Source: Methanolobus vulcani (lineage in GTDB: Archaea > Halobacteriota > Methanosarcinia > Methanosarcinales > Methanosarcinaceae). From it: a stretch of 64,000 bases of DNA. Each line of letters begins with the position of its first letter. Position 1 is the stretch's first letter. Positions 1 to 64,000 of this stretch are shown here, piece by piece. The notes under the pieces were generated by a model. That model saw only the letters and a list, made by a program, of their open reading frames with translations, was not told where the DNA came from and searched no databases. Made by a program: the position numbers and the translations under genes. The DNA lies in the NCBI RefSeq assembly GCF_006546655.1, contig NZ_VIAQ01000011.1, positions 1-64,000 on the forward strand, read 5' to 3'.

Positions 1-63
1 TGAAGGTGTGACTTTCCTGATACAGCTAACGCTGTATCAACAAACTTTAAGTACTTATTAGAC

Positions 64-130
64 AAAACACAATCATCCCCTTTGTGTTTTCGGTAGCAGA
101 TAATGCTAAGGGGATTAATCCTTTTTAAAT
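64..130 (+). ncRNA. Candidate pseudoknotted RNA or structured 3' end
   Basis: Seen: an 8-bp hairpin stem (64-71 with 83-90, AAAACACA/TGTGTTTT) whose loop carries ATCCCCTT (75-82), which is perfectly complementary to AAGGGGAT (108-115). That is an H-type pseudoknot, with a further hairpin TAGCA/TGCTA (94-98/104-108) in the connecting loop. A T-run (122-126) follows. A separate perfect hairpin lies just before it (GATACAGC/GCTGTATC, 19-26/31-38). The T-run favours the plus strand. It could be the 3' part of an RNA or mRNA that begins left of the window. I recognise no known family. Confidence 0.4.
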
Positions 131-145
131 TAATATGTCAAAATA

Positions 146-186
146 AAATAGGGGGTAGGTTTTCTACAGAGCCTATTTTTTTTATT
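146..186. terminator. Bidirectional hairpin terminator
   Basis: AAATAGG (146-152) pairs with CCTATTT (172-178), and an inner GTAG/CTAC stem (155-158/164-167) extends the hairpin. It is followed by an unbroken T-run on the plus strand and by a T-rich stretch on the minus strand. It sits directly beyond the stop codon of the minus-strand membrane protein gene and ends any plus-strand transcript from the left edge. Confidence 0.6.
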
Positions 187-730
187 CTTTTACCGGATTG
201 CCGTTTTCAAGGCTTTCCAGCAGTCTTTTATTCTGCCAGTAAAAACCAATCATGACTGCTGTCATAATGAGAAAAATACTGTGGCGCATATTCTCAAAAG
301 TGTCGGGCCAAATATAAGATAGCAGGAATGCAAGAACGATACCGAATATCCACATAATAGCCGAATTAATAAAAGAAGCTTTTTTCGGACCATATTTCTT
401 ATTCCAGCGATGAAGTAGTTTCCACCCGGTAAAGTAATCAATAAGTTTTAGAGAATCATTGTCGTTTGAATCTCCAATAAAGCGCTTCATTTTTTCTTTC
501 TGGATGTCACATGATTTCCTGTACATTGCCACAGAAAACATCGCAGTTAGCAGGAAAGCAATATAACCATATTGCCATGGAAGAAAGATAAACAAAACCA
601 ATGAAATAAGCATCATTATACCTACTACTACAGGAAGATAGCTTTCCCCATACCTTCGGGCAGAATACAAATTATATAATGTGAGTAAACCGAAAAACAA
701 TGCTGCAAAATGAAAGAAGGTTATATCCAT
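182..730 (-). CDS. Hypothetical multi-pass membrane protein
   Basis: About 182 residues, with hydrophobic segments near the N-terminus (starting MDITFFHFAALFFG), around residues 30-65 and two more in the C-terminal half, separated by a charged cytoplasmic-looking stretch rich in Lys/Glu (residues about 75-110). The start at 730 is preferred over ATGs upstream because GGGG lies 8 nt before it. I do not recognise the family and no catalytic motif is visible. It is transcribed divergently from trpS and ends on a hairpin terminator, so it is probably monocistronic. Confidence 0.6.
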   Translation of the reverse strand: MDITFFHFAALFFGLLTLYNLYSARRYGESYLPVVVGIMMLISLVLFIFLPWQYGYIAFLLTAMFSVAMYRKSCDIQKEKMKRFIGDSNDNDSLKLIDYFTGWKLLHRWNKKYGPKKASFINSAIMWIFGIVLAFLLSYIWPDTFENMRHSIFLIMTAVMIGFYWQNKRLLESLENGNPVKE

Positions 731-933
731 TGACATTTCCCCATGAAATCTAGTCCTATTCTGCAAATATACACTATTGTATAAAATATTTGTTGCTACT
801 TTGATTTATTTTTATATGTGCGGGCTGAAATGCAATAAGAACCTTTACATATCACAACGTATTTTTACTAACAATTTTAAGTGGCGGACACTAAATTAAA
901 AAATCCGAGAAACAGGAGATTAAGAGGCAACAT

Positions 934-2232
934 ATGAACATGAAGATCGACCCCTGGAGCGCATTGAACATTGATGATTATTCCAAATTATTCGATGAAT
1001 TTGGTATTCAGCCATTCGATGATATGGTCCGGGAGATTGAGAATCCTCACAAGTTCATGAGCCGAAAGATAATCTTTGGCCACAGGAACTATAACCGCAT
1101 CACTGATGCAATGAACAACAACAAACCGTTCTCAGTTATGAGTGGGTTCATGCCTTCTGGAAAAATCCATCTTGGACACAAGATGGTTATGGAAGAGATC
1201 ATCTGGCACCAGCAGCAGGGTGCTGATGCATTTGTCGGAATTGCAGACCGTGAAGCTCATGCCGTCAGAGGCATGTCATGGGAAAGATGCAATGACATTG
1301 GTATTAATGAATACATTGTCAGCCTGATTGCCCTTGGATTTGAACCAAACGGACATATTTACTTCCAGTCGAAATCTGAGCAGGTTAAAGACCTTGCATT
1401 CGAATTAAGTTCAAAGGCAAACTACTCTGAACTCAGTGCAATCTATGGTTTTACAGGGGAGACAAATGTCGCACACATGCTAAGTGCTGTAACACAGAGT
1501 GCGGACATACTTCACCCTCAACTTGAGGAATATGGAGGACCAAAACCAGCCGTTATTCCAGTAGGTTCTGATCAGGACCCGCATATCAGGCTTACAAGAG
1601 GACTTGGACATAAGATGAATATGTTCAAGATCGAAGGCAGGGAAGACAAGGAAGGAAACAGATATTTCAGTATCCGCAGCAAAGCAGCGCCAGAAGAAGC
1701 TCTTAAAGAATTAAGTCAGCGCATTCCAGGCAAAACCAAACTCTTTGAAGGACATGTTGATGTTTTCAGTGCAGACAACTTTGAAAGTCTCATGAAGATC
1801 GTACAGGACGTGGAACTTGAATTTGGAGGTTATGCATTTGTTCCGCCTTCATCCACATACCACAGGTTCATGTCAGGACTTCAGGGTGGAAAGATGTCAA
1901 GCAGTATACCTGAGAGTTATATTTCACTTACCGAAGAACCAAAAGGTGCTGCAAAGAAAGTGAAAAAGGCAAAGACCGGTGGCAGAATAAACCTTGAAGA
2001 ACAGAAAAAACTTGGCGGCGAACCGGAGAAATGTTCTGTTTATGAAATGTTCCTATTCCACCTTGTAGATGATGACGAGGAACTTGCACAGATATACACT
2101 GAATGCTGTGAAGGAACCAGAATGTGCGGACACTGTAAAGCCCTTGCAGCCGAGAGAACTGAAAAGTTCCTGAAAGAACATCAGGAACTACGTGAAGTCG
2201 CAAAGGACAGGCTTGACGAATACGGACTATAA
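934..2232 (+). CDS. trpS: Tryptophanyl-tRNA synthetase
   Basis: Class I aminoacyl-tRNA synthetase that charges tRNA-Trp in the cytoplasm. The HIGH-type signature appears as [11 protein letters not shown] around residues 74-84, and the KMSKS-type loop as GGKMSSS near residue 320, both typical of the archaeal/eukaryotic TrpRS branch. At 432 residues it has the usual archaeal length. The C-terminal part has a Cys-rich pair (CSVYEMF, then [14 protein letters not shown]), also seen in archaeal TrpRS. AGAGGCA precedes the ATG. It is followed by pheS 87 bp downstream on the same strand, so the two may share transcription. Confidence 0.95.
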
Positions 2233-2319
2233 CCCAATTATCAAATAGTCAAACTAACGAGTATTATTACAATTATTATCAATAACAGGATTTACTAACT
2301 CAATTTAACAGGTGTGATT

Positions 2320-3798
2320 ATGAGCTCCCAGTACAACCTTACATCCAATGAGAAAAATGTATTGATCGCATTGGAGAATCTAAAAGATGCAAGTCCGGAT
2401 GAACTTGCTGATAAGTCTGAAATGAAAACGGAAACTTCAATGCAGGCTGCTTTTTTACTTGAAGAGAAAGGACTTGCCCAGGTAGATGAAACAATTACAG
2501 AGATCTTTGAGCTTACAGATGAAGGAAAGAAGTATGCTCAGGAAGGACTGCCTGAAAGACAGATAATTGATGCTATCTCAGGTCCGACCTCAATGGATGA
2601 GCTTAAGGATAAATTCAATCCTGCTGTTGCGGGCATTGCTACCGGATGGCTTCGTCGCAAGGGCTGGGCAGGAATTGAAAAAGGAATGATAGTTCCAACC
2701 AGCAATGCTGAAAAAGGAGAGGATGAAAAAATTCTGGAAGCATTTGCAGGTGAAGCAAAGACATTTGAGGAACTTGGAGCTGACAAGAAAGTCATTAATG
2801 ACCTCATTAAACGCAAGCTTGTAGTTAAGACTGAAAACAAGAAAAGGAAAATCTGCATCACATCTGAAGGTAAGGAACTTGTTGTGGCAGGAATCACTGT
2901 TGAAGAAGAGGTCGCACAACTCACATCCGAACTCCTGAAAAGCGGAGAATGGAAAGAGAAGAAGTTCAGACCATATAACATTCACACAGCTCCAAGACCT
3001 ATATACGGAGCAAAGATTCACCCATACCAGCGCCTCATTGATGAAATGAGACGTATCTTCCTTGACATGGGATTCACAGAGATCAAGGGAGAAGCAGTTC
3101 AGAGCTCATTCTGGAATTTCGATTCACTGTTCCAGCCACAGGACCACCCTGCAAGAGAAATGCAGGATACATTCCATCTTTCCAGCAGATCAGAACTTCC
3201 TCTCGAATATAAAGATAAAGTCTGTGCAGTACACGAGAACGGTGGCGAAACTGGATCTACAGGTTGGGGAGGTAAATGGAGCGAAGATATTGCCTGCAGG
3301 AATGTGCTTAGAACCCACACCACGTCACTGACAATCAAATACCTGGCAGACAACCCGGAAGCACCTGTAAAGGCGTTCTCAATTGACAGGGCATATCGCA
3401 GAGAGACAATTGATCCAACCCACACACCAGAATTTGAGCAGCTTGAAGGTGTTGTTATGGACAAGGACATGTCATTCTCAAACCTTCTGGGGTGCCTTGC
3501 TGAGTTCTATTACAGAATGGGATTTGAAGATATAAGATTCAGACCGGGATACTTCCCATACACAGAACCAAGCGTTGAGCCGGAAGTCTACGTTGACGGA
3601 CTTGGTTGGGTTGAGCTTGGCGGAGCAGGCGTATTCAGGAAAGAAGTTACAGCACCACTTGGAATCAAATACCCTGTACTTGCATGGGGACTTGGAGTCA
3701 GCAGGCTTGCAATGCTGAAACTCGGACTCAAGGACCTGCGCCAGTTGTATCACTCTGATATTGACTGGCTCCGCAAGAGTGAAGTATGCCAGCTTTAA
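2320..3798 (+). CDS. pheS: Phenylalanyl-tRNA synthetase alpha subunit
   Basis: Class II synthetase catalytic subunit, partner of PheT, which is not in this window. The first ~170 residues form winged-helix-like repeats typical of archaeal/eukaryotic PheRS alpha. The catalytic domain follows, with motif 1 region [19 protein letters not shown], motif 2 region around [13 protein letters not shown] and motif 3 [15 protein letters not shown]-like text (seen as [16 protein letters not shown]). The start at the ATG at 2320 is favoured because GTGAT lies 1-3 nt before it; a GTG in frame at 2314 overlaps that ribosome-binding site. 492 residues, normal for archaea. Confidence 0.95.
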
Positions 3799-3867
3799 GC
3801 TGACATACAATTCTATTTTTGGATTTTTTGTATTTTGAAATTCTTCTAAAATGCCTATTGTCCGAAG

Positions 3868-4995
3868 TTATCTTTTTACAGTTGTGATTACCTTTGCAAC
3901 TAAGGACATATCAATATCAACTGCATTTGCAGGGCATAGTTCCCGGCAACAGTAGCACATAATGCATTTGTCCTTATTGATCTTTAAGTGGTCATCAATT
4001 TCATCAATTGCCTTCACAGAGCAATTCATTGCACAAGCACCACAAAGGACACATTTTGAAGTATTGATTTTTGGCTTCATTTCAAACTGCCTACCAAAGA
4101 ACCGCATAACAAAAGGTGGCAGACTAAAAAGAATACCACCACTTGATGGTTTGTACTTCTGTGTGACTGTTTTTGGATCAATACCGACTACTTCAGGATT
4201 CCTGCTACCAAACCCACGTTTAAGAGCTGCAACTGTTGTCGGAACCTGCATAGGATCGACACCCATTATTCCTGAACCAATCACATCCAGCGACACGCAA
4301 TCATATGATGCCATGATTGCACCGGTCTTGATTGGATTTCCATGAGCAGGGCCATTACCTTCCATACCTACAACTGCATCCATTACAGCAAGATGAGGTT
4401 TGGCAATTGAATATAAATCAATAACAGCTTCTCCAAAGAGCTTCCTGTCACCCAGAAGATGCATTTCCTTTCTGGTCTTGAGCGGCAATGCACCGAACAT
4501 GTTCTTAACGGCACCTGTGTAATATGTCAGTTCGTGAGTTTTTATCTTCGGAAGCGATATTATCACATCAGCATCCGTGATCGCTTTAGAGATATGAAGC
4601 TTCGGAAAACGCATTGCACCAGGAACCTCCATTTCAACATAACCTTCTGTCTGAAAATTGAGGAGCTGGACACCCTGGGATTTTGCCACAGCCTCAATAC
4701 CTGATACTTTGAATGCATGAGCTGTTGCACCAGGTCTGGTAATCCCTGCACCATCACCAATTACAGGGATACCTCCTGCATCCTTTACCAGTTCACACAT
4801 TGCGGCAACTATAGACGGGTGGGTCGTTACAGCATCTTCAGGTTTGCGTGCGGCAAGAACATTTGGTTTTAGAAGCACACGGTCACCTTCGGAGATTATG
4901 GACTTCAGGCCACCTATCAGAGAAAGCGCTTCAATGATGCATTCTTTTGAATGAGAATAATTATCACATTTTACAATGGAAACTTTGTCGACCAT
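3868..4995 (-). CDS. DUF362 protein with C-terminal 2[4Fe-4S] ferredoxin domain
   Basis: About 375 residues. The N-terminal two thirds match the DUF362 family (KPNVLAARKPEDAVTTHP, then DADVIISLPKIKTH and TGAVKNMFG). The C-terminus carries two complete CxxCxxCxxxC sets (CVLCGACAMNCS and CIMCYCCRELCP), so two [4Fe-4S] clusters are expected. Function in archaea is not established; the family is thought to be a redox or iron-sulfur protein. The open frame extends 34 codons upstream, but that stretch is unlike the family, so the ATG at 4995 is chosen. Confidence 0.85.
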   Translation of the reverse strand: MVDKVSIVKCDNYSHSKECIIEALSLIGGLKSIISEGDRVLLKPNVLAARKPEDAVTTHPSIVAAMCELVKDAGGIPVIGDGAGITRPGATAHAFKVSGIEAVAKSQGVQLLNFQTEGYVEMEVPGAMRFPKLHISKAITDADVIISLPKIKTHELTYYTGAVKNMFGALPLKTRKEMHLLGDRKLFGEAVIDLYSIAKPHLAVMDAVVGMEGNGPAHGNPIKTGAIMASYDCVSLDVIGSGIMGVDPMQVPTTVAALKRGFGSRNPEVVGIDPKTVTQKYKPSSGGILFSLPPFVMRFFGRQFEMKPKINTSKCVLCGACAMNCSVKAIDEIDDHLKINKDKCIMCYCCRELCPANAVDIDMSLVAKVITTVKR

Positions 4996-5205
4996 TACAA
5001 CCCTATAGTGAGAATTTATAGAAATATATAATGGAGAGGCAGATTTCAGTAATAACTGATTTTTTAGTAATCTTTTGCAAATCACGGACATCATCATTAT
5101 AATGATAATGACTTATTGAATGTTTTGATAAAGTATATATCCAAAGAGAAAGAGAAGGTTACATATCGATTTAAATAAATCATACACAGGATGGTGGTGG
5201 ATTTA

Positions 5206-5691
5206 ATGAAGAAAATATTAATAATAACAATGATTTTGCTGGTTGCTGGCATGCAACTGGCAGCAGCCGAGATTACAGGCACCATAAATTGGGATCAATC
5301 TCAAGGTCTAAGCTCAGCCCAATATAATTGCAGTGATGCTAACGCACCTGTTTCTGAAGATGGGTACCTGCACTGGGTTTTTCTAGGTGCAACTAATGTA
5401 ACTGATGCCCAGATTCAAGTTGACGGTGATACTCCAGTTGATTACCAGTCGAAGCAGGGTAACAATATGGATTTCTATACCGTACCTTATTACGAGTTTG
5501 ATACACTCGATGACATGACGGTAACAGTAACTTACAAACTGCCAGATGGAACCACCCTAGACAGTAATGCAAAGATAACCCTTTCACACTACTGCCCTGG
5601 AGATCCAGGAATCCCAGAGTTCCCAACAATTGCTCTGCCAATTGCAGCAATTATTGGACTGGCATTCATCTTCCAGCGCAGAAAGGAGTAA
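5206..5691 (+). CDS. Exported PEF-CTERM domain protein
   Basis: 161 residues: a signal peptide (MKKILIITMILLVAGMQLAAA), a beta-rich acidic mature part, and a C-terminal tripartite tail consisting of the motif PEFPTIALP, a hydrophobic segment and a basic end (QRRKE). That tail is the archaeal PEF-CTERM sorting signal, recognised by a dedicated archaeosortase that removes it and probably attaches the protein to a lipid anchor. The ATG at 5206 is preferred because GGTGG lies 6-12 nt upstream. Function of the mature part is unknown. It stands alone and ends on a hairpin terminator. Confidence 0.8.
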   Translation: MKKILIITMILLVAGMQLAAAEITGTINWDQSQGLSSAQYNCSDANAPVSEDGYLHWVFLGATNVTDAQIQVDGDTPVDYQSKQGNNMDFYTVPYYEFDTLDDMTVTVTYKLPDGTTLDSNAKITLSHYCPGDPGIPEFPTIALPIAAIIGLAFIFQRRKE

Positions 5692-5708
5692 ACTTAAACT
5701 CCTTTTTT
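5684..5708 (+). terminator. Hairpin terminator overlapping the PEF-CTERM stop codon
   Basis: AGGAGT (5684-5689) and ACTCCT (5698-5703) form a 6-bp stem directly followed by a T-run. The stop codon of the exported protein lies inside the hairpin. Confidence 0.6.
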
Positions 5709-5724
5709 AATTTCTTTTTTGAAA

Positions 5725-6468
5725 CTAATTATCCATTGCATCTTCTACGCTTTTTCTGATAATATAACCGGCTTCATGCAGAATAGTATCGCCTATCTGT
5801 GCGTCTTTTTCCATACTTGCAGTACAGGGATATGAATGATGAGCCCCTGAAATGGTTTCCTTGTAATCTTTGACATCTGACCATTTCAGTTTCTTGGCAA
5901 CGAACCATGTTGAACCGCAGGGAGCATCCCTGATAACTTCAACGTGTGTAAAAATACCATTGGTATTATCAACATCAATTTTAAGTAAAGGTCGACCAAA
6001 TCCCAGTTTTACGAACTCATCAATTGTGGGTTTTCCGGTTAGCTCCAGTGAACAGAACGGTTTTGGACTTTCAAACTCAATACCTTGTGATTCCAGCTTT
6101 TTTCTTATCTGTTCGGTAAGGCCTGCCGGAACCAGACGGGAGTCGTCAACAGGGATGATAACTGCCTTTGCATTGCTTGACAGAGCAATATCAGGTACTG
6201 ACATCATAAGATCAGGGTGAAGGTCGATGGCTAGAATCAAATCTGCGACCGGTAGATTGGATGGAATATACTCATCTGTATCCTCTACAAAATCAGGAAG
6301 ATCAGTTCTTAATTCAAAAAGACCTACGATCATAGGTGCAAAACTCATTCTTGGTTCGCGGCAGTGGTCACAGAGATCACCACATGAAACACAAAAACGG
6401 TCTGAATTGACAAGGTTGCCTACAACCTTCTTTCCAAACTCCCCTGAATAAAAAATGCTCAGACGCAT
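5725..6468 (-). CDS. DUF166 family protein
   Basis: 247 residues matching the archaeal DUF166 family, which has been loosely linked to thymidylate synthase in older annotations without firm proof. A cysteine cluster near the N-terminus (CVSCGDLCDHCREP) suggests metal binding, and a second conserved block reads RDAPCGSTW near residue 185. The first five residues of the longest frame (MYTLF) are atypical, so the ATG at 6468 is chosen. It is followed at a distance upstream by DUF531 and larE on the same strand, forming a likely loose gene group. Confidence 0.75.
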   Translation of the reverse strand: MRLSIFYSGEFGKKVVGNLVNSDRFCVSCGDLCDHCREPRMSFAPMIVGLFELRTDLPDFVEDTDEYIPSNLPVADLILAIDLHPDLMMSVPDIALSSNAKAVIIPVDDSRLVPAGLTEQIRKKLESQGIEFESPKPFCSLELTGKPTIDEFVKLGFGRPLLKIDVDNTNGIFTHVEVIRDAPCGSTWFVAKKLKWSDVKDYKETISGAHHSYPCTASMEKDAQIGDTILHEAGYIIRKSVEDAMDN

Positions 6469-6507
6469 AAAAAGAGTATACAATTGATACTAAATAAAGT
6501 CCTCTGC

Positions 6508-7044
6508 TTATTTTAATGAACTCTTTGTGCGAACAATTCCCATGACGTAAGAAGGTATGCAGCCGATTGCTGTGCATGTTTCAAGCGAAACACCCTGTGA
6601 GGTAATATCAAGATGATACCTCGCAAGACTGAATAGATCCTTTGGAAGTCCTTTGCGACCAAGTCCCACAAGCACGAGGAAAGATTTGTTATTCATTATC
6701 TCATCTGCGAAGGTTTCCGGAGTAATGCTGAACTTCTTTTCTGGTTTTGAAGTTGTAACGACCACCGAACCGAACTGCGGCTGGAAACCTTTCTTTGGAA
6801 GGTCAAACACAAAAAGGTGTTTTTTCTCATGAAGCAACTTCAGGTATTTACCGGATTCACCAATGGTGGTCTTATCAGCAACAAATTCCACAAGTTCATC
6901 CGCATCCATATTAAAAGGAAAGTCATAAAGAGCAAGAGAAAATCCGTATGCATAACATATAGGTGCAGCTCTTGCAATTGCCCTGTAATGGGCATCCAGC
7001 ACTTTGATCTTATCATATGTGTTAACGATACCTAATGTCAGCAT
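6508..7044 (-). CDS. DUF531 family protein
   Basis: 178 residues, recognised as the methanogen DUF531 family (MLTLGIVNTYD at the start, LVLVGLGRKGLPKDLF near residue 140). The end of the protein (TAIGCIPSYVMGIVRT) and overall layout recall a SPOUT-type fold, but no methyltransferase role is proven. AAGGTGACAGGT directly precedes the chosen ATG at 7044. Function unknown. Confidence 0.7.
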   Translation of the reverse strand: MLTLGIVNTYDKIKVLDAHYRAIARAAPICYAYGFSLALYDFPFNMDADELVEFVADKTTIGESGKYLKLLHEKKHLFVFDLPKKGFQPQFGSVVVTTSKPEKKFSITPETFADEIMNNKSFLVLVGLGRKGLPKDLFSLARYHLDITSQGVSLETCTAIGCIPSYVMGIVRTKSSLK

Positions 7045-7134
7045 ACCTGTCACCTTCAAATACTAATTACAGGGACAACACAGATTGCTTACAGGTATTA
7101 AATCTGTTGCATTAACGCAATTTCCATTGAACGA

Positions 7135-7953
7135 TCAAAGATCTTTTTGCGATAAAAGAACTTCATCCATGCTTCCGCTTCTGAAACCTTCAAGATCAAG
7201 TGTGACATATTTAAAACCGATATCTTTAAAGTAACTGACAAGCTCTTCTTTGATATCTAACAGCTCTGACATGTCATCTGGACTTACTTCTATGCGTGCA
7301 ATGCCTTTGTGGTCACGCACCCTAAATCCCCGTAAACCTTTATCATAAAGGAAAGACTCAGCAAGCTCCACCTTTTTAATCCCATCCTCTGTTAACTTAT
7401 CACCATATGGGAACCTTGAAGCAAGACATGGAGAAGGCATTTGCTCTGCAACTGAAAGACCCAGTTCGCTTGCTATCTGTCGCACCTCTTTCTTGCTAAT
7501 ATCCAGAGCCATTAAAGGAGAATGCACTATATTTCCAGCTTCATCTATTGCCTTTTTACCGGGACGATAAGACAGAAGATCTGAAGAATTGCTACCTTCA
7601 AGAATTATATCCATACCATGTTTTATCCTGAACTGATCCATTAATGCCAGAATCTCTTTCTTGCAATAATAGCATCTTTCAGGACTATTCTCTGTAATTT
7701 GAGGGAAAGATAATTCATTCAGGTCCAGAACCCTGTGCTCAATTCCAATCTCTGCGGCAACTTCTTTTGCTGCTTTGAGTTCCCTGTCAGGAAATGAATG
7801 AGTATTTACAGTCACAGCAATTGCTTTATCCCCAAGTATTTCGTGAGCCAGAAATGCAACTGTAGCGCTGTCAACTCCACCGGAAAATGCCACCAGGGCA
7901 CTTTCATAGGAGCCAATATCTTTTTTAAGCTGTTCGATTTTGGACTTAATCAT
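7135..7953 (-). CDS. larE: ATP-dependent sulfur transferase LarE-like
   Basis: 272 residues with the PP-loop SGGVDSATVAFLA near residues 24-36, giving an adenylating ATP pyrophosphatase fold. LarE inserts sulfur into the pyridinium-dithiocarboxylate nickel-pincer cofactor. Cysteines appear as RCYYC and SPCLASR; three such cysteines are a mark of the variant that carries an Fe-S cluster and works catalytically rather than sacrificing its own cysteine. No larB/larC is nearby, so the natural target is uncertain. Related PP-loop proteins (asparagine synthetase-like, NadE-like) are the alternative. Confidence 0.8.
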   Translation of the reverse strand: MIKSKIEQLKKDIGSYESALVAFSGGVDSATVAFLAHEILGDKAIAVTVNTHSFPDRELKAAKEVAAEIGIEHRVLDLNELSFPQITENSPERCYYCKKEILALMDQFRIKHGMDIILEGSNSSDLLSYRPGKKAIDEAGNIVHSPLMALDISKKEVRQIASELGLSVAEQMPSPCLASRFPYGDKLTEDGIKKVELAESFLYDKGLRGFRVRDHKGIARIEVSPDDMSELLDIKEELVSYFKDIGFKYVTLDLEGFRSGSMDEVLLSQKDL

Positions 7954-8104
7954 TTGATGACTATACGCTTAATAGGATATTAAGAATAATCCCACAAAAA
8001 TACTGATAGAAGCATACAAGAAATCAAAAATACCGATTCCCTCATAAGACATAAAACAAAGTTATGACATATACCTGCAATACTTTTAACAACGGTGATA
8101 ATTG

Positions 8105-9445
8105 ATGGCATTTTTCGGAACAAACGGAGTAAGGGGTATAGCGAACGAATACATAACTCCACAACTGGCAATCGATGTTGCAAGAAGTCTTGGGACCTAT
8201 ATGGGTTCAAAAGGTGTAGTTGCAATCGGCAGGGATACAAGAGCTTCTGGTGAGATGTTAAAATCCGCCGCTATTGCCGGTGCACTTTCTGCAGGACTCA
8301 CGGTTATTGATGTAGGGATTTGCCCGACACCTTCTGTCCAATATTATGTGAAGGAATATGCCGATGCAGGAATTGTTGTAACTGCATCCCACAATCCAAG
8401 AGAGTACAACGGTATCAAACTCATCGCAGGTGACGGTAGTGAAATGTCACGCGAAGGGGAAAGGGAAATTGAGAAAATATACTACTCCAAAGAATTCAGT
8501 ACTGCATCATGGGAAAAGACAGGAGACCTTCGCCACGACAGCAATGCCAACGAATTTTATCTTGACGGAATAATCAATTCAGTTGACTATGAGCTCATCC
8601 GTGAGAAGAAATTCAAGGTCGTTGTGGACACCGGATGCGGAGCAGGCTCTGTAACATTACCATTCCTCCTCCAGAAACTAGGATGTGAGGTAATAACCAT
8701 CAACGGACAGGTAGATGGTAATTTCCCATGGAGAAACCCGGAACCAACACCAGATGTACTCACTGAACTTGCTGACATTGTGAAATTGTCCGGTGCAAAC
8801 ATGGGAGTTGCACAGGACGGAGATGCAGACCGTGCCGTATTCTTTGATGAGAATGGTAATTTCATCGAGGAAGAAATCCAGCTTGCAATGATGGCAAAAT
8901 ATGTCCTTGCAAGGAAAAAAGGACCAATAGTCACCCCGGTCAGTTCCTCATCACGTATGCTCGATGTTGCCAATGAAGCAGGTGTTGAACTTGCATGGAC
9001 AGCCGTGGGTTCCATTAATGTAGCACGTAAGATGATGGAAATTGATGCAGTCTTCGGAGGCGAAGGCAATGGAGGGCTTATTTTCCCGGAACATCAGTAT
9101 TGTCGTGACGGAGCCATGGCATGTGCCAAATTCCTTGAAATTATTGCAAACGGGCAGAAACTTTCAGAACTCGCCCGGAGCGTACCTGAATACTTTAACT
9201 CAAAGACAAAGATAAGGATCGAGGACTCAACTGCAACTATGGAGAAAGTCAAGAAAGAAGTCCTTGCAGAAGACAATGAAGTTGACATCACAGACGGAGT
9301 TAAAGTCTGGTATGATGACGGATGGGTGCTTATAAGACCTTCTGGAACCGAGCCAATAATCAGAATATTTGCTGAATCTAAGACAAAAGAAAGAGCAGAT
9401 GCCCTTATGAACGAGGGTGTTGATCTGGTCAACAAGGCAAAGTAA
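8105..9445 (+). CDS. glmM: Phosphoglucosamine mutase (phosphohexomutase family)
   Basis: 446 residues. Catalyses phosphate shift between C6 and C1 of glucosamine (or a related hexose), feeding UDP-GlcNAc and cell-surface glycans. All four family sites are visible: phosphoserine loop TASHNPREYNG, metal loop DGDADRA, sugar loop GGEGNGG and C-terminal phosphate loop RPSGTEPIIRI. The N-terminus FGTNGVRG is typical of archaeal GlmM. The ATG at 8105 follows GGTGAT by 5 nt, and the in-frame TTG before it is unlikely. Phosphomannomutase activity cannot be excluded by sequence. Confidence 0.88.
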   Translation: MAFFGTNGVRGIANEYITPQLAIDVARSLGTYMGSKGVVAIGRDTRASGEMLKSAAIAGALSAGLTVIDVGICPTPSVQYYVKEYADAGIVVTASHNPREYNGIKLIAGDGSEMSREGEREIEKIYYSKEFSTASWEKTGDLRHDSNANEFYLDGIINSVDYELIREKKFKVVVDTGCGAGSVTLPFLLQKLGCEVITINGQVDGNFPWRNPEPTPDVLTELADIVKLSGANMGVAQDGDADRAVFFDENGNFIEEEIQLAMMAKYVLARKKGPIVTPVSSSSRMLDVANEAGVELAWTAVGSINVARKMMEIDAVFGGEGNGGLIFPEHQYCRDGAMACAKFLEIIANGQKLSELARSVPEYFNSKTKIRIEDSTATMEKVKKEVLAEDNEVDITDGVKVWYDDGWVLIRPSGTEPIIRIFAESKTKERADALMNEGVDLVNKAK

Positions 9446-9485
9446 GATTCAAATTAGAGGAATAGGCTTGCTTTTATGAGCAGGA

Positions 9486-10085
9486 TCACGCCTTTCCTCT
9501 TGATTCACCAAGGACAATCCCCGTAGCAATCAAATGAGCAACTCTAAGTGGCTCAGGGATATTGCTCCTTGTTGATGTCATTTTTATTATTTTTGCGGCT
9601 ATTTCATAATCCAGCCCGCAACATTGGAAGAAAACAGGATTGTTATCATCTTTTGTTATCACACTACTGATCTTTCCGGCTTTTCTTATAATTTCCATCC
9701 TTGTTTCAGATTCTGGCAAAAATGAAAGAGCCTTTTCTATGCTTAAAAAATCCGGAAGGTCTCGCATCAGGACGATTACCGGAACATTGGTTTTTTCATA
9801 TAGATCAACAATATCAACCGGATTAAAACCGCCGTAAGTGACACCATCTAGCATTATGGCACGAATCTGAGTCAAATGTTTACTGTTGTTCACCATTGAA
9901 ACTATGCTATCTGTTGCGTCCAGGCCATCTCTGGTAATCTCTGAGCGAAGTACACCATCAAGCCATTTTCCACCGCGAAAGAAGGCTCCGACTATAATGA
10001 TCTTATTGCTGATAAGCGCAGAATCATCTATGCCCAGTATACGGATCTCGTCTTTAATGTGAAAATTACGGTGTACGCTATTCAC
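9486..10085 (-). CDS. DUF99 family protein (endonuclease V-like fold)
   Basis: 199 residues matching DUF99 (LGIDDSALISNKIIIVGAFFRGG, then DGVTYGGFNPVD and PVIVLMRDLPD). The family has an RNase H/endonuclease V-like fold, and the aspartates in GIDDS and LDGVTYGG are candidate metal ligands. Its biological role is not settled. The start is a GTG at 10085 with no obvious ribosome-binding site, so the exact start is uncertain. It lies 48 bp downstream of PAN on the same strand and could be co-transcribed with it. Confidence 0.75.
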   Translation of the reverse strand: MNSVHRNFHIKDEIRILGIDDSALISNKIIIVGAFFRGGKWLDGVLRSEITRDGLDATDSIVSMVNNSKHLTQIRAIMLDGVTYGGFNPVDIVDLYEKTNVPVIVLMRDLPDFLSIEKALSFLPESETRMEIIRKAGKISSVITKDDNNPVFFQCCGLDYEIAAKIIKMTSTRSNIPEPLRVAHLIATGIVLGESRGKA

Positions 10086-10133
10086 AAAAAATAATATGAA
10101 AAAAGGTAGTGAAGTAACTTACCAGCAGGAATG

Positions 10134-11423
10134 TTAGATGAACATTCCTTCCGGAAGAACTTCCTCTTTAGTTTCTTTCTTTGACATTACCTTCTGTACA
10201 GACTCAAGGAAATCAGCCATTGTGATCGTTTCTTTGTCAAGCCTTACAGCAAGCATACCTGCTTCCATGGCAATGGCATTCAGATCTGCACCGCTTGCAT
10301 TCTCGGTCAGTTTTGCGAGTTTTCTGTAGTCAAGGTCATCTGCAACAGACATGAAACGAGTGTGAATCTTAAATATATTCGCACGTGCTTCTTCATCCGG
10401 CATTGGTACATTGACTATCCTGTCAAACCTTCCTGGTCTTAGAATTGCAGGGTCAAGAACATCAAGCCTGTTAGTGGCTGCAATAATTCTCACATCACCC
10501 CTGTTATCAAAACCATCCATTTCCGCAAGCAACTGCATGAGTGTCCTCTGGACTTCACGGTCTGCGCCGTTAGTATCATTAAGACGTCTTGAAGCAATTG
10601 CATCCAGTTCATCAATGAAGATGATACTCGGAGATTTTTTCCTTGCCATTTCGAAGAGTTCCCTGACAAGTTTTGAACCGTCACCAATGTATTTCTGTAT
10701 CAGTTCGGAACCTACCACCCTGATGTAAGTAGCTTCGGTCCTGTGTGCAACGGCTTTTGCCAGTAATGTCTTTCCGGTACCGGGCTCACCGTACAGGAGA
10801 ACACCTTTTGGTGGAGTGATACCTATACGCTCAAAAGATTCCGGTTTTGTCAGTGGTAATTCCACAGATTCTATAAGTTCCTGTATCTGAGAATCAAGTC
10901 CACCTATATCTTCGTAGTCCACATCCTGTGACTCTATTACCTCCATTGCTGAAACTGCAGGGTCTTCGCTTGTCGGGATTACTTCCACGATCGCAAGTGT
11001 CTGCTGGTTCAATGCAACTTTTGCACCCGGAACTAAAGATTCTTCACTCAGGTACTGGGATACATTGACCATGAATTGCGGTCCAGTGGAACTTCTGACA
11101 AGCACTTTTTCCTCAGAAATGACATCCATTATAGTTGCCACTACAAGAGGAACCGTTTTCAGACGATCAACTTCCGCCTGCAGTCTGCGCACCTCACGTT
11201 CGTATTTGAGTTTCTGGCTCTCAACAAAACGTTTTTCCGACTCGATCTGGTCGCATTGTTCCTTCAGGAGAGTATTCCTGGACTCTAACTGTCTCATTCG
11301 GTCTAACAGATATTTGGAAAAATCTTCCTCATTATCTGTACCGACATAGTCATAGTCGGCTTTGTTCACAGCGGTAAAATCATACCTGCTATGCTCAAAG
11401 TCACTGTCGCTGGTCTCGCTCAT
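10134..11423 (-). CDS. pan: Proteasome-activating nucleotidase (PAN)
   Basis: 429-residue AAA ATPase that unfolds substrates for the 20S proteasome. In order: N-terminal coiled coil (about 30-75), OB-fold (about 85-150), AAA domain with Walker A GEPGTGKT near residue 212, Walker [12 protein letters not shown], sensor ATNRLD and arginine finger region RPGRFDR. The C-terminus ends in MFI, a variant of the HbYX gate-opening motif with Phe in place of Tyr. Start supported by GGAGGCAC. Divergent from the aMBF1 gene, as often found in methanogens. Confidence 0.95.
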
Positions 11424-11506
11424 GTGCCTCCGAATACTATTTAAGTGCGAACGGTATATAGCCCTTTCGTAAAGATGATAGTAGACACTTTATGAGTTGA
11501 AGATCT

Positions 11507-11998
11507 ATGCAGTGTGAAATATGTGGCGCCGAGATCAGAGGCGGTTCTTTTAAAGTTAATATTGACGGTAGTGAACTTACAGTATGTGGAAGATGTTCAC
11601 AATATGGAACTGCAGCAGGAAAGCGCAGTCCAGTGTCCAAGAAAATTGCACCTGTAAGCCGTAGGCCAGCTTCTGCAACAGGAAGCAGCAGACCAAAAAG
11701 GAAAGCCTCTGGAATGATTGTTGACGAACTTGTAGATGAATACGGACATGCAATAAAAGAAGCAAGAGAGAGAAAAAAGTGGTCACATGACCAGCTTGCT
11801 TCCAAGATAAAGGAAAAGGCAACACTTATCAAAAAGATAGAACGTGAAGAGATCGTACCTGAGGACGATGTTCGTCAGAAGATAGAGAAAGCACTCGATA
11901 TCAAGCTCACGGAAAGAACCGGAGATAATGATTGGAGTGGTGAAAGACTTAACCGTGGAACAACTCTTGGGGACATAGTGACCATCAAGAGAAAATAA
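11507..11998 (+). CDS. Archaeal multiprotein bridging factor aMBF1
   Basis: 163 residues: an N-terminal zinc ribbon (MQCEICGAEIRGG, second pair CGRC), a basic linker (residues 42-70), and a C-terminal XRE-type helix-turn-helix (around residues 80-135: IKEARERKKWSHDQLASKIKE). This layout is the archaeal MBF1 family, which has been linked to ribosome association and gene control. Divergently transcribed from pan. Confidence 0.9.
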   Translation: MQCEICGAEIRGGSFKVNIDGSELTVCGRCSQYGTAAGKRSPVSKKIAPVSRRPASATGSSRPKRKASGMIVDELVDEYGHAIKEARERKKWSHDQLASKIKEKATLIKKIEREEIVPEDDVRQKIEKALDIKLTERTGDNDWSGERLNRGTTLGDIVTIKRK

Positions 11999-12024
11999 AT
12001 TATTGAAATTACCAGAGTGATAAA

Positions 12025-12840
12025 ATGAGCCTTGAAGGTAAAAAACTCGGATTTATCGGAACCGGAAAAATGGGCAGTGCATTAATTAAAGGAATATGCA
12101 ATGCAGGTCTTTTTTCCCCATCCAACGTATATGCAAGTGATCTCTACGAGCCATCCCTTGATGAACTTAAACAGAATGTAGGGATTAACGTATCTACAGA
12201 CAATATAGATACTGTAAATAATTCAGACATTATTGTACTTGCAATAAAACCACAGATTATCAAGAAGGTTATTGCGGGTATAAAAGATGACATCGATTCT
12301 GACAAACTAGTAATTTCCATTGCAGCCGGTGTCAAAATTGCAGATATTGAAAGCGAATTCAATGATGGAACCAGAGTCATAAGAGTTATGCCAAACATTG
12401 CAGCAACTGTTGCTGAAGCTGCTTCTGCTATAACCCAGGGAAGCAATGCATCAAAAGAAGATGCAGAGGATGCTCTGGAGATATTTGGTGCAGTTGGAAG
12501 TGCCATTCAGGTTACTGAGAACCTCATGGATGCAGTAACAGGACTCTCCGGTAGCGGACCTGCATATATCTTCCCGGTTATTGAAGCAATGGCAGATGGC
12601 GCGGTGTATGAAGGACTTGACAGGAAGAGTGCACTCGTACTTGCAGCCCAGACCATCCTTGGTGCTGCAAAAATGGCACTTGAAACTGAAACTCATCCGG
12701 GTGAACTGAAGGATATGGTTACATCTCCTGCAGGAACAACCATCAGAGGAATTAAAGTTCTTGAAGAATACGGAATCAGATCTGCCTTCATGCAGGCTGT
12801 TATTGAATCCTCAAAACGTTCCAAAGAACTTGGAAAATAA
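12025..12840 (+). CDS. proC: Pyrroline-5-carboxylate reductase
   Basis: 271 residues. Last step of proline synthesis, NAD(P)H-dependent. N-terminal Rossmann motif GFIGTGKMGSALIKG, middle motif RVMPNIAA, and the C-terminal family signature DMVTSPAGTTIRGIKVLEE. Full length. GTGAT precedes the ATG. It begins 26 bp after aMBF1 and may be in the same transcript. Confidence 0.95.
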   Translation: MSLEGKKLGFIGTGKMGSALIKGICNAGLFSPSNVYASDLYEPSLDELKQNVGINVSTDNIDTVNNSDIIVLAIKPQIIKKVIAGIKDDIDSDKLVISIAAGVKIADIESEFNDGTRVIRVMPNIAATVAEAASAITQGSNASKEDAEDALEIFGAVGSAIQVTENLMDAVTGLSGSGPAYIFPVIEAMADGAVYEGLDRKSALVLAAQTILGAAKMALETETHPGELKDMVTSPAGTTIRGIKVLEEYGIRSAFMQAVIESSKRSKELGK

Positions 12841-12885
12841 TATACACCTCGAAAATATTAATGTGTAATATCATTTTAGTTCTGT

Positions 12886-12972
12886 ATTTCCTAGAATGGA
12901 AAGGTTTATTACTGTAAAAAGTTAAGATTATACCTATACTAGGAAATCCAGGCATTAGGTGCGGGAGCCTAA
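12886..12972 (+). other. Inverted repeats in the leader of the DUF356 gene
   Basis: A perfect 9-bp inverted repeat, ATTTCCTAG (12886-12894) and CTAGGAAAT (12939-12947), is followed by a short hairpin TTAGG/CCTAA (12955-12959/12968-12972). They occupy the gap between proC and the DUF356 gene. Could be a structured leader, a terminator for proC, or an operator pair. No U-run follows the large repeat. Confidence 0.3.
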
Positions 12973-13028
12973 AACACGTAAACCACGAGATATACATATG
13001 AAAAAATTACACATGGGGGTTTTCTGGA

Positions 13029-13397
13029 ATGGGGATTGGAGTTAAATCTTTTGCTGTAATCAGGGGTGACAATGCCGACAAAGTCAATGTTGCATTACAT
13101 GATCTCGAGCATTACGGAAGAATGAAGTTTGTGTCAAAACCGAAAAGAATAGAACCTGTTTATGCGGATAATCTTCTGGTTAGTGTTGCAGGAGTAACAC
13201 TTAAAGCCAGATGCAATTCTGCTGCACTTGTAGAACTTGATAATAATGCAGGTGCTGCAATCAGTAAATTAAGGAAGATACATCCTCCTGCCCATGTAGT
13301 TATAGTTAGTCCAAGACATGATGTTTATGACGAGCTAATGGACAAATCTGAACTATATCCGGAATTTGAGCGTAGTTTTGAACCCCAACACCACTAA
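13029..13397 (+). CDS. DUF356 family protein
   Basis: 122 residues, most like the small methanogen family DUF356 (FAVIRGDNADKVNVALHDLEHYG at the start, HPPAHVVIVSPRHDVY near the end). Function unknown; the fold looks alpha/beta without membrane segments. GGGGGT lies about 8 nt before the ATG. Converges on the Toprim gene. Family assignment is from memory of the pattern and is moderate. Confidence 0.6.
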   Translation: MGIGVKSFAVIRGDNADKVNVALHDLEHYGRMKFVSKPKRIEPVYADNLLVSVAGVTLKARCNSAALVELDNNAGAAISKLRKIHPPAHVVIVSPRHDVYDELMDKSELYPEFERSFEPQHH

Positions 13398-13412
13398 AAA
13401 AGTGTACTGTAA

Positions 13413-13880
13413 TTAAAAATAATCGGTTTCATCCGTACCTTTGGTTATCTGTTTTAGTTTTTCAACGTAACCCGGCAGGCTTTCGATATCTTTTATGTCT
13501 TTTTGTACAAGGGAAATGATAAGTTCTCTAATTCTCGTATCCGGATTTACCCCAAGTGAATGTAAATTCCCTACAAGTTTATCAACAAGTATGTTGCCTC
13601 TACGATCCCAGTCAGTAAGAATCACTATTTGCTTCCCGGTCTTTTTAAGATCCTCGCAGAAATTGACAAGAGAATGATGCGTAGCCAGCCGGAAATCGCC
13701 ATGAATACCAAGAGACTTTAATGCAATTACATCCCTTTTTCCTTCCACGACAATAATTGAACCCTGGTCCACAAAATCTTGCAACTCACCAAGTAATTTG
13801 TCCATTAGTTCCATCCTTTTTTCATATACGATCAAAGGAGCTTTCAAATATCTTTTTGAGCCGGGTTTTCGTGGTCGCAT
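13413..13880 (-). CDS. Toprim domain protein (UPF0292-like)
   Basis: 155 residues. Toprim signatures are clear: the acidic VVEGKRDVIAL (catalytic Glu) near residue 47 and the DxD motif in LTDWDRRG near residue 90. Similar stand-alone Toprim proteins are found across archaea (UPF0292) and are thought to act on nucleic acid, possibly in RNA maturation or primase-like roles, without proof. The ATG at 13880 is preferred over 13907 because CAGGAT lies upstream and the N-terminus then reads MRPRKPG. Confidence 0.75.
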   Translation of the reverse strand: MRPRKPGSKRYLKAPLIVYEKRMELMDKLLGELQDFVDQGSIIVVEGKRDVIALKSLGIHGDFRLATHHSLVNFCEDLKKTGKQIVILTDWDRRGNILVDKLVGNLHSLGVNPDTRIRELIISLVQKDIKDIESLPGYVEKLKQITKGTDETDYF

Positions 13881-13987
13881 GACAATTATCCTGAATAAGA
13901 AGGTCACGTTTATTGGTCAATTATGAACGTGAATTGCATTTCATTTGATTAAAGAATAACCTTTCAATGCATGAAACAAAATTGATT

Positions 13988-14096
13988 TTAAAAAGAGATA
14001 CTATTACAAGTAATACCTGTCGCAATCAAAAGCAAACATTTTGGGATTGGGAGGGAATCGTTGCGACAGGATTTGATTAATTTACTTGTAATAGCG
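13988..14096 (-). ncRNA. Candidate structured small RNA with C-rich loop
   Basis: Two nested perfect helices: 13 bp (14082-14094 with 14001-14013) and 10 bp (14061-14070 with 14016-14025), joined by an asymmetric internal loop of 11 and 2 nt. On the minus strand the outer stem is followed by a T-run (about 13990-13994), as for a terminator, so the minus strand is favoured. The 35-nt apical loop holds CCCTCCC (14049-14055 complement), able to pair with Shine-Dalgarno sequences. No strong TATA box is seen. No known family recognised. Confidence 0.5.
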
Positions 14097-14263
14097 AACG
14101 AATTGATCAAACTGTTCATAGTAGTATGCTCTATCTACCAGGTTTTCGAAATATTCATCCATGTATTTCACCTCAGATACTAGATTGTCTTCTGCATATA
14201 TTAAGAGAAGGCAAGCGAGGTGAAAGTATTAAGATAGGCAAAAATATGACAGAAACGACAATA

Positions 14264-14590
14264 TTAAACAACATCATCAGGCAGTTTTTCTCTAAGAACT
14301 GTTATGATATGGAAATAATCAGCATTCTGCAAAAGAAGAGATTTTTTGGAGTTATGCATCCCATTTACAAAAGATACATCAGAACTACGCAATCCAAACA
14401 AGTCTGCAAGAGCAGAAACCAGTTGCTCATTGGCCTTGCCTTTCTGAGCATTCTGAGATAAACGTACCTCGATACGTTTTCTCCATAGATTATAACCGCT
14501 TGGCACACAGAGAACCTTTGAGCCGGGTGTTACCTCAATATCAATAATAACCCCGGAATCTACTTCTTTTAATGCATCCTCAAAAGTCAT
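14264..14590 (-). CDS. DUF167 (YggU/UPF0235) family protein
   Basis: 108 residues. Family hallmarks: VTPGSKVL near residue 20, then SQNAQKGKANEQLVSALADLFG and the KSLLLQ-type end. Small conserved alpha/beta protein of unknown biochemical role, present in bacteria, archaea and eukaryotes. The ATG at 14590 gives the family's normal N-terminus; ten upstream codons are atypical. It lies directly downstream of the candidate RNA at 14646-14836 on the same strand. Confidence 0.85.
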   Translation of the reverse strand: MTFEDALKEVDSGVIIDIEVTPGSKVLCVPSGYNLWRKRIEVRLSQNAQKGKANEQLVSALADLFGLRSSDVSFVNGMHNSKKSLLLQNADYFHIITVLREKLPDDVV

Positions 14591-14645
14591 TGTACCAATT
14601 TTCCATATTCCAGATAACATCGAACGAACAAAACAAATGATTGTA

Positions 14646-14836
14646 TGAAAAGAAGGATAATGCTGTCGTCTGACGCACTAACTCCGGGAGATCATCCTAT
14701 TGGAATTTCCGCTGTCCTTCCCAGTTTCCCTCGTGACAGGCTTTATCGCACTATCCAATGTAGCGTATTGAGGTTGTCTGTACAATCACAGATAGGCTCT
14801 GCCATGCTCTCATGCAAGGACCTAACAATACGCATG
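14646..14836 (-). ncRNA. Candidate ~190-nt structured non-coding RNA
   Basis: Read on the minus strand. Domain 1 is closed by an 8-bp helix (14826-14833 with 14763-14770) continued by 4 bp (14820-14823 with 14771-14774), enclosing two hairpins (14811-14816/14800-14806 and 14788-14792/14777-14781). Domain 2 is closed by a 9-bp helix with one G-U pair (14748-14756 with 14655-14663) and contains a CTGTC/GACAG stem (14735-14739/14712-14716). A T-rich stretch follows the last helix, and a TATA box sits about 26 nt before the first. Not recognised as RNase P, SRP RNA or a known riboswitch. It could also be a leader of the DUF167 gene. Confidence 0.6.
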
Positions 14837-14856
14837 TTTACCTACTACAGGAGAGA

Positions 14857-14864
14857 CATATAAA
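14857..14864 (-). promoter_or_regulatory. TATA box of the 14646-14836 RNA
   Basis: TTTATATG on the minus strand, centred about 26 nt upstream of the first base of the closing helix (14833-14836), the usual archaeal TATA to start distance. Confidence 0.55.
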
Positions 14865-14946
14865 TATAGCGTCTAAAAAAAGCCTAAAAGGTAAACTGGA
14901 AACATATACTTGATAAGTGCTTATAAAGGATTAAAGCAATTAATGA

Positions 14947-16053
14947 ATGTTCATGTCATGGGAACAGACAATATCCGGGAAAATAATATACGGACCTGAA
15001 GCAGAGGTCATTGAAGGTTATATTGTAGTAGAGGACGGCATCATTAAGGAAGTGCATGAGAAAAAAAATGATTCACAAATAATCATTGCTCCCTGTTTTG
15101 TAAATGCACACACCCATATAGGTGATTCTGTCTGCAAGGACCCTGTTCTTGGTGAAACCGTTGGACACTATGTCAAAAGAGATCTGGACCAGCTTGTTAA
15201 ACCACCTGAAGGTCTAAAACATCGCATACTGAACAGCACTCCACGTGATGAAATGATTGAGGCCATGAAAAGCTCGATCAGTGACATGAATTACACAGGT
15301 ACCTGCGCTTTTGCAGATTTCAGAGAAGGTGGAGTTAATGGGATCAGTGTTCTCAAAGAAGCCCTTAGTTCATCAGAAATAGAAGAAAGAATATTTGCCA
15401 GGCCACTGCAAACAGGAGATACGGACAAACTCTGTGCTGAATTGGATGAGATTCTGGTAAATGCCGATGGACTTGGAATGAGTGGCGCTAATGATGTGGA
15501 TATGAGCGTACTTGAGACTGCAAGAGAGAAAACAAAAAAATATGGTGCAACATTTGCGATACATTCCGGAGAGAATGACAAAAGTGACATTGACAAGGCA
15601 TTATCACTTGATCCTGATATATTGATCCACTTGACACATGCAGAACTGTCTGACCTAAAAAAGGTTGCAGAGGAAAGCATACCCATAGTAGTTTGTCCGC
15701 GATCTAATTTTATCACTGGTGTTGGAATGGCACCTATTGCAAAAATGCTGGACGAAGGCATTAAAGTGGCAGTCGGAACCGATAATGTAATGCTTAATTC
15801 GGTAAACATGTTCTCTGAGATGGAGATTTTATCTAAAATTTTTGGCATAGAGGACAGACAAGTATTTATGATGTGTACGCTTATGGGAGCAACAATATTA
15901 GGGCTTGAGAACACCGGTTCTATTCTGGAAGGAAATAAAGCCAAAATAATGATCATTAACGGTAATTCGAGCAATCTTGCTGGCACAAGGGAAGTAATCA
16001 GCGGGATTGTAAGAAGAGCGCGACCTGATGACATACTATCTGTAATAATTTAA
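14947..16053 (+). CDS. Amidohydrolase superfamily protein
   Basis: 368 residues, metal-dependent hydrolase. Visible sites: N-terminal beta domain, HxH metal motif in VNAHTHIGDS near residue 55, a later His in AIHSGEND, LTHAEL, and the catalytic Asp in VGTDNVMLN. This is the cytosine deaminase/chlorohydrolase-like branch, so a deaminase acting on a purine, pyrimidine or pterin-like compound is likely, but the substrate cannot be read from sequence. A TATA-like TTATAAAG lies at about 14921. Followed 30 bp later by the UspA gene. Confidence 0.8.
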   Translation: MFMSWEQTISGKIIYGPEAEVIEGYIVVEDGIIKEVHEKKNDSQIIIAPCFVNAHTHIGDSVCKDPVLGETVGHYVKRDLDQLVKPPEGLKHRILNSTPRDEMIEAMKSSISDMNYTGTCAFADFREGGVNGISVLKEALSSSEIEERIFARPLQTGDTDKLCAELDEILVNADGLGMSGANDVDMSVLETAREKTKKYGATFAIHSGENDKSDIDKALSLDPDILIHLTHAELSDLKKVAEESIPIVVCPRSNFITGVGMAPIAKMLDEGIKVAVGTDNVMLNSVNMFSEMEILSKIFGIEDRQVFMMCTLMGATILGLENTGSILEGNKAKIMIINGNSSNLAGTREVISGIVRRARPDDILSVII

Positions 16054-16083
16054 ACAGGGATATAGTTACTAAGGAGAGGGACA

Positions 16084-16542
16084 ATGACAAGTACTCTGTA
16101 TAAAAATATATTTATTGCAACCGATGGATCCAAACAAAATGAAAAAGCTGTTATTCACGGCATAGAACTTGCTAAAATGAGTGGTGCTAAACTATATGCA
16201 GGATATGTTGTTGATACTGCGGCTTTTACATCAATACCCATGGATGCCGGTTGGGAAATGATGTATGAACTTCTGGAAAAAGAAGCAAACGGAGCTACTG
16301 ATACAGTTGAAGAATTGGCAAAGAAAGAAGGCATCACCTTTGAATCCGTTGTTCTGGAAGGCAATCCAAGTCATGAGATCATCGAGTTTGCCGACAATAA
16401 CAATATTGACCTCATAGTAATGGGAACTCTCGGAAAAACAGGAATTGATAGATTCCTGCTTGGAAGTGTGGCCGAAAAGGTAACAAGAAACTCAAAAGTA
16501 CCTGTACTTGTAGTACGAGGTGACTCTGAAGAGGAAAAGTAA
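16084..16542 (+). CDS. Universal stress protein (UspA family)
   Basis: 152 residues. Carries the ATP-binding pattern G-2x-G-9x-GS as GTLGKTGIDRFLLGS near residues 118-132, so it is of the nucleotide-binding type, and ends VPVLVVRG. Cytoplasmic dimer expected. AGGAGAGG precedes the ATG. Stands 11 bp before the four-CBS protein, which suggests a shared energy-sensing role. Confidence 0.92.
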   Translation: MTSTLYKNIFIATDGSKQNEKAVIHGIELAKMSGAKLYAGYVVDTAAFTSIPMDAGWEMMYELLEKEANGATDTVEELAKKEGITFESVVLEGNPSHEIIEFADNNNIDLIVMGTLGKTGIDRFLLGSVAEKVTRNSKVPVLVVRGDSEEEK

Positions 16543-16553
16543 GGAGTTTCACC

Positions 16554-17405
16554 ATGCCAAAAAACATCAAAGTCTCCAGTATAATGAGAACAGAAGTTGC
16601 ATATGCAACCCTTCCGGGATCAAGAGATGAAGTTCATACCTTGCTCAAAGAGAAAAGAGTATCTGGTGTACCAGTATTAAAAGATGGAAAGATTGTAGGT
16701 GTTGTGAGCAGAGCTAACCTTTTGAGAAATCCGGAAGAAGAACAGCTTGCGCTTTTAATGACCCGCAACCCAATAACAATAGATCCTGACAAAAGTATTG
16801 TTGATGCTGCAAAGATACTTCTGGAACACAATATCAGAAGACTTCCTGTTGTAAAGGATGAAAAACTTGTAGGTATCATATCTGTTGCTGACATTGTTGC
16901 ATCCATTGCAGAACTCAACTTAACTGATCATGTTGGACAATTCATGAACACAACTGTTGTCCCAATCTGGACTGACACGCCTCTAAATGTTGCTGCAAGA
17001 GTAATGGAACTTGCAAAAGCAAAGGCTGCTCCTGTAATAGACAACAACCTTGAAGTCGTAGGTATTCTCACTGATCGTGATGTCATAAGTGCAAGTGTCA
17101 TAGAGGATTCCGTTGAGATGTCAGACATGTCCGCAGGATCAGATGACGATGAATGGACATGGGAATCCATGAGAGACACTATGAGTATTTACTACAGCGT
17201 TTCAAGAGTTAAAGTACCTGACATACCAGTAAAGGAAGTAATGGTCAGTGACCTTGTAAAAGCTGCATACATATCAGGTGTCAGCGAATGTGCATTGAAG
17301 ATGAAGAGGAACAAGATTGATCAGATTCCAGTCGTCAATGCAAACCAGAAATTCCTGGGACTTCTGCGTGACCGCTACCTCATGAAAGCTATCGTTGAAA
17401 ACTAA
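16554..17405 (+). CDS. Four-CBS-domain protein
   Basis: 283 residues made of two Bateman modules. CBS 1 begins at KVSSIMRTEV, CBS 2 at LMTRNPITID, CBS 3 at FMNTTVVPIWTD and CBS 4 at VKEVMVSDLV. An acidic linker (around residues 185-205, SAGSDDDEWTWE) separates CBS 3 and 4. CBS pairs bind adenosine nucleotides and act as energy sensors. No enzyme domain is attached, so it probably regulates a partner. Operonic with uspA. Confidence 0.9.
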   Translation: MPKNIKVSSIMRTEVAYATLPGSRDEVHTLLKEKRVSGVPVLKDGKIVGVVSRANLLRNPEEEQLALLMTRNPITIDPDKSIVDAAKILLEHNIRRLPVVKDEKLVGIISVADIVASIAELNLTDHVGQFMNTTVVPIWTDTPLNVAARVMELAKAKAAPVIDNNLEVVGILTDRDVISASVIEDSVEMSDMSAGSDDDEWTWESMRDTMSIYYSVSRVKVPDIPVKEVMVSDLVKAAYISGVSECALKMKRNKIDQIPVVNANQKFLGLLRDRYLMKAIVEN

Positions 17406-17456
17406 TTATTTTATGGGTAGCAATACCCAGATAATCTTTTTTTAATAGTGATTCCA

Positions 17457-18146
17457 ATGGAACGCCCATTTACATTTATAAATTCGGCAATGTCTGCCGA
17501 CGGCAAGATTTCCACAAAAGAAAGAAAGCAAGTAAGGATTTCAGGCCAGATCGATTTCAACCGCATGGATAAGTTGCGTGCAGGATCTGATGCTGTGATG
17601 GTGGGCATTGGAACAGTACTCGCCGATGATCCAAGTCTGACAGTGAAATCTGCTGAACTCAAAGAAGAAAGGATTGCAGCAGGTAAGGATGAGAATCCTG
17701 CAAGGGTTGTTGTTGACAGCAAAGCAAGGACACCTGTTGATGCTGACATATTTAAAAAAGGCGAAGGAAAACGTATCATATTGATTTCAGAATCCGCTCC
17801 AGCAGATAAAGTAGCACTTCTGAAAAAGCAGGCAACAATTGTTGTTGCAGGAAAAGATAGCGTAGACCTTAAACAAGCAATGTCAGAGCTCAAAACCCAG
17901 GGAATTGACCGCCTGATGGTTGAAGGCGGTGCAACACTCAACTGGGGAATGATATCAAACGGGCTTGTTGATGAGATATACACTTTTCTTGGAAACCTGA
18001 TAATTGGCGGAAAGACCGCACCTACCTTTACGGATGGTGAAGGTTTTAGCGAGAAAGAGATACAGAAACTCGAGCTTATTGATGCTGATAAAATGGAAGA
18101 TGGAATTCTTATTAAGTGGAAAGTTCTTGCTAATTCAAAGCAATGA
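17457..18146 (+). CDS. arfC: 2,5-diamino-6-ribosylamino-pyrimidinone 5'-phosphate reductase
   Basis: 229 residues, RibD C-terminal (dihydrofolate-reductase-like) family. In archaea this enzyme reduces the ribosyl side chain in riboflavin synthesis, which also feeds FAD and coenzyme F420. N-terminus RPFTFINSAMSADGKIST and the motif MVGIGTVLADDPSLT are diagnostic; MVEGGATLNWGMISNGLVDE closes the fold. The ATG at 17457 is chosen because GTGAT lies just upstream (the in-frame GTG at 17448 is part of it). Confidence 0.88.
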   Translation: MERPFTFINSAMSADGKISTKERKQVRISGQIDFNRMDKLRAGSDAVMVGIGTVLADDPSLTVKSAELKEERIAAGKDENPARVVVDSKARTPVDADIFKKGEGKRIILISESAPADKVALLKKQATIVVAGKDSVDLKQAMSELKTQGIDRLMVEGGATLNWGMISNGLVDEIYTFLGNLIIGGKTAPTFTDGEGFSEKEIQKLELIDADKMEDGILIKWKVLANSKQ

Positions 18147-18249
18147 TACTTTCTTTTTTTGAAACATGGTTTTGTGTGCTATTGCCATATCCCTACACAA
18201 AAGTATAAATCATTATAGTTTAAATATAAACCAGACAAAAGGTGATATC

Positions 18250-18732
18250 ATGAATAAATTAGTCCTGCCAGTAATTGTTGTAATTTCAGTCTTATTTATA
18301 GTCGCAGGAATGACAGGCGACAATAAGGAAGCAATGGAGAACAGTGCGATAATAGAGATTACAAGCGCACAAGAACTTAACACCTTAGTATCACAGGGGC
18401 CAGTCCTTATTGAAATTGGAGCAGACTGGTGTCCTGCCTGCAGCTCACAAAAACCTATTATGGCAGAGATATCACTGGAATATGAAGGCAAAGCATCTGT
18501 AGTATATCTTAACTCAGACAGGGCAAGCGCACTTGCTGCCAGTTTTAATATATATTCTATCCCAGACTCGTTTGTCATCGTTGAAAACAATGAGGATGGC
18601 TACGTTTACATGGGAACAGATGGCCAGGTTACAACAGACAGGAATTATGCAAGATACATCGGTCTGACCACTAAAAACAAGTTTACAGAATTGCTTGATA
18701 ACGCAATTGAATACAGGAAATCAGCTGATTAA
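18250..18732 (+). CDS. Membrane-anchored thioredoxin-like protein
   Basis: 160 residues: an N-terminal membrane anchor or signal (MNKLVLPVIVVISVLFIVAG) and a thioredoxin fold with active site WCPAC near residue 60 and the cis-Pro loop IYSIPDSFV. The fold should face the outside of the cell. GGTGATATC directly precedes the ATG. Its stop overlaps the start region of ccdA, so the two form a pair that delivers reductant across the membrane, probably to apocytochrome c or other external thiols. Confidence 0.85.
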   Translation: MNKLVLPVIVVISVLFIVAGMTGDNKEAMENSAIIEITSAQELNTLVSQGPVLIEIGADWCPACSSQKPIMAEISLEYEGKASVVYLNSDRASALAASFNIYSIPDSFVIVENNEDGYVYMGTDGQVTTDRNYARYIGLTTKNKFTELLDNAIEYRKSAD

Positions 18733-19389
18733 ATGGTCGATGCAAGCACACTAACTCCACTGGCATCTTTTTTAGCAGGTATCGTGAGCGTGCTCTCCCC
18801 CTGCGTATTGCCACTGCTTCCCATCGTGCTTGCATACTCAACAGGAAATAGCAAACTTCGCCCTCTTTCAATAATTGTGGGACTTACATTTTCATTTACT
18901 GTAATGGGCATTGCAGCATCTGCATTTGGAGAATATATTTTACCATATCTCAATGAACTCAAGATAATTGCTGAACTCATCATAATTTTCATGGGCATAT
19001 CAATGCTCATGCAAAAAGATGTTTTTGCATCCCTGTCACAATATACAGGAAAAATCCATGCAGAAGGGAAAGGACTTATCGGAGGACTTGTTATCGGTGC
19101 ATCCCTTGGAATTATATGGATTCCATGCGTTGGGCCCATACTGGCATCAATACTCACCCTTGTGGCACTTGAAGGAAACGTGCTTTATGGTGCAGGACTT
19201 CTGTTCATATATGCAATGGGTTTTGCAATCCCAATGCTGATTATCGCCTATTCCGCAAAACTATCCGGTGACAGGCTCGGCAAGATAGCTGAATATGACA
19301 TTGAGCTCAAAAAAGGAGCAGGCATTGTGCTTATTATTGCAGGACTGTGGATGGTTTACACTAACCACTTAAGGGCTTTTCTGACATAA
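18733..19389 (+). CDS. ccdA: CcdA-type cytochrome c biogenesis / thiol transporter
   Basis: 218 residues with six predicted membrane segments. The paired cysteines of the CcdA/DsbD family are in SPCVLPLLP (residue ~18) and IPCVGPIL (~130). It passes electrons from cytoplasmic thioredoxin to an external thiol protein. It starts one base after the stop of the thioredoxin-like gene, which is the obvious partner. A multiheme cytochrome c lies 28 kb downstream and would need this kind of heme-thiol reduction. Confidence 0.9.
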   Translation: MVDASTLTPLASFLAGIVSVLSPCVLPLLPIVLAYSTGNSKLRPLSIIVGLTFSFTVMGIAASAFGEYILPYLNELKIIAELIIIFMGISMLMQKDVFASLSQYTGKIHAEGKGLIGGLVIGASLGIIWIPCVGPILASILTLVALEGNVLYGAGLLFIYAMGFAIPMLIIAYSAKLSGDRLGKIAEYDIELKKGAGIVLIIAGLWMVYTNHLRAFLT

Positions 19390-19435
19390 ATATTGAAAGA
19401 ACAAGAATTAGTTAATGTGTTCATTCAAGAACACA

Positions 19436-20140
19436 TTAATCTTCATTTGCTATTGTAACAAGTTCATTGATACAGGCAACTGCCATTGGCGTTCCGCCAC
19501 GTGTGCCTACACATGTAATTGATGGAACCGGTGCGCCTCTGACAACTTCTTTTGATTCTGCAGCGTTGACAAAACCTACAGGTGTGCCTACAATGATAGC
19601 TGGCTTGATGCCGTGTTCTATCATCCTGCATACTGCAAACGCGGCAGATGGTGCATTGCCTATTGCGACAATTGAACCTTCAAGTATGTCCTTGCATTTC
19701 AGGAATCCTGCTGCAGTTCTTGTAATACCATATTTTTTGGCAAGTTCTGCATCCTCATCCTTGTCAAGTACACAGATAATCTCACAGTTGTGGCCTCTCT
19801 TGGTTATTCCTGACTTGACCATATTGATATCAACAAGAATAGGAGCACCTTTTCTAATTGCCTCAACACCTGCTGGAATAGGATCATTGACAAAACGCAT
19901 GAGGTCTGCTACTGCCGGGTCACCCGTTGAGGTTACACAGCGCTGTTTCACACGATCCTCAGGAGTTTCATCACCCACAAGTTTGCGGGCAATGTTACGG
20001 CTTGTCATGTAGATTGCCTTGGCCTCATCAGTCTGTGAACCAAGGTCATTGCAGATAGCAACGAGATCAGGGTCGATCTCAGTTGTCATCTCCACAAGCT
20101 CTTCAATGCTTGTGTCGGTCTTTTTGGGCTCAGTAGTCAT
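19436..20140 (-). CDS. cbiC: Cobalt-precorrin-8 methylmutase
   Basis: 234 residues. Moves the methyl group from C11 to C12 to give cobyrinic acid in the anaerobic cobalamin pathway. Signatures: RNIARKLVG, RCVTSTGDPAVADLMRF, ILVDINMVKSGI and the catalytic His in TKRGHNCEI. Last gene of the minus-strand cbiTLFGHC cluster, overlapping cbiH by 11 bp. Confidence 0.93.
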   Translation of the reverse strand: MTTEPKKTDTSIEELVEMTTEIDPDLVAICNDLGSQTDEAKAIYMTSRNIARKLVGDETPEDRVKQRCVTSTGDPAVADLMRFVNDPIPAGVEAIRKGAPILVDINMVKSGITKRGHNCEIICVLDKDEDAELAKKYGITRTAAGFLKCKDILEGSIVAIGNAPSAAFAVCRMIEHGIKPAIIVGTPVGFVNAAESKEVVRGAPVPSITCVGTRGGTPMAVACINELVTIANED

Positions 20141-20921
20141 ATTTCCGATGATACCCCCTTGGAGTGATTATCCTCTTGCCATATGGTGAATCCCATATGC
20201 GGGAATCATTCGTTGTGATAAGGATGGTAGTGCTCATGTCAACCCAGTCGTTGTAGTCCATTACCTCGCCAAGGGTTGTAACAACATAATCCTGATCAGC
20301 TTCCCTCAGAGCATTCTTTACAAGAGCTACAGGTACTGAATCTTCCTTGTGCTTTCTGATAATCTCAATTGCTCTTGAGAAATTGGATTTGCGCTGGCGG
20401 CTCTTTGGGTTGTAGAGTGACATTACAAAGTCTGCTGATGATGCTGCCTCAAGTCTCTTCTCGATGACTTCCCATGGTGTCAGAAGGTCACTGAGACTTA
20501 CGGTACACATATCATTGACAATAGGTGCTCCAACGACACTTGCTGCTGCTGTGATTGCAGTTACACCAGGCAGAACCTCTACCTCAACATCAAGACCTGC
20601 ATGTTCTGCAACTTCAAGAACAAGACCTGCCATACCATAAACGTTGGCATCTCCACCGCTTATCATGGAAACAACCTTGTCCTGTGCAAGCTCCACTGCC
20701 TTGCGTGAGCGGTCAACTTCCTTTCCCATGGCACTACGGACTATCTCCTGTTTGTCCAGCAGGCTTGCCATCTGGTCAAGATAGGTACCATTTCCGACAA
20801 TGTAATCTGATGTCATAATTACATCTCTTGCCTTCACTGTCAGCTGTTCGACCGAACCCGGACCTATACCGATGATGTAGAGTTTACCTTTACTCTGCGA
20901 TTGCGATTGTGACCCTTCCAT
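20130..20921 (-). CDS. cbiH: Cobalt-factor III (precorrin-3B) C17-methyltransferase
   Basis: 263 residues, SAM-dependent tetrapyrrole methylase. N-terminal IIGIGPGSVEQLTVKA, the SAM loop SGGDANVYGMAG and the ring-contraction family motif NDMCTVSLSDLLTPWEVIEKR identify CbiH. A short Ser/Gln run precedes the domain (residues 3-10). GGAAGAAGGT precedes the ATG. Its start overlaps cbiG C-terminal gene. Confidence 0.93.
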   Translation of the reverse strand: MEGSQSQSQSKGKLYIIGIGPGSVEQLTVKARDVIMTSDYIVGNGTYLDQMASLLDKQEIVRSAMGKEVDRSRKAVELAQDKVVSMISGGDANVYGMAGLVLEVAEHAGLDVEVEVLPGVTAITAAASVVGAPIVNDMCTVSLSDLLTPWEVIEKRLEAASSADFVMSLYNPKSRQRKSNFSRAIEIIRKHKEDSVPVALVKNALREADQDYVVTTLGEVMDYNDWVDMSTTILITTNDSRIWDSPYGKRIITPRGYHRKYDY

Positions 20922-21243
20922 ATACCTTCTTCCTTAGTATCAATTCCTTTTTTTCCGACAACGCCAGTGCGGCAGGCTCTGCCACACCTGTAAGCCCGAA
21001 GCGTTTTGCCTGCGAAGCCGACGGCGCATCATAGTTATTCAATTCATCATGATCTATGAATGTTATTGTGAGCCCGAAAAACTTCGCTGCCTCGTGCAGA
21101 CCTGTCTCGTTCTCTTTTAATTTAGCTGATGCCAGCCCTTCCACATCATCGATACTTCTGCCTACCTCCGCAAGCGCATTATTTATCGCATCGATAGCTT
21201 CCTGACTGTCAATGCCCCTTCGGGCGCCCATACCTATGATCAT
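20890..21243 (-). CDS. cbiG: CbiG C-terminal domain protein (split CbiG)
   Basis: 117 residues corresponding only to the C-terminal domain of CbiG ([44 protein letters not shown]). CbiG opens the delta-lactone of cobalt-factor IV. Its own ATG and a TGAGGACAA ribosome-binding site are present, and it overlaps the upstream N-terminal half by 4 bp (ATGA), so this looks like true gene fission at the domain border and not a frameshift. Confidence 0.88.
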   Translation of the reverse strand: MIIGMGARRGIDSQEAIDAINNALAEVGRSIDDVEGLASAKLKENETGLHEAAKFFGLTITFIDHDELNNYDAPSASQAKRFGLTGVAEPAALALSEKKELILRKKVYGRVTIAIAE

Positions 21244-21782
21244 TTGTCCTCAGCCTTTTCTTCTCTTTTCAAGACAGAAACATCGTCCCCGACTATGACG
21301 ATCTTCGGACCTTTGATTTCAAGGACTTCAACGTCCTCATCAAGCAGAGCGCAGTTTACCTGAACAGTCGACGGCTTATTGACAATATCACATCCAAGTG
21401 ACTTGGCAATTCCTTCCACTGAGTTCCTGTTGTGAACTTCAGTAGCTGTAGTTACAACCGGAACAGGACCAATCTCTGCAATCTTCCTGACAACCTCGTT
21501 GCCTCCGTGATGACCTCCAAGCAGAGGGATTGCGAAATTCATGTTGGAATCCACTACAATAACTGCAGGATCCTTCCACTTATCCTCAATAAGCGGTGCA
21601 ATCTCACGGACAACAATGCCGGTGGCAAACACTGCCACAATGACATCGTATTCTTCAAATGCCTTTTTGAAGATGGTTTTATCGAACATCAGGATGTCTG
21701 CATCCAGATGTTCTGCCAGTCGCTCTGCAACCTCAAGATTTCTCTCAAAGGTTATGACAGCGGTTCTTGTGCCACTCCGTAT
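21240..21782 (-). CDS. cbiG: CbiG N-terminal domain protein, probable ATA start
   Basis: 180 residues if started at 21782. The core motifs are [27 protein letters not shown] and [11 protein letters not shown]. The first ATG (21689) would delete the first beta-alpha unit, which is present in frame as [19 protein letters not shown]. No ATG, GTG or TTG occurs in frame between the preceding stop codon and 21689. GGGAGG (21791-21796) stands 8 nt before an in-frame ATA at 21782, the likely start. It overlaps the end of cbiF by 31 bp. Confidence 0.75.
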
Positions 21783-22495
21783 AAGTAAGACCTCCCGAAG
21801 TTACCATATTCCACAGGCTCTACAACTCCACCGATAAGGATCATTGCGGAGCGCTTGATGCCTGCTTCCTTGACCTTGCTGGCAATGTCTGCAACAGTGC
21901 CCTTAATGATCTTCTGGTCAGGCCATGATGCGTGGAAGACAACTGCCACAGGAGTGTCATCTGGATACTCGACCTTCTCCATAATCTGCTCGATCTTCTG
22001 GGTTCCCAAAAACACAGCCATGGTTGCGCCATGTCTTGAAAGCTCTGTAATCTGGTCCTTCTCAAGTGTCTTACCTGCAGGACGTGTGATAATAAGGGTT
22101 TCTGAAACCTCATTTAGTGTAAGCTGGGTCTTCAGTGCTGCTGCTGTTGCAAACACAGAAGATACACCAGGGACAATCTCAACCTCTACATCGAACTTCT
22201 TAAGTTCTTCCATCTGTTCTACGATTGAACCGTAAAGTGATGGGTCACCGCTGTGTAACCTTACGACCTTCTTACCTGCTTCGAGATTGTCAACTATAAG
22301 TTTGTTAGTCTCATCAAGGGTAAGTCCGTAACTGTCAATCTTTTCACCTTTACAGTAATTGACAACTTCAGGATTTACAAGGGAACCTGCATAGATTACA
22401 AGGTCAGCCCCTTCAAGAAGCTCCTTACCCATTACGGTGATGTATTTTGCATTTCCCGGACCGGACCCTACGAAATATACTTTCTTATCTGTCAT
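21752..22495 (-). CDS. cbiF: Cobalt-precorrin-4 C11-methyltransferase
   Basis: 247 residues. Tetrapyrrole methylase with [18 protein letters not shown], the SAM loop [17 protein letters not shown] and [14 protein letters not shown]. The ATG at 22495 follows GGGTGA (22501-22506); the in-frame GTG at 22504 lies within that site. 3' end overlaps cbiG N-terminal gene, implying tight translational coupling. Confidence 0.93.
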
Positions 22496-22511
22496 TGGAT
22501 TCACCCTGTGA

Positions 22512-23126
22512 TCATTCTTCCTTTTGTGCGAAGACTATACTGAAATAGCTGCTTTTTTCAGGGATCTTATCCCTTTCTGTGATTATGACCTGCTTATCAC
22601 TGAAAAGGCGCTCACATAATATGAATTTGTTAAAACCTTCCCTTTCATAGGATTCAATGATATCAAGTGGATTACTGGCCTTGAGCCTTATCCTGTACTT
22701 GCTTTCTGACCCATCAGTTACCTCAAAGGAGGAATCGACCTCTGTGCATGCCTGCGCAGCAAACGAGGTTATCGAGCTGATACCGGGAATAGTTGATGTC
22801 TCAACATCAGGATAGAACTTGTTCATCACACGCTTTAAGTGAGTGAACGTTGAGAAGAAATTCGGATCACCGATAAGGCCAAAGACAACAAGATTGTCCT
22901 TTGATTCCTCAGCAATCCTATCAGCATTCTCTTTCCAGATATCATTGAGAACATCATAATCAGTCAGCATCGGGAAATCAAGAATTTCTGATTCTGCATG
23001 AGGTGCCACCAGATCCGCAGCCATAGGCCCTGGAACGTATACCTTATATGCATTTTTCAGGCTTTCAACAGCTTTCAATGTGAGAAGCCCTGGGTCACCA
23101 GGGCCAAGTCCTACTCCTACAAGCAT
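22512..23126 (-). CDS. cbiL: Cobalt-precorrin-2 C20-methyltransferase
   Basis: 204 residues. [25 protein letters not shown] at the N-terminus, then [16 protein letters not shown] (SAM loop) and [13 protein letters not shown]. Adds the C20 methyl group in the anaerobic branch. Shorter than many CbiL proteins (about 230) but all family blocks are present. Sits 17 bp upstream of the cbiF start. Confidence 0.92.
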
Positions 23127-23180
23127 TTTATATCACCATTAAATAAACATAAATTAAGTAAGTTGATGCATAAGTTAACG

Positions 23181-23735
23181 TCAGTTTTTACCGGACTTAC
23201 CGACAATGATGTATATCGGATTCTCCGGCTTGAACATAGTTTCGCCAGTGATTGGCGCGCTGCGAGACACAATTATATGCAGTGCCTCTTCGAATAAGTC
23301 AAGTTCTTTCATCTTGTTTATTACATTTACGACAGTCTCAATTCTGACTGCATTTAATACAATGCTTTTTGCCTTTTTCTCAGCAAGCACTTCAAGCACA
23401 CGGGAAATATTCTTTGTGCCACCAATGAATGCACAATCTATAGAACCAACTTCCTGTTTTTCAAGGATTTCTGATGATTCACCGGAAAACACTTGTGCAT
23501 TGTTAATCTTAAATGCTTCGAAATTTTTCTTCGTCACACTAATGGCTTCTTCCCTTGCATCAATAGCGCATATACTGATGTCACGTACCATTTTTGAAGC
23601 TTCTATTGACACGGCTCCAGTCCCGCAACCAATATCAAAAAATCTGCAACCGTCTGCCAAATCAAGTTTTGATAAAGAAACTGCGATAATTTCGGGTTTT
23701 GTAGGGCCGCCACTTACATGCAAAAGTTCAGTCAT
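23181..23735 (-). CDS. cbiT: Cobalt-precorrin-6B C15-methyltransferase (decarboxylating)
   Basis: 184 residues, Rossmann methyltransferase: FDIGCGTGAVSIEASKMV is the SAM motif, GGPTKPEI near the N-terminus is typical of CbiT, followed by AFIGGTKN. First gene of the minus-strand cobalamin cluster, with GGTGGAAT before the ATG. Partner CbiE is not in the window. Confidence 0.92.
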   Translation of the reverse strand: MTELLHVSGGPTKPEIIAVSLSKLDLADGCRFFDIGCGTGAVSIEASKMVRDISICAIDAREEAISVTKKNFEAFKINNAQVFSGESSEILEKQEVGSIDCAFIGGTKNISRVLEVLAEKKAKSIVLNAVRIETVVNVINKMKELDLFEEALHIIVSRSAPITGETMFKPENPIYIIVGKSGKN

Positions 23736-23849
23736 ATTCCACCTAACTAAGATAAACTGGAGTTAAGTAGATATAAGTTGCCCTTCATAAAATTGTTGCA
23801 TTATTACGAAATAGTAGGAAAAAACAAAAAGAGTAAGAGGGCAGTTGCA

Positions 23850-25334
23850 ATGGAAAACAAAAGAAATGCAAAGAAATTACTGGTACTCGGCACTGCATCA
23901 GATGTCGGCAAAAGCATAATGGTCACTGGCCTGTGCAGGATACTGTCCAGAAAATACAAGGTTGCACCATTTAAGGCTCAGAACATGAGCTTGAATTCAT
24001 GGATAACAAAAGATGGAAAGGAAATTGGAATTGCCCAAGCTATCCAGGCCAAAGCTGCCGGAGTCGATCCCACAGCAGACATGAATCCGGTGCTTTTAAA
24101 ACCAAAAGGAGACAGGACATCACAGGTCATCGTGCTTGGGGAACCATATGCAGACAAATCTGCCGGAAATTACTATGATTCAATTGAGGAAATGCACGAT
24201 GTACTCAGAGGCGCCCTTGATAGACTTGAATCCGAATATGATCTCATTGTTATGGAAGGAGCAGGAGGAGCCGCAGAGATTAACCTCTACGACCGCGACA
24301 TCGTCAATGTGGGGACCGCACGCATAACACAAGCACCTATTATCCTTGTAGGAGATATCGAATCAGGTGGAGTATTTGCAAGCCTTTACGGTACAAAGGA
24401 ATTACTGCCTGAAGATGTCGCTAAGAACCTCAAAGGTTTTGTCATCAACAAATTCAGAGGTGACCCTGCAATTCTTGAACCCGGCCTGAAACAGCTTGAG
24501 GATCTCACAGGAGTTCCGGTTCTTGGAGTGCTTCCCTATTACAAACTCAAAATCCCATCTGAAGACTCCATGGCAATCAGGAAAAAGAAAAAAGGACGCG
24601 AAGAGAACGAAGAGATCAATGACATCGACATCGCAGTAATCCGCCTGCCACGGATATCAAATTTCACTGATTTTGAACCACTTGAGAGAATAGCAAATGT
24701 CAGATATGTAGACCTTGATGAGAATCTGGGCAACCCTGATTGCGTAATCATCCCCGGTACAAAGAATACAGTAAGCGACCTTCTTGACCTCCAGTCAAGT
24801 GGCATGGATGTACAGATTAAGAACCTCAAAGACAAAGCAGCTATCTTTGGAATTTGCGGCGGCTACCAGATGCTTGGAAAAGTTATCCACGATTCAGGTG
24901 TGGAAAACGGAGTTGAGGCGGATTACGCAGGTCTTGGACTTCTGGAAACTGAAACATCATTCGGAGAATACAAAAAGAGAACAGTCCAGGTCAAGAAAGA
25001 AATTGTTGCCGATGGGCCCATATTCAATCACATAAAAGGTGATGAAATATGGGGATACGAGATCCATATGGGTGCAACAAAGACACCAAGGACAGTTTTC
25101 GGAGATGACGGCAGCATCGATGAAAGCGGAACTGTAGTGGGCACATACCTTCATGGACTCTTTGAGAACGAGAACATTCGCCATGCCCTCATGATTTACC
25201 TTACTGAAAAGAAAGGTGTGGAATATCACCCTGAAACTGTGACCACAGAAGATGAGGCTTATGAGGAACTTGCCAGGGTAGTTGAAAGCTGCCTTGACAT
25301 GGACAAGATATACGAACTTATCGAAGGCCAGTAA
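23850..25334 (+). CDS. cbiP: Cobyric acid synthase
   Basis: 494 residues. Amidates four side chains of adenosyl-cobyrinic acid a,c-diamide using glutamine and ATP. N-terminal P-loop-like GTASDVGKSIMVTGLCR, then FKAQNMSLNS; C-terminal class I glutaminase with nucleophile in GICGGYQMLG and catalytic His in YLHGLFEN. The ATG at 23850 follows AGAGGG; the frame extends 24 codons upstream without family similarity. Divergent from cbiT, so one control region may serve both. Confidence 0.94.
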   Translation: MENKRNAKKLLVLGTASDVGKSIMVTGLCRILSRKYKVAPFKAQNMSLNSWITKDGKEIGIAQAIQAKAAGVDPTADMNPVLLKPKGDRTSQVIVLGEPYADKSAGNYYDSIEEMHDVLRGALDRLESEYDLIVMEGAGGAAEINLYDRDIVNVGTARITQAPIILVGDIESGGVFASLYGTKELLPEDVAKNLKGFVINKFRGDPAILEPGLKQLEDLTGVPVLGVLPYYKLKIPSEDSMAIRKKKKGREENEEINDIDIAVIRLPRISNFTDFEPLERIANVRYVDLDENLGNPDCVIIPGTKNTVSDLLDLQSSGMDVQIKNLKDKAAIFGICGGYQMLGKVIHDSGVENGVEADYAGLGLLETETSFGEYKKRTVQVKKEIVADGPIFNHIKGDEIWGYEIHMGATKTPRTVFGDDGSIDESGTVVGTYLHGLFENENIRHALMIYLTEKKGVEYHPETVTTEDEAYEELARVVESCLDMDKIYELIEGQ

Positions 25335-25534
25335 TGGTCTTCAACTTTTCTGATTCTTTTTTTAACTAGATTTTGTTTTTTATGCATCTTTTTGGTAATT
25401 GGGTAGCTCTGCTGTTCAAAAAACGCAACCATCAAACCACGTTATTATTGTCAATTAAGTTATATCCCACAATGGCAAGTAGTAGTAGCAATTAAAAAAA
25501 GCCAACCAAAAATAGTATATACTAAATTAACCAT

Positions 25535-25550
25535 GTTAGGCATACCTACT
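25535..25550. promoter_or_regulatory. DtxR/IdeR-like operator in the feo promoter
   Basis: GTTAGGCATACCTACT, a near-perfect palindrome TTAGG-N4-CCTAC matching the TTAGG/CCTAA half-sites used by DtxR/IdeR-type iron repressors. A TATA-like stretch (TATATACTAAAT, about 25516-25527) lies just upstream, so the site would overlap the transcription start of feoAB. Confidence 0.55.
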
Positions 25551-25577
25551 AAAAGTAAACACACAAAAGGTCATAAC

Positions 25578-25814
25578 ATGAATGAAAAAACACTGGATTT
25601 CATAGAACCTGAAACCTCTGTGAAGGTTCTGAAAGTAACAGGCCAGAAATCCTCCAGAAAAAGGATTCTGGATATGGGACTTACACCCGGTACCAGAGTA
25701 GACGTAATCAGAAGAGCACCTTTAGGAGACCCGGTTGAATTCAAACTGAAAGGTTACAACCTGTCTCTACGGAAAAGGGAAGCTGAAACCGTTCTTGTAG
25801 AGGTTCTCAAGTAA
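25578..25814 (+). CDS. feoA: Ferrous iron transport protein A
   Basis: 78 residues, SH3-like FeoA domain: RKRILDMGLTPGTRVDVIRRAPLGDPVEFKLKG-type core (RILDMGLTPGTRV, then APLGDPVEF and LSLRKREAE). Cytoplasmic partner of FeoB. The in-frame frame opens at 25533, inside the operator, so the ATG at 25578 after AAAGGTCAT is used. First gene of a four-gene iron-uptake operon. Confidence 0.92.
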   Translation: MNEKTLDFIEPETSVKVLKVTGQKSSRKRILDMGLTPGTRVDVIRRAPLGDPVEFKLKGYNLSLRKREAETVLVEVLK

Positions 25815-25842
25815 GCAGGCAAATTGCGACAATGGTGGTAGA

Positions 25843-27864
25843 ATGACAGAAAAAATTACTGTTGCCCTTGCCGGGAACCCGAATGTTGGAAAGACATCCA
25901 TATTCAATGCAATTACCGGTTCAAAACAGCATGTGGGCAACTGGCCCGGCGTTACGGTGGAACGTAAGATAGGCAAAAGAGTGTACAATGATGTGATGAT
26001 GGAGATAGTGGACCTCCCCGGCACATACAGCCTTACAGCTTACTCGCTTGACGAGATCATTGCCCGTGACTTCATTATTGAGGAAAAACCGGATGTAGTC
26101 GTACAGGTTATCGACGCAACCAACCTTGAGAGAAACCTCTACCTCACAACCCAGTTAATGGAACTCGGTGTCCGGCTAGTTATTGCGCTTAACATGACCG
26201 ACCTTGCCCTTGCAAAAGGTGACAACATCGATGAGAAAAAAATGCAGGAATTCCTGGAGGTTCCGGTTGTATCCACAATAGGAAGTAAGGGTAACGGAAT
26301 TGAAGGACTTCTTGAGGCAGCCATAGATGAACTACATAAAACAAGGGTCACAGAGAATGTATTCACTTATGACGATCAGATCGAAGAGAATGTTGAGAAA
26401 CTAAGAGCAGTTCTTGAAAGTGACCCTTACTTTGCACATTATCCGTCACGATGGTTCAGTTTAAAATTGCTTGAGGGTGACGAGAACATAATCAAAAAAG
26501 CAAAGGAGAGTAATAGTTACTCAGAGATACAAAAAATAATGAATCAAACCGATGCCGAGATACTTGAGGCAAAGGTTGCTGACCAGAGATACAAGACCAT
26601 ACAGACAATGCTGAGACAGGTCTGTAATATCAATACATCCCACCTCAGCGGATCGGACATGGTGGATAGGGTAGTAACAAACAAAGTCCTAGGAATACCG
26701 ATATTCCTGTCACTCATGTGGGCTGCTTTTGAAGTTACTTTCACTTTCGGCACACCATTCATGAATATAATCGATATATTCTTCGGATGGTTGGCAGAAA
26801 CAGCAACAAACGTAATCTCTGTTCCGTGGCTGGCATCCCTTGTAGGAGAAGGAATGATCGCAGGCGTAGGTTCAGTGATTATATTCCTCCCAAACATTCT
26901 CCTGCTCTTCTTCATGATATCCCTTATGGAAGACAGCGGTTACATGTCCAGAGCTGCGTTCATAATGGATAAGGTCATGAGCAAGTTCGGGCTTCACGGA
27001 AAATCTTTCATACCGCTTGTTATGGGATTTGGGTGTAATGTGCCTGCTATTATGGCAGCCCGTACCATAGAAGACAGCAGGGATCGGCTCATCACCATTC
27101 TGGTAGCTCCTTTCATCTCCTGTGGAGCAAGGCTCCCAGTTTATATTCTCCTCGCAGGGGCATTCTTCGGCAGAGACGCAGGAGTTGTGATCTTCGGATT
27201 GTATGCTCTTGGAATTATGGTTGCGGTCCTGAGTGCAAAACTCATGCGCAGTACCATCCTTAAAGGAGAGGACACGCCTTTCATCATGGAACTCCCGTCA
27301 TATAAGTTACCAACTCTCAAGGGAAGTCTGATCCACATGTGGGAGCGAGGAAAGATATACCTCAAGAAAGCCGGTACGATCATACTGATCGGTGTGGTCG
27401 GTGTGTGGTTACTTGCATCCATCCCTGCTCCCGGAAGCAATGGAACATTTGCTTCCGAAGAGGTTTATGGTACAACGAAATCCGTAATCGGAATGATAGG
27501 GCAAGTACTTGAGCCTCTTGTAGCACCACTCGGATTTGACTGGAAGATCGCTGTGGCACTGGTCTTCGGTGTTGTGGCAAAGGAGATCGTAGTTGGTTCC
27601 ATGGGTGTGCTTTACGGAGTCGGTGAAGATGAAGAGAGTCTCTCAAACATTCTTGCAGCCGGTGCAATGACACCTCTTGCAGCACTTGGACTCATGGTTT
27701 TTACTCTCCTGTATGTACCATGTTTTGCCTGCATCGGAGTAATTAAAAGAGAAACAGGTTCATGGAAATGGACATTGTTCCAGCTTATTTACGGAACCTC
27801 ACTGGCATGGGGATTTGCGTTTGTGATATATCAGGGCGGTACACGTATGGGGCTGCTGGCCTGA
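25843..27864 (+). CDS. feoB: Ferrous iron transport protein B
   Basis: 673 residues. N-terminal G domain: G1 GNPNVGKTSIFN, G3 DLPGTYSL, G4 NMTD; then a helical GDI-like region and an integral membrane part from about residue 280 with Gate motifs, including PLVMGFGCNVPAIMAAR and a second Cys region near YVPCFACIGV. Transports Fe(II) driven by or gated by GTP hydrolysis. A ribosome-binding GGTGGTAG lies before the ATG. Length is close to archaeal FeoB. Confidence 0.95.
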   Translation: MTEKITVALAGNPNVGKTSIFNAITGSKQHVGNWPGVTVERKIGKRVYNDVMMEIVDLPGTYSLTAYSLDEIIARDFIIEEKPDVVVQVIDATNLERNLYLTTQLMELGVRLVIALNMTDLALAKGDNIDEKKMQEFLEVPVVSTIGSKGNGIEGLLEAAIDELHKTRVTENVFTYDDQIEENVEKLRAVLESDPYFAHYPSRWFSLKLLEGDENIIKKAKESNSYSEIQKIMNQTDAEILEAKVADQRYKTIQTMLRQVCNINTSHLSGSDMVDRVVTNKVLGIPIFLSLMWAAFEVTFTFGTPFMNIIDIFFGWLAETATNVISVPWLASLVGEGMIAGVGSVIIFLPNILLLFFMISLMEDSGYMSRAAFIMDKVMSKFGLHGKSFIPLVMGFGCNVPAIMAARTIEDSRDRLITILVAPFISCGARLPVYILLAGAFFGRDAGVVIFGLYALGIMVAVLSAKLMRSTILKGEDTPFIMELPSYKLPTLKGSLIHMWERGKIYLKKAGTIILIGVVGVWLLASIPAPGSNGTFASEEVYGTTKSVIGMIGQVLEPLVAPLGFDWKIAVALVFGVVAKEIVVGSMGVLYGVGEDEESLSNILAAGAMTPLAALGLMVFTLLYVPCFACIGVIKRETGSWKWTLFQLIYGTSLAWGFAFVIYQGGTRMGLLA

Positions 27865-27898
27865 GATTATAACCTGAAACAAAAGAGAGATAACAGAT

Positions 27899-28360
27899 AT
27901 GACAAGAAGTTACGGCAATAAAGAAATAACATTTGCAGCACTCGCAGGAGTGCTGTATGCTTTCTTCGGACTCCTGCACATTGTAGAGGGTCTTGGAATA
28001 GATACGGGTATGGCAGGATTATTGTTCATACCGGGAGATATCCTTGGTGGGTTCTGTCTTCTGGTAATTGGTGCTGTATTTCTTAACGGACTCAGGGAGA
28101 TGCTTCAGGGCATTAATGCCGGAGTGTCTTTTGTTTACGTGGGAATACTGATGTCACTGATATTCATGGCAGTCTACTTACTGATCATGGGCGGCAACCT
28201 GCTGGATTCATTTCTGGTTCCTGATGATTATGAAGGCTGGAGCGTAATGGAAAGTTTCAGGCCTGGCATCTACCTGGGATTACTTTCCCTTATCGGTATA
28301 TTGTACTGGAAGGACAGTTTCTCATCTAATGAAGTGCTGGTGTTCCTGGAGGGAGCATAA
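27899..28360 (+). CDS. Feo-operon small membrane protein
   Basis: 153 residues with about four membrane segments (residues ~12-30, ~38-60, ~78-97, ~122-140) and a short acidic loop (VPDDYEGWSVMES). Not recognised as a named family. It lies 34 bp after feoB and overlaps the next gene by one base, so it is almost certainly part of the iron operon and may stabilise FeoB or assist transport; that role is inferred from position only. Confidence 0.7.
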   Translation: MTRSYGNKEITFAALAGVLYAFFGLLHIVEGLGIDTGMAGLLFIPGDILGGFCLLVIGAVFLNGLREMLQGINAGVSFVYVGILMSLIFMAVYLLIMGGNLLDSFLVPDDYEGWSVMESFRPGIYLGLLSLIGILYWKDSFSSNEVLVFLEGA

Positions 28361-28677
28361 TGGTGGTTGGTTACAGGTATTTCCTGAGAAGGCTGGCGGA
28401 GATGATGGATTCCAGAGAGAATCTCACCACCCGCACTATTGCCGACAGGCTTAACATGCGACAGGATGAGTTCAGGGATCTCCTGAACATTATGGAGAAA
28501 AAAGGTGACATCGAATGCTGCATAGAGAATGCGGCAGGATGTGACTGTACAGGTGACTGCAAAGGCTGTTCAAGGGTCTGCGCAGGCCCTGAACTTTCTT
28601 CCAGAAGTATGAATATGAAATCATACAAATTGACCGATAAGGGCAGAGCTTTGTGCGGAGAGCAGGCATTAAACTAA
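28360..28677 (+). CDS. FeoC-like winged-helix protein with Cys cluster
   Basis: 105 residues. Residues 1-50 read as a winged helix (TIADRLNMRQDEFRDLLNIMEKKGDIE), followed by seven cysteines in about 25 residues (CCIEN, CDCTGDCKGCSRVC) and a second helix-wing-like end (SYKLTDKGRALC). FeoC proteins pair a winged helix with a Cys-rich loop that binds an Fe-S cluster and control FeoB. This one has an unusually large cysteine set. Role as FeoC is inferred from layout and position. Confidence 0.7.
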   Translation: MVVGYRYFLRRLAEMMDSRENLTTRTIADRLNMRQDEFRDLLNIMEKKGDIECCIENAAGCDCTGDCKGCSRVCAGPELSSRSMNMKSYKLTDKGRALCGEQALN

Positions 28678-28817
28678 TGTTTGTGTTTACTCTTCGTTCT
28701 GCTTTTTCCATTCAACAGTATTTTTACCCGTAAACCCAAACCATCCGGCATTTTCAGGTTTGAAGTCTTTTTTTGCTGTTTTACACAATTAAAGCAAAAG
28801 TTGGTATTTTGTATGAA

Positions 28818-28854
28818 AAGAGCAAGGGCATTTAATTATACATCAAATGCTCTT
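28818..28854 (-). terminator. Hairpin terminator of the DUF1699 gene
   Basis: AAATGCTCTT (28845-28854) pairs with AAGAGC and CATTT (28818-28823, 28829-28833) around a 5-nt bulge. On the minus strand a TTTT run follows. It lies 4 bp past the DUF1699 stop codon. Confidence 0.5.
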
Positions 28855-28857
28855 CTC

Positions 28858-29259
28858 TTACTTCTTATTTTTAAGCAGGAACTTGATTAAATCAGTGCTC
28901 ATATTCAGTTCATGTTCCATCTTTGCTGCAATTTCTTCATCTGAAAGACCATCTGCTCTGCACTGGTCGAAGCGCTCATATACACTTTCTGAAACTTCAG
29001 AGTACTCGTTAATGTCTTTCCTGTGACCCCATACATCGCCTTCAATTAATGCAATACCCCTCATATCCAAAAACATTCGAGTGGATTTGGAAATTGTTTT
29101 AATATATGAACTTGGGATATGAAGTGCTTTCACATTCGGACAGTTTGTTATGAGACTGAATATGTCTGTGTTTGATGGCCTGAATGCAAGATGAATCATT
29201 TCTTCATTAGAACCGAGATTATTGATTTCTTCTTTTGAACTTACTACTCTGATTTTCAT
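28858..29259 (-). CDS. DUF1699 family protein
   Basis: 133 residues, resembling the Methanosarcinales family DUF1699 (MKIRVVSSKEEINNLG, VKALHIPSSYIKTISKS, and the closing helical region DGLSDEEIAAKMEHE). Alpha/beta N-terminal part and a helical C-terminus. Function unknown. Divergent from trpD. Family call rests on pattern memory. Confidence 0.65.
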   Translation of the reverse strand: MKIRVVSSKEEINNLGSNEEMIHLAFRPSNTDIFSLITNCPNVKALHIPSSYIKTISKSTRMFLDMRGIALIEGDVWGHRKDINEYSEVSESVYERFDQCRADGLSDEEIAAKMEHELNMSTDLIKFLLKNKK

Positions 29260-29568
29260 TATTTATCACCAATATTTGAATTAAACAGGATTTGCTGTCC
29301 AAAAGTATACAAATTACTTAAAAATTACTGTATATATAAAATATATTGGAAACTGCTATATTTTTTGAAGCATGATATTTCAGGATAATAGATTAACTAC
29401 TTATGAAAATGCAAAAAAAGAAAAATTTGAAATTTAGCTTCTGCGTATAAAATCAAGCAAAATGGGATTTTTACACAAAGCCACAAAACCCACAACCCTT
29501 AAATATAATTAATCATCTTTAATCAATATTGTACAAATATATACATTATTGCGTTGAAAGGTGCTAAC
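29260..29568 (+). promoter_or_regulatory. Leader and promoter region of the trp operon
   Basis: No gene is seen. A likely TATA box (TTAAATATAA, about 29508-29517) lies 50-60 bp before trpD. A TGTACA hexamer (29530-29535) and a related TATACA (29540-29545) follow at about the expected start of transcription. TGTACA is the core of the TRP box bound by TrpY in another methanogen genus; use of the same signal here is only a guess. Confidence 0.4.
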
Positions 29569-30606
29569 ATGAAGGACTACATCAAGAAAGTAAGTGAAAA
29601 GCAGGACCTCACAATTACAGAAGCAGAGGACGCAATCACCAAAATATTCACAGAGGCCACAGACGCACAGATAGGTGGCCTCCTCATTGCCCTAAAAATG
29701 AAGGGAGAGACTACTGACGAGATTGCGGGTTTTGCAACCGGTATGAAGAAAGCTGCAAATACAATTAACCCTGAAGCTGACGGAGCACTTGTAGATATTG
29801 TAGGAACCGGCGGAGACAAACGCAACACGATCAACATCTCAACCGCCTCTGCAATCGTTACCGCAGCAACCGGCGTAGCCGTTGCAAAGCACGGTAACCG
29901 CTCCATAACTTCACTTTCCGGTAGTGCCGATGTCCTGAGAGAACTCGGCATAAAAATAGACAAAGCACCTGAAGATGTAACCGAATCCATAGAAAAGAAC
30001 GGAATCGGATTCATGTTCGCACCAATCTTCCATCCGGCAATGAAAAGGGTCGGACCAATAAGACAGGAAATGGGAGTAAGAACAGTTTTTAACATACTAG
30101 GACCACTCACAAACCCTGCAAATGCAAAAGTACAGCTTGTAGGTGTATTTGACAAGAACCTCTGCGAGCCTTTTGCTCAGGTAATGAAGAAACTTGGAGT
30201 TGACAGGGCAATGGTAGTCTACGGTGACGGCATGGATGAGATATCCAATTTCTCAGAAACATACGTTGCTGAGCTTAAAGATGGAAACATCACCACCTAT
30301 ACACTCACTCCAGAAGAGCTTGGAATCAACAGAGCAACTCCTGAGGATATTGCAGGCGGCACACCTAAGGAGAATGCAATAGATATCATAAGAATATTGA
30401 AGGGTGAAAAGGGGCCAAAGAGAGACATCATTGTAATGAACTCAGCCGCAGCTCTTTATGTTGCCGGAAAAGCAGCCTCAATCAAAGAAGCAGTCCCTAT
30501 GGTTGAGGAAGTAATTGACAGCGGCAAAGCACTGGCAAAACTCATCGAATTCAGTGATGACGACAACATTCAGGGAGTCATAGATGAAGCATCTGCCCAG
30601 AGTTAA
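29569..30606 (+). CDS. trpD: Anthranilate phosphoribosyltransferase
   Basis: 345 residues. Joins PRPP to anthranilate. Signatures: DIVGTGGDKRNTINISTAS (PRPP loop), KHGNRSITS, and the anthranilate-site stretch FNILGPLTNPA. The ATG at 29569 follows AAAGGTG; the in-frame TTG at 29554 is too early. First gene of trpDFEG, and its end overlaps trpF by 23 bp. Confidence 0.94.
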   Translation: MKDYIKKVSEKQDLTITEAEDAITKIFTEATDAQIGGLLIALKMKGETTDEIAGFATGMKKAANTINPEADGALVDIVGTGGDKRNTINISTASAIVTAATGVAVAKHGNRSITSLSGSADVLRELGIKIDKAPEDVTESIEKNGIGFMFAPIFHPAMKRVGPIRQEMGVRTVFNILGPLTNPANAKVQLVGVFDKNLCEPFAQVMKKLGVDRAMVVYGDGMDEISNFSETYVAELKDGNITTYTLTPEELGINRATPEDIAGGTPKENAIDIIRILKGEKGPKRDIIVMNSAAALYVAGKAASIKEAVPMVEEVIDSGKALAKLIEFSDDDNIQGVIDEASAQS

Positions 30607-31261
30607 GATATGTGGAATGAAAACTGCTGAGGACATTGGACTGGCAGTAAGCTGCGGAGCCGATGCTGTGGGTTTCATCACAGAAGTTCCTGTAAACACC
30701 CCTAGGAAACTGGATGCACAGACCGCCGCAGACCTTGTCAGGAAAGTGCCATTCTTCGTGAACTCCGTGCTTGTGATAATGCCATCAAGCGGACAGGAAT
30801 CACTGGAACTAGTTGAGAAGGTCAGGCCAGATGTAGTTCAGCTTCATAACGATCTCAGCGCAGATGAAATAGCGATCATACGTAACAACACACACCAGAA
30901 GATAATCAGAACATTTGTCGTACCGGTAGAATGCAGGGAACTGCCATCTGAAATGATGTCAGAGATAGATTTACTCTATGAGAGTGACCTGATAGATGGC
31001 ATACTCCTTGATTCCGGCAAGGCAGGTGCAAGCGGCGGCACAGGACTCGTGCACGACTGGTCAATCAGCAGAAAAGTAGTAGAGAACACAGAAGCTCCGG
31101 TAATACTTGCTGGAGGACTGAAACCTGATAATGTAAGAGACGCGGTTAATAAGGTAATGCCCTTTGCCGTGGATACCGCTTCCGGTGTGGAAACCGACGG
31201 AAAGAAAGACCCTGCAAAAGTATGCAGGTTTATAGAAGAAGCAAGGTGTATCAATGGTTGA
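30584..31261 (+). CDS. trpF: Phosphoribosylanthranilate isomerase
   Basis: 225 residues, TIM barrel. VKICGMKTAED holds the catalytic Cys, VQLHND is the substrate strand, and LAGGLKPDNV with DTASGVE closes the phosphate site and catalytic Asp. Overlaps trpD upstream and trpE downstream by 8 bp, so tightly coupled. Confidence 0.93.
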   Translation: MKHLPRVKICGMKTAEDIGLAVSCGADAVGFITEVPVNTPRKLDAQTAADLVRKVPFFVNSVLVIMPSSGQESLELVEKVRPDVVQLHNDLSADEIAIIRNNTHQKIIRTFVVPVECRELPSEMMSEIDLLYESDLIDGILLDSGKAGASGGTGLVHDWSISRKVVENTEAPVILAGGLKPDNVRDAVNKVMPFAVDTASGVETDGKKDPAKVCRFIEEARCING

Positions 31262-32825
31262 TTTTGATCTTAATAAAGAGGATTTCAAAACCCTCGTTGA
31301 AAATTCACAGAAGCCTGCAATCGTGCAGCTCATGACAAAAGTGGATAGTATTTGTAGCCCGTTGCAACTCTATGCAACCCTGCAAAATGCAGGACATTCC
31401 TATCTGCTTGAATCCGTTGAGAAGGAGAAAAGGCATGCGAGGTATTCATTCGTAGGCTACGAACCTGAGATGGTTGTAGCTATCAAAGACAGATACATTA
31501 CCATCGAGTGCCAGATGAACTCCGAGCTTACAAAGCACATCTACAACAAGCTCAAAGCAATGGGAGATGTGGAATCACTTATTGGCGGTAAGGTCAGGGT
31601 GAAGGTCAGTGAAGGTGACGATGCTCTTGCAGCTTTCAGAAAGATATATCCTACAAGCACCGGAACTCAGATGCTTAACCAGAAGCGCTTTGACAGGCAG
31701 ACATTCCTCGGAGGAGCTATCGGTTATAACAGCTACGACCTTGTTTATGATTCATGGTTAGACCGGGACAAAAAACCTGATGCAGATGTCCCTTACATGC
31801 ATTTTGCTATCATGTCAAAGACCTTTGTCTTTGATCACATAACAAACGAGACATACATAGTAATAACACCATTCGTTACTGAATCAAGCGACCTCAACGA
31901 TGTTTACGAACACGCTGTATCTGAAGCTCAACTTATGGAAAGATCACTTCAGATGGCTTCAGTCATTAGTATCAGCGAGGATATTCCCGCAGCAGATACC
32001 GAGGCACCGGTTGCCAATATGGACCAGGCAGCCTACGAAGAAGCTGTGAGAATTGCAAAACAGCATATCATTGATGGTGATATTTTCCAGGTAGTGCCTT
32101 CCCGCAGGTACACTGTGAAAATGAAGCAGACACCTCTGCAACTCTACATCAGACTCAGGAACATAAATCCAAGCCCTTACATGTACATCTTCAACTTCAA
32201 GGATATCGGAATTGTAGGAGCAAGCCCTGAAACCCTCATGACAGTCTTTGACAGGAAAGTCATCACAAACCCAATAGCAGGAACCTGCCCACGTGGAAAT
32301 AATGATGAAGAAGACAGTGAACTTGCACAGGAGATGCTGAACGACAAGAAAGAACGTGCAGAACACGTAATGCTTGTTGACCTTGGTCGCAATGATGTCA
32401 GGATGGTCTCAAAAGGTGGAACCGTTAAGGTTGATGACCTTATGAGCGTGGTGAAATATTCCCACCTTCAGCACATCGAGAGTACAGTAAGCGGTGAGCT
32501 CAGGGATGAGTGTGACCAGTTCGATGCCACACGTGCTATATTCCCTGCAGGAACACTTTCCGGTGCTCCTAAAATAAGGGCAATGGAGATCATAGATGAT
32601 CTTGAACCTGAATCCAGAGGCATCTATGGTGGAGGAGTAGGTTACTATTCATGGAATGGTGACGCAGACTTTGCCATTGTCATAAGAACCGTTCTTATCA
32701 AGAACAACACAGCTTATGTGCAGGCAGGAGCCGGTATTGTGGCTGACTCTGACCCGACCTACGAATACAATGAAACCGAAAGGAAAATGGCTGCAATGAT
32801 AAAGGCCATAGGAGGAAAACAATGA
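31254..32825 (+). CDS. trpE: Anthranilate synthase component I
   Basis: 523 residues. Chorismate-binding domain with DIFQVVPSRRY, RNINPSPYMY, GASPETLM, NPIAGTCPRG, DLGRNDV and AGTLSGAPK, plus FAIVIRT near the end. An N-terminal LLESVEKEKRHARYSFVG segment is the tryptophan feedback region. Works with TrpG, whose start overlaps the stop by 4 bp. Confidence 0.95.
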   Translation: MVDFDLNKEDFKTLVENSQKPAIVQLMTKVDSICSPLQLYATLQNAGHSYLLESVEKEKRHARYSFVGYEPEMVVAIKDRYITIECQMNSELTKHIYNKLKAMGDVESLIGGKVRVKVSEGDDALAAFRKIYPTSTGTQMLNQKRFDRQTFLGGAIGYNSYDLVYDSWLDRDKKPDADVPYMHFAIMSKTFVFDHITNETYIVITPFVTESSDLNDVYEHAVSEAQLMERSLQMASVISISEDIPAADTEAPVANMDQAAYEEAVRIAKQHIIDGDIFQVVPSRRYTVKMKQTPLQLYIRLRNINPSPYMYIFNFKDIGIVGASPETLMTVFDRKVITNPIAGTCPRGNNDEEDSELAQEMLNDKKERAEHVMLVDLGRNDVRMVSKGGTVKVDDLMSVVKYSHLQHIESTVSGELRDECDQFDATRAIFPAGTLSGAPKIRAMEIIDDLEPESRGIYGGGVGYYSWNGDADFAIVIRTVLIKNNTAYVQAGAGIVADSDPTYEYNETERKMAAMIKAIGGKQ

Positions 32826-33412
32826 AAATATTGTTCATAAATAACAAGGATTCCTTTGTCTGGAATCTCGTGGACTATGTTTCCATATACGAACCTGATA
32901 CCATGGTCGTTCCTAACACCATTTCCCATGAAGAAGTAAAGGAAATTAATCCTGATGCTATCGTGATTTCCCCAGGACCTGGAACACCCCACAAGGCAGA
33001 AGACATTGGTTCATGTCTTGATGTAATCAGGGAATTCGGTCCTAATAAACCTGTACTTGGAGTTTGTCTCGGACATCAGGCAATTAACACTGCATTCGGC
33101 GGAACCATCGGACATGCAAAGGGTGGCCCGATTCATGGAAAAACATCTGAAATCAGCCACGAGGAATCTCCGCTTTTTGAAGGACTTGAAGATAAGTTCA
33201 AGGGTGGCAGATATCATTCACTTGCCATTGAGAAACTGGCAGATGAACTCAAAGTCACTGCAAAAACAGATGATGATATAATCATGGCAGTTGAACACAA
33301 GGAATATCCCGTATATGGCTTGCAGTTCCATCCGGAATCCATACTTACCGAGGAAGGAATGAAGATTATCAGGAATTTCCTGAAAATTGCTGAGGAAAAG
33401 AACAAGAACTAA
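32822..33412 (+). CDS. trpG: Anthranilate synthase component II (glutaminase)
   Basis: 196 residues, class I glutamine amidotransferase. Nucleophile Cys in GVCLGHQAI, catalytic His in LQFHPESILTEEG, oxyanion SPGPGTPHKAED. Supplies ammonia to TrpE. Last recognised trp gene in the cluster; trpC, trpB and trpA are not here. Confidence 0.95.
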   Translation: MKILFINNKDSFVWNLVDYVSIYEPDTMVVPNTISHEEVKEINPDAIVISPGPGTPHKAEDIGSCLDVIREFGPNKPVLGVCLGHQAINTAFGGTIGHAKGGPIHGKTSEISHEESPLFEGLEDKFKGGRYHSLAIEKLADELKVTAKTDDDIIMAVEHKEYPVYGLQFHPESILTEEGMKIIRNFLKIAEEKNKN

Positions 33413-33510
33413 ACAAATAGTAGTTACAGATTAGTTCCTCTGCAACTTATTTTATAGAATTATTAGAGGATTCCCTGTAATTACACTAAAAACTAAATGG
33501 AAGGATCAAT

Positions 33511-33642
33511 TTGGGAAAATATGGAATTAACCCGAAAACAAAACCATGGGAATCATCCTGGAGAAAACGCTGGACTGGTGCACGAAAGTCCGTAGATTCT
33601 GCAAGGAACCATGAGTTCTGGATAGAACCTTCCAGACTTTAA
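33511..33642 (+). CDS. Small basic Trp-rich protein, TTG start
   Basis: 43 codons, starting MGKYGINPKTKPWESSWRKR-type (TTG start), with four tryptophans and many Arg/Lys, ending EFWIEPSRL. GGAAGGATC (33499-33507) stands right before the TTG, giving a good ribosome-binding site. No ATG is available in this frame. I do not recognise it. It lies between trpG and the AK6-like kinase, with its own short gap on each side. A composition this skewed over an intact frame supports coding, but confidence is moderate. Confidence 0.5.
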   Translation: MGKYGINPKTKPWESSWRKRWTGARKSVDSARNHEFWIEPSRL

Positions 33643-33697
33643 GAAAACTGATAATTTTAATCACAATGATTAAGCACTTGAAGACTTATTCTTAACT

Positions 33698-34249
33698 ATG
33701 CTTATCGGTATCACAGGAACACCTGGAACTGGAAAAACATCCGTGACCAGACTGCTTGAAGAGGAGCCTTACTATCAGGTAATCCACCTTAATGAGCTTA
33801 TTAAAGAAGAGGAGCTTTACTCAGAAGTGGATGCTGAAAGGGACTGTGTTGTTGCTGACATGGACATAGTTTATGACAGGGTTTTGGAGCTTCAGGACAA
33901 ATCGTATGCTGTGACTATCGTTGATAGCCACCTTTCCCACCATATTGCCGATATTGTTATTGTACTGCGGACAGACCCTGCTGTGCTAAAAGGAAGACTT
34001 GAAAAAAGGAATTATTCCGAAGAAAAAGTAAAAGAGAACCTCGAAGCTGAGGCTCTGGATATAATCCTTGCAGAATCAGTGGAATGGTGTGAGAAAGTCT
34101 TTGAAATTGACACCACCAAAGAAAGTGCAGAAAAGACTTTGAAAAGTATCATCCATATCATCAGAGGAGTTCGAAATGGTAACACAGTGGACCTTGAAGA
34201 GGAATTCAGGCCGGGTTCTGTTGACTGGTGTGATTACATATTCGACTGA
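33698..34249 (+). CDS. AK6/Fap7-like nucleoside monophosphate kinase
   Basis: 183 residues. P-loop GTPGTGKTSVTRLLEE at the very N-terminus and the short lid/core motif VDSHLSHH near residue 75 match the AK6 (Fap7) family, found in archaea and eukaryotes and involved in adenylate kinase activity and maturation of the small ribosomal subunit. The C-terminal tail is somewhat longer than typical and rich in Glu/Asp. Confidence 0.82.
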   Translation: MLIGITGTPGTGKTSVTRLLEEEPYYQVIHLNELIKEEELYSEVDAERDCVVADMDIVYDRVLELQDKSYAVTIVDSHLSHHIADIVIVLRTDPAVLKGRLEKRNYSEEKVKENLEAEALDIILAESVEWCEKVFEIDTTKESAEKTLKSIIHIIRGVRNGNTVDLEEEFRPGSVDWCDYIFD

Positions 34250-34267
34250 ATAATACTTAATCTTCAA

Positions 34268-35836
34268 CTAATATTTTTGTGTATTGATTCCCAAATTAAC
34301 AGGAGTTCTGGGTAATTTAAGCGTGAAGGTACTTCCGTTACCAAATTCACTTTCCACACGGATGTCACCGTTATGCATCTTTGCATATTCCCTGACAAGC
34401 ATCAGGCCAAGGCCTACACCACCCTGTTTACGACTTGTAGAGCCATCTAACTGTACAAAAGGTTCGAATATCCTTTCCATATCCTTTTTCTCAATTCCAA
34501 TACCAGTATCTGAAACTGTAAAATAGACGTCTCCACCGTTTCCCGTTACAGATATTGAGATCTTGCCACCTTCCGGAGTGAATTTTACTGAATTTTCCAC
34601 GAGGTTATAAAGCATCTCTGTAACCTTATCAGCATCAGCTATAATCTCTTCAAGAACAGGATCAACAGCAGAATTTACGCAAACTTTCTTTTTAGCAGCC
34701 ATTGAACTTGTCCTTTTAAGAACAATAGACAAAACATATTCGGGACTGAAACTTTCATAAATCACATCCATCTTGCCTGATTCTATCATGGACAGATCCA
34801 GCATCCTATTGACCAGTTCAAGTAACCTGCTTCCGCTCTGGTTGATGATAGAAATATATTGTTGCTGCGAGTTATTCAATTGGCCTGGCATTTCTTCCAA
34901 TAATATATCAGAAAAACCTATAACTGAACTCAGAGGAGTTTTCAGTTCATGAGTGGTGTTGGCCAGCAATTCATTCTTATACCGGTTAGCCTCTTCAGCA
35001 GCAATTCTTGCTTTTAACATCTGTTGTTCGGCAAGTTTTCTGTCGGTTATATCTATGCAGGTACCAATCGCCCTGTGAGGAACACTTTTCTCATCTATAC
35101 CAAACGGTTTACCATGACCTGTGACCCATATCCATTCCCCATTCTTTGAGCATATCCTGAAATCCATCTGGAATATTTCCCTGTTCCGCAGATTATCAAG
35201 TAATCTGGAATGGATAACATCCCTATCTTCTGGATGTAAAATAGATTTCCATGCATCGAATGTCTCTGGCAGATCACCCTGATTGTATCCAAACATAGAA
35301 TACCACCCCGGACTGAAATATACTTTGTCCGTATCCATATCCCAATCCCAGAAACCCTGACCGGACACTTCCATGGCAAGCTTTAGTCTTTCTTCACTAA
35401 TCCTAAGTGAGCATTCTGCTATTTCTTTAGCCGCAAGGACATCTTTTTTGTGAAGGGCTTCCCTTACTGAATAAGGCAGTCTTTTAATGCGATCCTTGAG
35501 AACATAATCCGTTGCACCTTCTTTCATGCACCTTACTGCTGTTTCCTCATTAAGGGAACCGGTAAAGATTATGAACGGAATGCTTTTGTCATATTCAAAA
35601 AGCAACTTGAGAGCATGCATCCCATCAAAACCGGGGAGATTATAATCAGAGATAATTATATCCGGTTTGAATTCAACTAGCTGTTTCAGGAATTCATCGG
35701 CGGTTTCTACTCTGCTCGAATTGAATACTAAACCATCCTTTTGCAGTATCCTCTCCGCCAGTTCCGTATCAGATGGAACATCTTCTACAAACAATATTCT
35801 CAGGTTTGATTCTTTTTCCATGTGTTTATGTTCCAT
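34268..35836 (-). CDS. Response regulator-PAS-histidine kinase hybrid
   Basis: 522 residues. Receiver domain at the N-terminus (ILFVEDVPSDTELA, phospho-acceptor in IIISDYNLPGFDG near residue 60), then a PAS domain (about 145-270, WDMDTDKVYFSPGW, PAC end RAIGTCIDITDRK), then HisKA with His in TTHELKTPLSSVIGF near residue 296 and HATPase with DTGIGIEKKD and GGVGLGLMLV. Soluble. It is the last gene of a three-gene unit and overlaps the upstream response regulator, so it could receive phosphate through that regulator. Confidence 0.9.
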   Translation of the reverse strand: MEHKHMEKESNLRILFVEDVPSDTELAERILQKDGLVFNSSRVETADEFLKQLVEFKPDIIISDYNLPGFDGMHALKLLFEYDKSIPFIIFTGSLNEETAVRCMKEGATDYVLKDRIKRLPYSVREALHKKDVLAAKEIAECSLRISEERLKLAMEVSGQGFWDWDMDTDKVYFSPGWYSMFGYNQGDLPETFDAWKSILHPEDRDVIHSRLLDNLRNREIFQMDFRICSKNGEWIWVTGHGKPFGIDEKSVPHRAIGTCIDITDRKLAEQQMLKARIAAEEANRYKNELLANTTHELKTPLSSVIGFSDILLEEMPGQLNNSQQQYISIINQSGSRLLELVNRMLDLSMIESGKMDVIYESFSPEYVLSIVLKRTSSMAAKKKVCVNSAVDPVLEEIIADADKVTEMLYNLVENSVKFTPEGGKISISVTGNGGDVYFTVSDTGIGIEKKDMERIFEPFVQLDGSTSRKQGGVGLGLMLVREYAKMHNGDIRVESEFGNGSTFTLKLPRTPVNLGINTQKY

Positions 35837-36276
35837 TAACGTTTAGGATGTTCATTCATTAATAACCAGTAAAAACCAATTTTGTGAATCGACTTCACAA
35901 AACTATCGAAATCCACTGGTTTTACAATGTAGCTATTAACTCCTAATCGATAGCATTCAACAACATCACATTCTTCTTTTGATGAAGTTAACATCACCAC
36001 AGGAATCATTTTTTTCTCCGGGTCGCTTTTTATTACTTTCAGAACTTCCAGACCATCCATTTTTGGAAGTTTCAGGTCAAGTAATATCAGACGAGGATTC
36101 ACAGTCGTATTCCGATCTGCAAATTCGCCCCTGCCATACAGGTAATCAAGTGCCTGTTCCCCGTCCTCAAGAGCAATAATGTTGTTTGCAATATTGTTTT
36201 TTTTCAATGCCCTGAGAGCTAATTCCATATCATTTGGATTATCCTCTACCAGTACTATTTCCACTTCATTCTCCAT
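35836..36276 (-). CDS. Single-domain response regulator (Rcp1-like)
   Basis: 146 residues, receiver domain only: acidic pair VLVEDNPNDMELALRAL, phospho-acceptor in LILLDLKLPKMDG, Thr/Ser in VMLTSSKEE and Lys in IVKPVDF. No output domain, so it probably acts as a phosphate shuttle or on a protein partner. ATG at 36276 is the likely start; the reading frame also opens earlier at 36291 inside the upstream gene. Overlaps both neighbours. Confidence 0.9.
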   Translation of the reverse strand: MENEVEIVLVEDNPNDMELALRALKKNNIANNIIALEDGEQALDYLYGRGEFADRNTTVNPRLILLDLKLPKMDGLEVLKVIKSDPEKKMIPVVMLTSSKEECDVVECYRLGVNSYIVKPVDFDSFVKSIHKIGFYWLLMNEHPKR

Positions 36277-38704
36277 ATACATCGTATCCATCTTTTATAG
36301 GTAATGAAAAGTAAAATGTAGCTCCGTTATTAAGTTCACTCTCCGCCCAGACATCTCCGCCATGCCTTTTTGCTATACGCTGGACAATGGCAAGTCCCAC
36401 TCCTGTTCCCGGGAATTCTTTCTCGCTATGCAAACGCTGGAATATACCAAATAGCTTATGAGAATATTTAGGATCAAAACCCACACCGTTATCCTTTACA
36501 TAATAAACATTCATTCCATCTTCAGTGTAAGCTCCTACATCTATGACACTTTTGTCCCGTGATGAACTATATTTGATGGCGTTGGAAATCAAATTGATCC
36601 ATACTTGTTTAATCAGAGATGAGTCTGCATAGCTGTCCGGCAAATCAGAAACATTGAATTCAATATTATTGCTGTTTTGATTTGTCATCAGGTCATTGTA
36701 AACTGAATTTACCATTATGTTCATGTTTACAGGAGTTAAATGCATCTTATTTCTTCCAATCCTGGAAAGACCCAGAAGGTCCGTAATTAGCTTGTCCATT
36801 TTCTGTGTATTTGTCCTTATCACATTGAGTAGACGCTTTCCTTCATCATCTAAAAGTTCCACATAATCCTCTAATATGATCCTTGAAAAACCATCTATGG
36901 CACGTAAAGGAGCGCGCAGGTCATGAGATACGGAATAAGTAAACGCTTCAAGCTCTTTGTTAGCTTTCTCAAGCTCAGATGTACGTTCAGCAACGCGTTT
37001 CTCGAGTTCTGCGTTCAGCTTTCTGACCTCGATCTCAGCCAGCTTACGTTCCGTGATCTTCTGGGACACACCGACAACGATATTCTCTTCAAGCCTATAT
37101 GCATTAACAATAAAGTATTCATTTAGTTCCTCGGAATATATTTCAACACTGACAGGGATTCCGGTAATTGCCACCTCCCTATGCAGATCCAGTAAAGTGT
37201 TTTCCCTTTTTTCAATCCCGGGATATACTTCAGTCACACGCTTTCCTACTACATCTTCAGCTTTTAATCCTATATTCTTTTCAAATGAACTGTTAACATC
37301 CAAAAATACATAATCAATTGGACGTCCGTTTTCATCAGGAACCATTTCCGTTATCACGACTTCACTTATGTTGTTCTCAAAAAGGCCACGATACTTCTTT
37401 TCACTCTTCCTTATAGCTTCTTCTGCCTCTTTGTTTGCGGTTATGTCCCTCACACTTGCAAGGATATATCTTTCCCCGTTAAGTTCCATAGGTCTGGCAT
37501 TTATGTCTACAGGGAATTCCCTTCCATCTCTGGTAATATGCACCCACTGGAACTGCATCCCATTTTTCAGGATATCTTCCATAGGTGAACTGGCGGGATC
37601 TCGCATTGAAGGAGCGGAAAGGTCACAGGCAACCATTTCCAGCAATTCGTCTCTGGTGTAACCATAAAGCTCCATAGCAACCGTATTCGCATCCATTATC
37701 CTGCTATCTTCGGCCACAAGGAACACCGGGTCGGAGTTACTGTCGAACAACTGACGATACCTGCCCTCCGATTCACGAAGAGAGGCGGTGCGCTCTTCCA
37801 CCTCTGCTTTAAGGAAGATATCCCTGCTAAGGACAATGTAGACAAGCAGCGTCAAAAGAAGGGAAATGATCAATCCGCCTTTTTGGAACAGACCCAGCGG
37901 TCCCTCTATAGATGCCGACCAGCCTTCAGAGGGAACAGCAGCCAGTTCCCAGTTGCCTTCCGGAAGTGAGACCTGATAAACAGAAGGAGATCGAAGTAAC
38001 GTATCATTAGAACCAAATAATGTTTGTCCAGAGAGACCCTGTAAAGATATATCAAAATCATCACCTATGTCGGTCAGTCCGGAATTCGCAATCATAGAAG
38101 GGAAATCAAGGGATAGTACTGCAATCCCCCATAATGAACCGTTTATATAGATGGCTCTTCTTGCAACTACTGCCATATCACCCTCTTGAAGTTCACATGG
38201 ATCGGACACCACCGTTCTGCCTGTTCGAATGGTCTCCTGCAAAGCAGCCTTTCTGGCAGGATCCTCATCATTCATAAGATTATTAAAGGTCCTGCAGTAC
38301 CCTGCCGCATTGCATGAATGCGGATACACATATGATTCATTGGACACCGGGAATAATCGTATCATCCGTATTACCGATGAACCGGAATAGATACCCGAGG
38401 CAAATATCTCAAAATTTTCATCCAATTCCTCCTTTGAAGGATTTGCCTCTACAAAAGAACCCATGCCTTCCAGATGGGAAGTACTGTGACCTATTATACT
38501 CGATAAAGAATCACCATACGGTGCCAGCTGCACCTCTACCTGCGTATGCTGGTCATTGAGAAGATCAGCCTGGTATATAGCACAGGCATGCCACCATATG
38601 AGCAGGGATATAACCAGGGTTACGGATGCACAAAAAAATGCCATGCGGTTACGAATGATATAGGACACGAAACCCGAATTCTTCCGTGGTTTACTTGCTT
38701 CCAA
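36266..38704 (-). CDS. CHASE-PAS-PAS membrane histidine kinase
   Basis: 812 residues. Membrane segment 1 (about 17-38), external CHASE-type sensor domain (about 45-265), segment 2 (about 275-295), two PAS domains (roughly 310-435 and 440-560, with PAC ends LASVRDITANKEA and VGVSQKITERKLA), a coiled coil, HisKA with His in YSVSHDLRAPLRAID near residue 593, and HATPase with YVKDNGVGFDPKY and GTGVGLAIVQRI. Starts at TTG with AGGGG upstream. Top of a three-gene relay; ligand unknown. Confidence 0.9.
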   Translation of the reverse strand: MEASKPRKNSGFVSYIIRNRMAFFCASVTLVISLLIWWHACAIYQADLLNDQHTQVEVQLAPYGDSLSSIIGHSTSHLEGMGSFVEANPSKEELDENFEIFASGIYSGSSVIRMIRLFPVSNESYVYPHSCNAAGYCRTFNNLMNDEDPARKAALQETIRTGRTVVSDPCELQEGDMAVVARRAIYINGSLWGIAVLSLDFPSMIANSGLTDIGDDFDISLQGLSGQTLFGSNDTLLRSPSVYQVSLPEGNWELAAVPSEGWSASIEGPLGLFQKGGLIISLLLTLLVYIVLSRDIFLKAEVEERTASLRESEGRYRQLFDSNSDPVFLVAEDSRIMDANTVAMELYGYTRDELLEMVACDLSAPSMRDPASSPMEDILKNGMQFQWVHITRDGREFPVDINARPMELNGERYILASVRDITANKEAEEAIRKSEKKYRGLFENNISEVVITEMVPDENGRPIDYVFLDVNSSFEKNIGLKAEDVVGKRVTEVYPGIEKRENTLLDLHREVAITGIPVSVEIYSEELNEYFIVNAYRLEENIVVGVSQKITERKLAEIEVRKLNAELEKRVAERTSELEKANKELEAFTYSVSHDLRAPLRAIDGFSRIILEDYVELLDDEGKRLLNVIRTNTQKMDKLITDLLGLSRIGRNKMHLTPVNMNIMVNSVYNDLMTNQNSNNIEFNVSDLPDSYADSSLIKQVWINLISNAIKYSSSRDKSVIDVGAYTEDGMNVYYVKDNGVGFDPKYSHKLFGIFQRLHSEKEFPGTGVGLAIVQRIAKRHGGDVWAESELNNGATFYFSLPIKDGYDVYGE

Positions 38705-39018
38705 TCTAACCCCTGTCCTTTATTTTCCTGTACCTGAAGTATCCATTCTGTTAGTTAAATGAGTGAATTAAGCCTGCATACATCCCTTTTGCAAAAATAG
38801 AAAGCATTAAAGAGAACATTTGATACCACTTTATTCAATTGCTGAAATATTGTGTGTTTATATAAATAAATTTTTCCAAATGTTTTTTTGCAGTCACGAT
38901 GAATTAAGCACTGATTTTTGGAATGATATCGATAATTACCTCAAATCCTGACATTTAAAGAGAACAGATAAATAGAGTAAAATAGATGTAATGAGTAGCA
39001 TTGTTCTACCATTATCAT
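38705..39018. other. Intergenic region with promoters for the kinase operon and tRNA-Cys
   Basis: No gene is seen. A TATA-like TTTATATAAAC on the minus strand (about 38854-38866) would serve the CHASE kinase, leaving a leader of roughly 130 nt. AT-rich sequence on the plus strand just before the tRNA (about 38950-38990) holds candidate TATA elements for tRNA-Cys and cysS. Confidence 0.4.
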
Positions 39019-39091
39019 GCCGAGATGACAGAGTGGCTAATGTGACCGCCTGCAGAGCGGTTTTTCGGGAGTTCGAATCTCTCTCTCGGCA
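39019..39091 (+). tRNA. tRNA-Cys (GCA)
   Basis: Full cloverleaf: acceptor GCCGAGA/TCTCGGC (39019-39025/39084-39090), D arm with GG and the ACAG/ATGT pairing, anticodon stem ACCGC/GCGGT around loop CTGCAGA giving anticodon GCA, variable loop TTTTC, T arm GGGAG-TTCGAAT-CTCTC. The base after the acceptor stem (39091) is A, while tRNA-Cys normally carries U73. CCA is not encoded. cysS begins 24 bp downstream. Confidence 0.93.
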
Positions 39092-39114
39092 TATTTATTT
39101 ATCAGGGTGTTACT

Positions 39115-40551
39115 GTGGCGCTTAGAGTTTACAATACATTGACAAGAGAAACAGAGGATTTTGTACCTCTTCATGGAAAGAAGGTGAATATGTATGTTTG
39201 CGGACCCACGGTGTATGACCACTGCCACCTGGGACACGCCAGAAGTTATGTTTCTTTTGATGTAATCAGACGCTACCTTATCTACAAGGGATATGACGTA
39301 AATTATGTATCCAATATCACTGATGTCGATGACAAGGTAATAAACAGAGCAAAGGAAAGCGGAGAAGATACCTTTGAACTTTCAAGGAAGTTCACCGCAT
39401 CTTTTGAAGAAGATATGCATGCTCTTGGGGTAATGGAACCAGATACACGTCCCAAAGTGACAGAGCATATAGAGGACATCATTGACACCGTTGCCCTGCT
39501 TATTGAGAAGGGGGCTGCTTATTCAACCCCTAAAGGGAACGTATATTATGACCTTGAAAAGTCTGCAGACAGAATTGGCATATTAAGCCACCAGACCGTT
39601 GAAGGCTTAATGGAAGGTTCCGGGTGTCGGATCGATGTTGAGGATGATAAACGATACCAGCTTGATTTTGCACTCTGGAAAAGATCTCCTGAGAATGAAA
39701 CCAGATGGGACAGCCCCTGGGGCAGAGGCAGACCGGGATGGCACATTGAATGTTCTGTTATGTCCATGAAATACTGCTCAGAACAACTGGACATCCACGG
39801 TGGCGGACTTGATCTGATTTTCCCACATCATGAAGCAGAGATACACCAGTCCGAAAGCTGTACTGGAATGCATCCTTTCAGTAAATACTGGATGCATAAC
39901 GGTTTTCTGACTATCGATAAAGAGAAGATGTCAAAGTCTCTTGGGAATTTCTTTACCATAAAAGAAGTGCTTGCTAAATTCCCCCCAGGAACTATCAGGT
40001 TCTTCATTGTTTATACTCACTACAGAAGTACCATTGATTTTAGTGAGGAGGCACTGGTAGAAGCCGCAAAGGCAAGAAAGAGATTATTGAACACGATCTC
40101 AAACGTAAAACATGCGGTCTCTGAAGCATCAGATAACGATGATGATTGTGGTCTTTCAGAACTCATAGATGAAACAAGAACCGCATTTGTTGAATCAATG
40201 GATGATGATTTCAATACCAGAGAAGCAATTGGAAATTTTTTTGTATTCAGCCGCAAGATCAATTCCATAATAACGGATGAAAAACCCGGAAAAGCTGAAC
40301 TTGAAAATGTACTGGGTTTTTTTACAGAAATAAACAATGTACTTGGGATCTTTGAAGATGATAGTAAAAAGACATCCGAAAAGGAAAGTAGTGACCTTTC
40401 GGATGAGGAAATCAGGGAACTGATAGAACTCAGGGAAAAAGCACGTATTGACAGGGATTGGGCAACAGCAGATTCTATACGGGATGAGTTTAAAGAAAAA
40501 GGAATTATCATAGAGGACGGGAAAGAAGGAGTGAGATGGAGAAGAATATAA
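39115..40551 (+). CDS. cysS: Cysteinyl-tRNA synthetase
   Basis: 478 residues, class I. MYVCGPTVYDHCHLGHARSY holds a zinc Cys and the HIGH motif; further zinc ligands lie in WHIECSVM and HHEAEIHQSE; KMSKS is exact in KEKMSKSLGN. Start is a GTG at 39115. Its position next to tRNA-Cys suggests joint transcription. Some relatives instead or additionally make Cys-tRNA by the SepRS/SepCysS route; those genes are not here. Confidence 0.95.
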   Translation: MALRVYNTLTRETEDFVPLHGKKVNMYVCGPTVYDHCHLGHARSYVSFDVIRRYLIYKGYDVNYVSNITDVDDKVINRAKESGEDTFELSRKFTASFEEDMHALGVMEPDTRPKVTEHIEDIIDTVALLIEKGAAYSTPKGNVYYDLEKSADRIGILSHQTVEGLMEGSGCRIDVEDDKRYQLDFALWKRSPENETRWDSPWGRGRPGWHIECSVMSMKYCSEQLDIHGGGLDLIFPHHEAEIHQSESCTGMHPFSKYWMHNGFLTIDKEKMSKSLGNFFTIKEVLAKFPPGTIRFFIVYTHYRSTIDFSEEALVEAAKARKRLLNTISNVKHAVSEASDNDDDCGLSELIDETRTAFVESMDDDFNTREAIGNFFVFSRKINSIITDEKPGKAELENVLGFFTEINNVLGIFEDDSKKTSEKESSDLSDEEIRELIELREKARIDRDWATADSIRDEFKEKGIIIEDGKEGVRWRRI

Positions 40552-40617
40552 TCATAAAAAACATAAAAAACCCTCATTTCATCATAAATAACTAATCAAC
40601 CTAAATGTCCTGTAGAC

Positions 40618-41277
40618 TTAGCTTTCGTGCAAAAATGCATTGATCTTGTTCACTGCATCCCCTGCATTTTCAGCATAAATATCCGCGCCAATCCTGTCAG
40701 CCCACTCCTGAGTAACAGGTGCACCACCAACCATTGTTTTTACATTGTTCCTGAGACCTGCATCAGTGAGTTGCTCCTCTATGCGTATCTGATTGATCAT
40801 CGTAATGCTCATGAGTGCTGAAGAGGCTATTACATCTGCGTTTACTTCCTTTGCCTTTTTTACATAATGTTCTATGGGCACATCCCTACCAAGATCCACT
40901 ACATCATATCCTGCAATCGTGAGAGCCGTTGCGACAATATCCTTTCCTACGGAATGGATGTCCCCTTCAATTGTGCCAATAACAACTGTGCCCTTAAAAT
41001 TAAGTTTAGCACCCAACTTTTCTATTTCAGGTGAAAGAATAGACATTGCTGCCTGTATTGCATCAACTGCTGCAAGCATATGAGGGAGGAACAATTTACC
41101 TGCTGCAAACTGTTCACCTACATCTGCCATAGCCTCTGTGAACCCTTCCTCAATGAGCTCTAAAGGATCAACACCTGCTTCAAGGGCTTCTTTTGCAATC
41201 TTTTTTGCTGCTTGGTCATCAAAGTCCATGACGGCTTCTTTTGCCTTCGCAATAATCTCCTGATTTATGAGCATTGA
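40618..41277 (-). CDS. Methyltransferase corrinoid protein (MtmC/MtbC/MttC family)
   Basis: 219 residues. N-terminal helical methionine-synthase-like cap (EIIAKAKEAVMDFDDQAA) and a C-terminal B12 Rossmann domain with the cobalt-binding DIHSVGKDI (DxHxxG) near residue 115, then LGRDVP and VGGAPVT. This is the cognate corrinoid protein type used with methylamine methyltransferases. No MttB/MtbB/MtmB or pyl genes are nearby, so the substrate (mono-, di- or trimethylamine or another methyl donor) cannot be assigned. GGGTG precedes the ATG at 41277. Confidence 0.85.
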   Translation of the reverse strand, partial: SMLINQEIIAKAKEAVMDFDDQAAKKIAKEALEAGVDPLELIEEGFTEAMADVGEQFAAGKLFLPHMLAAVDAIQAAMSILSPEIEKLGAKLNFKGTVVIGTIEGDIHSVGKDIVATALTIAGYDVVDLGRDVPIEHYVKKAKEVNADVIASSALMSITMINQIRIEEQLTDAGLRNNVKTMVGGAPVTQEWADRIGADIYAENAGDAVNKINAFLHES

Positions 41278-41356
41278 AACACCCTTTGATTGTATTAACG
41301 CAACCTGCCTGGTGAAATCGAGATGTGAACGCAATCAATTAAGTTACTACAAAAAA

Positions 41357-41394
41357 TCATAATATATCATTAACTGGGTGCAATGTTTGCATTG
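41357..41394 (-). promoter_or_regulatory. Promoter and palindromic site upstream of the corrinoid protein gene
   Basis: On the minus strand a TATA-like TGATATATTATG (41359-41370) would place transcription start near 41340, giving a leader of about 60 nt. About 10-20 bp upstream of it lies a perfect palindrome CAATG-TTTG-CATTG (41381-41394), in the place expected for an activator site. Confidence 0.4.
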
Positions 41395-41561
41395 AATATG
41401 AATGTAAATAATAAAATTAGATACAAGTATCATTGTAACATTACAGCGTACTTGTAATAATAAGTCAGATCAGGAATAATTCTAAAAATCCTGATATGAA
41501 AAATCTCAATAACAAAAACAGATAGTTCATTCTAATGAACAGACATATTTAGAAATTAAAT

Positions 41562-42089
41562 CTAATCATTATAATCCTTATCGGATTTCGACACACTCTT
41601 AAGCCGGTTCACACCATCAATCTCATCGATGACATCAATAACAGCTTTTGGAACAAGAGATTTCCAGTCCTCGTCTTTTAGCATCCTTTTACGAATCTCA
41701 CTGCCAGAGTAACCTTTCCTCTGATACATTGGAGGTTGCTCTACCTGAATGCCTGATTCATTAAAAAGGCGCACAACAAGTGGGTTGTTAGAATAGACCA
41801 CATCAAATGGTGGTGTCATAGAAATAATATGAGAGACCCACACAGCATTTCTTTGCAGGTCTTCCAGAGGAATCGCGTAATGTTTAATGCCAGCATCCTC
41901 CAGAGCATGCTTGATCATCATTACGCGTTCACCTGCAGTAAAAGGATTCTTAGGCTCGTGGCTTTTCTGCGCACTGCCGATACCAATTACTACCTCATCA
42001 ACATCCCGGGCAATATCTTTTATTAAAGAGTAGTGTCCGAGATGAAATGGTTGGAAGCGTCCAATATAGAACGCTCTTCTCATGTGCAT
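41562..42089 (-). CDS. nadM: Nicotinamide-nucleotide adenylyltransferase (archaeal NadM)
   Basis: 175 residues. Makes NAD from NMN and ATP. YIGRFQPFHLGHYSLIKDI contains the (H/T)xGH nucleotidyltransferase motif; YSGSEIRKRML is the ISSTKxR-type motif of the family; IGSAQKSHEPKNPFTAGER is diagnostic of archaeal NadM. The ATG at 42089 gives the family N-terminus (MHMRRAFY); 20 further codons upstream overlap fpoF. A stop 3' of fpoF falls within the leader. Confidence 0.92.
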   Translation of the reverse strand: MHMRRAFYIGRFQPFHLGHYSLIKDIARDVDEVVIGIGSAQKSHEPKNPFTAGERVMMIKHALEDAGIKHYAIPLEDLQRNAVWVSHIISMTPPFDVVYSNNPLVVRLFNESGIQVEQPPMYQRKGYSGSEIRKRMLKDEDWKSLVPKAVIDVIDEIDGVNRLKSVSKSDKDYND

Positions 42090-42102
42090 ATGTGATAAAC
42101 CA

Positions 42103-43131
42103 TCAGTGAATGCCACATTCGTCGAATGAGAATTTCTCACAGACTTCAAGATAGTGACCTGAGTTGTTATCGTGTTTCATCTGAGCAAGTTTCTTGACCA
42201 GGTCAATTCCAGGCTTCGGATCTTCCATAATCTCTACTTTGTCTTTTACAAGTTCAAAGATCTTCTTACCTGTTTCCGTGCGTATGAAGACACTGTTCCA
42301 TCCTTCCGGAGCACCGACAGATCCCAATGATATATCAGCAGATACGGAAGTATAGTCACAGCAGTGGTGGCAGGGGTTTCTTGCGTGAGGAGCGACTTCA
42401 GGAATCTTCACTGTATGTTCCTCACCGTCCTTTGTGATGTTCCAGAACTTACCTTTGTTGAAGTTCATCTTAACTACATCTTCAAGCTGGAGGTTCATTA
42501 TTTCAGGAACGATCTTCTCTGTCATTACATCATGATAGAAACTTTCCATGCACAGAAGACCAAGGATAACAACAATCTTGTCATTGTTATTCTCTAAAAG
42601 GAGACGTGCGCCATGTGCCTGGCAGGGTACACCAATTACACCGATCTTGTCATACTTCTCAAAAGGTTCCCTGAGAGCTGAAAGAACTGAATCGTAAGTA
42701 TATTTGGTACCTGTTGTCCTGTCAACATCTTCCGGCTTGGTCATAAGTATAAGCTCAGTACCCCATTTATCATCTTTGGCGATACCAACAATGCAATCTA
42801 CTGTACCGGTTTCAAGCAAAGCCTTTGCAAGAATAGAAGTTACACCACCATCCTGGCCTTTTATGGTACTCTTTGCTCCAAAGAACTCTTTTACATTTGC
42901 AAATTCGTCTTCTACATATCCGTCAATTACAGGACAGAGTCGTGCGCATGTGAGACACTGCTCACATACGTCAGGTGCTGCACCTTTGACGTAGTATTCT
43001 AAATTATCAGGGTCACGGACTTCTGCATGCTTGTTCATAACAATTGCACCAGCAGGACATGCTGAAACGCATGCCCCACAAGCAGTACAGACGTCGTGCT
43101 CAATGACCTCTAATATTTTTGGATGGGCCAT
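42103..43131 (-). CDS. fpoF: F420H2 dehydrogenase subunit FpoF
   Basis: 342 residues, FrhB/FpoF family. Two complete ferredoxin sets (CTACGACVSACP near residue 16 and CEQCLTCARLCP near 56), then the F420-binding FrhB domain with GQDGGVTSILAKALLE and GVPCQAHGARLL. It oxidises F420H2 and feeds the membrane Fpo complex or reduces ferredoxin/soluble carriers. Placement directly downstream of mer is the known Methanosarcina arrangement and supports FpoF rather than other FrhB homologues. Confidence 0.92.
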   Translation of the reverse strand: MAHPKILEVIEHDVCTACGACVSACPAGAIVMNKHAEVRDPDNLEYYVKGAAPDVCEQCLTCARLCPVIDGYVEDEFANVKEFFGAKSTIKGQDGGVTSILAKALLETGTVDCIVGIAKDDKWGTELILMTKPEDVDRTTGTKYTYDSVLSALREPFEKYDKIGVIGVPCQAHGARLLLENNNDKIVVILGLLCMESFYHDVMTEKIVPEIMNLQLEDVVKMNFNKGKFWNITKDGEEHTVKIPEVAPHARNPCHHCCDYTSVSADISLGSVGAPEGWNSVFIRTETGKKIFELVKDKVEIMEDPKPGIDLVKKLAQMKHDNNSGHYLEVCEKFSFDECGIH

Positions 43132-43158
43132 TAACTGCCTCCGACGTTATTTTCTCGT

Positions 43159-44522
<1,364 letters not shown>

Positions 44523-45839
44523 ATGTGTAAAAAAGTTACATTGCCCACAGCAGGGAAAATCGGCATGGCTGTATTTGTCATCTTCCTGTTTTCGATTATT
44601 GCAGCCAGCGTAGCATCCGGAGAGTCACAGGACAGATGGGAAAAAGTTCTTTTTGGAGAGTCAAATGATGCTGTTGGAGGCTATTGCGTTGAGCAAACCT
44701 CTGACGGAGGCTACGTACTAACCGGCTACTACCATAAACACTGGGAAGCAGGCGGGGAATTTCATCTCATTGAAGGTGCCTGCCTGATTAAAACCGCTGA
44801 AGATGGAACTTTTGAATGGTTGAAGGTTTTTAATGCCAGTAACGATGACACCGGACAATCCGTCAGACAGACATCCGACGGTGGGTACATCATAACCGGT
44901 TGTTATACGGGAGATGAGCGTGATGTCTGGCTCATCAAGACCGATGCCTCTGGGAATATGGAATGGAATACCACATTCGGCGGGGATAAAAATGATATAG
45001 GTTATTCCGTCGAGCAGACAACAGATGGCGGTTATATTGTTGCAGGTTCTACATCCTCTTACGGAGCCGGGGAAAATATCTGGCTCATTAAAACCAATTC
45101 ATCCGGTATCAAAGAATGGGATCGGGTATTTGGAAGAGGAGGATATCAAAATGGCAGATCCGTGCAGCAGACCACTGATGGCGGTTATATTATCGGAGGA
45201 GACTGGCTTGTAAAAACCGATTCTAAAGGGAATGAAGAATGGATAAAGGAAATTGAAGGGGAAGATGCCAGACAGACGGCGGATGGAGGTTACATCATAG
45301 CCGGGAGCGGTTATGATATCAAACTTACCAAGACCGATTCCGAAGGGAACGAAGAATGGAGCAGGAAATTAGCCGGTTCCGGGAAAGGGACATCCGTCAG
45401 ACAAACCACCGACGGAGGTTATATCATAGCCGGCTACGGTGGAGGTGATGGGTGGATTCCCTGTAGCATGGTACTTATCAAAACCGATTCTGAAGGGAAT
45501 AAGGAATGGGATCGCATATTTGGCGGTGACGGAGAAGACCGGGGATTTTCCGTCCGGCAGACCACCGACGGCGGATATATAATGACTGGAGCAACTAATT
45601 CGTACGGAGGTGGTGGAGAAGATGCACTGCTTATCAAAACCGATTCGAAAGGATACACCCGCAATGACAAAATTACTTTTATTTCAAGGACAGTATCCAG
45701 TTTAACTAACGCTGTATCCTATCTCTTGTTTATAGTAATTATATTAATTGCAACTCTGCTGTATTATCTTGCGCTCCCGCTTCTTATTATCCTGGTTCTA
45801 ATCCTGATTTATATGTGGAGAAAGCGCAAAAGTGAATAA
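44523..45839 (+). CDS. Secreted, membrane-anchored repeat (propeller-like) protein
   Basis: 438 residues. Signal segment (about 15-36), then at least seven repeats of roughly 45 residues with the core (Q)TTDGGYIIAG ... LIKTDSEGNEEW ... FGG, and a long hydrophobic C-terminal segment (about 395-430) ending in WRKRKSE. The repeats occur in many Methanosarcinales surface proteins and suggest a beta-propeller exposed at the cell surface. The third and fifth repeats are shortened. Function unknown. Confidence 0.75.
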   Translation: MCKKVTLPTAGKIGMAVFVIFLFSIIAASVASGESQDRWEKVLFGESNDAVGGYCVEQTSDGGYVLTGYYHKHWEAGGEFHLIEGACLIKTAEDGTFEWLKVFNASNDDTGQSVRQTSDGGYIITGCYTGDERDVWLIKTDASGNMEWNTTFGGDKNDIGYSVEQTTDGGYIVAGSTSSYGAGENIWLIKTNSSGIKEWDRVFGRGGYQNGRSVQQTTDGGYIIGGDWLVKTDSKGNEEWIKEIEGEDARQTADGGYIIAGSGYDIKLTKTDSEGNEEWSRKLAGSGKGTSVRQTTDGGYIIAGYGGGDGWIPCSMVLIKTDSEGNKEWDRIFGGDGEDRGFSVRQTTDGGYIMTGATNSYGGGGEDALLIKTDSKGYTRNDKITFISRTVSSLTNAVSYLLFIVIILIATLLYYLALPLLIILVLILIYMWRKRKSE

Positions 45840-46296
45840 TTCATTTTGCAGGTTTTTGCATCTGCTTCATTTCAGCCCTATGAGAGATACCGATCCCAAA
45901 ACGCATCAAACAAGATAAACTGACAGTAACTGCTCAATAGCATACAACATATATAGATACATAATAATCAAAAACTGTCAAACTTGTCTGATAATAGAAG
46001 ATTTCTACAGAGTCGAAATATACTGAATTCTTTAGATTCCTGATTGCGTCTGAAACATGTTTTGTATGGGGCAAGCTTTTCAAGTAAAGATATTTGGGCG
46101 TACAGTCTTGTAAAAAATTGTAGATTCACCGTTACAGATATATCCGGTAACGTTAGAAGAATTATTATCATATCTGCGGGGGATATTGATACATACACCT
46201 GTACATATCAATATTATGCAACTTATTAATTAGCATCTGCAGAAATGACGAACAGAAATATTTGCGAACAAACAACATATTGACAGAGTGATCGTC
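45840..46296 (+). promoter_or_regulatory. Long intergenic region with a palindrome before the DUF2180 operon
   Basis: No gene is supported. A 9-bp inverted repeat ATATTGATA (46183-46191) and TATCAATAT (46206-46214), with a 14-nt spacer, lies just upstream of a TATA-like TTATTAATT (about 46222-46230). A regulator of the downstream redox genes could bind there. Confidence 0.35.
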
Positions 46297-46536
46297 ATGA
46301 AATGCTTTGAATGTGCAAAAAATGGAAAAGACAGTGACACTGTTGCTGTCTGCATAATCTGCGGGAGAGGAGTTTGCAAGGACCACCTTGTAAGAGAAGA
46401 AACACCTGTATGGGAAGGTGAATACAGCATAAAGCTGAAATGCGGAATGGGAATTTCCTGTGACTACAAGGATGTACAGCACTGGAAGAAAGTGCTCTGT
46501 GTACCATGTCATGAAGCCCTGAAGGAGAACTACTAG
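46297..46536 (+). CDS. DUF2180 zinc-binding protein 1
   Basis: 79 residues, all about metal binding: CFECAKNGKD, CIICGRGVCKDH, MGISCDY and VPCHEAL give several CxxC/CxxH sites. Resembles the archaeal DUF2180 family. The ATG at 46297 follows GAGTGATC; the in-frame GTG at 46288 is part of that site. Followed 8 bp later by a related gene. Confidence 0.7.
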   Translation: MKCFECAKNGKDSDTVAVCIICGRGVCKDHLVREETPVWEGEYSIKLKCGMGISCDYKDVQHWKKVLCVPCHEALKENY

Positions 46537-46544
46537 GTGATATC

Positions 46545-46763
46545 ATGATGAAATGTTATGACTGCATGGAAGAGGGAAAAGATACAGAAGCAACATCCAT
46601 CTGTATTGCCTGTGGAAAAGGCCTCTGTAGCGATCACTGCAAGGAACTTGAACTCCCCGTATCCGTAGGACAGCCACCTCACGTTGAGAGGCTTCAAAAA
46701 GGATTGCCAAGGATTCTTTGCAAATACTGTTTTGAACAGACAATTGAAGACGCATTCGATTAA
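46545..46763 (+). CDS. DUF2180-like zinc-binding protein 2
   Basis: 72 residues, paralogue of the previous gene: [23 protein letters not shown] and LCKYCFEQ. Preceded by GGTGATATC and a double ATG, the second of which (46548) could also start. Tandem arrangement suggests duplication, with each protein possibly binding zinc or partnering the redox proteins that follow. Confidence 0.7.
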
Positions 46764-46813
46764 TCGGGATGGCAACATTCCTGATTTTATTAATAAATGG
46801 GAGGAGAAGAGAT

Positions 46814-47185
46814 ATGTGCGGAGATGGAAGCGGTAAAGGATGTGGACATAGAGAGATTATTGATGATATGACCGATAAGTTGGGATTCACACCACAGATA
46901 TTAGAAACACTCGGGGAACTTGAACCTGAATTTGTACACAAATACAATATGTGTAACCACCGGCTGCTCAAAGATGGAGCACTTTCGGCAAAAACAAAGA
47001 TACTCATAGCACTTGCTGTTGTTGCGTCCAAACAGTGTGAAGCCTGTGTAATATCACAGATGAAGAGCGCACTGAAGAACGGGGCAACAAAGGAAGAGAT
47101 AATGGAAGTAATGGATGTAATATTCATCACATCCGGAGCTCCTGCGGTTGCTGCATGCAGAGATGCATTAAAGCAACTTAAGTAA
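46814..47185 (+). CDS. Carboxymuconolactone decarboxylase/AhpD-like protein
   Basis: 123 residues. All-helical CMD fold with the redox CxxC in [21 protein letters not shown] and the typical [11 protein letters not shown] before it. AhpD-like members pass electrons to peroxidases or disulfides. N-terminal Cys and a [11 protein letters not shown] stretch are unusual additions and may bind metal. The ATG at 46814 follows GGGAGGAGA; 15 upstream in-frame codons are discarded. Ends on a strong terminator. Confidence 0.82.
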
Positions 47186-47195
47186 TCAGGAAAAT

Positions 47196-47215
47196 AAGGG
47201 ATTTTATCCCTTTTT
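47196..47215 (+). terminator. Terminator between the CMD gene and the cytochrome operon
   Basis: AAGGGAT (47196-47202), loop TTT, ATCCCTT (47206-47212) and a T-run. It separates the DUF2180/CMD transcription unit from the cytochrome operon, which then needs its own promoter (TATA-like TTATATG about 47260). Confidence 0.65.
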
Positions 47216-47293
47216 ACATTAATTTTGCTTTGCATTGTTCCAGATAGACGGTGTTTAAGCATTATATGTAAGCAATCATTTGGAGGAGAGGAC

Positions 47294-48715
47294 ATGAGGG
47301 GGATAGTTGTTAAGCTAGGTCTGGTTTTGGTAGCATTACTCATACTGCTCAGTTCAGGAACTGTGGTAACTGCAACACCGCCAACGCAGGCTGGAGAATA
47401 TAGTTCGGATGATTTTGCCTATGAGAGCAAATGCAGGCAATGCCATGCAATAATTTACGCTGATTGGGAAGGAACAATGCACTTTAATGCATACCTGGAC
47501 CCGTTCTACCTTGAAGAAGTCGATGCCGCAAGCGAAGACACAGATGGTGCATTGGATGAATTCTGTTCACGCTGTCACACACCCATAGGAGTTGTCAGTG
47601 GTGAAATACCACCTATTGATGGTTCTGAAATGTCCGATATTGCCAAACTTGGAGTCCAATGTGATTTCTGTCACGTAGTATCCGAAAGTAATGGTACAGG
47701 AAATGCACCGTTCACAGTGACCCCGGGAGATACAAAATGGGGACCATTAGATGATGCAAGAGGAAACTACCACGAGTCCGAATACCTGGAGCTTTTTACT
47801 CAGTCAGAATACTGTGGAATGTGTCACCAGGTAGTCAACCCTGTTAACGGGCTTGTTATTGACGATACATATTCTACCTGGAAAGATAGCCAGTATGCTG
47901 AAGATGATGTTGTATGCCAGGACTGTCACATGACAGAAGGCATAACCGATTTTGAGGCAAATCCAGGACGTGCAGCATCAGGTGCTCCAAAAAGAGATCA
48001 TATTTCATCACATGATATTGTGGGTGCCAATACTCTGATACCACCAATGTTTGGTGCTGAAAGCGTAGCTGAAATGGCGATTGAAAGACTGCAAAAAGCC
48101 ACGACAATGGAATTGTCAGCACCGGAAACCGCATCCATAGGAGATGAAGTCACAATTGATGTATCCATCACAAACTCTGGAGCCGGACATAATATCCCTA
48201 CAGGAGTTTCCGAAATAAGGGAAATGTGGCTGGAACTTACAGTCACTGATGCTAACGGGGACATAATATACAATGCCGGAAGCCTTGATGCTAATGGAAA
48301 TATCATCGATGCAAAGATGTTGTATAATAATGTGCTGGCAGATAGTGAAGGTGAGGAAACAAAGAGTTTCTGGCTTGCTGAAAGTGTCCTTGAGGACAAC
48401 AGGATTGCTCCAAAGGAAACTGCAACAGAGCAACACTCGTTTGTCATGCCTGAAAATGCAGCATATCCTCTGACAGTGCAAAGTACACTGAAATACAGAT
48501 CAGCTCCGCAGGACATGATTGAAAGTCTTCTTGGGGATGAGATAGAGGTACCGGTTGTTGACATGAACGAAATATCTGCGATCATTTACGACCCGTCAAC
48601 GCCTGCTGATGAAAGAACCCAACCTGAATCAGACAGTACAAGCACACCAGGATTTGGTGCATTTGCTGCTGCAATGGTTCTTGGAATTACGATGTACATC
48701 TTAAAAAGAAAATAA
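47294..48715 (+). CDS. Pentaheme c-type cytochrome with PGF-CTERM anchor
   Basis: 473 residues. Signal peptide (about 1-28), five CxxCH heme sites at residues 47 (CRQCH), 91 (CSRCH), 123 (CDFCH), 174 (CGMCH) and 208 (CQDCH), then a beta-sandwich-like domain (about 255-440), and a PGF-CTERM tail: low-complexity Thr/Ser linker, TPGFGAF, hydrophobic segment, end KRK. So the protein is exported and probably lipid-anchored at the cell surface. GGAGGAGAGG precedes the ATG. First gene of the electron-transfer operon. Confidence 0.9.
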   Translation: MRGIVVKLGLVLVALLILLSSGTVVTATPPTQAGEYSSDDFAYESKCRQCHAIIYADWEGTMHFNAYLDPFYLEEVDAASEDTDGALDEFCSRCHTPIGVVSGEIPPIDGSEMSDIAKLGVQCDFCHVVSESNGTGNAPFTVTPGDTKWGPLDDARGNYHESEYLELFTQSEYCGMCHQVVNPVNGLVIDDTYSTWKDSQYAEDDVVCQDCHMTEGITDFEANPGRAASGAPKRDHISSHDIVGANTLIPPMFGAESVAEMAIERLQKATTMELSAPETASIGDEVTIDVSITNSGAGHNIPTGVSEIREMWLELTVTDANGDIIYNAGSLDANGNIIDAKMLYNNVLADSEGEETKSFWLAESVLEDNRIAPKETATEQHSFVMPENAAYPLTVQSTLKYRSAPQDMIESLLGDEIEVPVVDMNEISAIIYDPSTPADERTQPESDSTSTPGFGAFAAAMVLGITMYILKRK

Positions 48716-48730
48716 CGGAGGAAAACAAAA

Positions 48731-48922
48731 ATGCCACCAGAAGTAGATTTAAACAAATGTGAAGGAATCGGCGCATGTGCAGAATCATGCCCAACAGACG
48801 TAATTGAGATACAGGAAGACGCAAACGGAGATTTAAAATCCGTTATCGCACGTCCTGACGACTGTGTGGAATGCGGTAATTGTGTTGATGCCTGCCCACA
48901 GGAAGCAATTACACTGGAATAA
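48731..48922 (+). CDS. Ferredoxin, one cluster with an altered ligand
   Basis: 63 residues. The C-terminal cluster is complete (CVECGNCVDACP). The N-terminal set reads C10, Ile13, C16, C20-Pro, so the second Cys of the usual CxxCxxCxxxCP is missing and that site may hold a [3Fe-4S] cluster. Begins 16 bp after the cytochrome gene, and 20 bp before the flavoprotein gene, so it is the likely small electron carrier of the operon. Confidence 0.85.
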   Translation: MPPEVDLNKCEGIGACAESCPTDVIEIQEDANGDLKSVIARPDDCVECGNCVDACPQEAITLE

Positions 48923-48941
48923 ACAACAACGGAGTGCCACC

Positions 48942-49571
48942 ATGTCCGACGACCGAAGTATTCGCCTGCTGGGCATCTCTGGAAGCCCCAGGAAGAAATC
49001 CACGGATTACATTGTAAATGAAGCCCTCAGATTCGCGCAGGAAAAATACGGCGCTGAAATAGAATATTTCTCTGCCCGCGGCAAAGAGATGAAATTCTGC
49101 ATCCACTGTGACTTCTGTGTACGCAAGAAAGAAGGCTGTATTCACAAAGATGACCTTGTGGAACTCTACGATAAAATGCTCTGGGCAGACGCATGGATTA
49201 TTGGCACTCCTGTATACCAGGGTACATTAAGTGCCCAGACTAAAACTATAATGGACAGGTGCCGCGCAGTCGTTGCACGCAATCCAAAGTCCTTTATGAA
49301 TAAGGTTGGTGCCGCCGCCGCTGTCGGAGGAGACAGGATCGGAGGACAGGAACCAGCCATACAGAATATTCTTAATTTTTACGTTATCAGTGAAATGATA
49401 CCTGTTGCAGGTGGATCATTCGGATCAAACCTTGGGGGTACTTTCTGGTCACAGGACAGAGGTGCCGAAGGTGCTGCAGAAGATTCGGAAGGTATCAGAA
49501 GTCTGCACAGAACCATGAACAAACTCATGAAAACTGCCATCGCAACAAAAGACCTGCGTAAGGAGGAGTAA
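48942..49571 (+). CDS. Iron-sulfur flavoprotein (Isf family)
   Basis: 209 residues. Flavodoxin-like NADPH:FMN-reductase fold (LGISGSPRKKSTDYIV, FMN-site TPVYQGTLSAQTK) with a compact cluster motif C53-x2-C-x2-C-x6-C (CIHCDFCVRKKEGC), the hallmark of Isf, which accepts electrons from ferredoxin in Methanosarcina. AGTGCCACC precedes the ATG at 48942. Its stop overlaps the ribosome-binding site of the next gene. Confidence 0.9.
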   Translation: MSDDRSIRLLGISGSPRKKSTDYIVNEALRFAQEKYGAEIEYFSARGKEMKFCIHCDFCVRKKEGCIHKDDLVELYDKMLWADAWIIGTPVYQGTLSAQTKTIMDRCRAVVARNPKSFMNKVGAAAAVGGDRIGGQEPAIQNILNFYVISEMIPVAGGSFGSNLGGTFWSQDRGAEGAAEDSEGIRSLHRTMNKLMKTAIATKDLRKEE

Positions 49572-49573
49572 GT

Positions 49574-50272
49574 CTGGAATTTGAAGAACCTGTTACTGAG
49601 ATTATAAAACGGACGTACAACGTAAAGAGTTTCAGGTTCAATAGGCCGGATGATTTTGATTACAAAGCAGGACAATATGTGACAATCACATTAAAAGACG
49701 GAGAGAAAAAGATGGGTAAACCCTTTACGCTCTCCAGCAGCCCCACTGAAAAAGATCATATTGAATTTACAAAAAAACTCACAGGACATGAGTTCTCAAA
49801 CATGCTCGATTCCATGGTTCCCGGAGACAAAGCAACTATAAAAGGTCCATTTGGAAAACTGACATTAGAGGGTGAACGTGATAAAATAGCACTTCTCAGT
49901 GGTGGCATTGGCATCACACCAATGATAAGTATCTGTAAATATTGCACTGATATGAAACTCGATACGGATATCATGCTGATATGTAGTAACAGAACCGAAG
50001 AGGACATGATATTCACAAAAGAACTTGAGGAAATGCAAATACAAAATCCTAATCTCAAGGTATTCAACACACTCACCAGAGCCTCTGAAAACTGGACAGG
50101 GTGCAGGGAGCGCATCTGTGAAAACCTTATTCTCAGGGAATTACCTGATTATTATGAAAGAACATTCTACGTATGCGGACCGCCGGCCATGGTTGACGCA
50201 ATGGCGGAACTGCTTCAAACGATGAAAATACCTGACAGTGAGATTAACAAGGAATCACTGATAGGATATTAA
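49574..50272 (+). CDS. Ferredoxin reductase-like FAD/NAD(P) flavoprotein, CTG start
   Basis: 232 residues from a CTG at 49574. FAD-binding barrel with the GKPFTLSSSP motif, then NAD(P)-binding domain with SGGIGITPMIS and FYVCGPPAM near the end. No [2Fe-2S] domain. Only near-cognate starts are available: the frame has a TAA at 49559-49561 and its first GTG is at 49679, inside the FAD domain after GQY. GGAGG lies 7 nt before the CTG. Stop of isf overlaps this start region. Confidence 0.82.
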   Translation: MEFEEPVTEIIKRTYNVKSFRFNRPDDFDYKAGQYVTITLKDGEKKMGKPFTLSSSPTEKDHIEFTKKLTGHEFSNMLDSMVPGDKATIKGPFGKLTLEGERDKIALLSGGIGITPMISICKYCTDMKLDTDIMLICSNRTEEDMIFTKELEEMQIQNPNLKVFNTLTRASENWTGCRERICENLILRELPDYYERTFYVCGPPAMVDAMAELLQTMKIPDSEINKESLIGY

Positions 50273-50295
50273 AACAATAACAGAAGGCATAGATC

Positions 50296-50841
50296 ATGAA
50301 AAGGATAGCATGGGGAATTACCGGATCAGGAGACCTGATCAAAGAAACGTATGAAACAATGGTGGATATCAAAAACAAGACAGATCTGCAGATAATGGTT
50401 TTCCTTTCAAAGGAAGGAGAGACCGTTATGAAATGGTACCACATGTGGAACGATATCCAGAAGGATTTCCCTAATTTCAAAACAGAAGGCGGACCAAATT
50501 CACCATTTATCGCAGGTCCTCTTCAGGTTGGATACTATGATGCACTAATCATTGCTCCGATGACATCTAACAGTGTTGCAAAAATCGTATGTGGAATTGG
50601 AGATACCCTTGTCACAAATGTCGTATCACAGACTGCAAAAGGTAGCACACCAATATATGTACTGCCAGTTGACAGAGAGATGGGAACTGTCAAAACAGTA
50701 TCTCCTGAAGGACGCGTAATGGAACTGAAGATGCGTGAAGTAGACGTTTCCAATGCAAAGAAACTCGCCCAGATGGAAAATATTACAGTTATTAATAGTC
50801 CTGATGAACTTTATGATATACTTGGCGTTGGCAAGGATTAA
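50296..50841 (+). CDS. Archaeoflavoprotein AfpA-like
   Basis: 181 residues. MKRIAWGITGSGDLIKET and the FMN-binding core IIAPMTSNSVAKIVCGIGDTLVTN match the AfpA-type archaeal flavoproteins of the DFP/flavoprotein superfamily, known next to Isf-type genes. Probably another FMN carrier in the same electron chain. GAGG-poor but spaced ribosome-binding site. Last gene of the operon before the DUF429 gene on the other strand. Confidence 0.8.
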   Translation: MKRIAWGITGSGDLIKETYETMVDIKNKTDLQIMVFLSKEGETVMKWYHMWNDIQKDFPNFKTEGGPNSPFIAGPLQVGYYDALIIAPMTSNSVAKIVCGIGDTLVTNVVSQTAKGSTPIYVLPVDREMGTVKTVSPEGRVMELKMREVDVSNAKKLAQMENITVINSPDELYDILGVGKD

Positions 50842-50901
50842 TAACCATAATTCATAAACAAACGACGAATCTGACACATGGTGATTTCAGTGCAGCATGT
50901 T

Positions 50902-51735
50902 TCAGAAAAAAGTGTAGCCTTCTATCGCGTAATTTTCCGGTGAAGTGTCTGGTATCTCACTCAGTCGGGAAAGCGATATGAAAGTGGAATACGTTGCAAT
51001 GATGCTGTCAAGGGCATCACCTTCAGTGTCAGCAACGATCAGTTTCTGTAATGAGGAAGAGATCACAAGGCCCTTGTTCATAAAATATTCAAGTATTCTA
51101 CGACGGGCATTGCGTCTGTCGTCGGTCTTACCTTTATATTGAATATACATATCCTCTTTTTTCAGCCTGCAAGCAGGGCATATCTCTATGAGCCACGGTT
51201 TCCCGTCCTTTGCTTCCTGCATTGGAAGGACACATACAAGACCATCATTCACAAGAGGAGATATTACGTCCCTTATTCCAAAATAGGTCTGCCGATAAAG
51301 CCTGAGATTATATACTGAAAAGGGAACTTTTGCTTTGATCTCAGATGTACGTTTCAGTTCTTTCCCACCGGCCCTGTCACGACAGGATTCACGGAACTGC
51401 TCAGCAGAAGGATACTTTGAAGAGAATGATTCAATAAAGCTCTCCCAGTCATATTCCATTAGATGTTCTGGCAGGGAAAAAGAAAGATCTATTCCAAAAA
51501 CAGCATCATTTTCCCGTACGATCAATGATCTAAGTGCTGAAAAGCATTCATCTCTTCCTGAACGGGAACTGGAACCAGAACCCATTTGGTCTGCCAGCCT
51601 GTAACAATCCTCTATATGCAGAGTACTGCCAACCGATCTGCCGCTGCTCACCCATATTTTTTTACAGGAATCTTTTGCACCACTGAAATCAACACCAAAT
51701 ATACGGCGTTTTTTTCCAGTGGCAGCAAAGTCCAT
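50902..51735 (-). CDS. DUF429 family protein (RNase H-like fold)
   Basis: 277 residues. IFGVDFSGAKDSCKKIWV holds the first catalytic-type Asp of DUF429, and DTEGDALDSIIATYST the last acidic motif. Members are predicted nucleases of unknown biological role. Converges on the AfpA gene. Confidence 0.72.
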   Translation of the reverse strand: MDFAATGKKRRIFGVDFSGAKDSCKKIWVSSGRSVGSTLHIEDCYRLADQMGSGSSSRSGRDECFSALRSLIVRENDAVFGIDLSFSLPEHLMEYDWESFIESFSSKYPSAEQFRESCRDRAGGKELKRTSEIKAKVPFSVYNLRLYRQTYFGIRDVISPLVNDGLVCVLPMQEAKDGKPWLIEICPACRLKKEDMYIQYKGKTDDRRNARRRILEYFMNKGLVISSSLQKLIVADTEGDALDSIIATYSTFISLSRLSEIPDTSPENYAIEGYTFF

Positions 51736-51750
51736 AGATTTATACCTTAA

Positions 51751-52854
51751 TCAGTTGTCGCGCTCACCTTTGATGAAAGCATCTGTCATCGCATGAGCTT
51801 CATCATCTGTGAACTGCTTTGGTGGATGTTTCATGAAATATGATGATGGCGAGTAAAGAATTCCACCAATGCCCCTGTCAAGCGCAAGTTTGCAGCACCT
51901 GACCGCATCAATGACAACTCCGGCAGAGTTAGGAGAATCTTCAACTGAAAGGCGAAGCTCGATATTCATTGGAACATCACCGAATAGTTTACCTTCCATC
52001 CTCAGGAAGCATAACTTGTTATCGTTCTGCCATGGAACATAGTCGCTTGGACCTACATGGATATTATCATCATCCATTCTTTGGCCAACAACTGACTGCA
52101 CAGCCTCGGTCTTGGATTCCTTCTTGGAAGCAAGTCTGTCCCTGTTAAGCATATTCAGAAAGTCAGTGTTTCCACCGGTGTTGAGCTGGTAAGTTCTTTC
52201 CAGTTTCACACCACGTTTGCGGAAAAGATCTGCAAGAGTCCTGTGAGTGATTGTTGCACCTAGCTGGGCCTTTATGTCATCACCAATGATAGGGATTCCC
52301 TTTTCCTCGAATTTTGCAGCCCACTCCGGATTACTTACGATGAAAACAGGCATGTTATTTATGAATGCAACTCCTGCTTCAAGTGCGCATTCTGCATAGA
52401 AGCGAGTTGCTTCCTCAGAACCAACTGGCATATAGTTCAGCAAAATTTCTGCGCCGGAATCCTGTAATTCCTTTACTACCTGCTCTTTTGTTAATTCTGC
52501 TTCCTCAGAAGAAATGAAACGCCTGTTATCTTTATAGTTGACCATATGCTCTGACACGCCGTCAAGAATACAGCCCATTTTTACAATGGTACCCGTAGGT
52601 GGAACTTCCGGACAGAAAACCGCTGTACAGTTAGGTGGTGCAAAAATTGCTTCTGAGACATCTTTGCCAACTTTCCTCTCGTCTATATCAAAAGCAGCTA
52701 CCACTTCGAGATCTGAAGGCTTATATCCGCCTATATCCCAGTGCATTAACCCTGTTGCATCTTCCTCATTCTTGTTTTTGTAGTATTCAATACCCTGAAT
52801 AAGGGAACTTGCACAATTACCAATACCAGCAATTGCGATTTTTATTTTGTCCAT
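51751..52854 (-). CDS. ino1: Inositol-3-phosphate synthase
   Basis: 367 residues. NAD-dependent cyclisation of glucose-6-phosphate to inositol phosphate, used for archaeal phospholipids and possibly compatible solutes. IAIAGIGNCASSLIQGIEYY is the NAD site, AFDIDERKVGKD, LNYMPVGSEEAT, GDDIKAQLGATITHR and TGGNTDFLNM are family blocks. Full length. Confidence 0.93.
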   Translation of the reverse strand: MDKIKIAIAGIGNCASSLIQGIEYYKNKNEEDATGLMHWDIGGYKPSDLEVVAAFDIDERKVGKDVSEAIFAPPNCTAVFCPEVPPTGTIVKMGCILDGVSEHMVNYKDNRRFISSEEAELTKEQVVKELQDSGAEILLNYMPVGSEEATRFYAECALEAGVAFINNMPVFIVSNPEWAAKFEEKGIPIIGDDIKAQLGATITHRTLADLFRKRGVKLERTYQLNTGGNTDFLNMLNRDRLASKKESKTEAVQSVVGQRMDDDNIHVGPSDYVPWQNDNKLCFLRMEGKLFGDVPMNIELRLSVEDSPNSAGVVIDAVRCCKLALDRGIGGILYSPSSYFMKHPPKQFTDDEAHAMTDAFIKGERDN

Positions 52855-53128
52855 TCATCTACCTCTATGAAAGTGATTTTGTTGAAAAGAACTAACAGAT
52901 GAAATATAACCAAATTAATGTATTAATACAAATAAAAAGTTTTCTAGACATTGGATAGTCGCCTATATCATAGGAATATAATTTTAACTCAGTCATTGAC
53001 GGCAACCAAGCTCGAAAGATATATTAAGTCAGAATTAGATAATATTTGTACAGTGGGTCTTATTTTTGTTCAGATAGATAACGACAAATTGTATTTTGAC
53101 AATATAAGTTCCTAAAGGGGAATCTAAA

Positions 53129-53617
53129 ATGAAAGACATACTACATGAGATTGCAGAGGAGCTTGACCATCTTAAGTCACTTGACGAGGCAATTGGTCTT
53201 GCTATCGAACTTGAAGAAGAGGGAATGGCGTATTACAGTGAAAAAGCATCTGTTATGAAGAATGAGACTGCAAGCAAATTGTACATATTCCTTGCAGATG
53301 AAGAAAAAAAGCATGCGGGATATCTCCAGCAGTACAGGGAAAGCAAGAATATACCAGAGGTAGAATTTACATATCCTAAGTTTGAAGCATCTTTCAGTGA
53401 AGAATTCTCTGATGAAAAACTGGAAGAAATTGGAATACTTCTTGCAGCCCTGCGGTTTGAACACAAGAGCGAATATTTCTACATGGAACTTGCCAAAAGG
53501 GCAGAAAATGAAGAACAAAAAGTATTCTTTGAAAAGGTTGCAGCTGCCGAGAGAGGACACTACAGGATAATTGATGAACTGCTCGGTGAGGCAACCCAGT
53601 TCAGGATGCAGACGTAA
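53129..53617 (+). CDS. Ferritin-like/rubrerythrin-type diiron protein
   Basis: 162 residues, four-helix bundle with diiron ligands in LEEEGMAYYSEKA, EEKKHAGYL (ExxH), HKSEYFYMELA and AAERGHYRIID. No C-terminal rubredoxin domain. Such proteins reduce peroxide or scavenge iron. GGGGAATC precedes the ATG. 17 bp ahead of fprA, so likely joint oxygen and peroxide defence. Confidence 0.88.
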   Translation: MKDILHEIAEELDHLKSLDEAIGLAIELEEEGMAYYSEKASVMKNETASKLYIFLADEEKKHAGYLQQYRESKNIPEVEFTYPKFEASFSEEFSDEKLEEIGILLAALRFEHKSEYFYMELAKRAENEEQKVFFEKVAAAERGHYRIIDELLGEATQFRMQT

Positions 53618-53634
53618 AAAATAGAGGCAGGATA

Positions 53635-54846
53635 ATGGACGATTACAAACCACTTGAAATTACAAAAGGAATCTACTGGGTAGGCGTGGTTGACTGGAAT
53701 CTGCGCGACTTCCACGGATATGAGACACCAAAGGGTGGAAGTTACAATTCATATCTGGTGGTTGATGAGAAAATTGCACTCATTGACACGGTTAAAGCAC
53801 CGTTTGCCGGAGAGATGATCAAGCGCATCAGTCAGATAATCGATCCTTCAAAGATAGATTATATCATATCCAACCACGTTGAAATGGACCATTCAAGTTC
53901 TATTTCCGCAGTACTGGAAGTTGCACCAGATGCAAAGGTGTTTTCATCATCAAAAGGACAGACAGGTCTTTCTGAATATTACAGGGAAGAAGGTTTTGAT
54001 AACTGGGACCTGAATGTTGTTAAAACAGGTGATGAATTAAGCCTTGGTGAAAGGACACTGATGTTCATTGAGGCAACAATGCTTCACTGGCCTGACAGCA
54101 TGCAGACTTATCTGAAAGAAGATAAACTCCTTTTCTCAAATGACGCATTCGGGCAACATATTGCAACATCCAAACGCTTTGATGACGAAGTTGATGATGT
54201 AATGGAAGATGCGGGTATTTACTACGCTAACATCCTGCTACCCTTTGGCGGACAGGTCCTCAAATACATTGATCGTCTTAATGAACTTGGTGTTGAACCG
54301 GAGATGATAGCTCCTGCACATGGAATTATCTGGCGCAGTGGAGTTAAGGAAATATCTGACCAGTATGGAAAATGGGCACGTGGCGAAACTGTTCCAAAAG
54401 TGCTTGTGATCTATGATACCATGTGGGGAAGCACTGAGAAAATGGCAATGGAAATTGTTGAAGGTGCAAGGTCCGCAGGTGTTGAAGTCCGTCTAAGGCA
54501 CCTGAGAAAGAACGATTGGAGCATGACTATGAAAGAACTCATGGACGCTCCCGTTGTTGCCATAGGTTCCCCAACAATGAATAATGGAATGTTCTTTACC
54601 ACTGCCGGATTCCTGACATACCTTAAAGGATTGCACCCAAAAGGAAAGAAGTACTTCCTGTTTGGCTCTTACGGATGGGGCGGCGGTGCAGTTAAAGGAA
54701 TGGAAAAGATGATAGAAGATGCAAAGTTTGAGCTTGCTATGGAAAGTATGCAGATTAAGTTCAGACCTTATGAAGAAGACAGGAAAGATTGCAGAGAAAT
54801 CGGATACAGACTTGCCGAAATTGCAAAAGGAAATGCAAACTCTTAA
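53635..54846 (+). CDS. fprA: F420H2 oxidase (A-type flavoprotein)
   Basis: 403 residues. Metallo-lactamase-like diiron domain with ISNHVEMDHSSS (HxExDH), later His in MLHWPDS and APAHGII, followed by a flavodoxin domain from about residue 258 (LVIYDTMWGSTEKMAMEI). Reduces O2 to water with F420H2 in methanogens. GGCAGG precedes the ATG. Middle gene of the oxygen-defence group. Confidence 0.94.
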   Translation: MDDYKPLEITKGIYWVGVVDWNLRDFHGYETPKGGSYNSYLVVDEKIALIDTVKAPFAGEMIKRISQIIDPSKIDYIISNHVEMDHSSSISAVLEVAPDAKVFSSSKGQTGLSEYYREEGFDNWDLNVVKTGDELSLGERTLMFIEATMLHWPDSMQTYLKEDKLLFSNDAFGQHIATSKRFDDEVDDVMEDAGIYYANILLPFGGQVLKYIDRLNELGVEPEMIAPAHGIIWRSGVKEISDQYGKWARGETVPKVLVIYDTMWGSTEKMAMEIVEGARSAGVEVRLRHLRKNDWSMTMKELMDAPVVAIGSPTMNNGMFFTTAGFLTYLKGLHPKGKKYFLFGSYGWGGGAVKGMEKMIEDAKFELAMESMQIKFRPYEEDRKDCREIGYRLAEIAKGNANS

Positions 54847-54890
54847 ATTAATGAAAATGAATGTTTATTCGAACATATGAGAGTGTTACT

Positions 54891-55166
54891 ATGAGATTCG
54901 AAAATGATCTAGAAGCAGAATTTTATGAAAGGTCTAAGAAAAACGCAGAAACAACCGGATACAAACTCAACACTGACTGGGATGTTATTACAACTGCCGT
55001 AAAAGGTATTTGCAATAACAAGAAGGAGTTTGGAGAATGGTACTGCTTCTGCCAGAAGAGAACCGGAGACAAGGAACAGGATAAGAAGATTATCTGCCCA
55101 TGTGCTGCAAGATCAAGGGATGTTGAAACCCGTGGTTCATGCAAGTGCGGACTTTACATCAAATAA
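54891..55166 (+). CDS. Ferredoxin:thioredoxin reductase catalytic subunit
   Basis: 91 residues. The six-Cys pattern is visible: IC at 41, YCFC, IICPCAARS and GSCKCG, for the Fe-S cluster and redox disulfide of FTR beta. Reduces thioredoxin from ferredoxin. The ATG at 54891 is chosen because the first ten codons of the longer frame are unlike the family. Close behind fprA; together they give a thiol and oxygen defence unit. Followed by a hairpin terminator. Confidence 0.9.
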   Translation: MRFENDLEAEFYERSKKNAETTGYKLNTDWDVITTAVKGICNNKKEFGEWYCFCQKRTGDKEQDKKIICPCAARSRDVETRGSCKCGLYIK

Positions 55167-55187
55167 ATATCTTTTTTTACCAGATGC

Positions 55188-55218
55188 ATGAAGCTGCAAG
55201 CTTCATAACATCTTTTTT
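55188..55218 (+). terminator. Terminator of the FTR gene
   Basis: ATGAAGCT (55188-55195), loop GCA, AGCTTCAT (55199-55206), then a T-run (55213-55218). It lies inside the upstream part of the CBS protein's open frame, so that protein probably begins later. Confidence 0.6.
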
Positions 55219-55240
55219 CAAATTCAAACTCCTGACCCGT

Positions 55241-55756
55241 ATGACAGAAACTGGAAAAGATATACCGGACAAAACGGAAGTTCAGGAAGAGGAAGAAGTT
55301 CCCAGAGATAAAACCAGATTATCTGATATCTGTGCTGATATCATAGTCAGTGAGGTCATGTCAAAAGAAATGACCATGGTAAAGGAAACTGAATCCATCG
55401 AGAATATAATGGAGCTGATGACTAAAACGCCATACCACAGCTATCCCGTAGTGAACCCGAACGGCGAACTGGTTGGTGTCATTGACGAGAACAATATTCT
55501 TGAACTACTTTTTTTTGAAAGAAGCAACCGCCATCATCACACACATCTGATGGCTATCAAAGCCTTGAGTGAAGAGGCATCGACGTTGATGGTGCATCAC
55601 CCCATGATTATAGACCCTGATGCCACTCTATGCGAAGCTGCAGACCTTATGATAAAACATCACATTGACCGACTATGTGTTGTGAAGGACAAAAAGCTTG
55701 AAGGTGTTGTTTCAAAATCAGACCTGATAAGGAAAATATATGAGTTACGGGGATAA
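55241..55756 (+). CDS. CBS domain pair protein
   Basis: 171 residues. Acidic N-terminal stretch, then a CBS pair: VSEVMSKEMTMVKETE with VVNPNGELVGVIDENNI, and LMVHHPMIIDPDATL with CVVKDKKLEGVVSKSDLIRKI. A His-rich loop sits between the two (SNRHHHTHLM). Start uncertain: the terminator hairpin lies before it, and no good ribosome-binding site is visible. It is 6 bp before the antiporter, so it may regulate the antiporter by nucleotide binding. Confidence 0.8.
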   Translation: MTETGKDIPDKTEVQEEEEVPRDKTRLSDICADIIVSEVMSKEMTMVKETESIENIMELMTKTPYHSYPVVNPNGELVGVIDENNILELLFFERSNRHHHTHLMAIKALSEEASTLMVHHPMIIDPDATLCEAADLMIKHHIDRLCVVKDKKLEGVVSKSDLIRKIYELRG

Positions 55757-55762
55757 TGACCA

Positions 55763-56947
55763 ATGGAAGCAATCCTCCAGATAATGGTTGTATTGTTACT
55801 GGCAAGGATACTAAGCGAGGTCAGCGAAAGAGCAGGGCTTCCGGGAATAACCGGGGAAATTGCAGCTGGTTTTCTTTTTGCATTGGCATTCAGACCGGAT
55901 AACATTGAGACTTTTACTTTCATGGGAGAGCTTGGGGCAATATTCCTGCTGTTCACAGCAGGTTACAGGGAAGTACATGTAAAAGACCTGAAGGCAGCAT
56001 CAATAAATGCACTCATCCCTACGTTCTTTCAGATCTTTTTTGCATTTACATTTGGATTCATGCTCGGGAACATGTATGGATTCAGCTTTCTCGAATCACT
56101 CTTCATGGCAGTTGCGTTCAGTCCTACAAGCATCAGTGTAGTGGTTAAAACCCTGATTGATACGGATTACCTGTCCAGCAAGCCGGGTTCCCTCATGCTG
56201 ACATCAGCGATCTTTGATGATATTATAGGACTCTTTTTGCTAACCGTTGTCATATCAGTTGTCACATTTCAACACCTGCCATCAGTTATTGATCTGCTCC
56301 GGATAGGCGGGAACATAATGGCATTTGCAATTGTCATGGCAATTATGGGATGGAAAGTATTTCCTGCCCTTTTTGGGCAAATTCAGAAAATGCATACAAA
56401 AGAAGCACTCTTCTCTTTCGTGATACTGATAGCTTTATTCTGTGCATACATGGCGGAAGCTTTCGGACTGCATGCAGTCATAGGTGCATTTTTTGGAGGC
56501 GTACTTATCTCTGACCTCCCAATTGCAAAAATAGAGGCTGTACAGAAAAAGGTTAGCGGAATTGCCTATGGATTCTTTACACCATTGTTCTTTGCTTTTA
56601 TCGGACTTTCTGTTGAAATAGAAATACTGTACACTGCCAGCACCTTTGCCGTTCTTGTTATTGTACTTGCACTTACAGGCAAGCTCATTGGCGGATTCAT
56701 AGGCACAAAACTGGTTGGTTACAGTTCAAAGGATAGCCTGATATTCGGAATAGGAATGATGCCACGTGCAGGAGTGGAACTTGTTGTCATTGCAATTGGA
56801 AAAGAACTCGGGATAATCAGCAATGAACTGTTCTCTGCCATTGTCCTCATGGTTATTGTTTCCATTATTGTCTCACCGATACTGCTGGAGATGTCCATCA
56901 GATACAAAGAAAGAGGATTGAAAGTACCTGAGCAGCCGACTGTCTGA
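55763..56947 (+). CDS. Cation:proton antiporter (CPA2/NhaP-KefB type)
   Basis: 394 residues, about 12-13 membrane segments. Family sites include the N-terminal ARILSEVSERAGLPGITGEIAAG, the SPTSISVV segment near residue 130, and the ion-site SAIFDDIIGLF (Asp pair). No TrkA-C domain. Exchanges Na+ or K+ for H+. The preceding CBS protein could be a partner regulator. Confidence 0.88.
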   Translation: MEAILQIMVVLLLARILSEVSERAGLPGITGEIAAGFLFALAFRPDNIETFTFMGELGAIFLLFTAGYREVHVKDLKAASINALIPTFFQIFFAFTFGFMLGNMYGFSFLESLFMAVAFSPTSISVVVKTLIDTDYLSSKPGSLMLTSAIFDDIIGLFLLTVVISVVTFQHLPSVIDLLRIGGNIMAFAIVMAIMGWKVFPALFGQIQKMHTKEALFSFVILIALFCAYMAEAFGLHAVIGAFFGGVLISDLPIAKIEAVQKKVSGIAYGFFTPLFFAFIGLSVEIEILYTASTFAVLVIVLALTGKLIGGFIGTKLVGYSSKDSLIFGIGMMPRAGVELVVIAIGKELGIISNELFSAIVLMVIVSIIVSPILLEMSIRYKERGLKVPEQPTV

Positions 56948-57015
56948 TAATAAGGACAACAAATACTTAAATTATTGAACAAGATTATTATTTACTATTA
57001 TATGGAGGGGTTCTT

Positions 57016-57507
57016 ATAGGTCAGAACACCGGGTTTGGTAAATTCAATAATTACGATCAGAAAGAGGACCGTCTGAGCGATGAAACTGAGCAAATTGAAC
57101 TGGAATGTGTTCTAAAGCAAAAAGACATTCTTGAAATAATGGAGCTTCGTGTTAAAGCCCTTGAAATGCTTCTTGATAATTCAGGAATAATAGCATTCAT
57201 ACGCAAAGAAAACGGAAATGTAGAGTTTGTGTCTTCAGCAATTGAGAAATTTGGGTACAAAACTGAAGATTTTACTTCAGGAAAAGTGAACTTTAAGGAC
57301 CTTGTTCACCCTGATGACCTCGATAGAATTATTCTGGAACTGAAGGAAAATGCACTTGAAGGTGCTGGCGGACTTTCACAGAAATACAGGATCAAGACTA
57401 AAAAAGAACATGTCAAAACCGTTGAGGAAAAGACCACATTCATTCGTGATGAAAATGGAAGTGTAGCCCATATTATAGGAATTTTAACCGATATTACGGA
57501 TAATTAA
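57016..57507 (+). CDS. PAS domain protein, probable ATA start
   Basis: 163 residues if started at 57016. A single PAS domain (ALEMLLDNSGIIAFIRKENGNVE, VHPDDLDRIILEL, PAC end HIIGILTDITDN) after a charged, coiled-coil-like N-terminus (KEDRLSDETEQIELECVLKQKD). The first ATG (57139) would remove that part and cut just before the domain. Upstream no ATG, GTG or TTG is in frame; GGAGG (57004-57008) stands 7 nt before an ATA at 57016. Another view is a 1-nt shift, because an ATG at 57002 opens a six-codon frame over the same site. Confidence 0.6.
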   Translation: MGQNTGFGKFNNYDQKEDRLSDETEQIELECVLKQKDILEIMELRVKALEMLLDNSGIIAFIRKENGNVEFVSSAIEKFGYKTEDFTSGKVNFKDLVHPDDLDRIILELKENALEGAGGLSQKYRIKTKKEHVKTVEEKTTFIRDENGSVAHIIGILTDITDN

Positions 57508-57531
57508 AACTGAAATCCGGCGGATGATAAC

Positions 57532-58449
57532 ATATCACATGTTTACACCATCAGTGAAACTTTTTATGATATACTCTTCAAAGAAGGGAAAATCATAGCA
57601 TCCTGTCCCGGCGGAGCCATGCTTAATACCTCAGTCTCTCTTGGAAGAATAGGAGTTCCGGTTTCATTTATTAGTGAGTTCGGGCAGGACAATGTCGGCA
57701 GCCTGATTAAAGATTTTCTCAGTGAAAATAGAGTCGCAACCAACCATTTTTTTCATTATAATAGAAAATCACCCCTCTCACTTGCTTTTTTAAATGAACG
57801 CAACGATGCAAAATATGAGTTCTATGAAGATTTTCCTGAAAAACGACTTGATATTGAGCTTCCGCAATTTGAACAAACAGACTTACTCATGTTCGGCTCA
57901 ATTCTGGCATTGAATCCAGAAACCAGAAACGGACTGAAAATTATTCTGGATTCTGCGAAGAACAACGGCGTTACAATGTATTATGACCCGAATTTCAGGG
58001 ATTCACTTTCTTCTTCACTTGAAAAGATCAGACCAATGGTATCAGAGAACATAGGATTTGCAGATATTGTGAGAGCCTCCAATGAGGATATGAAAATGAT
58101 TGGAGACTGCAACGATTCCGATGAAGCCTATGATTATGTCTGCGAGAGAGGATGTGACATACTTATTTACACAGCAAGTTCACGTGGTGTTTACCTGAGA
58201 ACTCCTTCTTATTCCAAACACTATGCTGTCCCTGTAATCAAGACAATAAGCACTGTTGGTGCAGGTGACACTTTCAACGCAGGTATCGCATATATGTTTC
58301 ATAAAAAGAAAATAACAGACCTTCACACTATTTCTGAACCTGAATGGGATGACATAATAGAAACTGCGATTGAATTTGCATCTCACGTTTGCATGAGCCC
58401 TGATAATTACATCTCAACCGACTTTGCAGACAGACTAAAAAAGATATAG
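57532..58449 (+). CDS. PfkB family sugar kinase, probable ATA start
   Basis: 305 residues from an ATA at 57532. The N-terminal PfkB strand (VYTISETFYDILF) and signature 1 (SCPGGAMLNTSVSLGRIG) follow, then the C-terminal signature with catalytic Asp in STVGAGDTFNAGIAYM. The only ATG (57619) lies inside signature 1 and would delete the first strand. The frame has a TGA at 57511 and no ATG, GTG or TTG before 57619. GGATGAT stands 3 nt before the ATA, the same spacing as GGTGATATCATG elsewhere here. Sugar substrate not assignable. Confidence 0.78.
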   Translation: MSHVYTISETFYDILFKEGKIIASCPGGAMLNTSVSLGRIGVPVSFISEFGQDNVGSLIKDFLSENRVATNHFFHYNRKSPLSLAFLNERNDAKYEFYEDFPEKRLDIELPQFEQTDLLMFGSILALNPETRNGLKIILDSAKNNGVTMYYDPNFRDSLSSSLEKIRPMVSENIGFADIVRASNEDMKMIGDCNDSDEAYDYVCERGCDILIYTASSRGVYLRTPSYSKHYAVPVIKTISTVGAGDTFNAGIAYMFHKKKITDLHTISEPEWDDIIETAIEFASHVCMSPDNYISTDFADRLKKI

Positions 58450-58518
58450 TAACAAAGCTGAATATATTTACTGATAATTGTTACTGAGGATTAAATGGGA
58501 ATGAAGGGGAGAAACTGA

Positions 58519-61197
58519 GTGGAACAGGAAAACATGGATCCTGAAGAACTATTCACTGAAATGAAAAGTTCCAGAGCTGGACTTTCTGAGCAGGAAGCAC
58601 AGGAAAGATTAGCAAGTTTTGGGAAGAACGAGCTTACTGAAAAGAAGAAAACAACGGCATTGAAAGTATTTGCAGGGCAGTTCGTGAATCTGATTGTCTG
58701 GGTGCTTGCTGCAGCTGCTGTTATTTCCCTTGCAATTGGTGAAACAATTGACTTCGGGGTAATAATGTTCACAATTGCCGTTGTCATCATACTTGGATTC
58801 GTTCAGGAATACAGGGCAGAAAAAGCCATGGAAGCACTCAAAAGCATAGTGCAATCCGAAACCACTGTGCTGAGAGATAAACGCCTTCGAAAGATACTTA
58901 CTATCGATGTTGTTCCCGGAGATATTCTTGTTCTTGAAACAGGAGATAAAGTTCCTGCAGATGCTTTTGTATATGAGGCAGTTGCCCTTAAAATTGATGA
59001 ATCCTCCCTGACAGGAGAAAGCGTTCCCGTTGGTAAAACAGAAAACGAAACCATATTTGCCGGAACTCAAATAGTACATGGAAAATGCAAGGCTCTTGTC
59101 ACTTCAACGGGGATGAACACTAAGATAGGGCAAATAGCAAAACTGATCCAGACAAAAGATGAAGATACTCCGCTTCAGGTCAAGATCACAAAACTCTCCC
59201 TGACACTTGCATTCCTTGCTGTTCTTGCTTCTGCAATTACATTTGCAATCGGGATCTACATTGGAGCTCCGTTTGCTGATATGCTCCTGATATCACTAGC
59301 CCTTGCTGTGGCTGCTGTACCGGAAGGACTGCCACTCACGCTTACAATAACCCTGGCATACGGCATGAAAAAAATGGCAGGACACAATGCCATTATCCGA
59401 AAAATGCTTGCTGTGGAAACTCTTGGATCAACCACGATCATATGCACGGATAAAACCGGCACACTTACCCGAAATGAGATGACAGTGGAAAAACTGTTTG
59501 TCAGCGAGACAGAGATTGATGTCACCGGGTCAGGATACATTCCTAAAGGAGATTTCCTCAAACGTGGAAACATTGTTGATGTAAATAAAGACGGTACTAC
59601 ACTTAATCTTCTCAGGGGAATTACTCTCTGTAACAATTCTGCCATTGAAAAGAAAGGAGACAAATGGGAAGTTGTCGGCGACCCAACTGAGATAGCCCTT
59701 ACTGTTGCCGCTGCAAAAGTAGATCTATGGAAGGATGAACTGGACAAAGATTATGAGATGACAGAGGAGATTGTGTTTACCTCTGAAAGAAAGATAATGA
59801 CAACTATCCACAAGACTGGAACTGGGTTTATCTCATTTACAAAAGGTGCTCCTGAATTTGTCCTGCCGCAATGTAACATTATAGAAAAGAATGGAGAGCG
59901 TGTCCCTCTCACAGAAAATGACAGGGAGATCATATTGGCCAAGAATCTGGATTTTGCAAGTTCTGCTTATCGTGTACTGGCTGTGACTTGCAAGGAAGAG
60001 TCTGAAGTGACAGACACCGGAGATTTTGAAAAGGACATGATATTCCTTGGTCTTGTAGCCATGATTGATCCTCCAAGAGATGAAGCAAAAGAAGCCGTTG
60101 AAATGTGCAGGAAAGCCGGTATCAAAGTCATAATGATAACCGGAGACAACCAGGAAACTGCAAAGGCAATCGGAAGGAATATCGGCCTGTTTGATGGCAA
60201 AAATGATTGCGGAGTCTATGAGGATGAAAAACTCCGTCGAATAGTAGAAGACTGCGCGGTCACAGGTGATGAGCTTGAAGAACTCAACGATGAAGAGTTT
60301 GACATTCTTGTTGAGAACATAAATGTTTACGCCAGGACAATGCCGGAACAGAAACTCAGGATCGTAAATGCCCTGCAGAAAAAAGGACACATCGTTGCCA
60401 TGACAGGAGACGGTGTGAATGATGCACCTGCTCTTAAAAAAGCTGACATCGGCATTGCTATGGGAATCAAAGGAACAGATGTTGCAAAGGAATCCAGTGT
60501 AATGATACTCCAGGATGACAACTTTGCATCTATCGTAGAAGCCGTGCGTGGCGGCAGAACCATTTACAATAACATTGAGAAATTCATAACATATCTTATA
60601 TCAAGGAATTTCATGCTGATCATACTGATCATGGCAGGAATAAGTCTCCTTGGTTTTGACCTTATACCGCTGCTTGCATTGCAGATACTTTTCATCAACA
60701 TGTTCAACGAGATAATGCCTGCCGTATCTCTTGGACTTGACCCGGCAACTCCGGGAATAATGTCAATGCCTCCAAGGGACCCTAATGATAATTTCCTTAA
60801 AAAGCGAAATCTGTTCCTTGTGATCACACTTGCTTTTGTAATGGGAATCGCATCTTATCTTGTGTTTGAAATAAGTGATCCAGTAGCTGATACAACCATG
60901 GCAAGAACACTGACATTTGCTACTGTTGTAAGTATGATACTGTTCATACCGTTGTCATTCAGATCGCTTGATAAATCAGTGTTCAGCATAGGGATCTTCA
61001 ATAACAAATTAATGATAGCCGGAGTAACAGCTACATTCTTTGCGACAATGTCAGTAATGTATATTCCAAAACTGAATGATGCATTCGGGCTAATTGCCCT
61101 CTCACCATCCGAATGGATTATGCCAATTGTAGTTGCTTTTGTTACATTCCTCTTTGCAGAAGGACTTAAATTAGCTACAGCAGCTAGTAAAAAGTAG
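58519..61197 (+). CDS. P-type cation ATPase (P2A/P2-like)
   Basis: 892 residues. Actuator motif LTGESVPV, phosphorylation DKTGTLTRNE near residue 315, nucleotide-binding KGAPEFVLP, hinge MTGDGVNDAPALKKADIGIAMG, and membrane segment 4 with AAVPEGLPLT (PEGL), a Ca2+/Na+-pump type sequence. Ten membrane segments expected. Substrate could be Ca2+ or a monovalent cation. Starts at GTG with GGGGAGAAA before it. Confidence 0.92.
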   Translation: MEQENMDPEELFTEMKSSRAGLSEQEAQERLASFGKNELTEKKKTTALKVFAGQFVNLIVWVLAAAAVISLAIGETIDFGVIMFTIAVVIILGFVQEYRAEKAMEALKSIVQSETTVLRDKRLRKILTIDVVPGDILVLETGDKVPADAFVYEAVALKIDESSLTGESVPVGKTENETIFAGTQIVHGKCKALVTSTGMNTKIGQIAKLIQTKDEDTPLQVKITKLSLTLAFLAVLASAITFAIGIYIGAPFADMLLISLALAVAAVPEGLPLTLTITLAYGMKKMAGHNAIIRKMLAVETLGSTTIICTDKTGTLTRNEMTVEKLFVSETEIDVTGSGYIPKGDFLKRGNIVDVNKDGTTLNLLRGITLCNNSAIEKKGDKWEVVGDPTEIALTVAAAKVDLWKDELDKDYEMTEEIVFTSERKIMTTIHKTGTGFISFTKGAPEFVLPQCNIIEKNGERVPLTENDREIILAKNLDFASSAYRVLAVTCKEESEVTDTGDFEKDMIFLGLVAMIDPPRDEAKEAVEMCRKAGIKVIMITGDNQETAKAIGRNIGLFDGKNDCGVYEDEKLRRIVEDCAVTGDELEELNDEEFDILVENINVYARTMPEQKLRIVNALQKKGHIVAMTGDGVNDAPALKKADIGIAMGIKGTDVAKESSVMILQDDNFASIVEAVRGGRTIYNNIEKFITYLISRNFMLIILIMAGISLLGFDLIPLLALQILFINMFNEIMPAVSLGLDPATPGIMSMPPRDPNDNFLKKRNLFLVITLAFVMGIASYLVFEISDPVADTTMARTLTFATVVSMILFIPLSFRSLDKSVFSIGIFNNKLMIAGVTATFFATMSVMYIPKLNDAFGLIALSPSEWIMPIVVAFVTFLFAEGLKLATAASKK

Positions 61198-61320
61198 GCA
61201 ACCATAAGCTTGAATTCATAAAAAATGGCAAGCGTAGGAATATTACAAAATTGCCCCATTGTTTTTGAAATATAATAATGTATTTATATAAAAATACTCA
61301 TTACTAACTGGTGATAGTTT

Positions 61321-61728
61321 ATGGCTCTTATTACATGGTCAGACAAATACAGCCTTCAAATCAAAGAAATCGATGACCAGCACAAAGTCCTTGTTGGTAT
61401 GATCAACGACCTTCATGATGCAATGAAGGAAGCAAAGAGCAAGGAAGTTTCTCTGGATATCATTAACAAGATGGCTGAGTATACACAATTCCATTTTTCT
61501 ACCGAAGAAAAATACATGAAACGTTTTGCATATCAGGACTACGAGAAACACAAAATAGAACATGAAAATTTCGTAGAAAAGGTGCTTACCTTCAAGAATG
61601 ATTATGAGAACGGAAAAGCAGGAGTCAGCTACGATATCCTCAATTTCCTGAAAGACTGGCTTGTAGGGCACATACAGGGCACTGACAAGAAGTATGCATC
61701 ACTTTTCATAGAAAAAGGTCTTAAATAG
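61321..61728 (+). CDS. Bacteriohemerythrin
   Basis: 135 residues, four-helix diiron O2-binding protein. Ligands visible in DDQHKVLVGMINDLHDAM, FHFSTEEKYMK, YEKHKIEHENFVEK and GHIQGTDKKYAS. Stores or senses O2. TATA-like TTTATATAAAAA at about 61280 and GGTGAT before the ATG. Matches the general oxygen-tolerance theme of this stretch. Confidence 0.93.
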   Translation: MALITWSDKYSLQIKEIDDQHKVLVGMINDLHDAMKEAKSKEVSLDIINKMAEYTQFHFSTEEKYMKRFAYQDYEKHKIEHENFVEKVLTFKNDYENGKAGVSYDILNFLKDWLVGHIQGTDKKYASLFIEKGLK

Positions 61729-61773
61729 GTCTTTTTCAAATTTTTTTGACCAGAGTAGTCAAAACATATTAAT

Positions 61774-61793
61774 TGATTAAACCTAATTAATCA
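61774..61793. promoter_or_regulatory. Palindromic operator at the arsR promoter
   Basis: TGATTAA-N6-TTAATCA, a perfect 7-6-7 palindrome ending 4 bp before the arsR ATG, overlapping the probable start of a nearly leaderless transcript. Typical of ArsR/SmtB autorepression. Confidence 0.5.
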
Positions 61794-61797
61794 GGAT

Positions 61798-62157
61798 ATG
61801 ACAGATCAGGAAATTAAGATAATTCAGGAACCTTACATTCTTCCAGACGCAACAACGCTTGAAGTCCATGCTGTCATGGAGGAAAATGTAGACAAACTTG
61901 TATCTGTTTTCAAAGTATTGTCCGATCCTGTCAGAATACGAATACTTAAAGCACTTCAGATAAGCGAGCTTTGTGTATGCGTACTTGTTGAGATCACAGA
62001 CTATAAACACTCTGCACTGTCATACCACCTGAAACTCCTGAAAGATGCAGACCTTGTGGACTCAAGAAGAGACAAGAATTTTCAGATATACTATCTCACG
62101 GAAACCGGAGATAAATTATTGAGGAGCATTAACTCCTCATTCAAAAAAGAAATATAA
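61798..62157 (+). CDS. ArsR family transcriptional regulator
   Basis: 119 residues, winged helix: KVLSDPVRIRILKALQ, metal-type CxC in SELCVCVLVEIT (alpha-3 site), recognition helix HSALSYHLKLLKDADLV. The CxC suggests arsenite, antimonite or cadmium sensing. No resistance genes follow on the same strand, so its targets may be elsewhere. Operator at 61774-61793. Confidence 0.9.
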   Translation: MTDQEIKIIQEPYILPDATTLEVHAVMEENVDKLVSVFKVLSDPVRIRILKALQISELCVCVLVEITDYKHSALSYHLKLLKDADLVDSRRDKNFQIYYLTETGDKLLRSINSSFKKEI

Positions 62158-62168
62158 GTCTTAAATTT

Positions 62169-62591
62169 TTATATTTTCTCAGCAGGAAGTGCTGTGTTAA
62201 GCTTGACATAATTGACACCTTTTAGTGCCATTGTCCTTTCTGCAACTGCTTTTACTTCCTCACCCTCACCATCAAGGATTATGACCTCAAGACAGTTATC
62301 ATGGTCAAGATGGATGTGGACGGAAGACTTAATAATATGAGAGTAATCATGCTGTATCTCGGTGAGAGCGCTTGAAAGGCCACGTTTGGTATGGTCGTAG
62401 ATCAATGTGATAGTACCGACACGCCTTCCTTTAACGTCACTCATCCATTCATAATGGGTAATATAATTCCTGATTGAGTCTCTGATCCCTTCGGAACGTG
62501 AGGAATAACCTCTTTGTTCAATGATGGAATCAAATTTAGTGAGAAGATTTTCGGGAAGCGATACCCCTATACGCATAAGTTCCTGTTCCAT
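62169..62591 (-). CDS. nikR: Nickel-responsive regulator NikR
   Basis: 140 residues. Ribbon-helix-helix N-terminus ([18 protein letters not shown]) and ACT-type metal-binding domain with His and Cys ligands in [18 protein letters not shown], the NikR nickel site. Represses nickel uptake or related genes when Ni is plentiful. The start at 62591 is preferred to 62600. Its own promoter region carries a NikR-type operator (62663-62690). Confidence 0.95.
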
Positions 62592-62662
62592 ATGATTCAC
62601 CTATAAAATAATCAAATACAATAAACAATGTAGTTATTAATACAGTACTATAATAACATTTA

Positions 62663-62690
62663 GTATGCATTTCTACTACATAAATGATAC
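62663..62690. promoter_or_regulatory. NikR-type operator
   Basis: GTATGC-N16-TGATAC, a 10 of 12 match to the NikR consensus GTATGA-N16-TCATAC with the exact 16-bp spacing. It lies 72 bp upstream of nikR and 79 bp upstream of purC, over the nikR promoter. Autoregulation of nikR is the simplest reading. Confidence 0.65.
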
Positions 62691-62768
62691 ATTAATTAAA
62701 ACATAAATAATTATAGGACATCTATATAATAAATAATCAATAACAACACTGGTAAGAGGATGATGCAG

Positions 62769-63482
62769 ATGAAAAAAGAAGAATTGTACTCAGGCAAAGC
62801 AAAGACCATTTACAGGACAGAAGACCCTGATAAACTAATATCAGTATTCAGAAACAGCCTTACTGCATTTGACGGTAAAAAGAAGAGTGAAGCTGAAAAG
62901 AAAGGATATTTCAACGCACAGATTTCTAGAAAGCTCTTTGAAATGCTCGAAGAAGAAGGAATTCCAACACATTACCTTGGAATGGAAGCAGACAACGAGA
63001 TGCTGGTCCGTGCTGTAGAGATCATTCCAATTGAAGTGATCCCAAGGAACATTGCAGCAGGCTCCATTACACGCAAATACCCAATTGAAGAAGGAACTGT
63101 TTTCAAGACACCTGTACTTGTTATGGATTACAAGAGCGATGAACACGGCGACCCTATGATGAATGAGGATATCGCTGTTGCAATGGGTATTGCTACTTAT
63201 GAAGAAGTAGCACAAATACGTGAGATGGCTCTTAAGATCAACGAAATACTGAAAAACTACCTTGATGAAAAAGGCTTCCTGCTACCTGACTTCAAACTTG
63301 AGTTTGGCAGAGTGGATGGCAAGATCGTTGTTGCTGATGAGATCTCATGTGACACATGCCGCCTCTGGGACAAGAGCACAGGCCAGTCAATGGATAAGGA
63401 TATTTTCCGCTTTGACAAGGGAGACCTTTCAAAAGCATACGAAGAAGTTGCAAAGCGTATAGTACCTGAAATATTCGAATAA
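62769..63482 (+). CDS. purC: Phosphoribosylaminoimidazole-succinocarboxamide synthase
   Basis: 237 residues. Purine step joining aspartate to [19 protein letters not shown] at the N-terminus, [20 protein letters not shown], and the substrate site [18 protein letters not shown]-type ([15 protein letters not shown]) identify it. The ATG at 62769 follows GAGGATGA; ATG at 62760 is also possible. Divergent from nikR. Confidence 0.94.
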
Positions 63483-63508
63483 GATCACTATCGTAATGAG
63501 GGGAAATG

Positions 63509-64000
63509 ATGGAAGATTACGATGTGATTATTGTAGGTGCCGGTATAAGCGGACTCCTGTCCGCACTCACTTTATCAAAACACGGTAACAGAGTACTTGT
63601 TCTTGAAAAAAGTAAATTTATCGGCGGCAACTGTAACAGCTACATGGTTGATGGTTTCCAGGTAGATACAGGTGCGCACGCCATTACACATCTTGAAGTA
63701 GGGCCTCTTAGAAGACTCATGGACAACTATTTTGACTACCTGCCGGTCTTTGAAGAGTATGGCAACTATTATGTGAGAACAGAAAATCAGTTTATGAAGG
63801 TCCCTTCCAACGTGAAGGAATTTGTTACATTCGATGTTCTGCCACGTAAAGACAGAATCGTTCTTACACAGGCCATTACAAAGGCACTCACCCTTTCGAC
63901 ATTTGGAACAGACCTGTCCAAAGAATCAGTATATGAGTTCATGCCAGCTAACCTGACAGAAGATACATACAATTTCATTGATACAATATGCTATTTCCTT
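63509..64000 (+). CDS. FAD-dependent oxidoreductase, N-terminal part
   Basis: Incomplete: runs off the right end after 164 codons. N-terminal FAD motif VIIVGAGISGLLSALTLSKHG and LEKSKFIGGNCNSYMVDGFQVDTGAHAIT match the phytoene-desaturase/protoporphyrinogen-oxidase-like flavin amine oxidases. Substrate uncertain; in methanogens such genes are often called phytoene dehydrogenase-like. GAGGGG precedes the ATG. 26 bp after purC. Confidence 0.82.
   Translation, partial: MEDYDVIIVGAGISGLLSALTLSKHGNRVLVLEKSKFIGGNCNSYMVDGFQVDTGAHAITHLEVGPLRRLMDNYFDYLPVFEEYGNYYVRTENQFMKVPSNVKEFVTFDVLPRKDRIVLTQAITKALTLSTFGTDLSKESVYEFMPANLTEDTYNFIDTICYFL

Follow-up and report, generated by a model that had tools for sequence, protein, structure and literature searches.

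A two-hairpin RNA of Methanolobus vulcani, very probably an H/ACA guide of the HgcG/Pab40 lineage

RNA gene and its surroundings

The window, the analyzed stretch of 64 000 nucleotides of Methanolobus vulcani DNA, contains on its minus strand (14655-14835) the core of a gene encoding a structured RNA of ~180 nt. A TATA box (TTTATATG, 14857-14864, minus strand) can be read directly ~31 nt ahead of the first helix, and the last helix, 9 bp long, is immediately followed by a T-rich tract that reads UUCUUUU in the RNA. The same promoter element and T-rich end had been noticed in a sequence-only reading of the window, which proposed an unannotated structured RNA of ~190 nt with two large domains, and which suggested an Rfam search and a covariation analysis as checks. 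A TATA-like hexamer is present in 41 of the 50 aligned relatives as well, 20-34 nt (mostly 28-33) ahead of the first helix. Downstream of the RNA, a DUF167 gene starts after a gap of ~40-100 nt, depending on the choice of the start codon; the ~60 nt given previously falls within this range. The plus strand has an open reading frame (ORF) of 72 aa across the RNA (14645-14863).

Conservation and covariation

The RNA stretch was detected with blastn in 52 of 60 relatives (in 47 of the 49 good genomes), the matches spanning four of the five sampled families of the order. A covariance model (R1), built from Methanosarcinales sequences alone, detects the RNA in 180 of 295 genomes across the phylum, and the copy in the window scores 198 bits. 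One genome of family f7 (G060) has two full-length copies (C24:65086-65262 and C9:181876-182053). There was no match to the RNA in the plasmid collection. A degenerate pattern also matched contigs of Mesorhizobium (L146), Novosphingobium (L153) and Arthrobacter (L165), most likely by chance.

Covariation was tested on an alignment of 34 sequences (A2) and a structure of 47 pairs. This structure was drawn by hand with the alignment in view and then pair-counted, the automatic consensus fold of the plain alignment having been incomplete. The paired arms do covary. Two-sided changes occur at 25 of the 47 pairs, with 131 compensatory cells versus 38 in shuffled alignments, and none of 500 shuffles reached as high a count. 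Paired cells amount to 89.3% in the structure (81.1% after shuffling), and pairing falls to 35-41% once the partners are slid by 1-3 columns. As this way of drawing the structure biases the slide control somewhat toward it, the count of compensatory changes carries more weight. Taken by itself, the single sequence has a fold that is only mildly unusual (z = -1.75, with 11 of 200 shuffles folding equally well), and the real evidence for an RNA comes from comparison. Conservation and covariation thus bear out the RNA proposed from the sequence, at a length of ~180 nt.

Architecture of the two hairpins

Defining traits of archaeal H/ACA guides are a K-turn above the pocket and, at a distance of 13-16 nt from the target, an ANA box (PMC2584109, PMC7991803). 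A kink-turn or kink-loop, with a three-nucleotide bulge and tandem G-A, is located in the upper stem, and the GA stem comprises 8-11 bp (PMC4652768). The RNA of the window consists of two hairpins (A and B) with these features. Each of them has a lower stem, an internal loop and an upper stem, with covariation in both hairpins, and in all 34 sequences both ANA boxes directly follow the lower stem. All features below are on the minus strand.

In the 5' to 3' direction, hairpin A is composed of the lower stem, the internal loop, the upper stem, tandem G-A, the bulge, the cap and, after the hairpin, UACA. Its lower stem (P1; helix 1, 96.3% paired) is formed by GCGUAUUG (14826-14833) and CAAUACGC (14763-14770). 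Covariation and letter counts define the upper (GA) stem, whose 5' strand (14810-14818) includes the G-A of the kink-turn and whose 3' strand is GAUUGUACAG (14778-14787). As counted on A2 with non-canonical pairs included, this stem has ~9 pairs. The three-nucleotide bulge of the first kink-turn is UGU (14788-14790) with an invariant last U, and UGA occupies alignment columns 55-57 in 34 of 34 sequences. The first ACA box (14759-14761) reads ACA in 30 of 34 sequences, AUA in three and AAA in one.

Hairpin B has the same motif of tandem G-A and bulge, and is followed by GACA. Its lower stem (helices 6-7, both strands covarying) is formed by GCCUGUCAC (14733-14741) and GUGCGUCAGAC (14668-14678). 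The GA stem of ~10 pairs (again counted on A2 with non-canonical pairs) consists of CUGGGAAGGA, which carries the kink-turn G-A (14715-14724; helix 8 covariation, GA 34/34), and the covarying GAUCUCCCGG (14684-14693). The bulge of the second kink-turn is GAU (14694-14696), with UGA at columns 158-160 in 34 of 34 sequences. Overall, the G-A letters of the kink-turns are present in 33 of 34 sequences in hairpin A and in all 34 in hairpin B, while the bulge UGA is found in all 34 in both. The second ACA box (14664-14666) is ACA in all 34 sequences.

In archaeal H/ACA guides the ACA box is expected to be single-stranded, in the 3' tail. In Methanosarcinaceae, this second box is located inside an internal loop instead of a free tail; the loop is closed off by a basal helix of 9 bp (helix 5), which is an extra element and covaries, formed by GGAUAGUGC (14748-14756) and GCAUUAUCC (14655-14663), the latter leading into the T-rich end; two-sided changes occur at six of the nine pairs. 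Both domains described in the sequence-only reading are present and its 9-bp helix stands, but the conserved part of the first helix, described there as 12 bp with one bulge, is 8 bp. The extra basal helix is reduced to about two G-C pairs in ANME-2 and Methanoperedens. Two genera of Methanosarcinaceae (G034 and G035) have a strongly diverged hairpin B (L044:3000-3182 and L049:2880-3059), in which kink-turn, GUUA guide and ACA box are all preserved.

Relationship to known H/ACA RNAs

The earlier reading gave the RNA no identity. The Rfam search that it suggested returns nothing in the window at the gathering threshold, and relaxing E to 10 yields nothing but chance matches (GP20-b and sroH); RF00064 (HgcG, also known as Pab40) does not match the window sequence at any reported threshold. 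However, orthologues of the RNA do match RF00064. One of them (L102) scores 98.4 bits versus the gathering score of 77, and sub-threshold matches are found on four others (L141, L092, L048 and L040). In L102, the R1 match (591-738, E = 1.8e-16), corresponding to hairpins II-III, lies inside the RF00064 match (586-852), and this overlap links hairpins A and B by homology to hairpins II and III of HgcG/Pab40. Since the window itself has no RF00064 match, its membership in the HgcG/Pab40 family is a case of transitive homology. Judged by these comparisons, the RNA is an H/ACA guide of the HgcG/Pab40 lineage. RNase P RNA was rejected as an identity, its gene being elsewhere (C18:42048-42430).

Pf7, a homologue of HgcG, has three hairpins (PMC2584109), and three are also readable in the structure line of RF00064. 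The window holds only hairpins II and III. Hairpin I with its own upstream TATA is present in ANME-2c, L092, L093 and L141. The TATA box of Methanolobus sits directly before hairpin II, and a search for the signature of hairpin I across the Methanolobus genome gave a single match, with two mismatches, which does not exceed the number in the control. With hairpin I absent, the TATA box at hairpin II and the orthology to HgcG, the RNA of the window is therefore a two-hairpin descendant of HgcG/Pab40.

Compared to HgcG/Pab40/Pf7 of Thermococcales, the kink-turns, the ACA boxes and the order of hairpins are kept; however, hairpin I is absent, the TATA box directly precedes hairpin II, and the sequence has diverged too far for the Rfam model to recognize it. 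The H/ACA guide HP1-HP2 of Haloferax volcanii (PMC2584109) also has two hairpins in the same order, and U2586 and U1915/U1917 are predicted targets of both RNAs. Grosjean et al. described Haloferax HP1 and HP2 with an intervening spacer (PMC2584109). In contrast, the hairpins of the window are adjacent, without a long spacer, and the 5' pocket of Methanosarcinales fits U2555 better than U2586. In genomes of the haloarchaeal type, hairpins A and B match R1 separately, with a spacer between them. The Haloferax HP1-HP2 guide is named sR-h45 in later work. Archaeoglobus fulgidus Afu4, compared by its description only, is likewise a multi-hairpin H/ACA RNA, in which the third motif is directed at L1970, the equivalent of U1915 (PMC4652768). 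The RNA of the window thus differs from known RNAs in the loss of hairpin I, the adjacency of the hairpins, the extra basal helix (Methanosarcinaceae) and the better fit to U2555; it is not a new kind of system.

Predicted targets in 23S rRNA

We scored 887 uridines against both pocket strands, averaging over the aligned guides and using complete 16S rRNA and 23S rRNA without its 5' part. E. coli positions were assigned via conserved motifs and the equivalences in PMC2584109.

The pocket of hairpin A is formed by the 5' guide UUAGGUC (14819-14825; GGUC in 33 of 34 sequences) and the 3' guide ACAACCU (14771-14777; AACC invariant). In 23S rRNA, the former complements GACC after U2586 and GCCUA after U2555, the latter GGGUU before U2586 and GGUUGU before U2555. 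For hairpin B, the 5' guide GAGGGAAA (14725-14732; AGGG in 33 of 34) pairs with 23S CCCUC of helix 69, and the 3' guide AGUUA (14679-14683; GUUA in 34 of 34) with UAAC before U1915. Among the 887 uridines, hairpin B of Methanosarcinales ranks U1915 first and U1917 fourth, and in the rest of the phylum these two uridines are first and second. Hairpin A ranks U2555, in the A-loop, first and U2586 fifth in Methanosarcinales; outside this order U2586 is first. The distance from the box, counted on the sequence, is 14 nt for U2586, 16 nt for U2555 and 16 nt for U1915, within the range of 13-16 nt.

Complementarity on both sides of the target uridine is thus found for both hairpins (U1915; U2555/U2586). 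Its significance, taken alone, is modest: the guide-target duplexes are short, and relative to shuffled rRNA the top target scores have P of about 0.02-0.2. The rRNA target segments hardly vary over the phylum. The published targets of the Haloferax RNA are U2586 and U1915/U1917 (PMC2584109, PMC4652768), and it is because of the agreement with these orthologue targets, not from the scores alone, that the assignment is persuasive. Hairpin B most likely guides modification of U1915 and U1917 in helix 69, and hairpin A most likely that of U2586 and/or U2555. It is possible, if rather less than probable, that in Methanosarcinales the RNA is an HgcG guide retargeted and structurally modified after the loss of hairpin I. 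According to this tentative scenario, hairpin A would have gained or kept U2555 as a strong second target, in addition to U2586 or in its place, and hairpin B would work with its ACA box locked in by the extra helix.

Alternative explanations

With the DUF167 gene so close, the sequence-only reading left two options: an RNA that stands alone or a long leader with a regulatory role. A cis-acting 5' leader of DUF167, riboswitch-like or controlled by L7Ae, would account for the finding that DUF167 follows on the same strand, ~30-240 nt downstream, in all but two of the examined Methanosarcinaceae and in the ANME-2c-type family f3. However, both the structure and the sequence of the RNA are also kept where DUF167 is not downstream: in f2 (ANME-2/HR1-type), in f5 (Methanoperedens), and in L030 and L049. 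There, the next gene is mostly convergent: CcmE-like in f2, synthase-like in most f5 loci and KaiC-like in L030 (names read off the starts of the proteins rather than obtained by a family search). In L042 and L049, other same-strand ORFs occur ~135-140 nt downstream of the RNA. Because the RNA is conserved without a downstream DUF167, the leader explanation fails on synteny. It would also leave two ACA boxes and two pockets unexplained. We therefore regard it as very unlikely and retain the stand-alone part of the earlier proposal. An equally improbable possibility, in our estimate, is an H/ACA-derived RNA that has kept the architecture while serving some other main task, such as guiding modification of tRNA or mRNA or sequestering L7Ae. 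The modest scores of the single rRNA duplexes and the enclosure of the second ACA box in a helix would fit such a role; however, the guides GGUC, AACC, AGGG and GUUA are nearly invariant and match the published targets of the orthologue.

The least credible explanation by far is a chance fold in non-functional spacer or an unannotated protein gene corresponding to the plus-strand ORF. The folding z-score of only -1.75 and the presence of the 72-aa ORF may be cited in its favor, but the conservation extends over the phylum with compensatory changes, and divergence follows the RNA pairing; covariation already refutes both variants. Moreover, the antisense ORFs of relatives are not constant in length, and all that they have in common is DALT-like words, which mirror GUUAGUG. 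The ORF on the plus strand is a by-product of the conserved RNA to which it lies antisense. Such ORFs recur (in the window, L038 and L046) with a common DALT word (MLSSDALTP, SPDALTPELH and SPDALTLLRS), because the conserved GUUAGUGCGUC is read backwards. They are at risk of being annotated as proteins.

Functional implications

With conservation, covarying architecture, kink-turns, ACA boxes, RF00064 orthology, rRNA complementarity and independence from DUF167 established by computation, we consider it very probable that the RNA is an H/ACA guide sRNA with a TATA-driven gene of its own and that it is orthologous to both HgcG/Pab40 (Pf7) and Haloferax HP1-HP2, of which it is the Methanosarcinales version with two hairpins; it probably guides pseudouridylation of 23S rRNA. 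Once transcribed from its TATA box, as we would expect, and by analogy with the known class, the RNA would bind L7Ae at each of its two kink-turns, and Cbf5-Nop10-Gar1 would assemble at the lower stem and ACA box of each hairpin. The internal loops would each hold 23S rRNA by the stretches that flank one unpaired uridine, and Cbf5, which is encoded in this Methanolobus genome, would isomerize the captured uridine to pseudouridine at the predicted sites.

The Rfam model is mostly silent in Methanosarcinales, in ANME and across much of the phylum; for these the RNA would supply a missing housekeeping guide. It would also unite the separately described HgcG/Pab40, Haloferax HP1-HP2 and Methanolobus RNAs as members of a single family in which the loss of a hairpin can be traced, and it predicts that methanogen ribosomes carry pseudouridines in helix 69, in the A-loop and in the peptidyl-transferase region.
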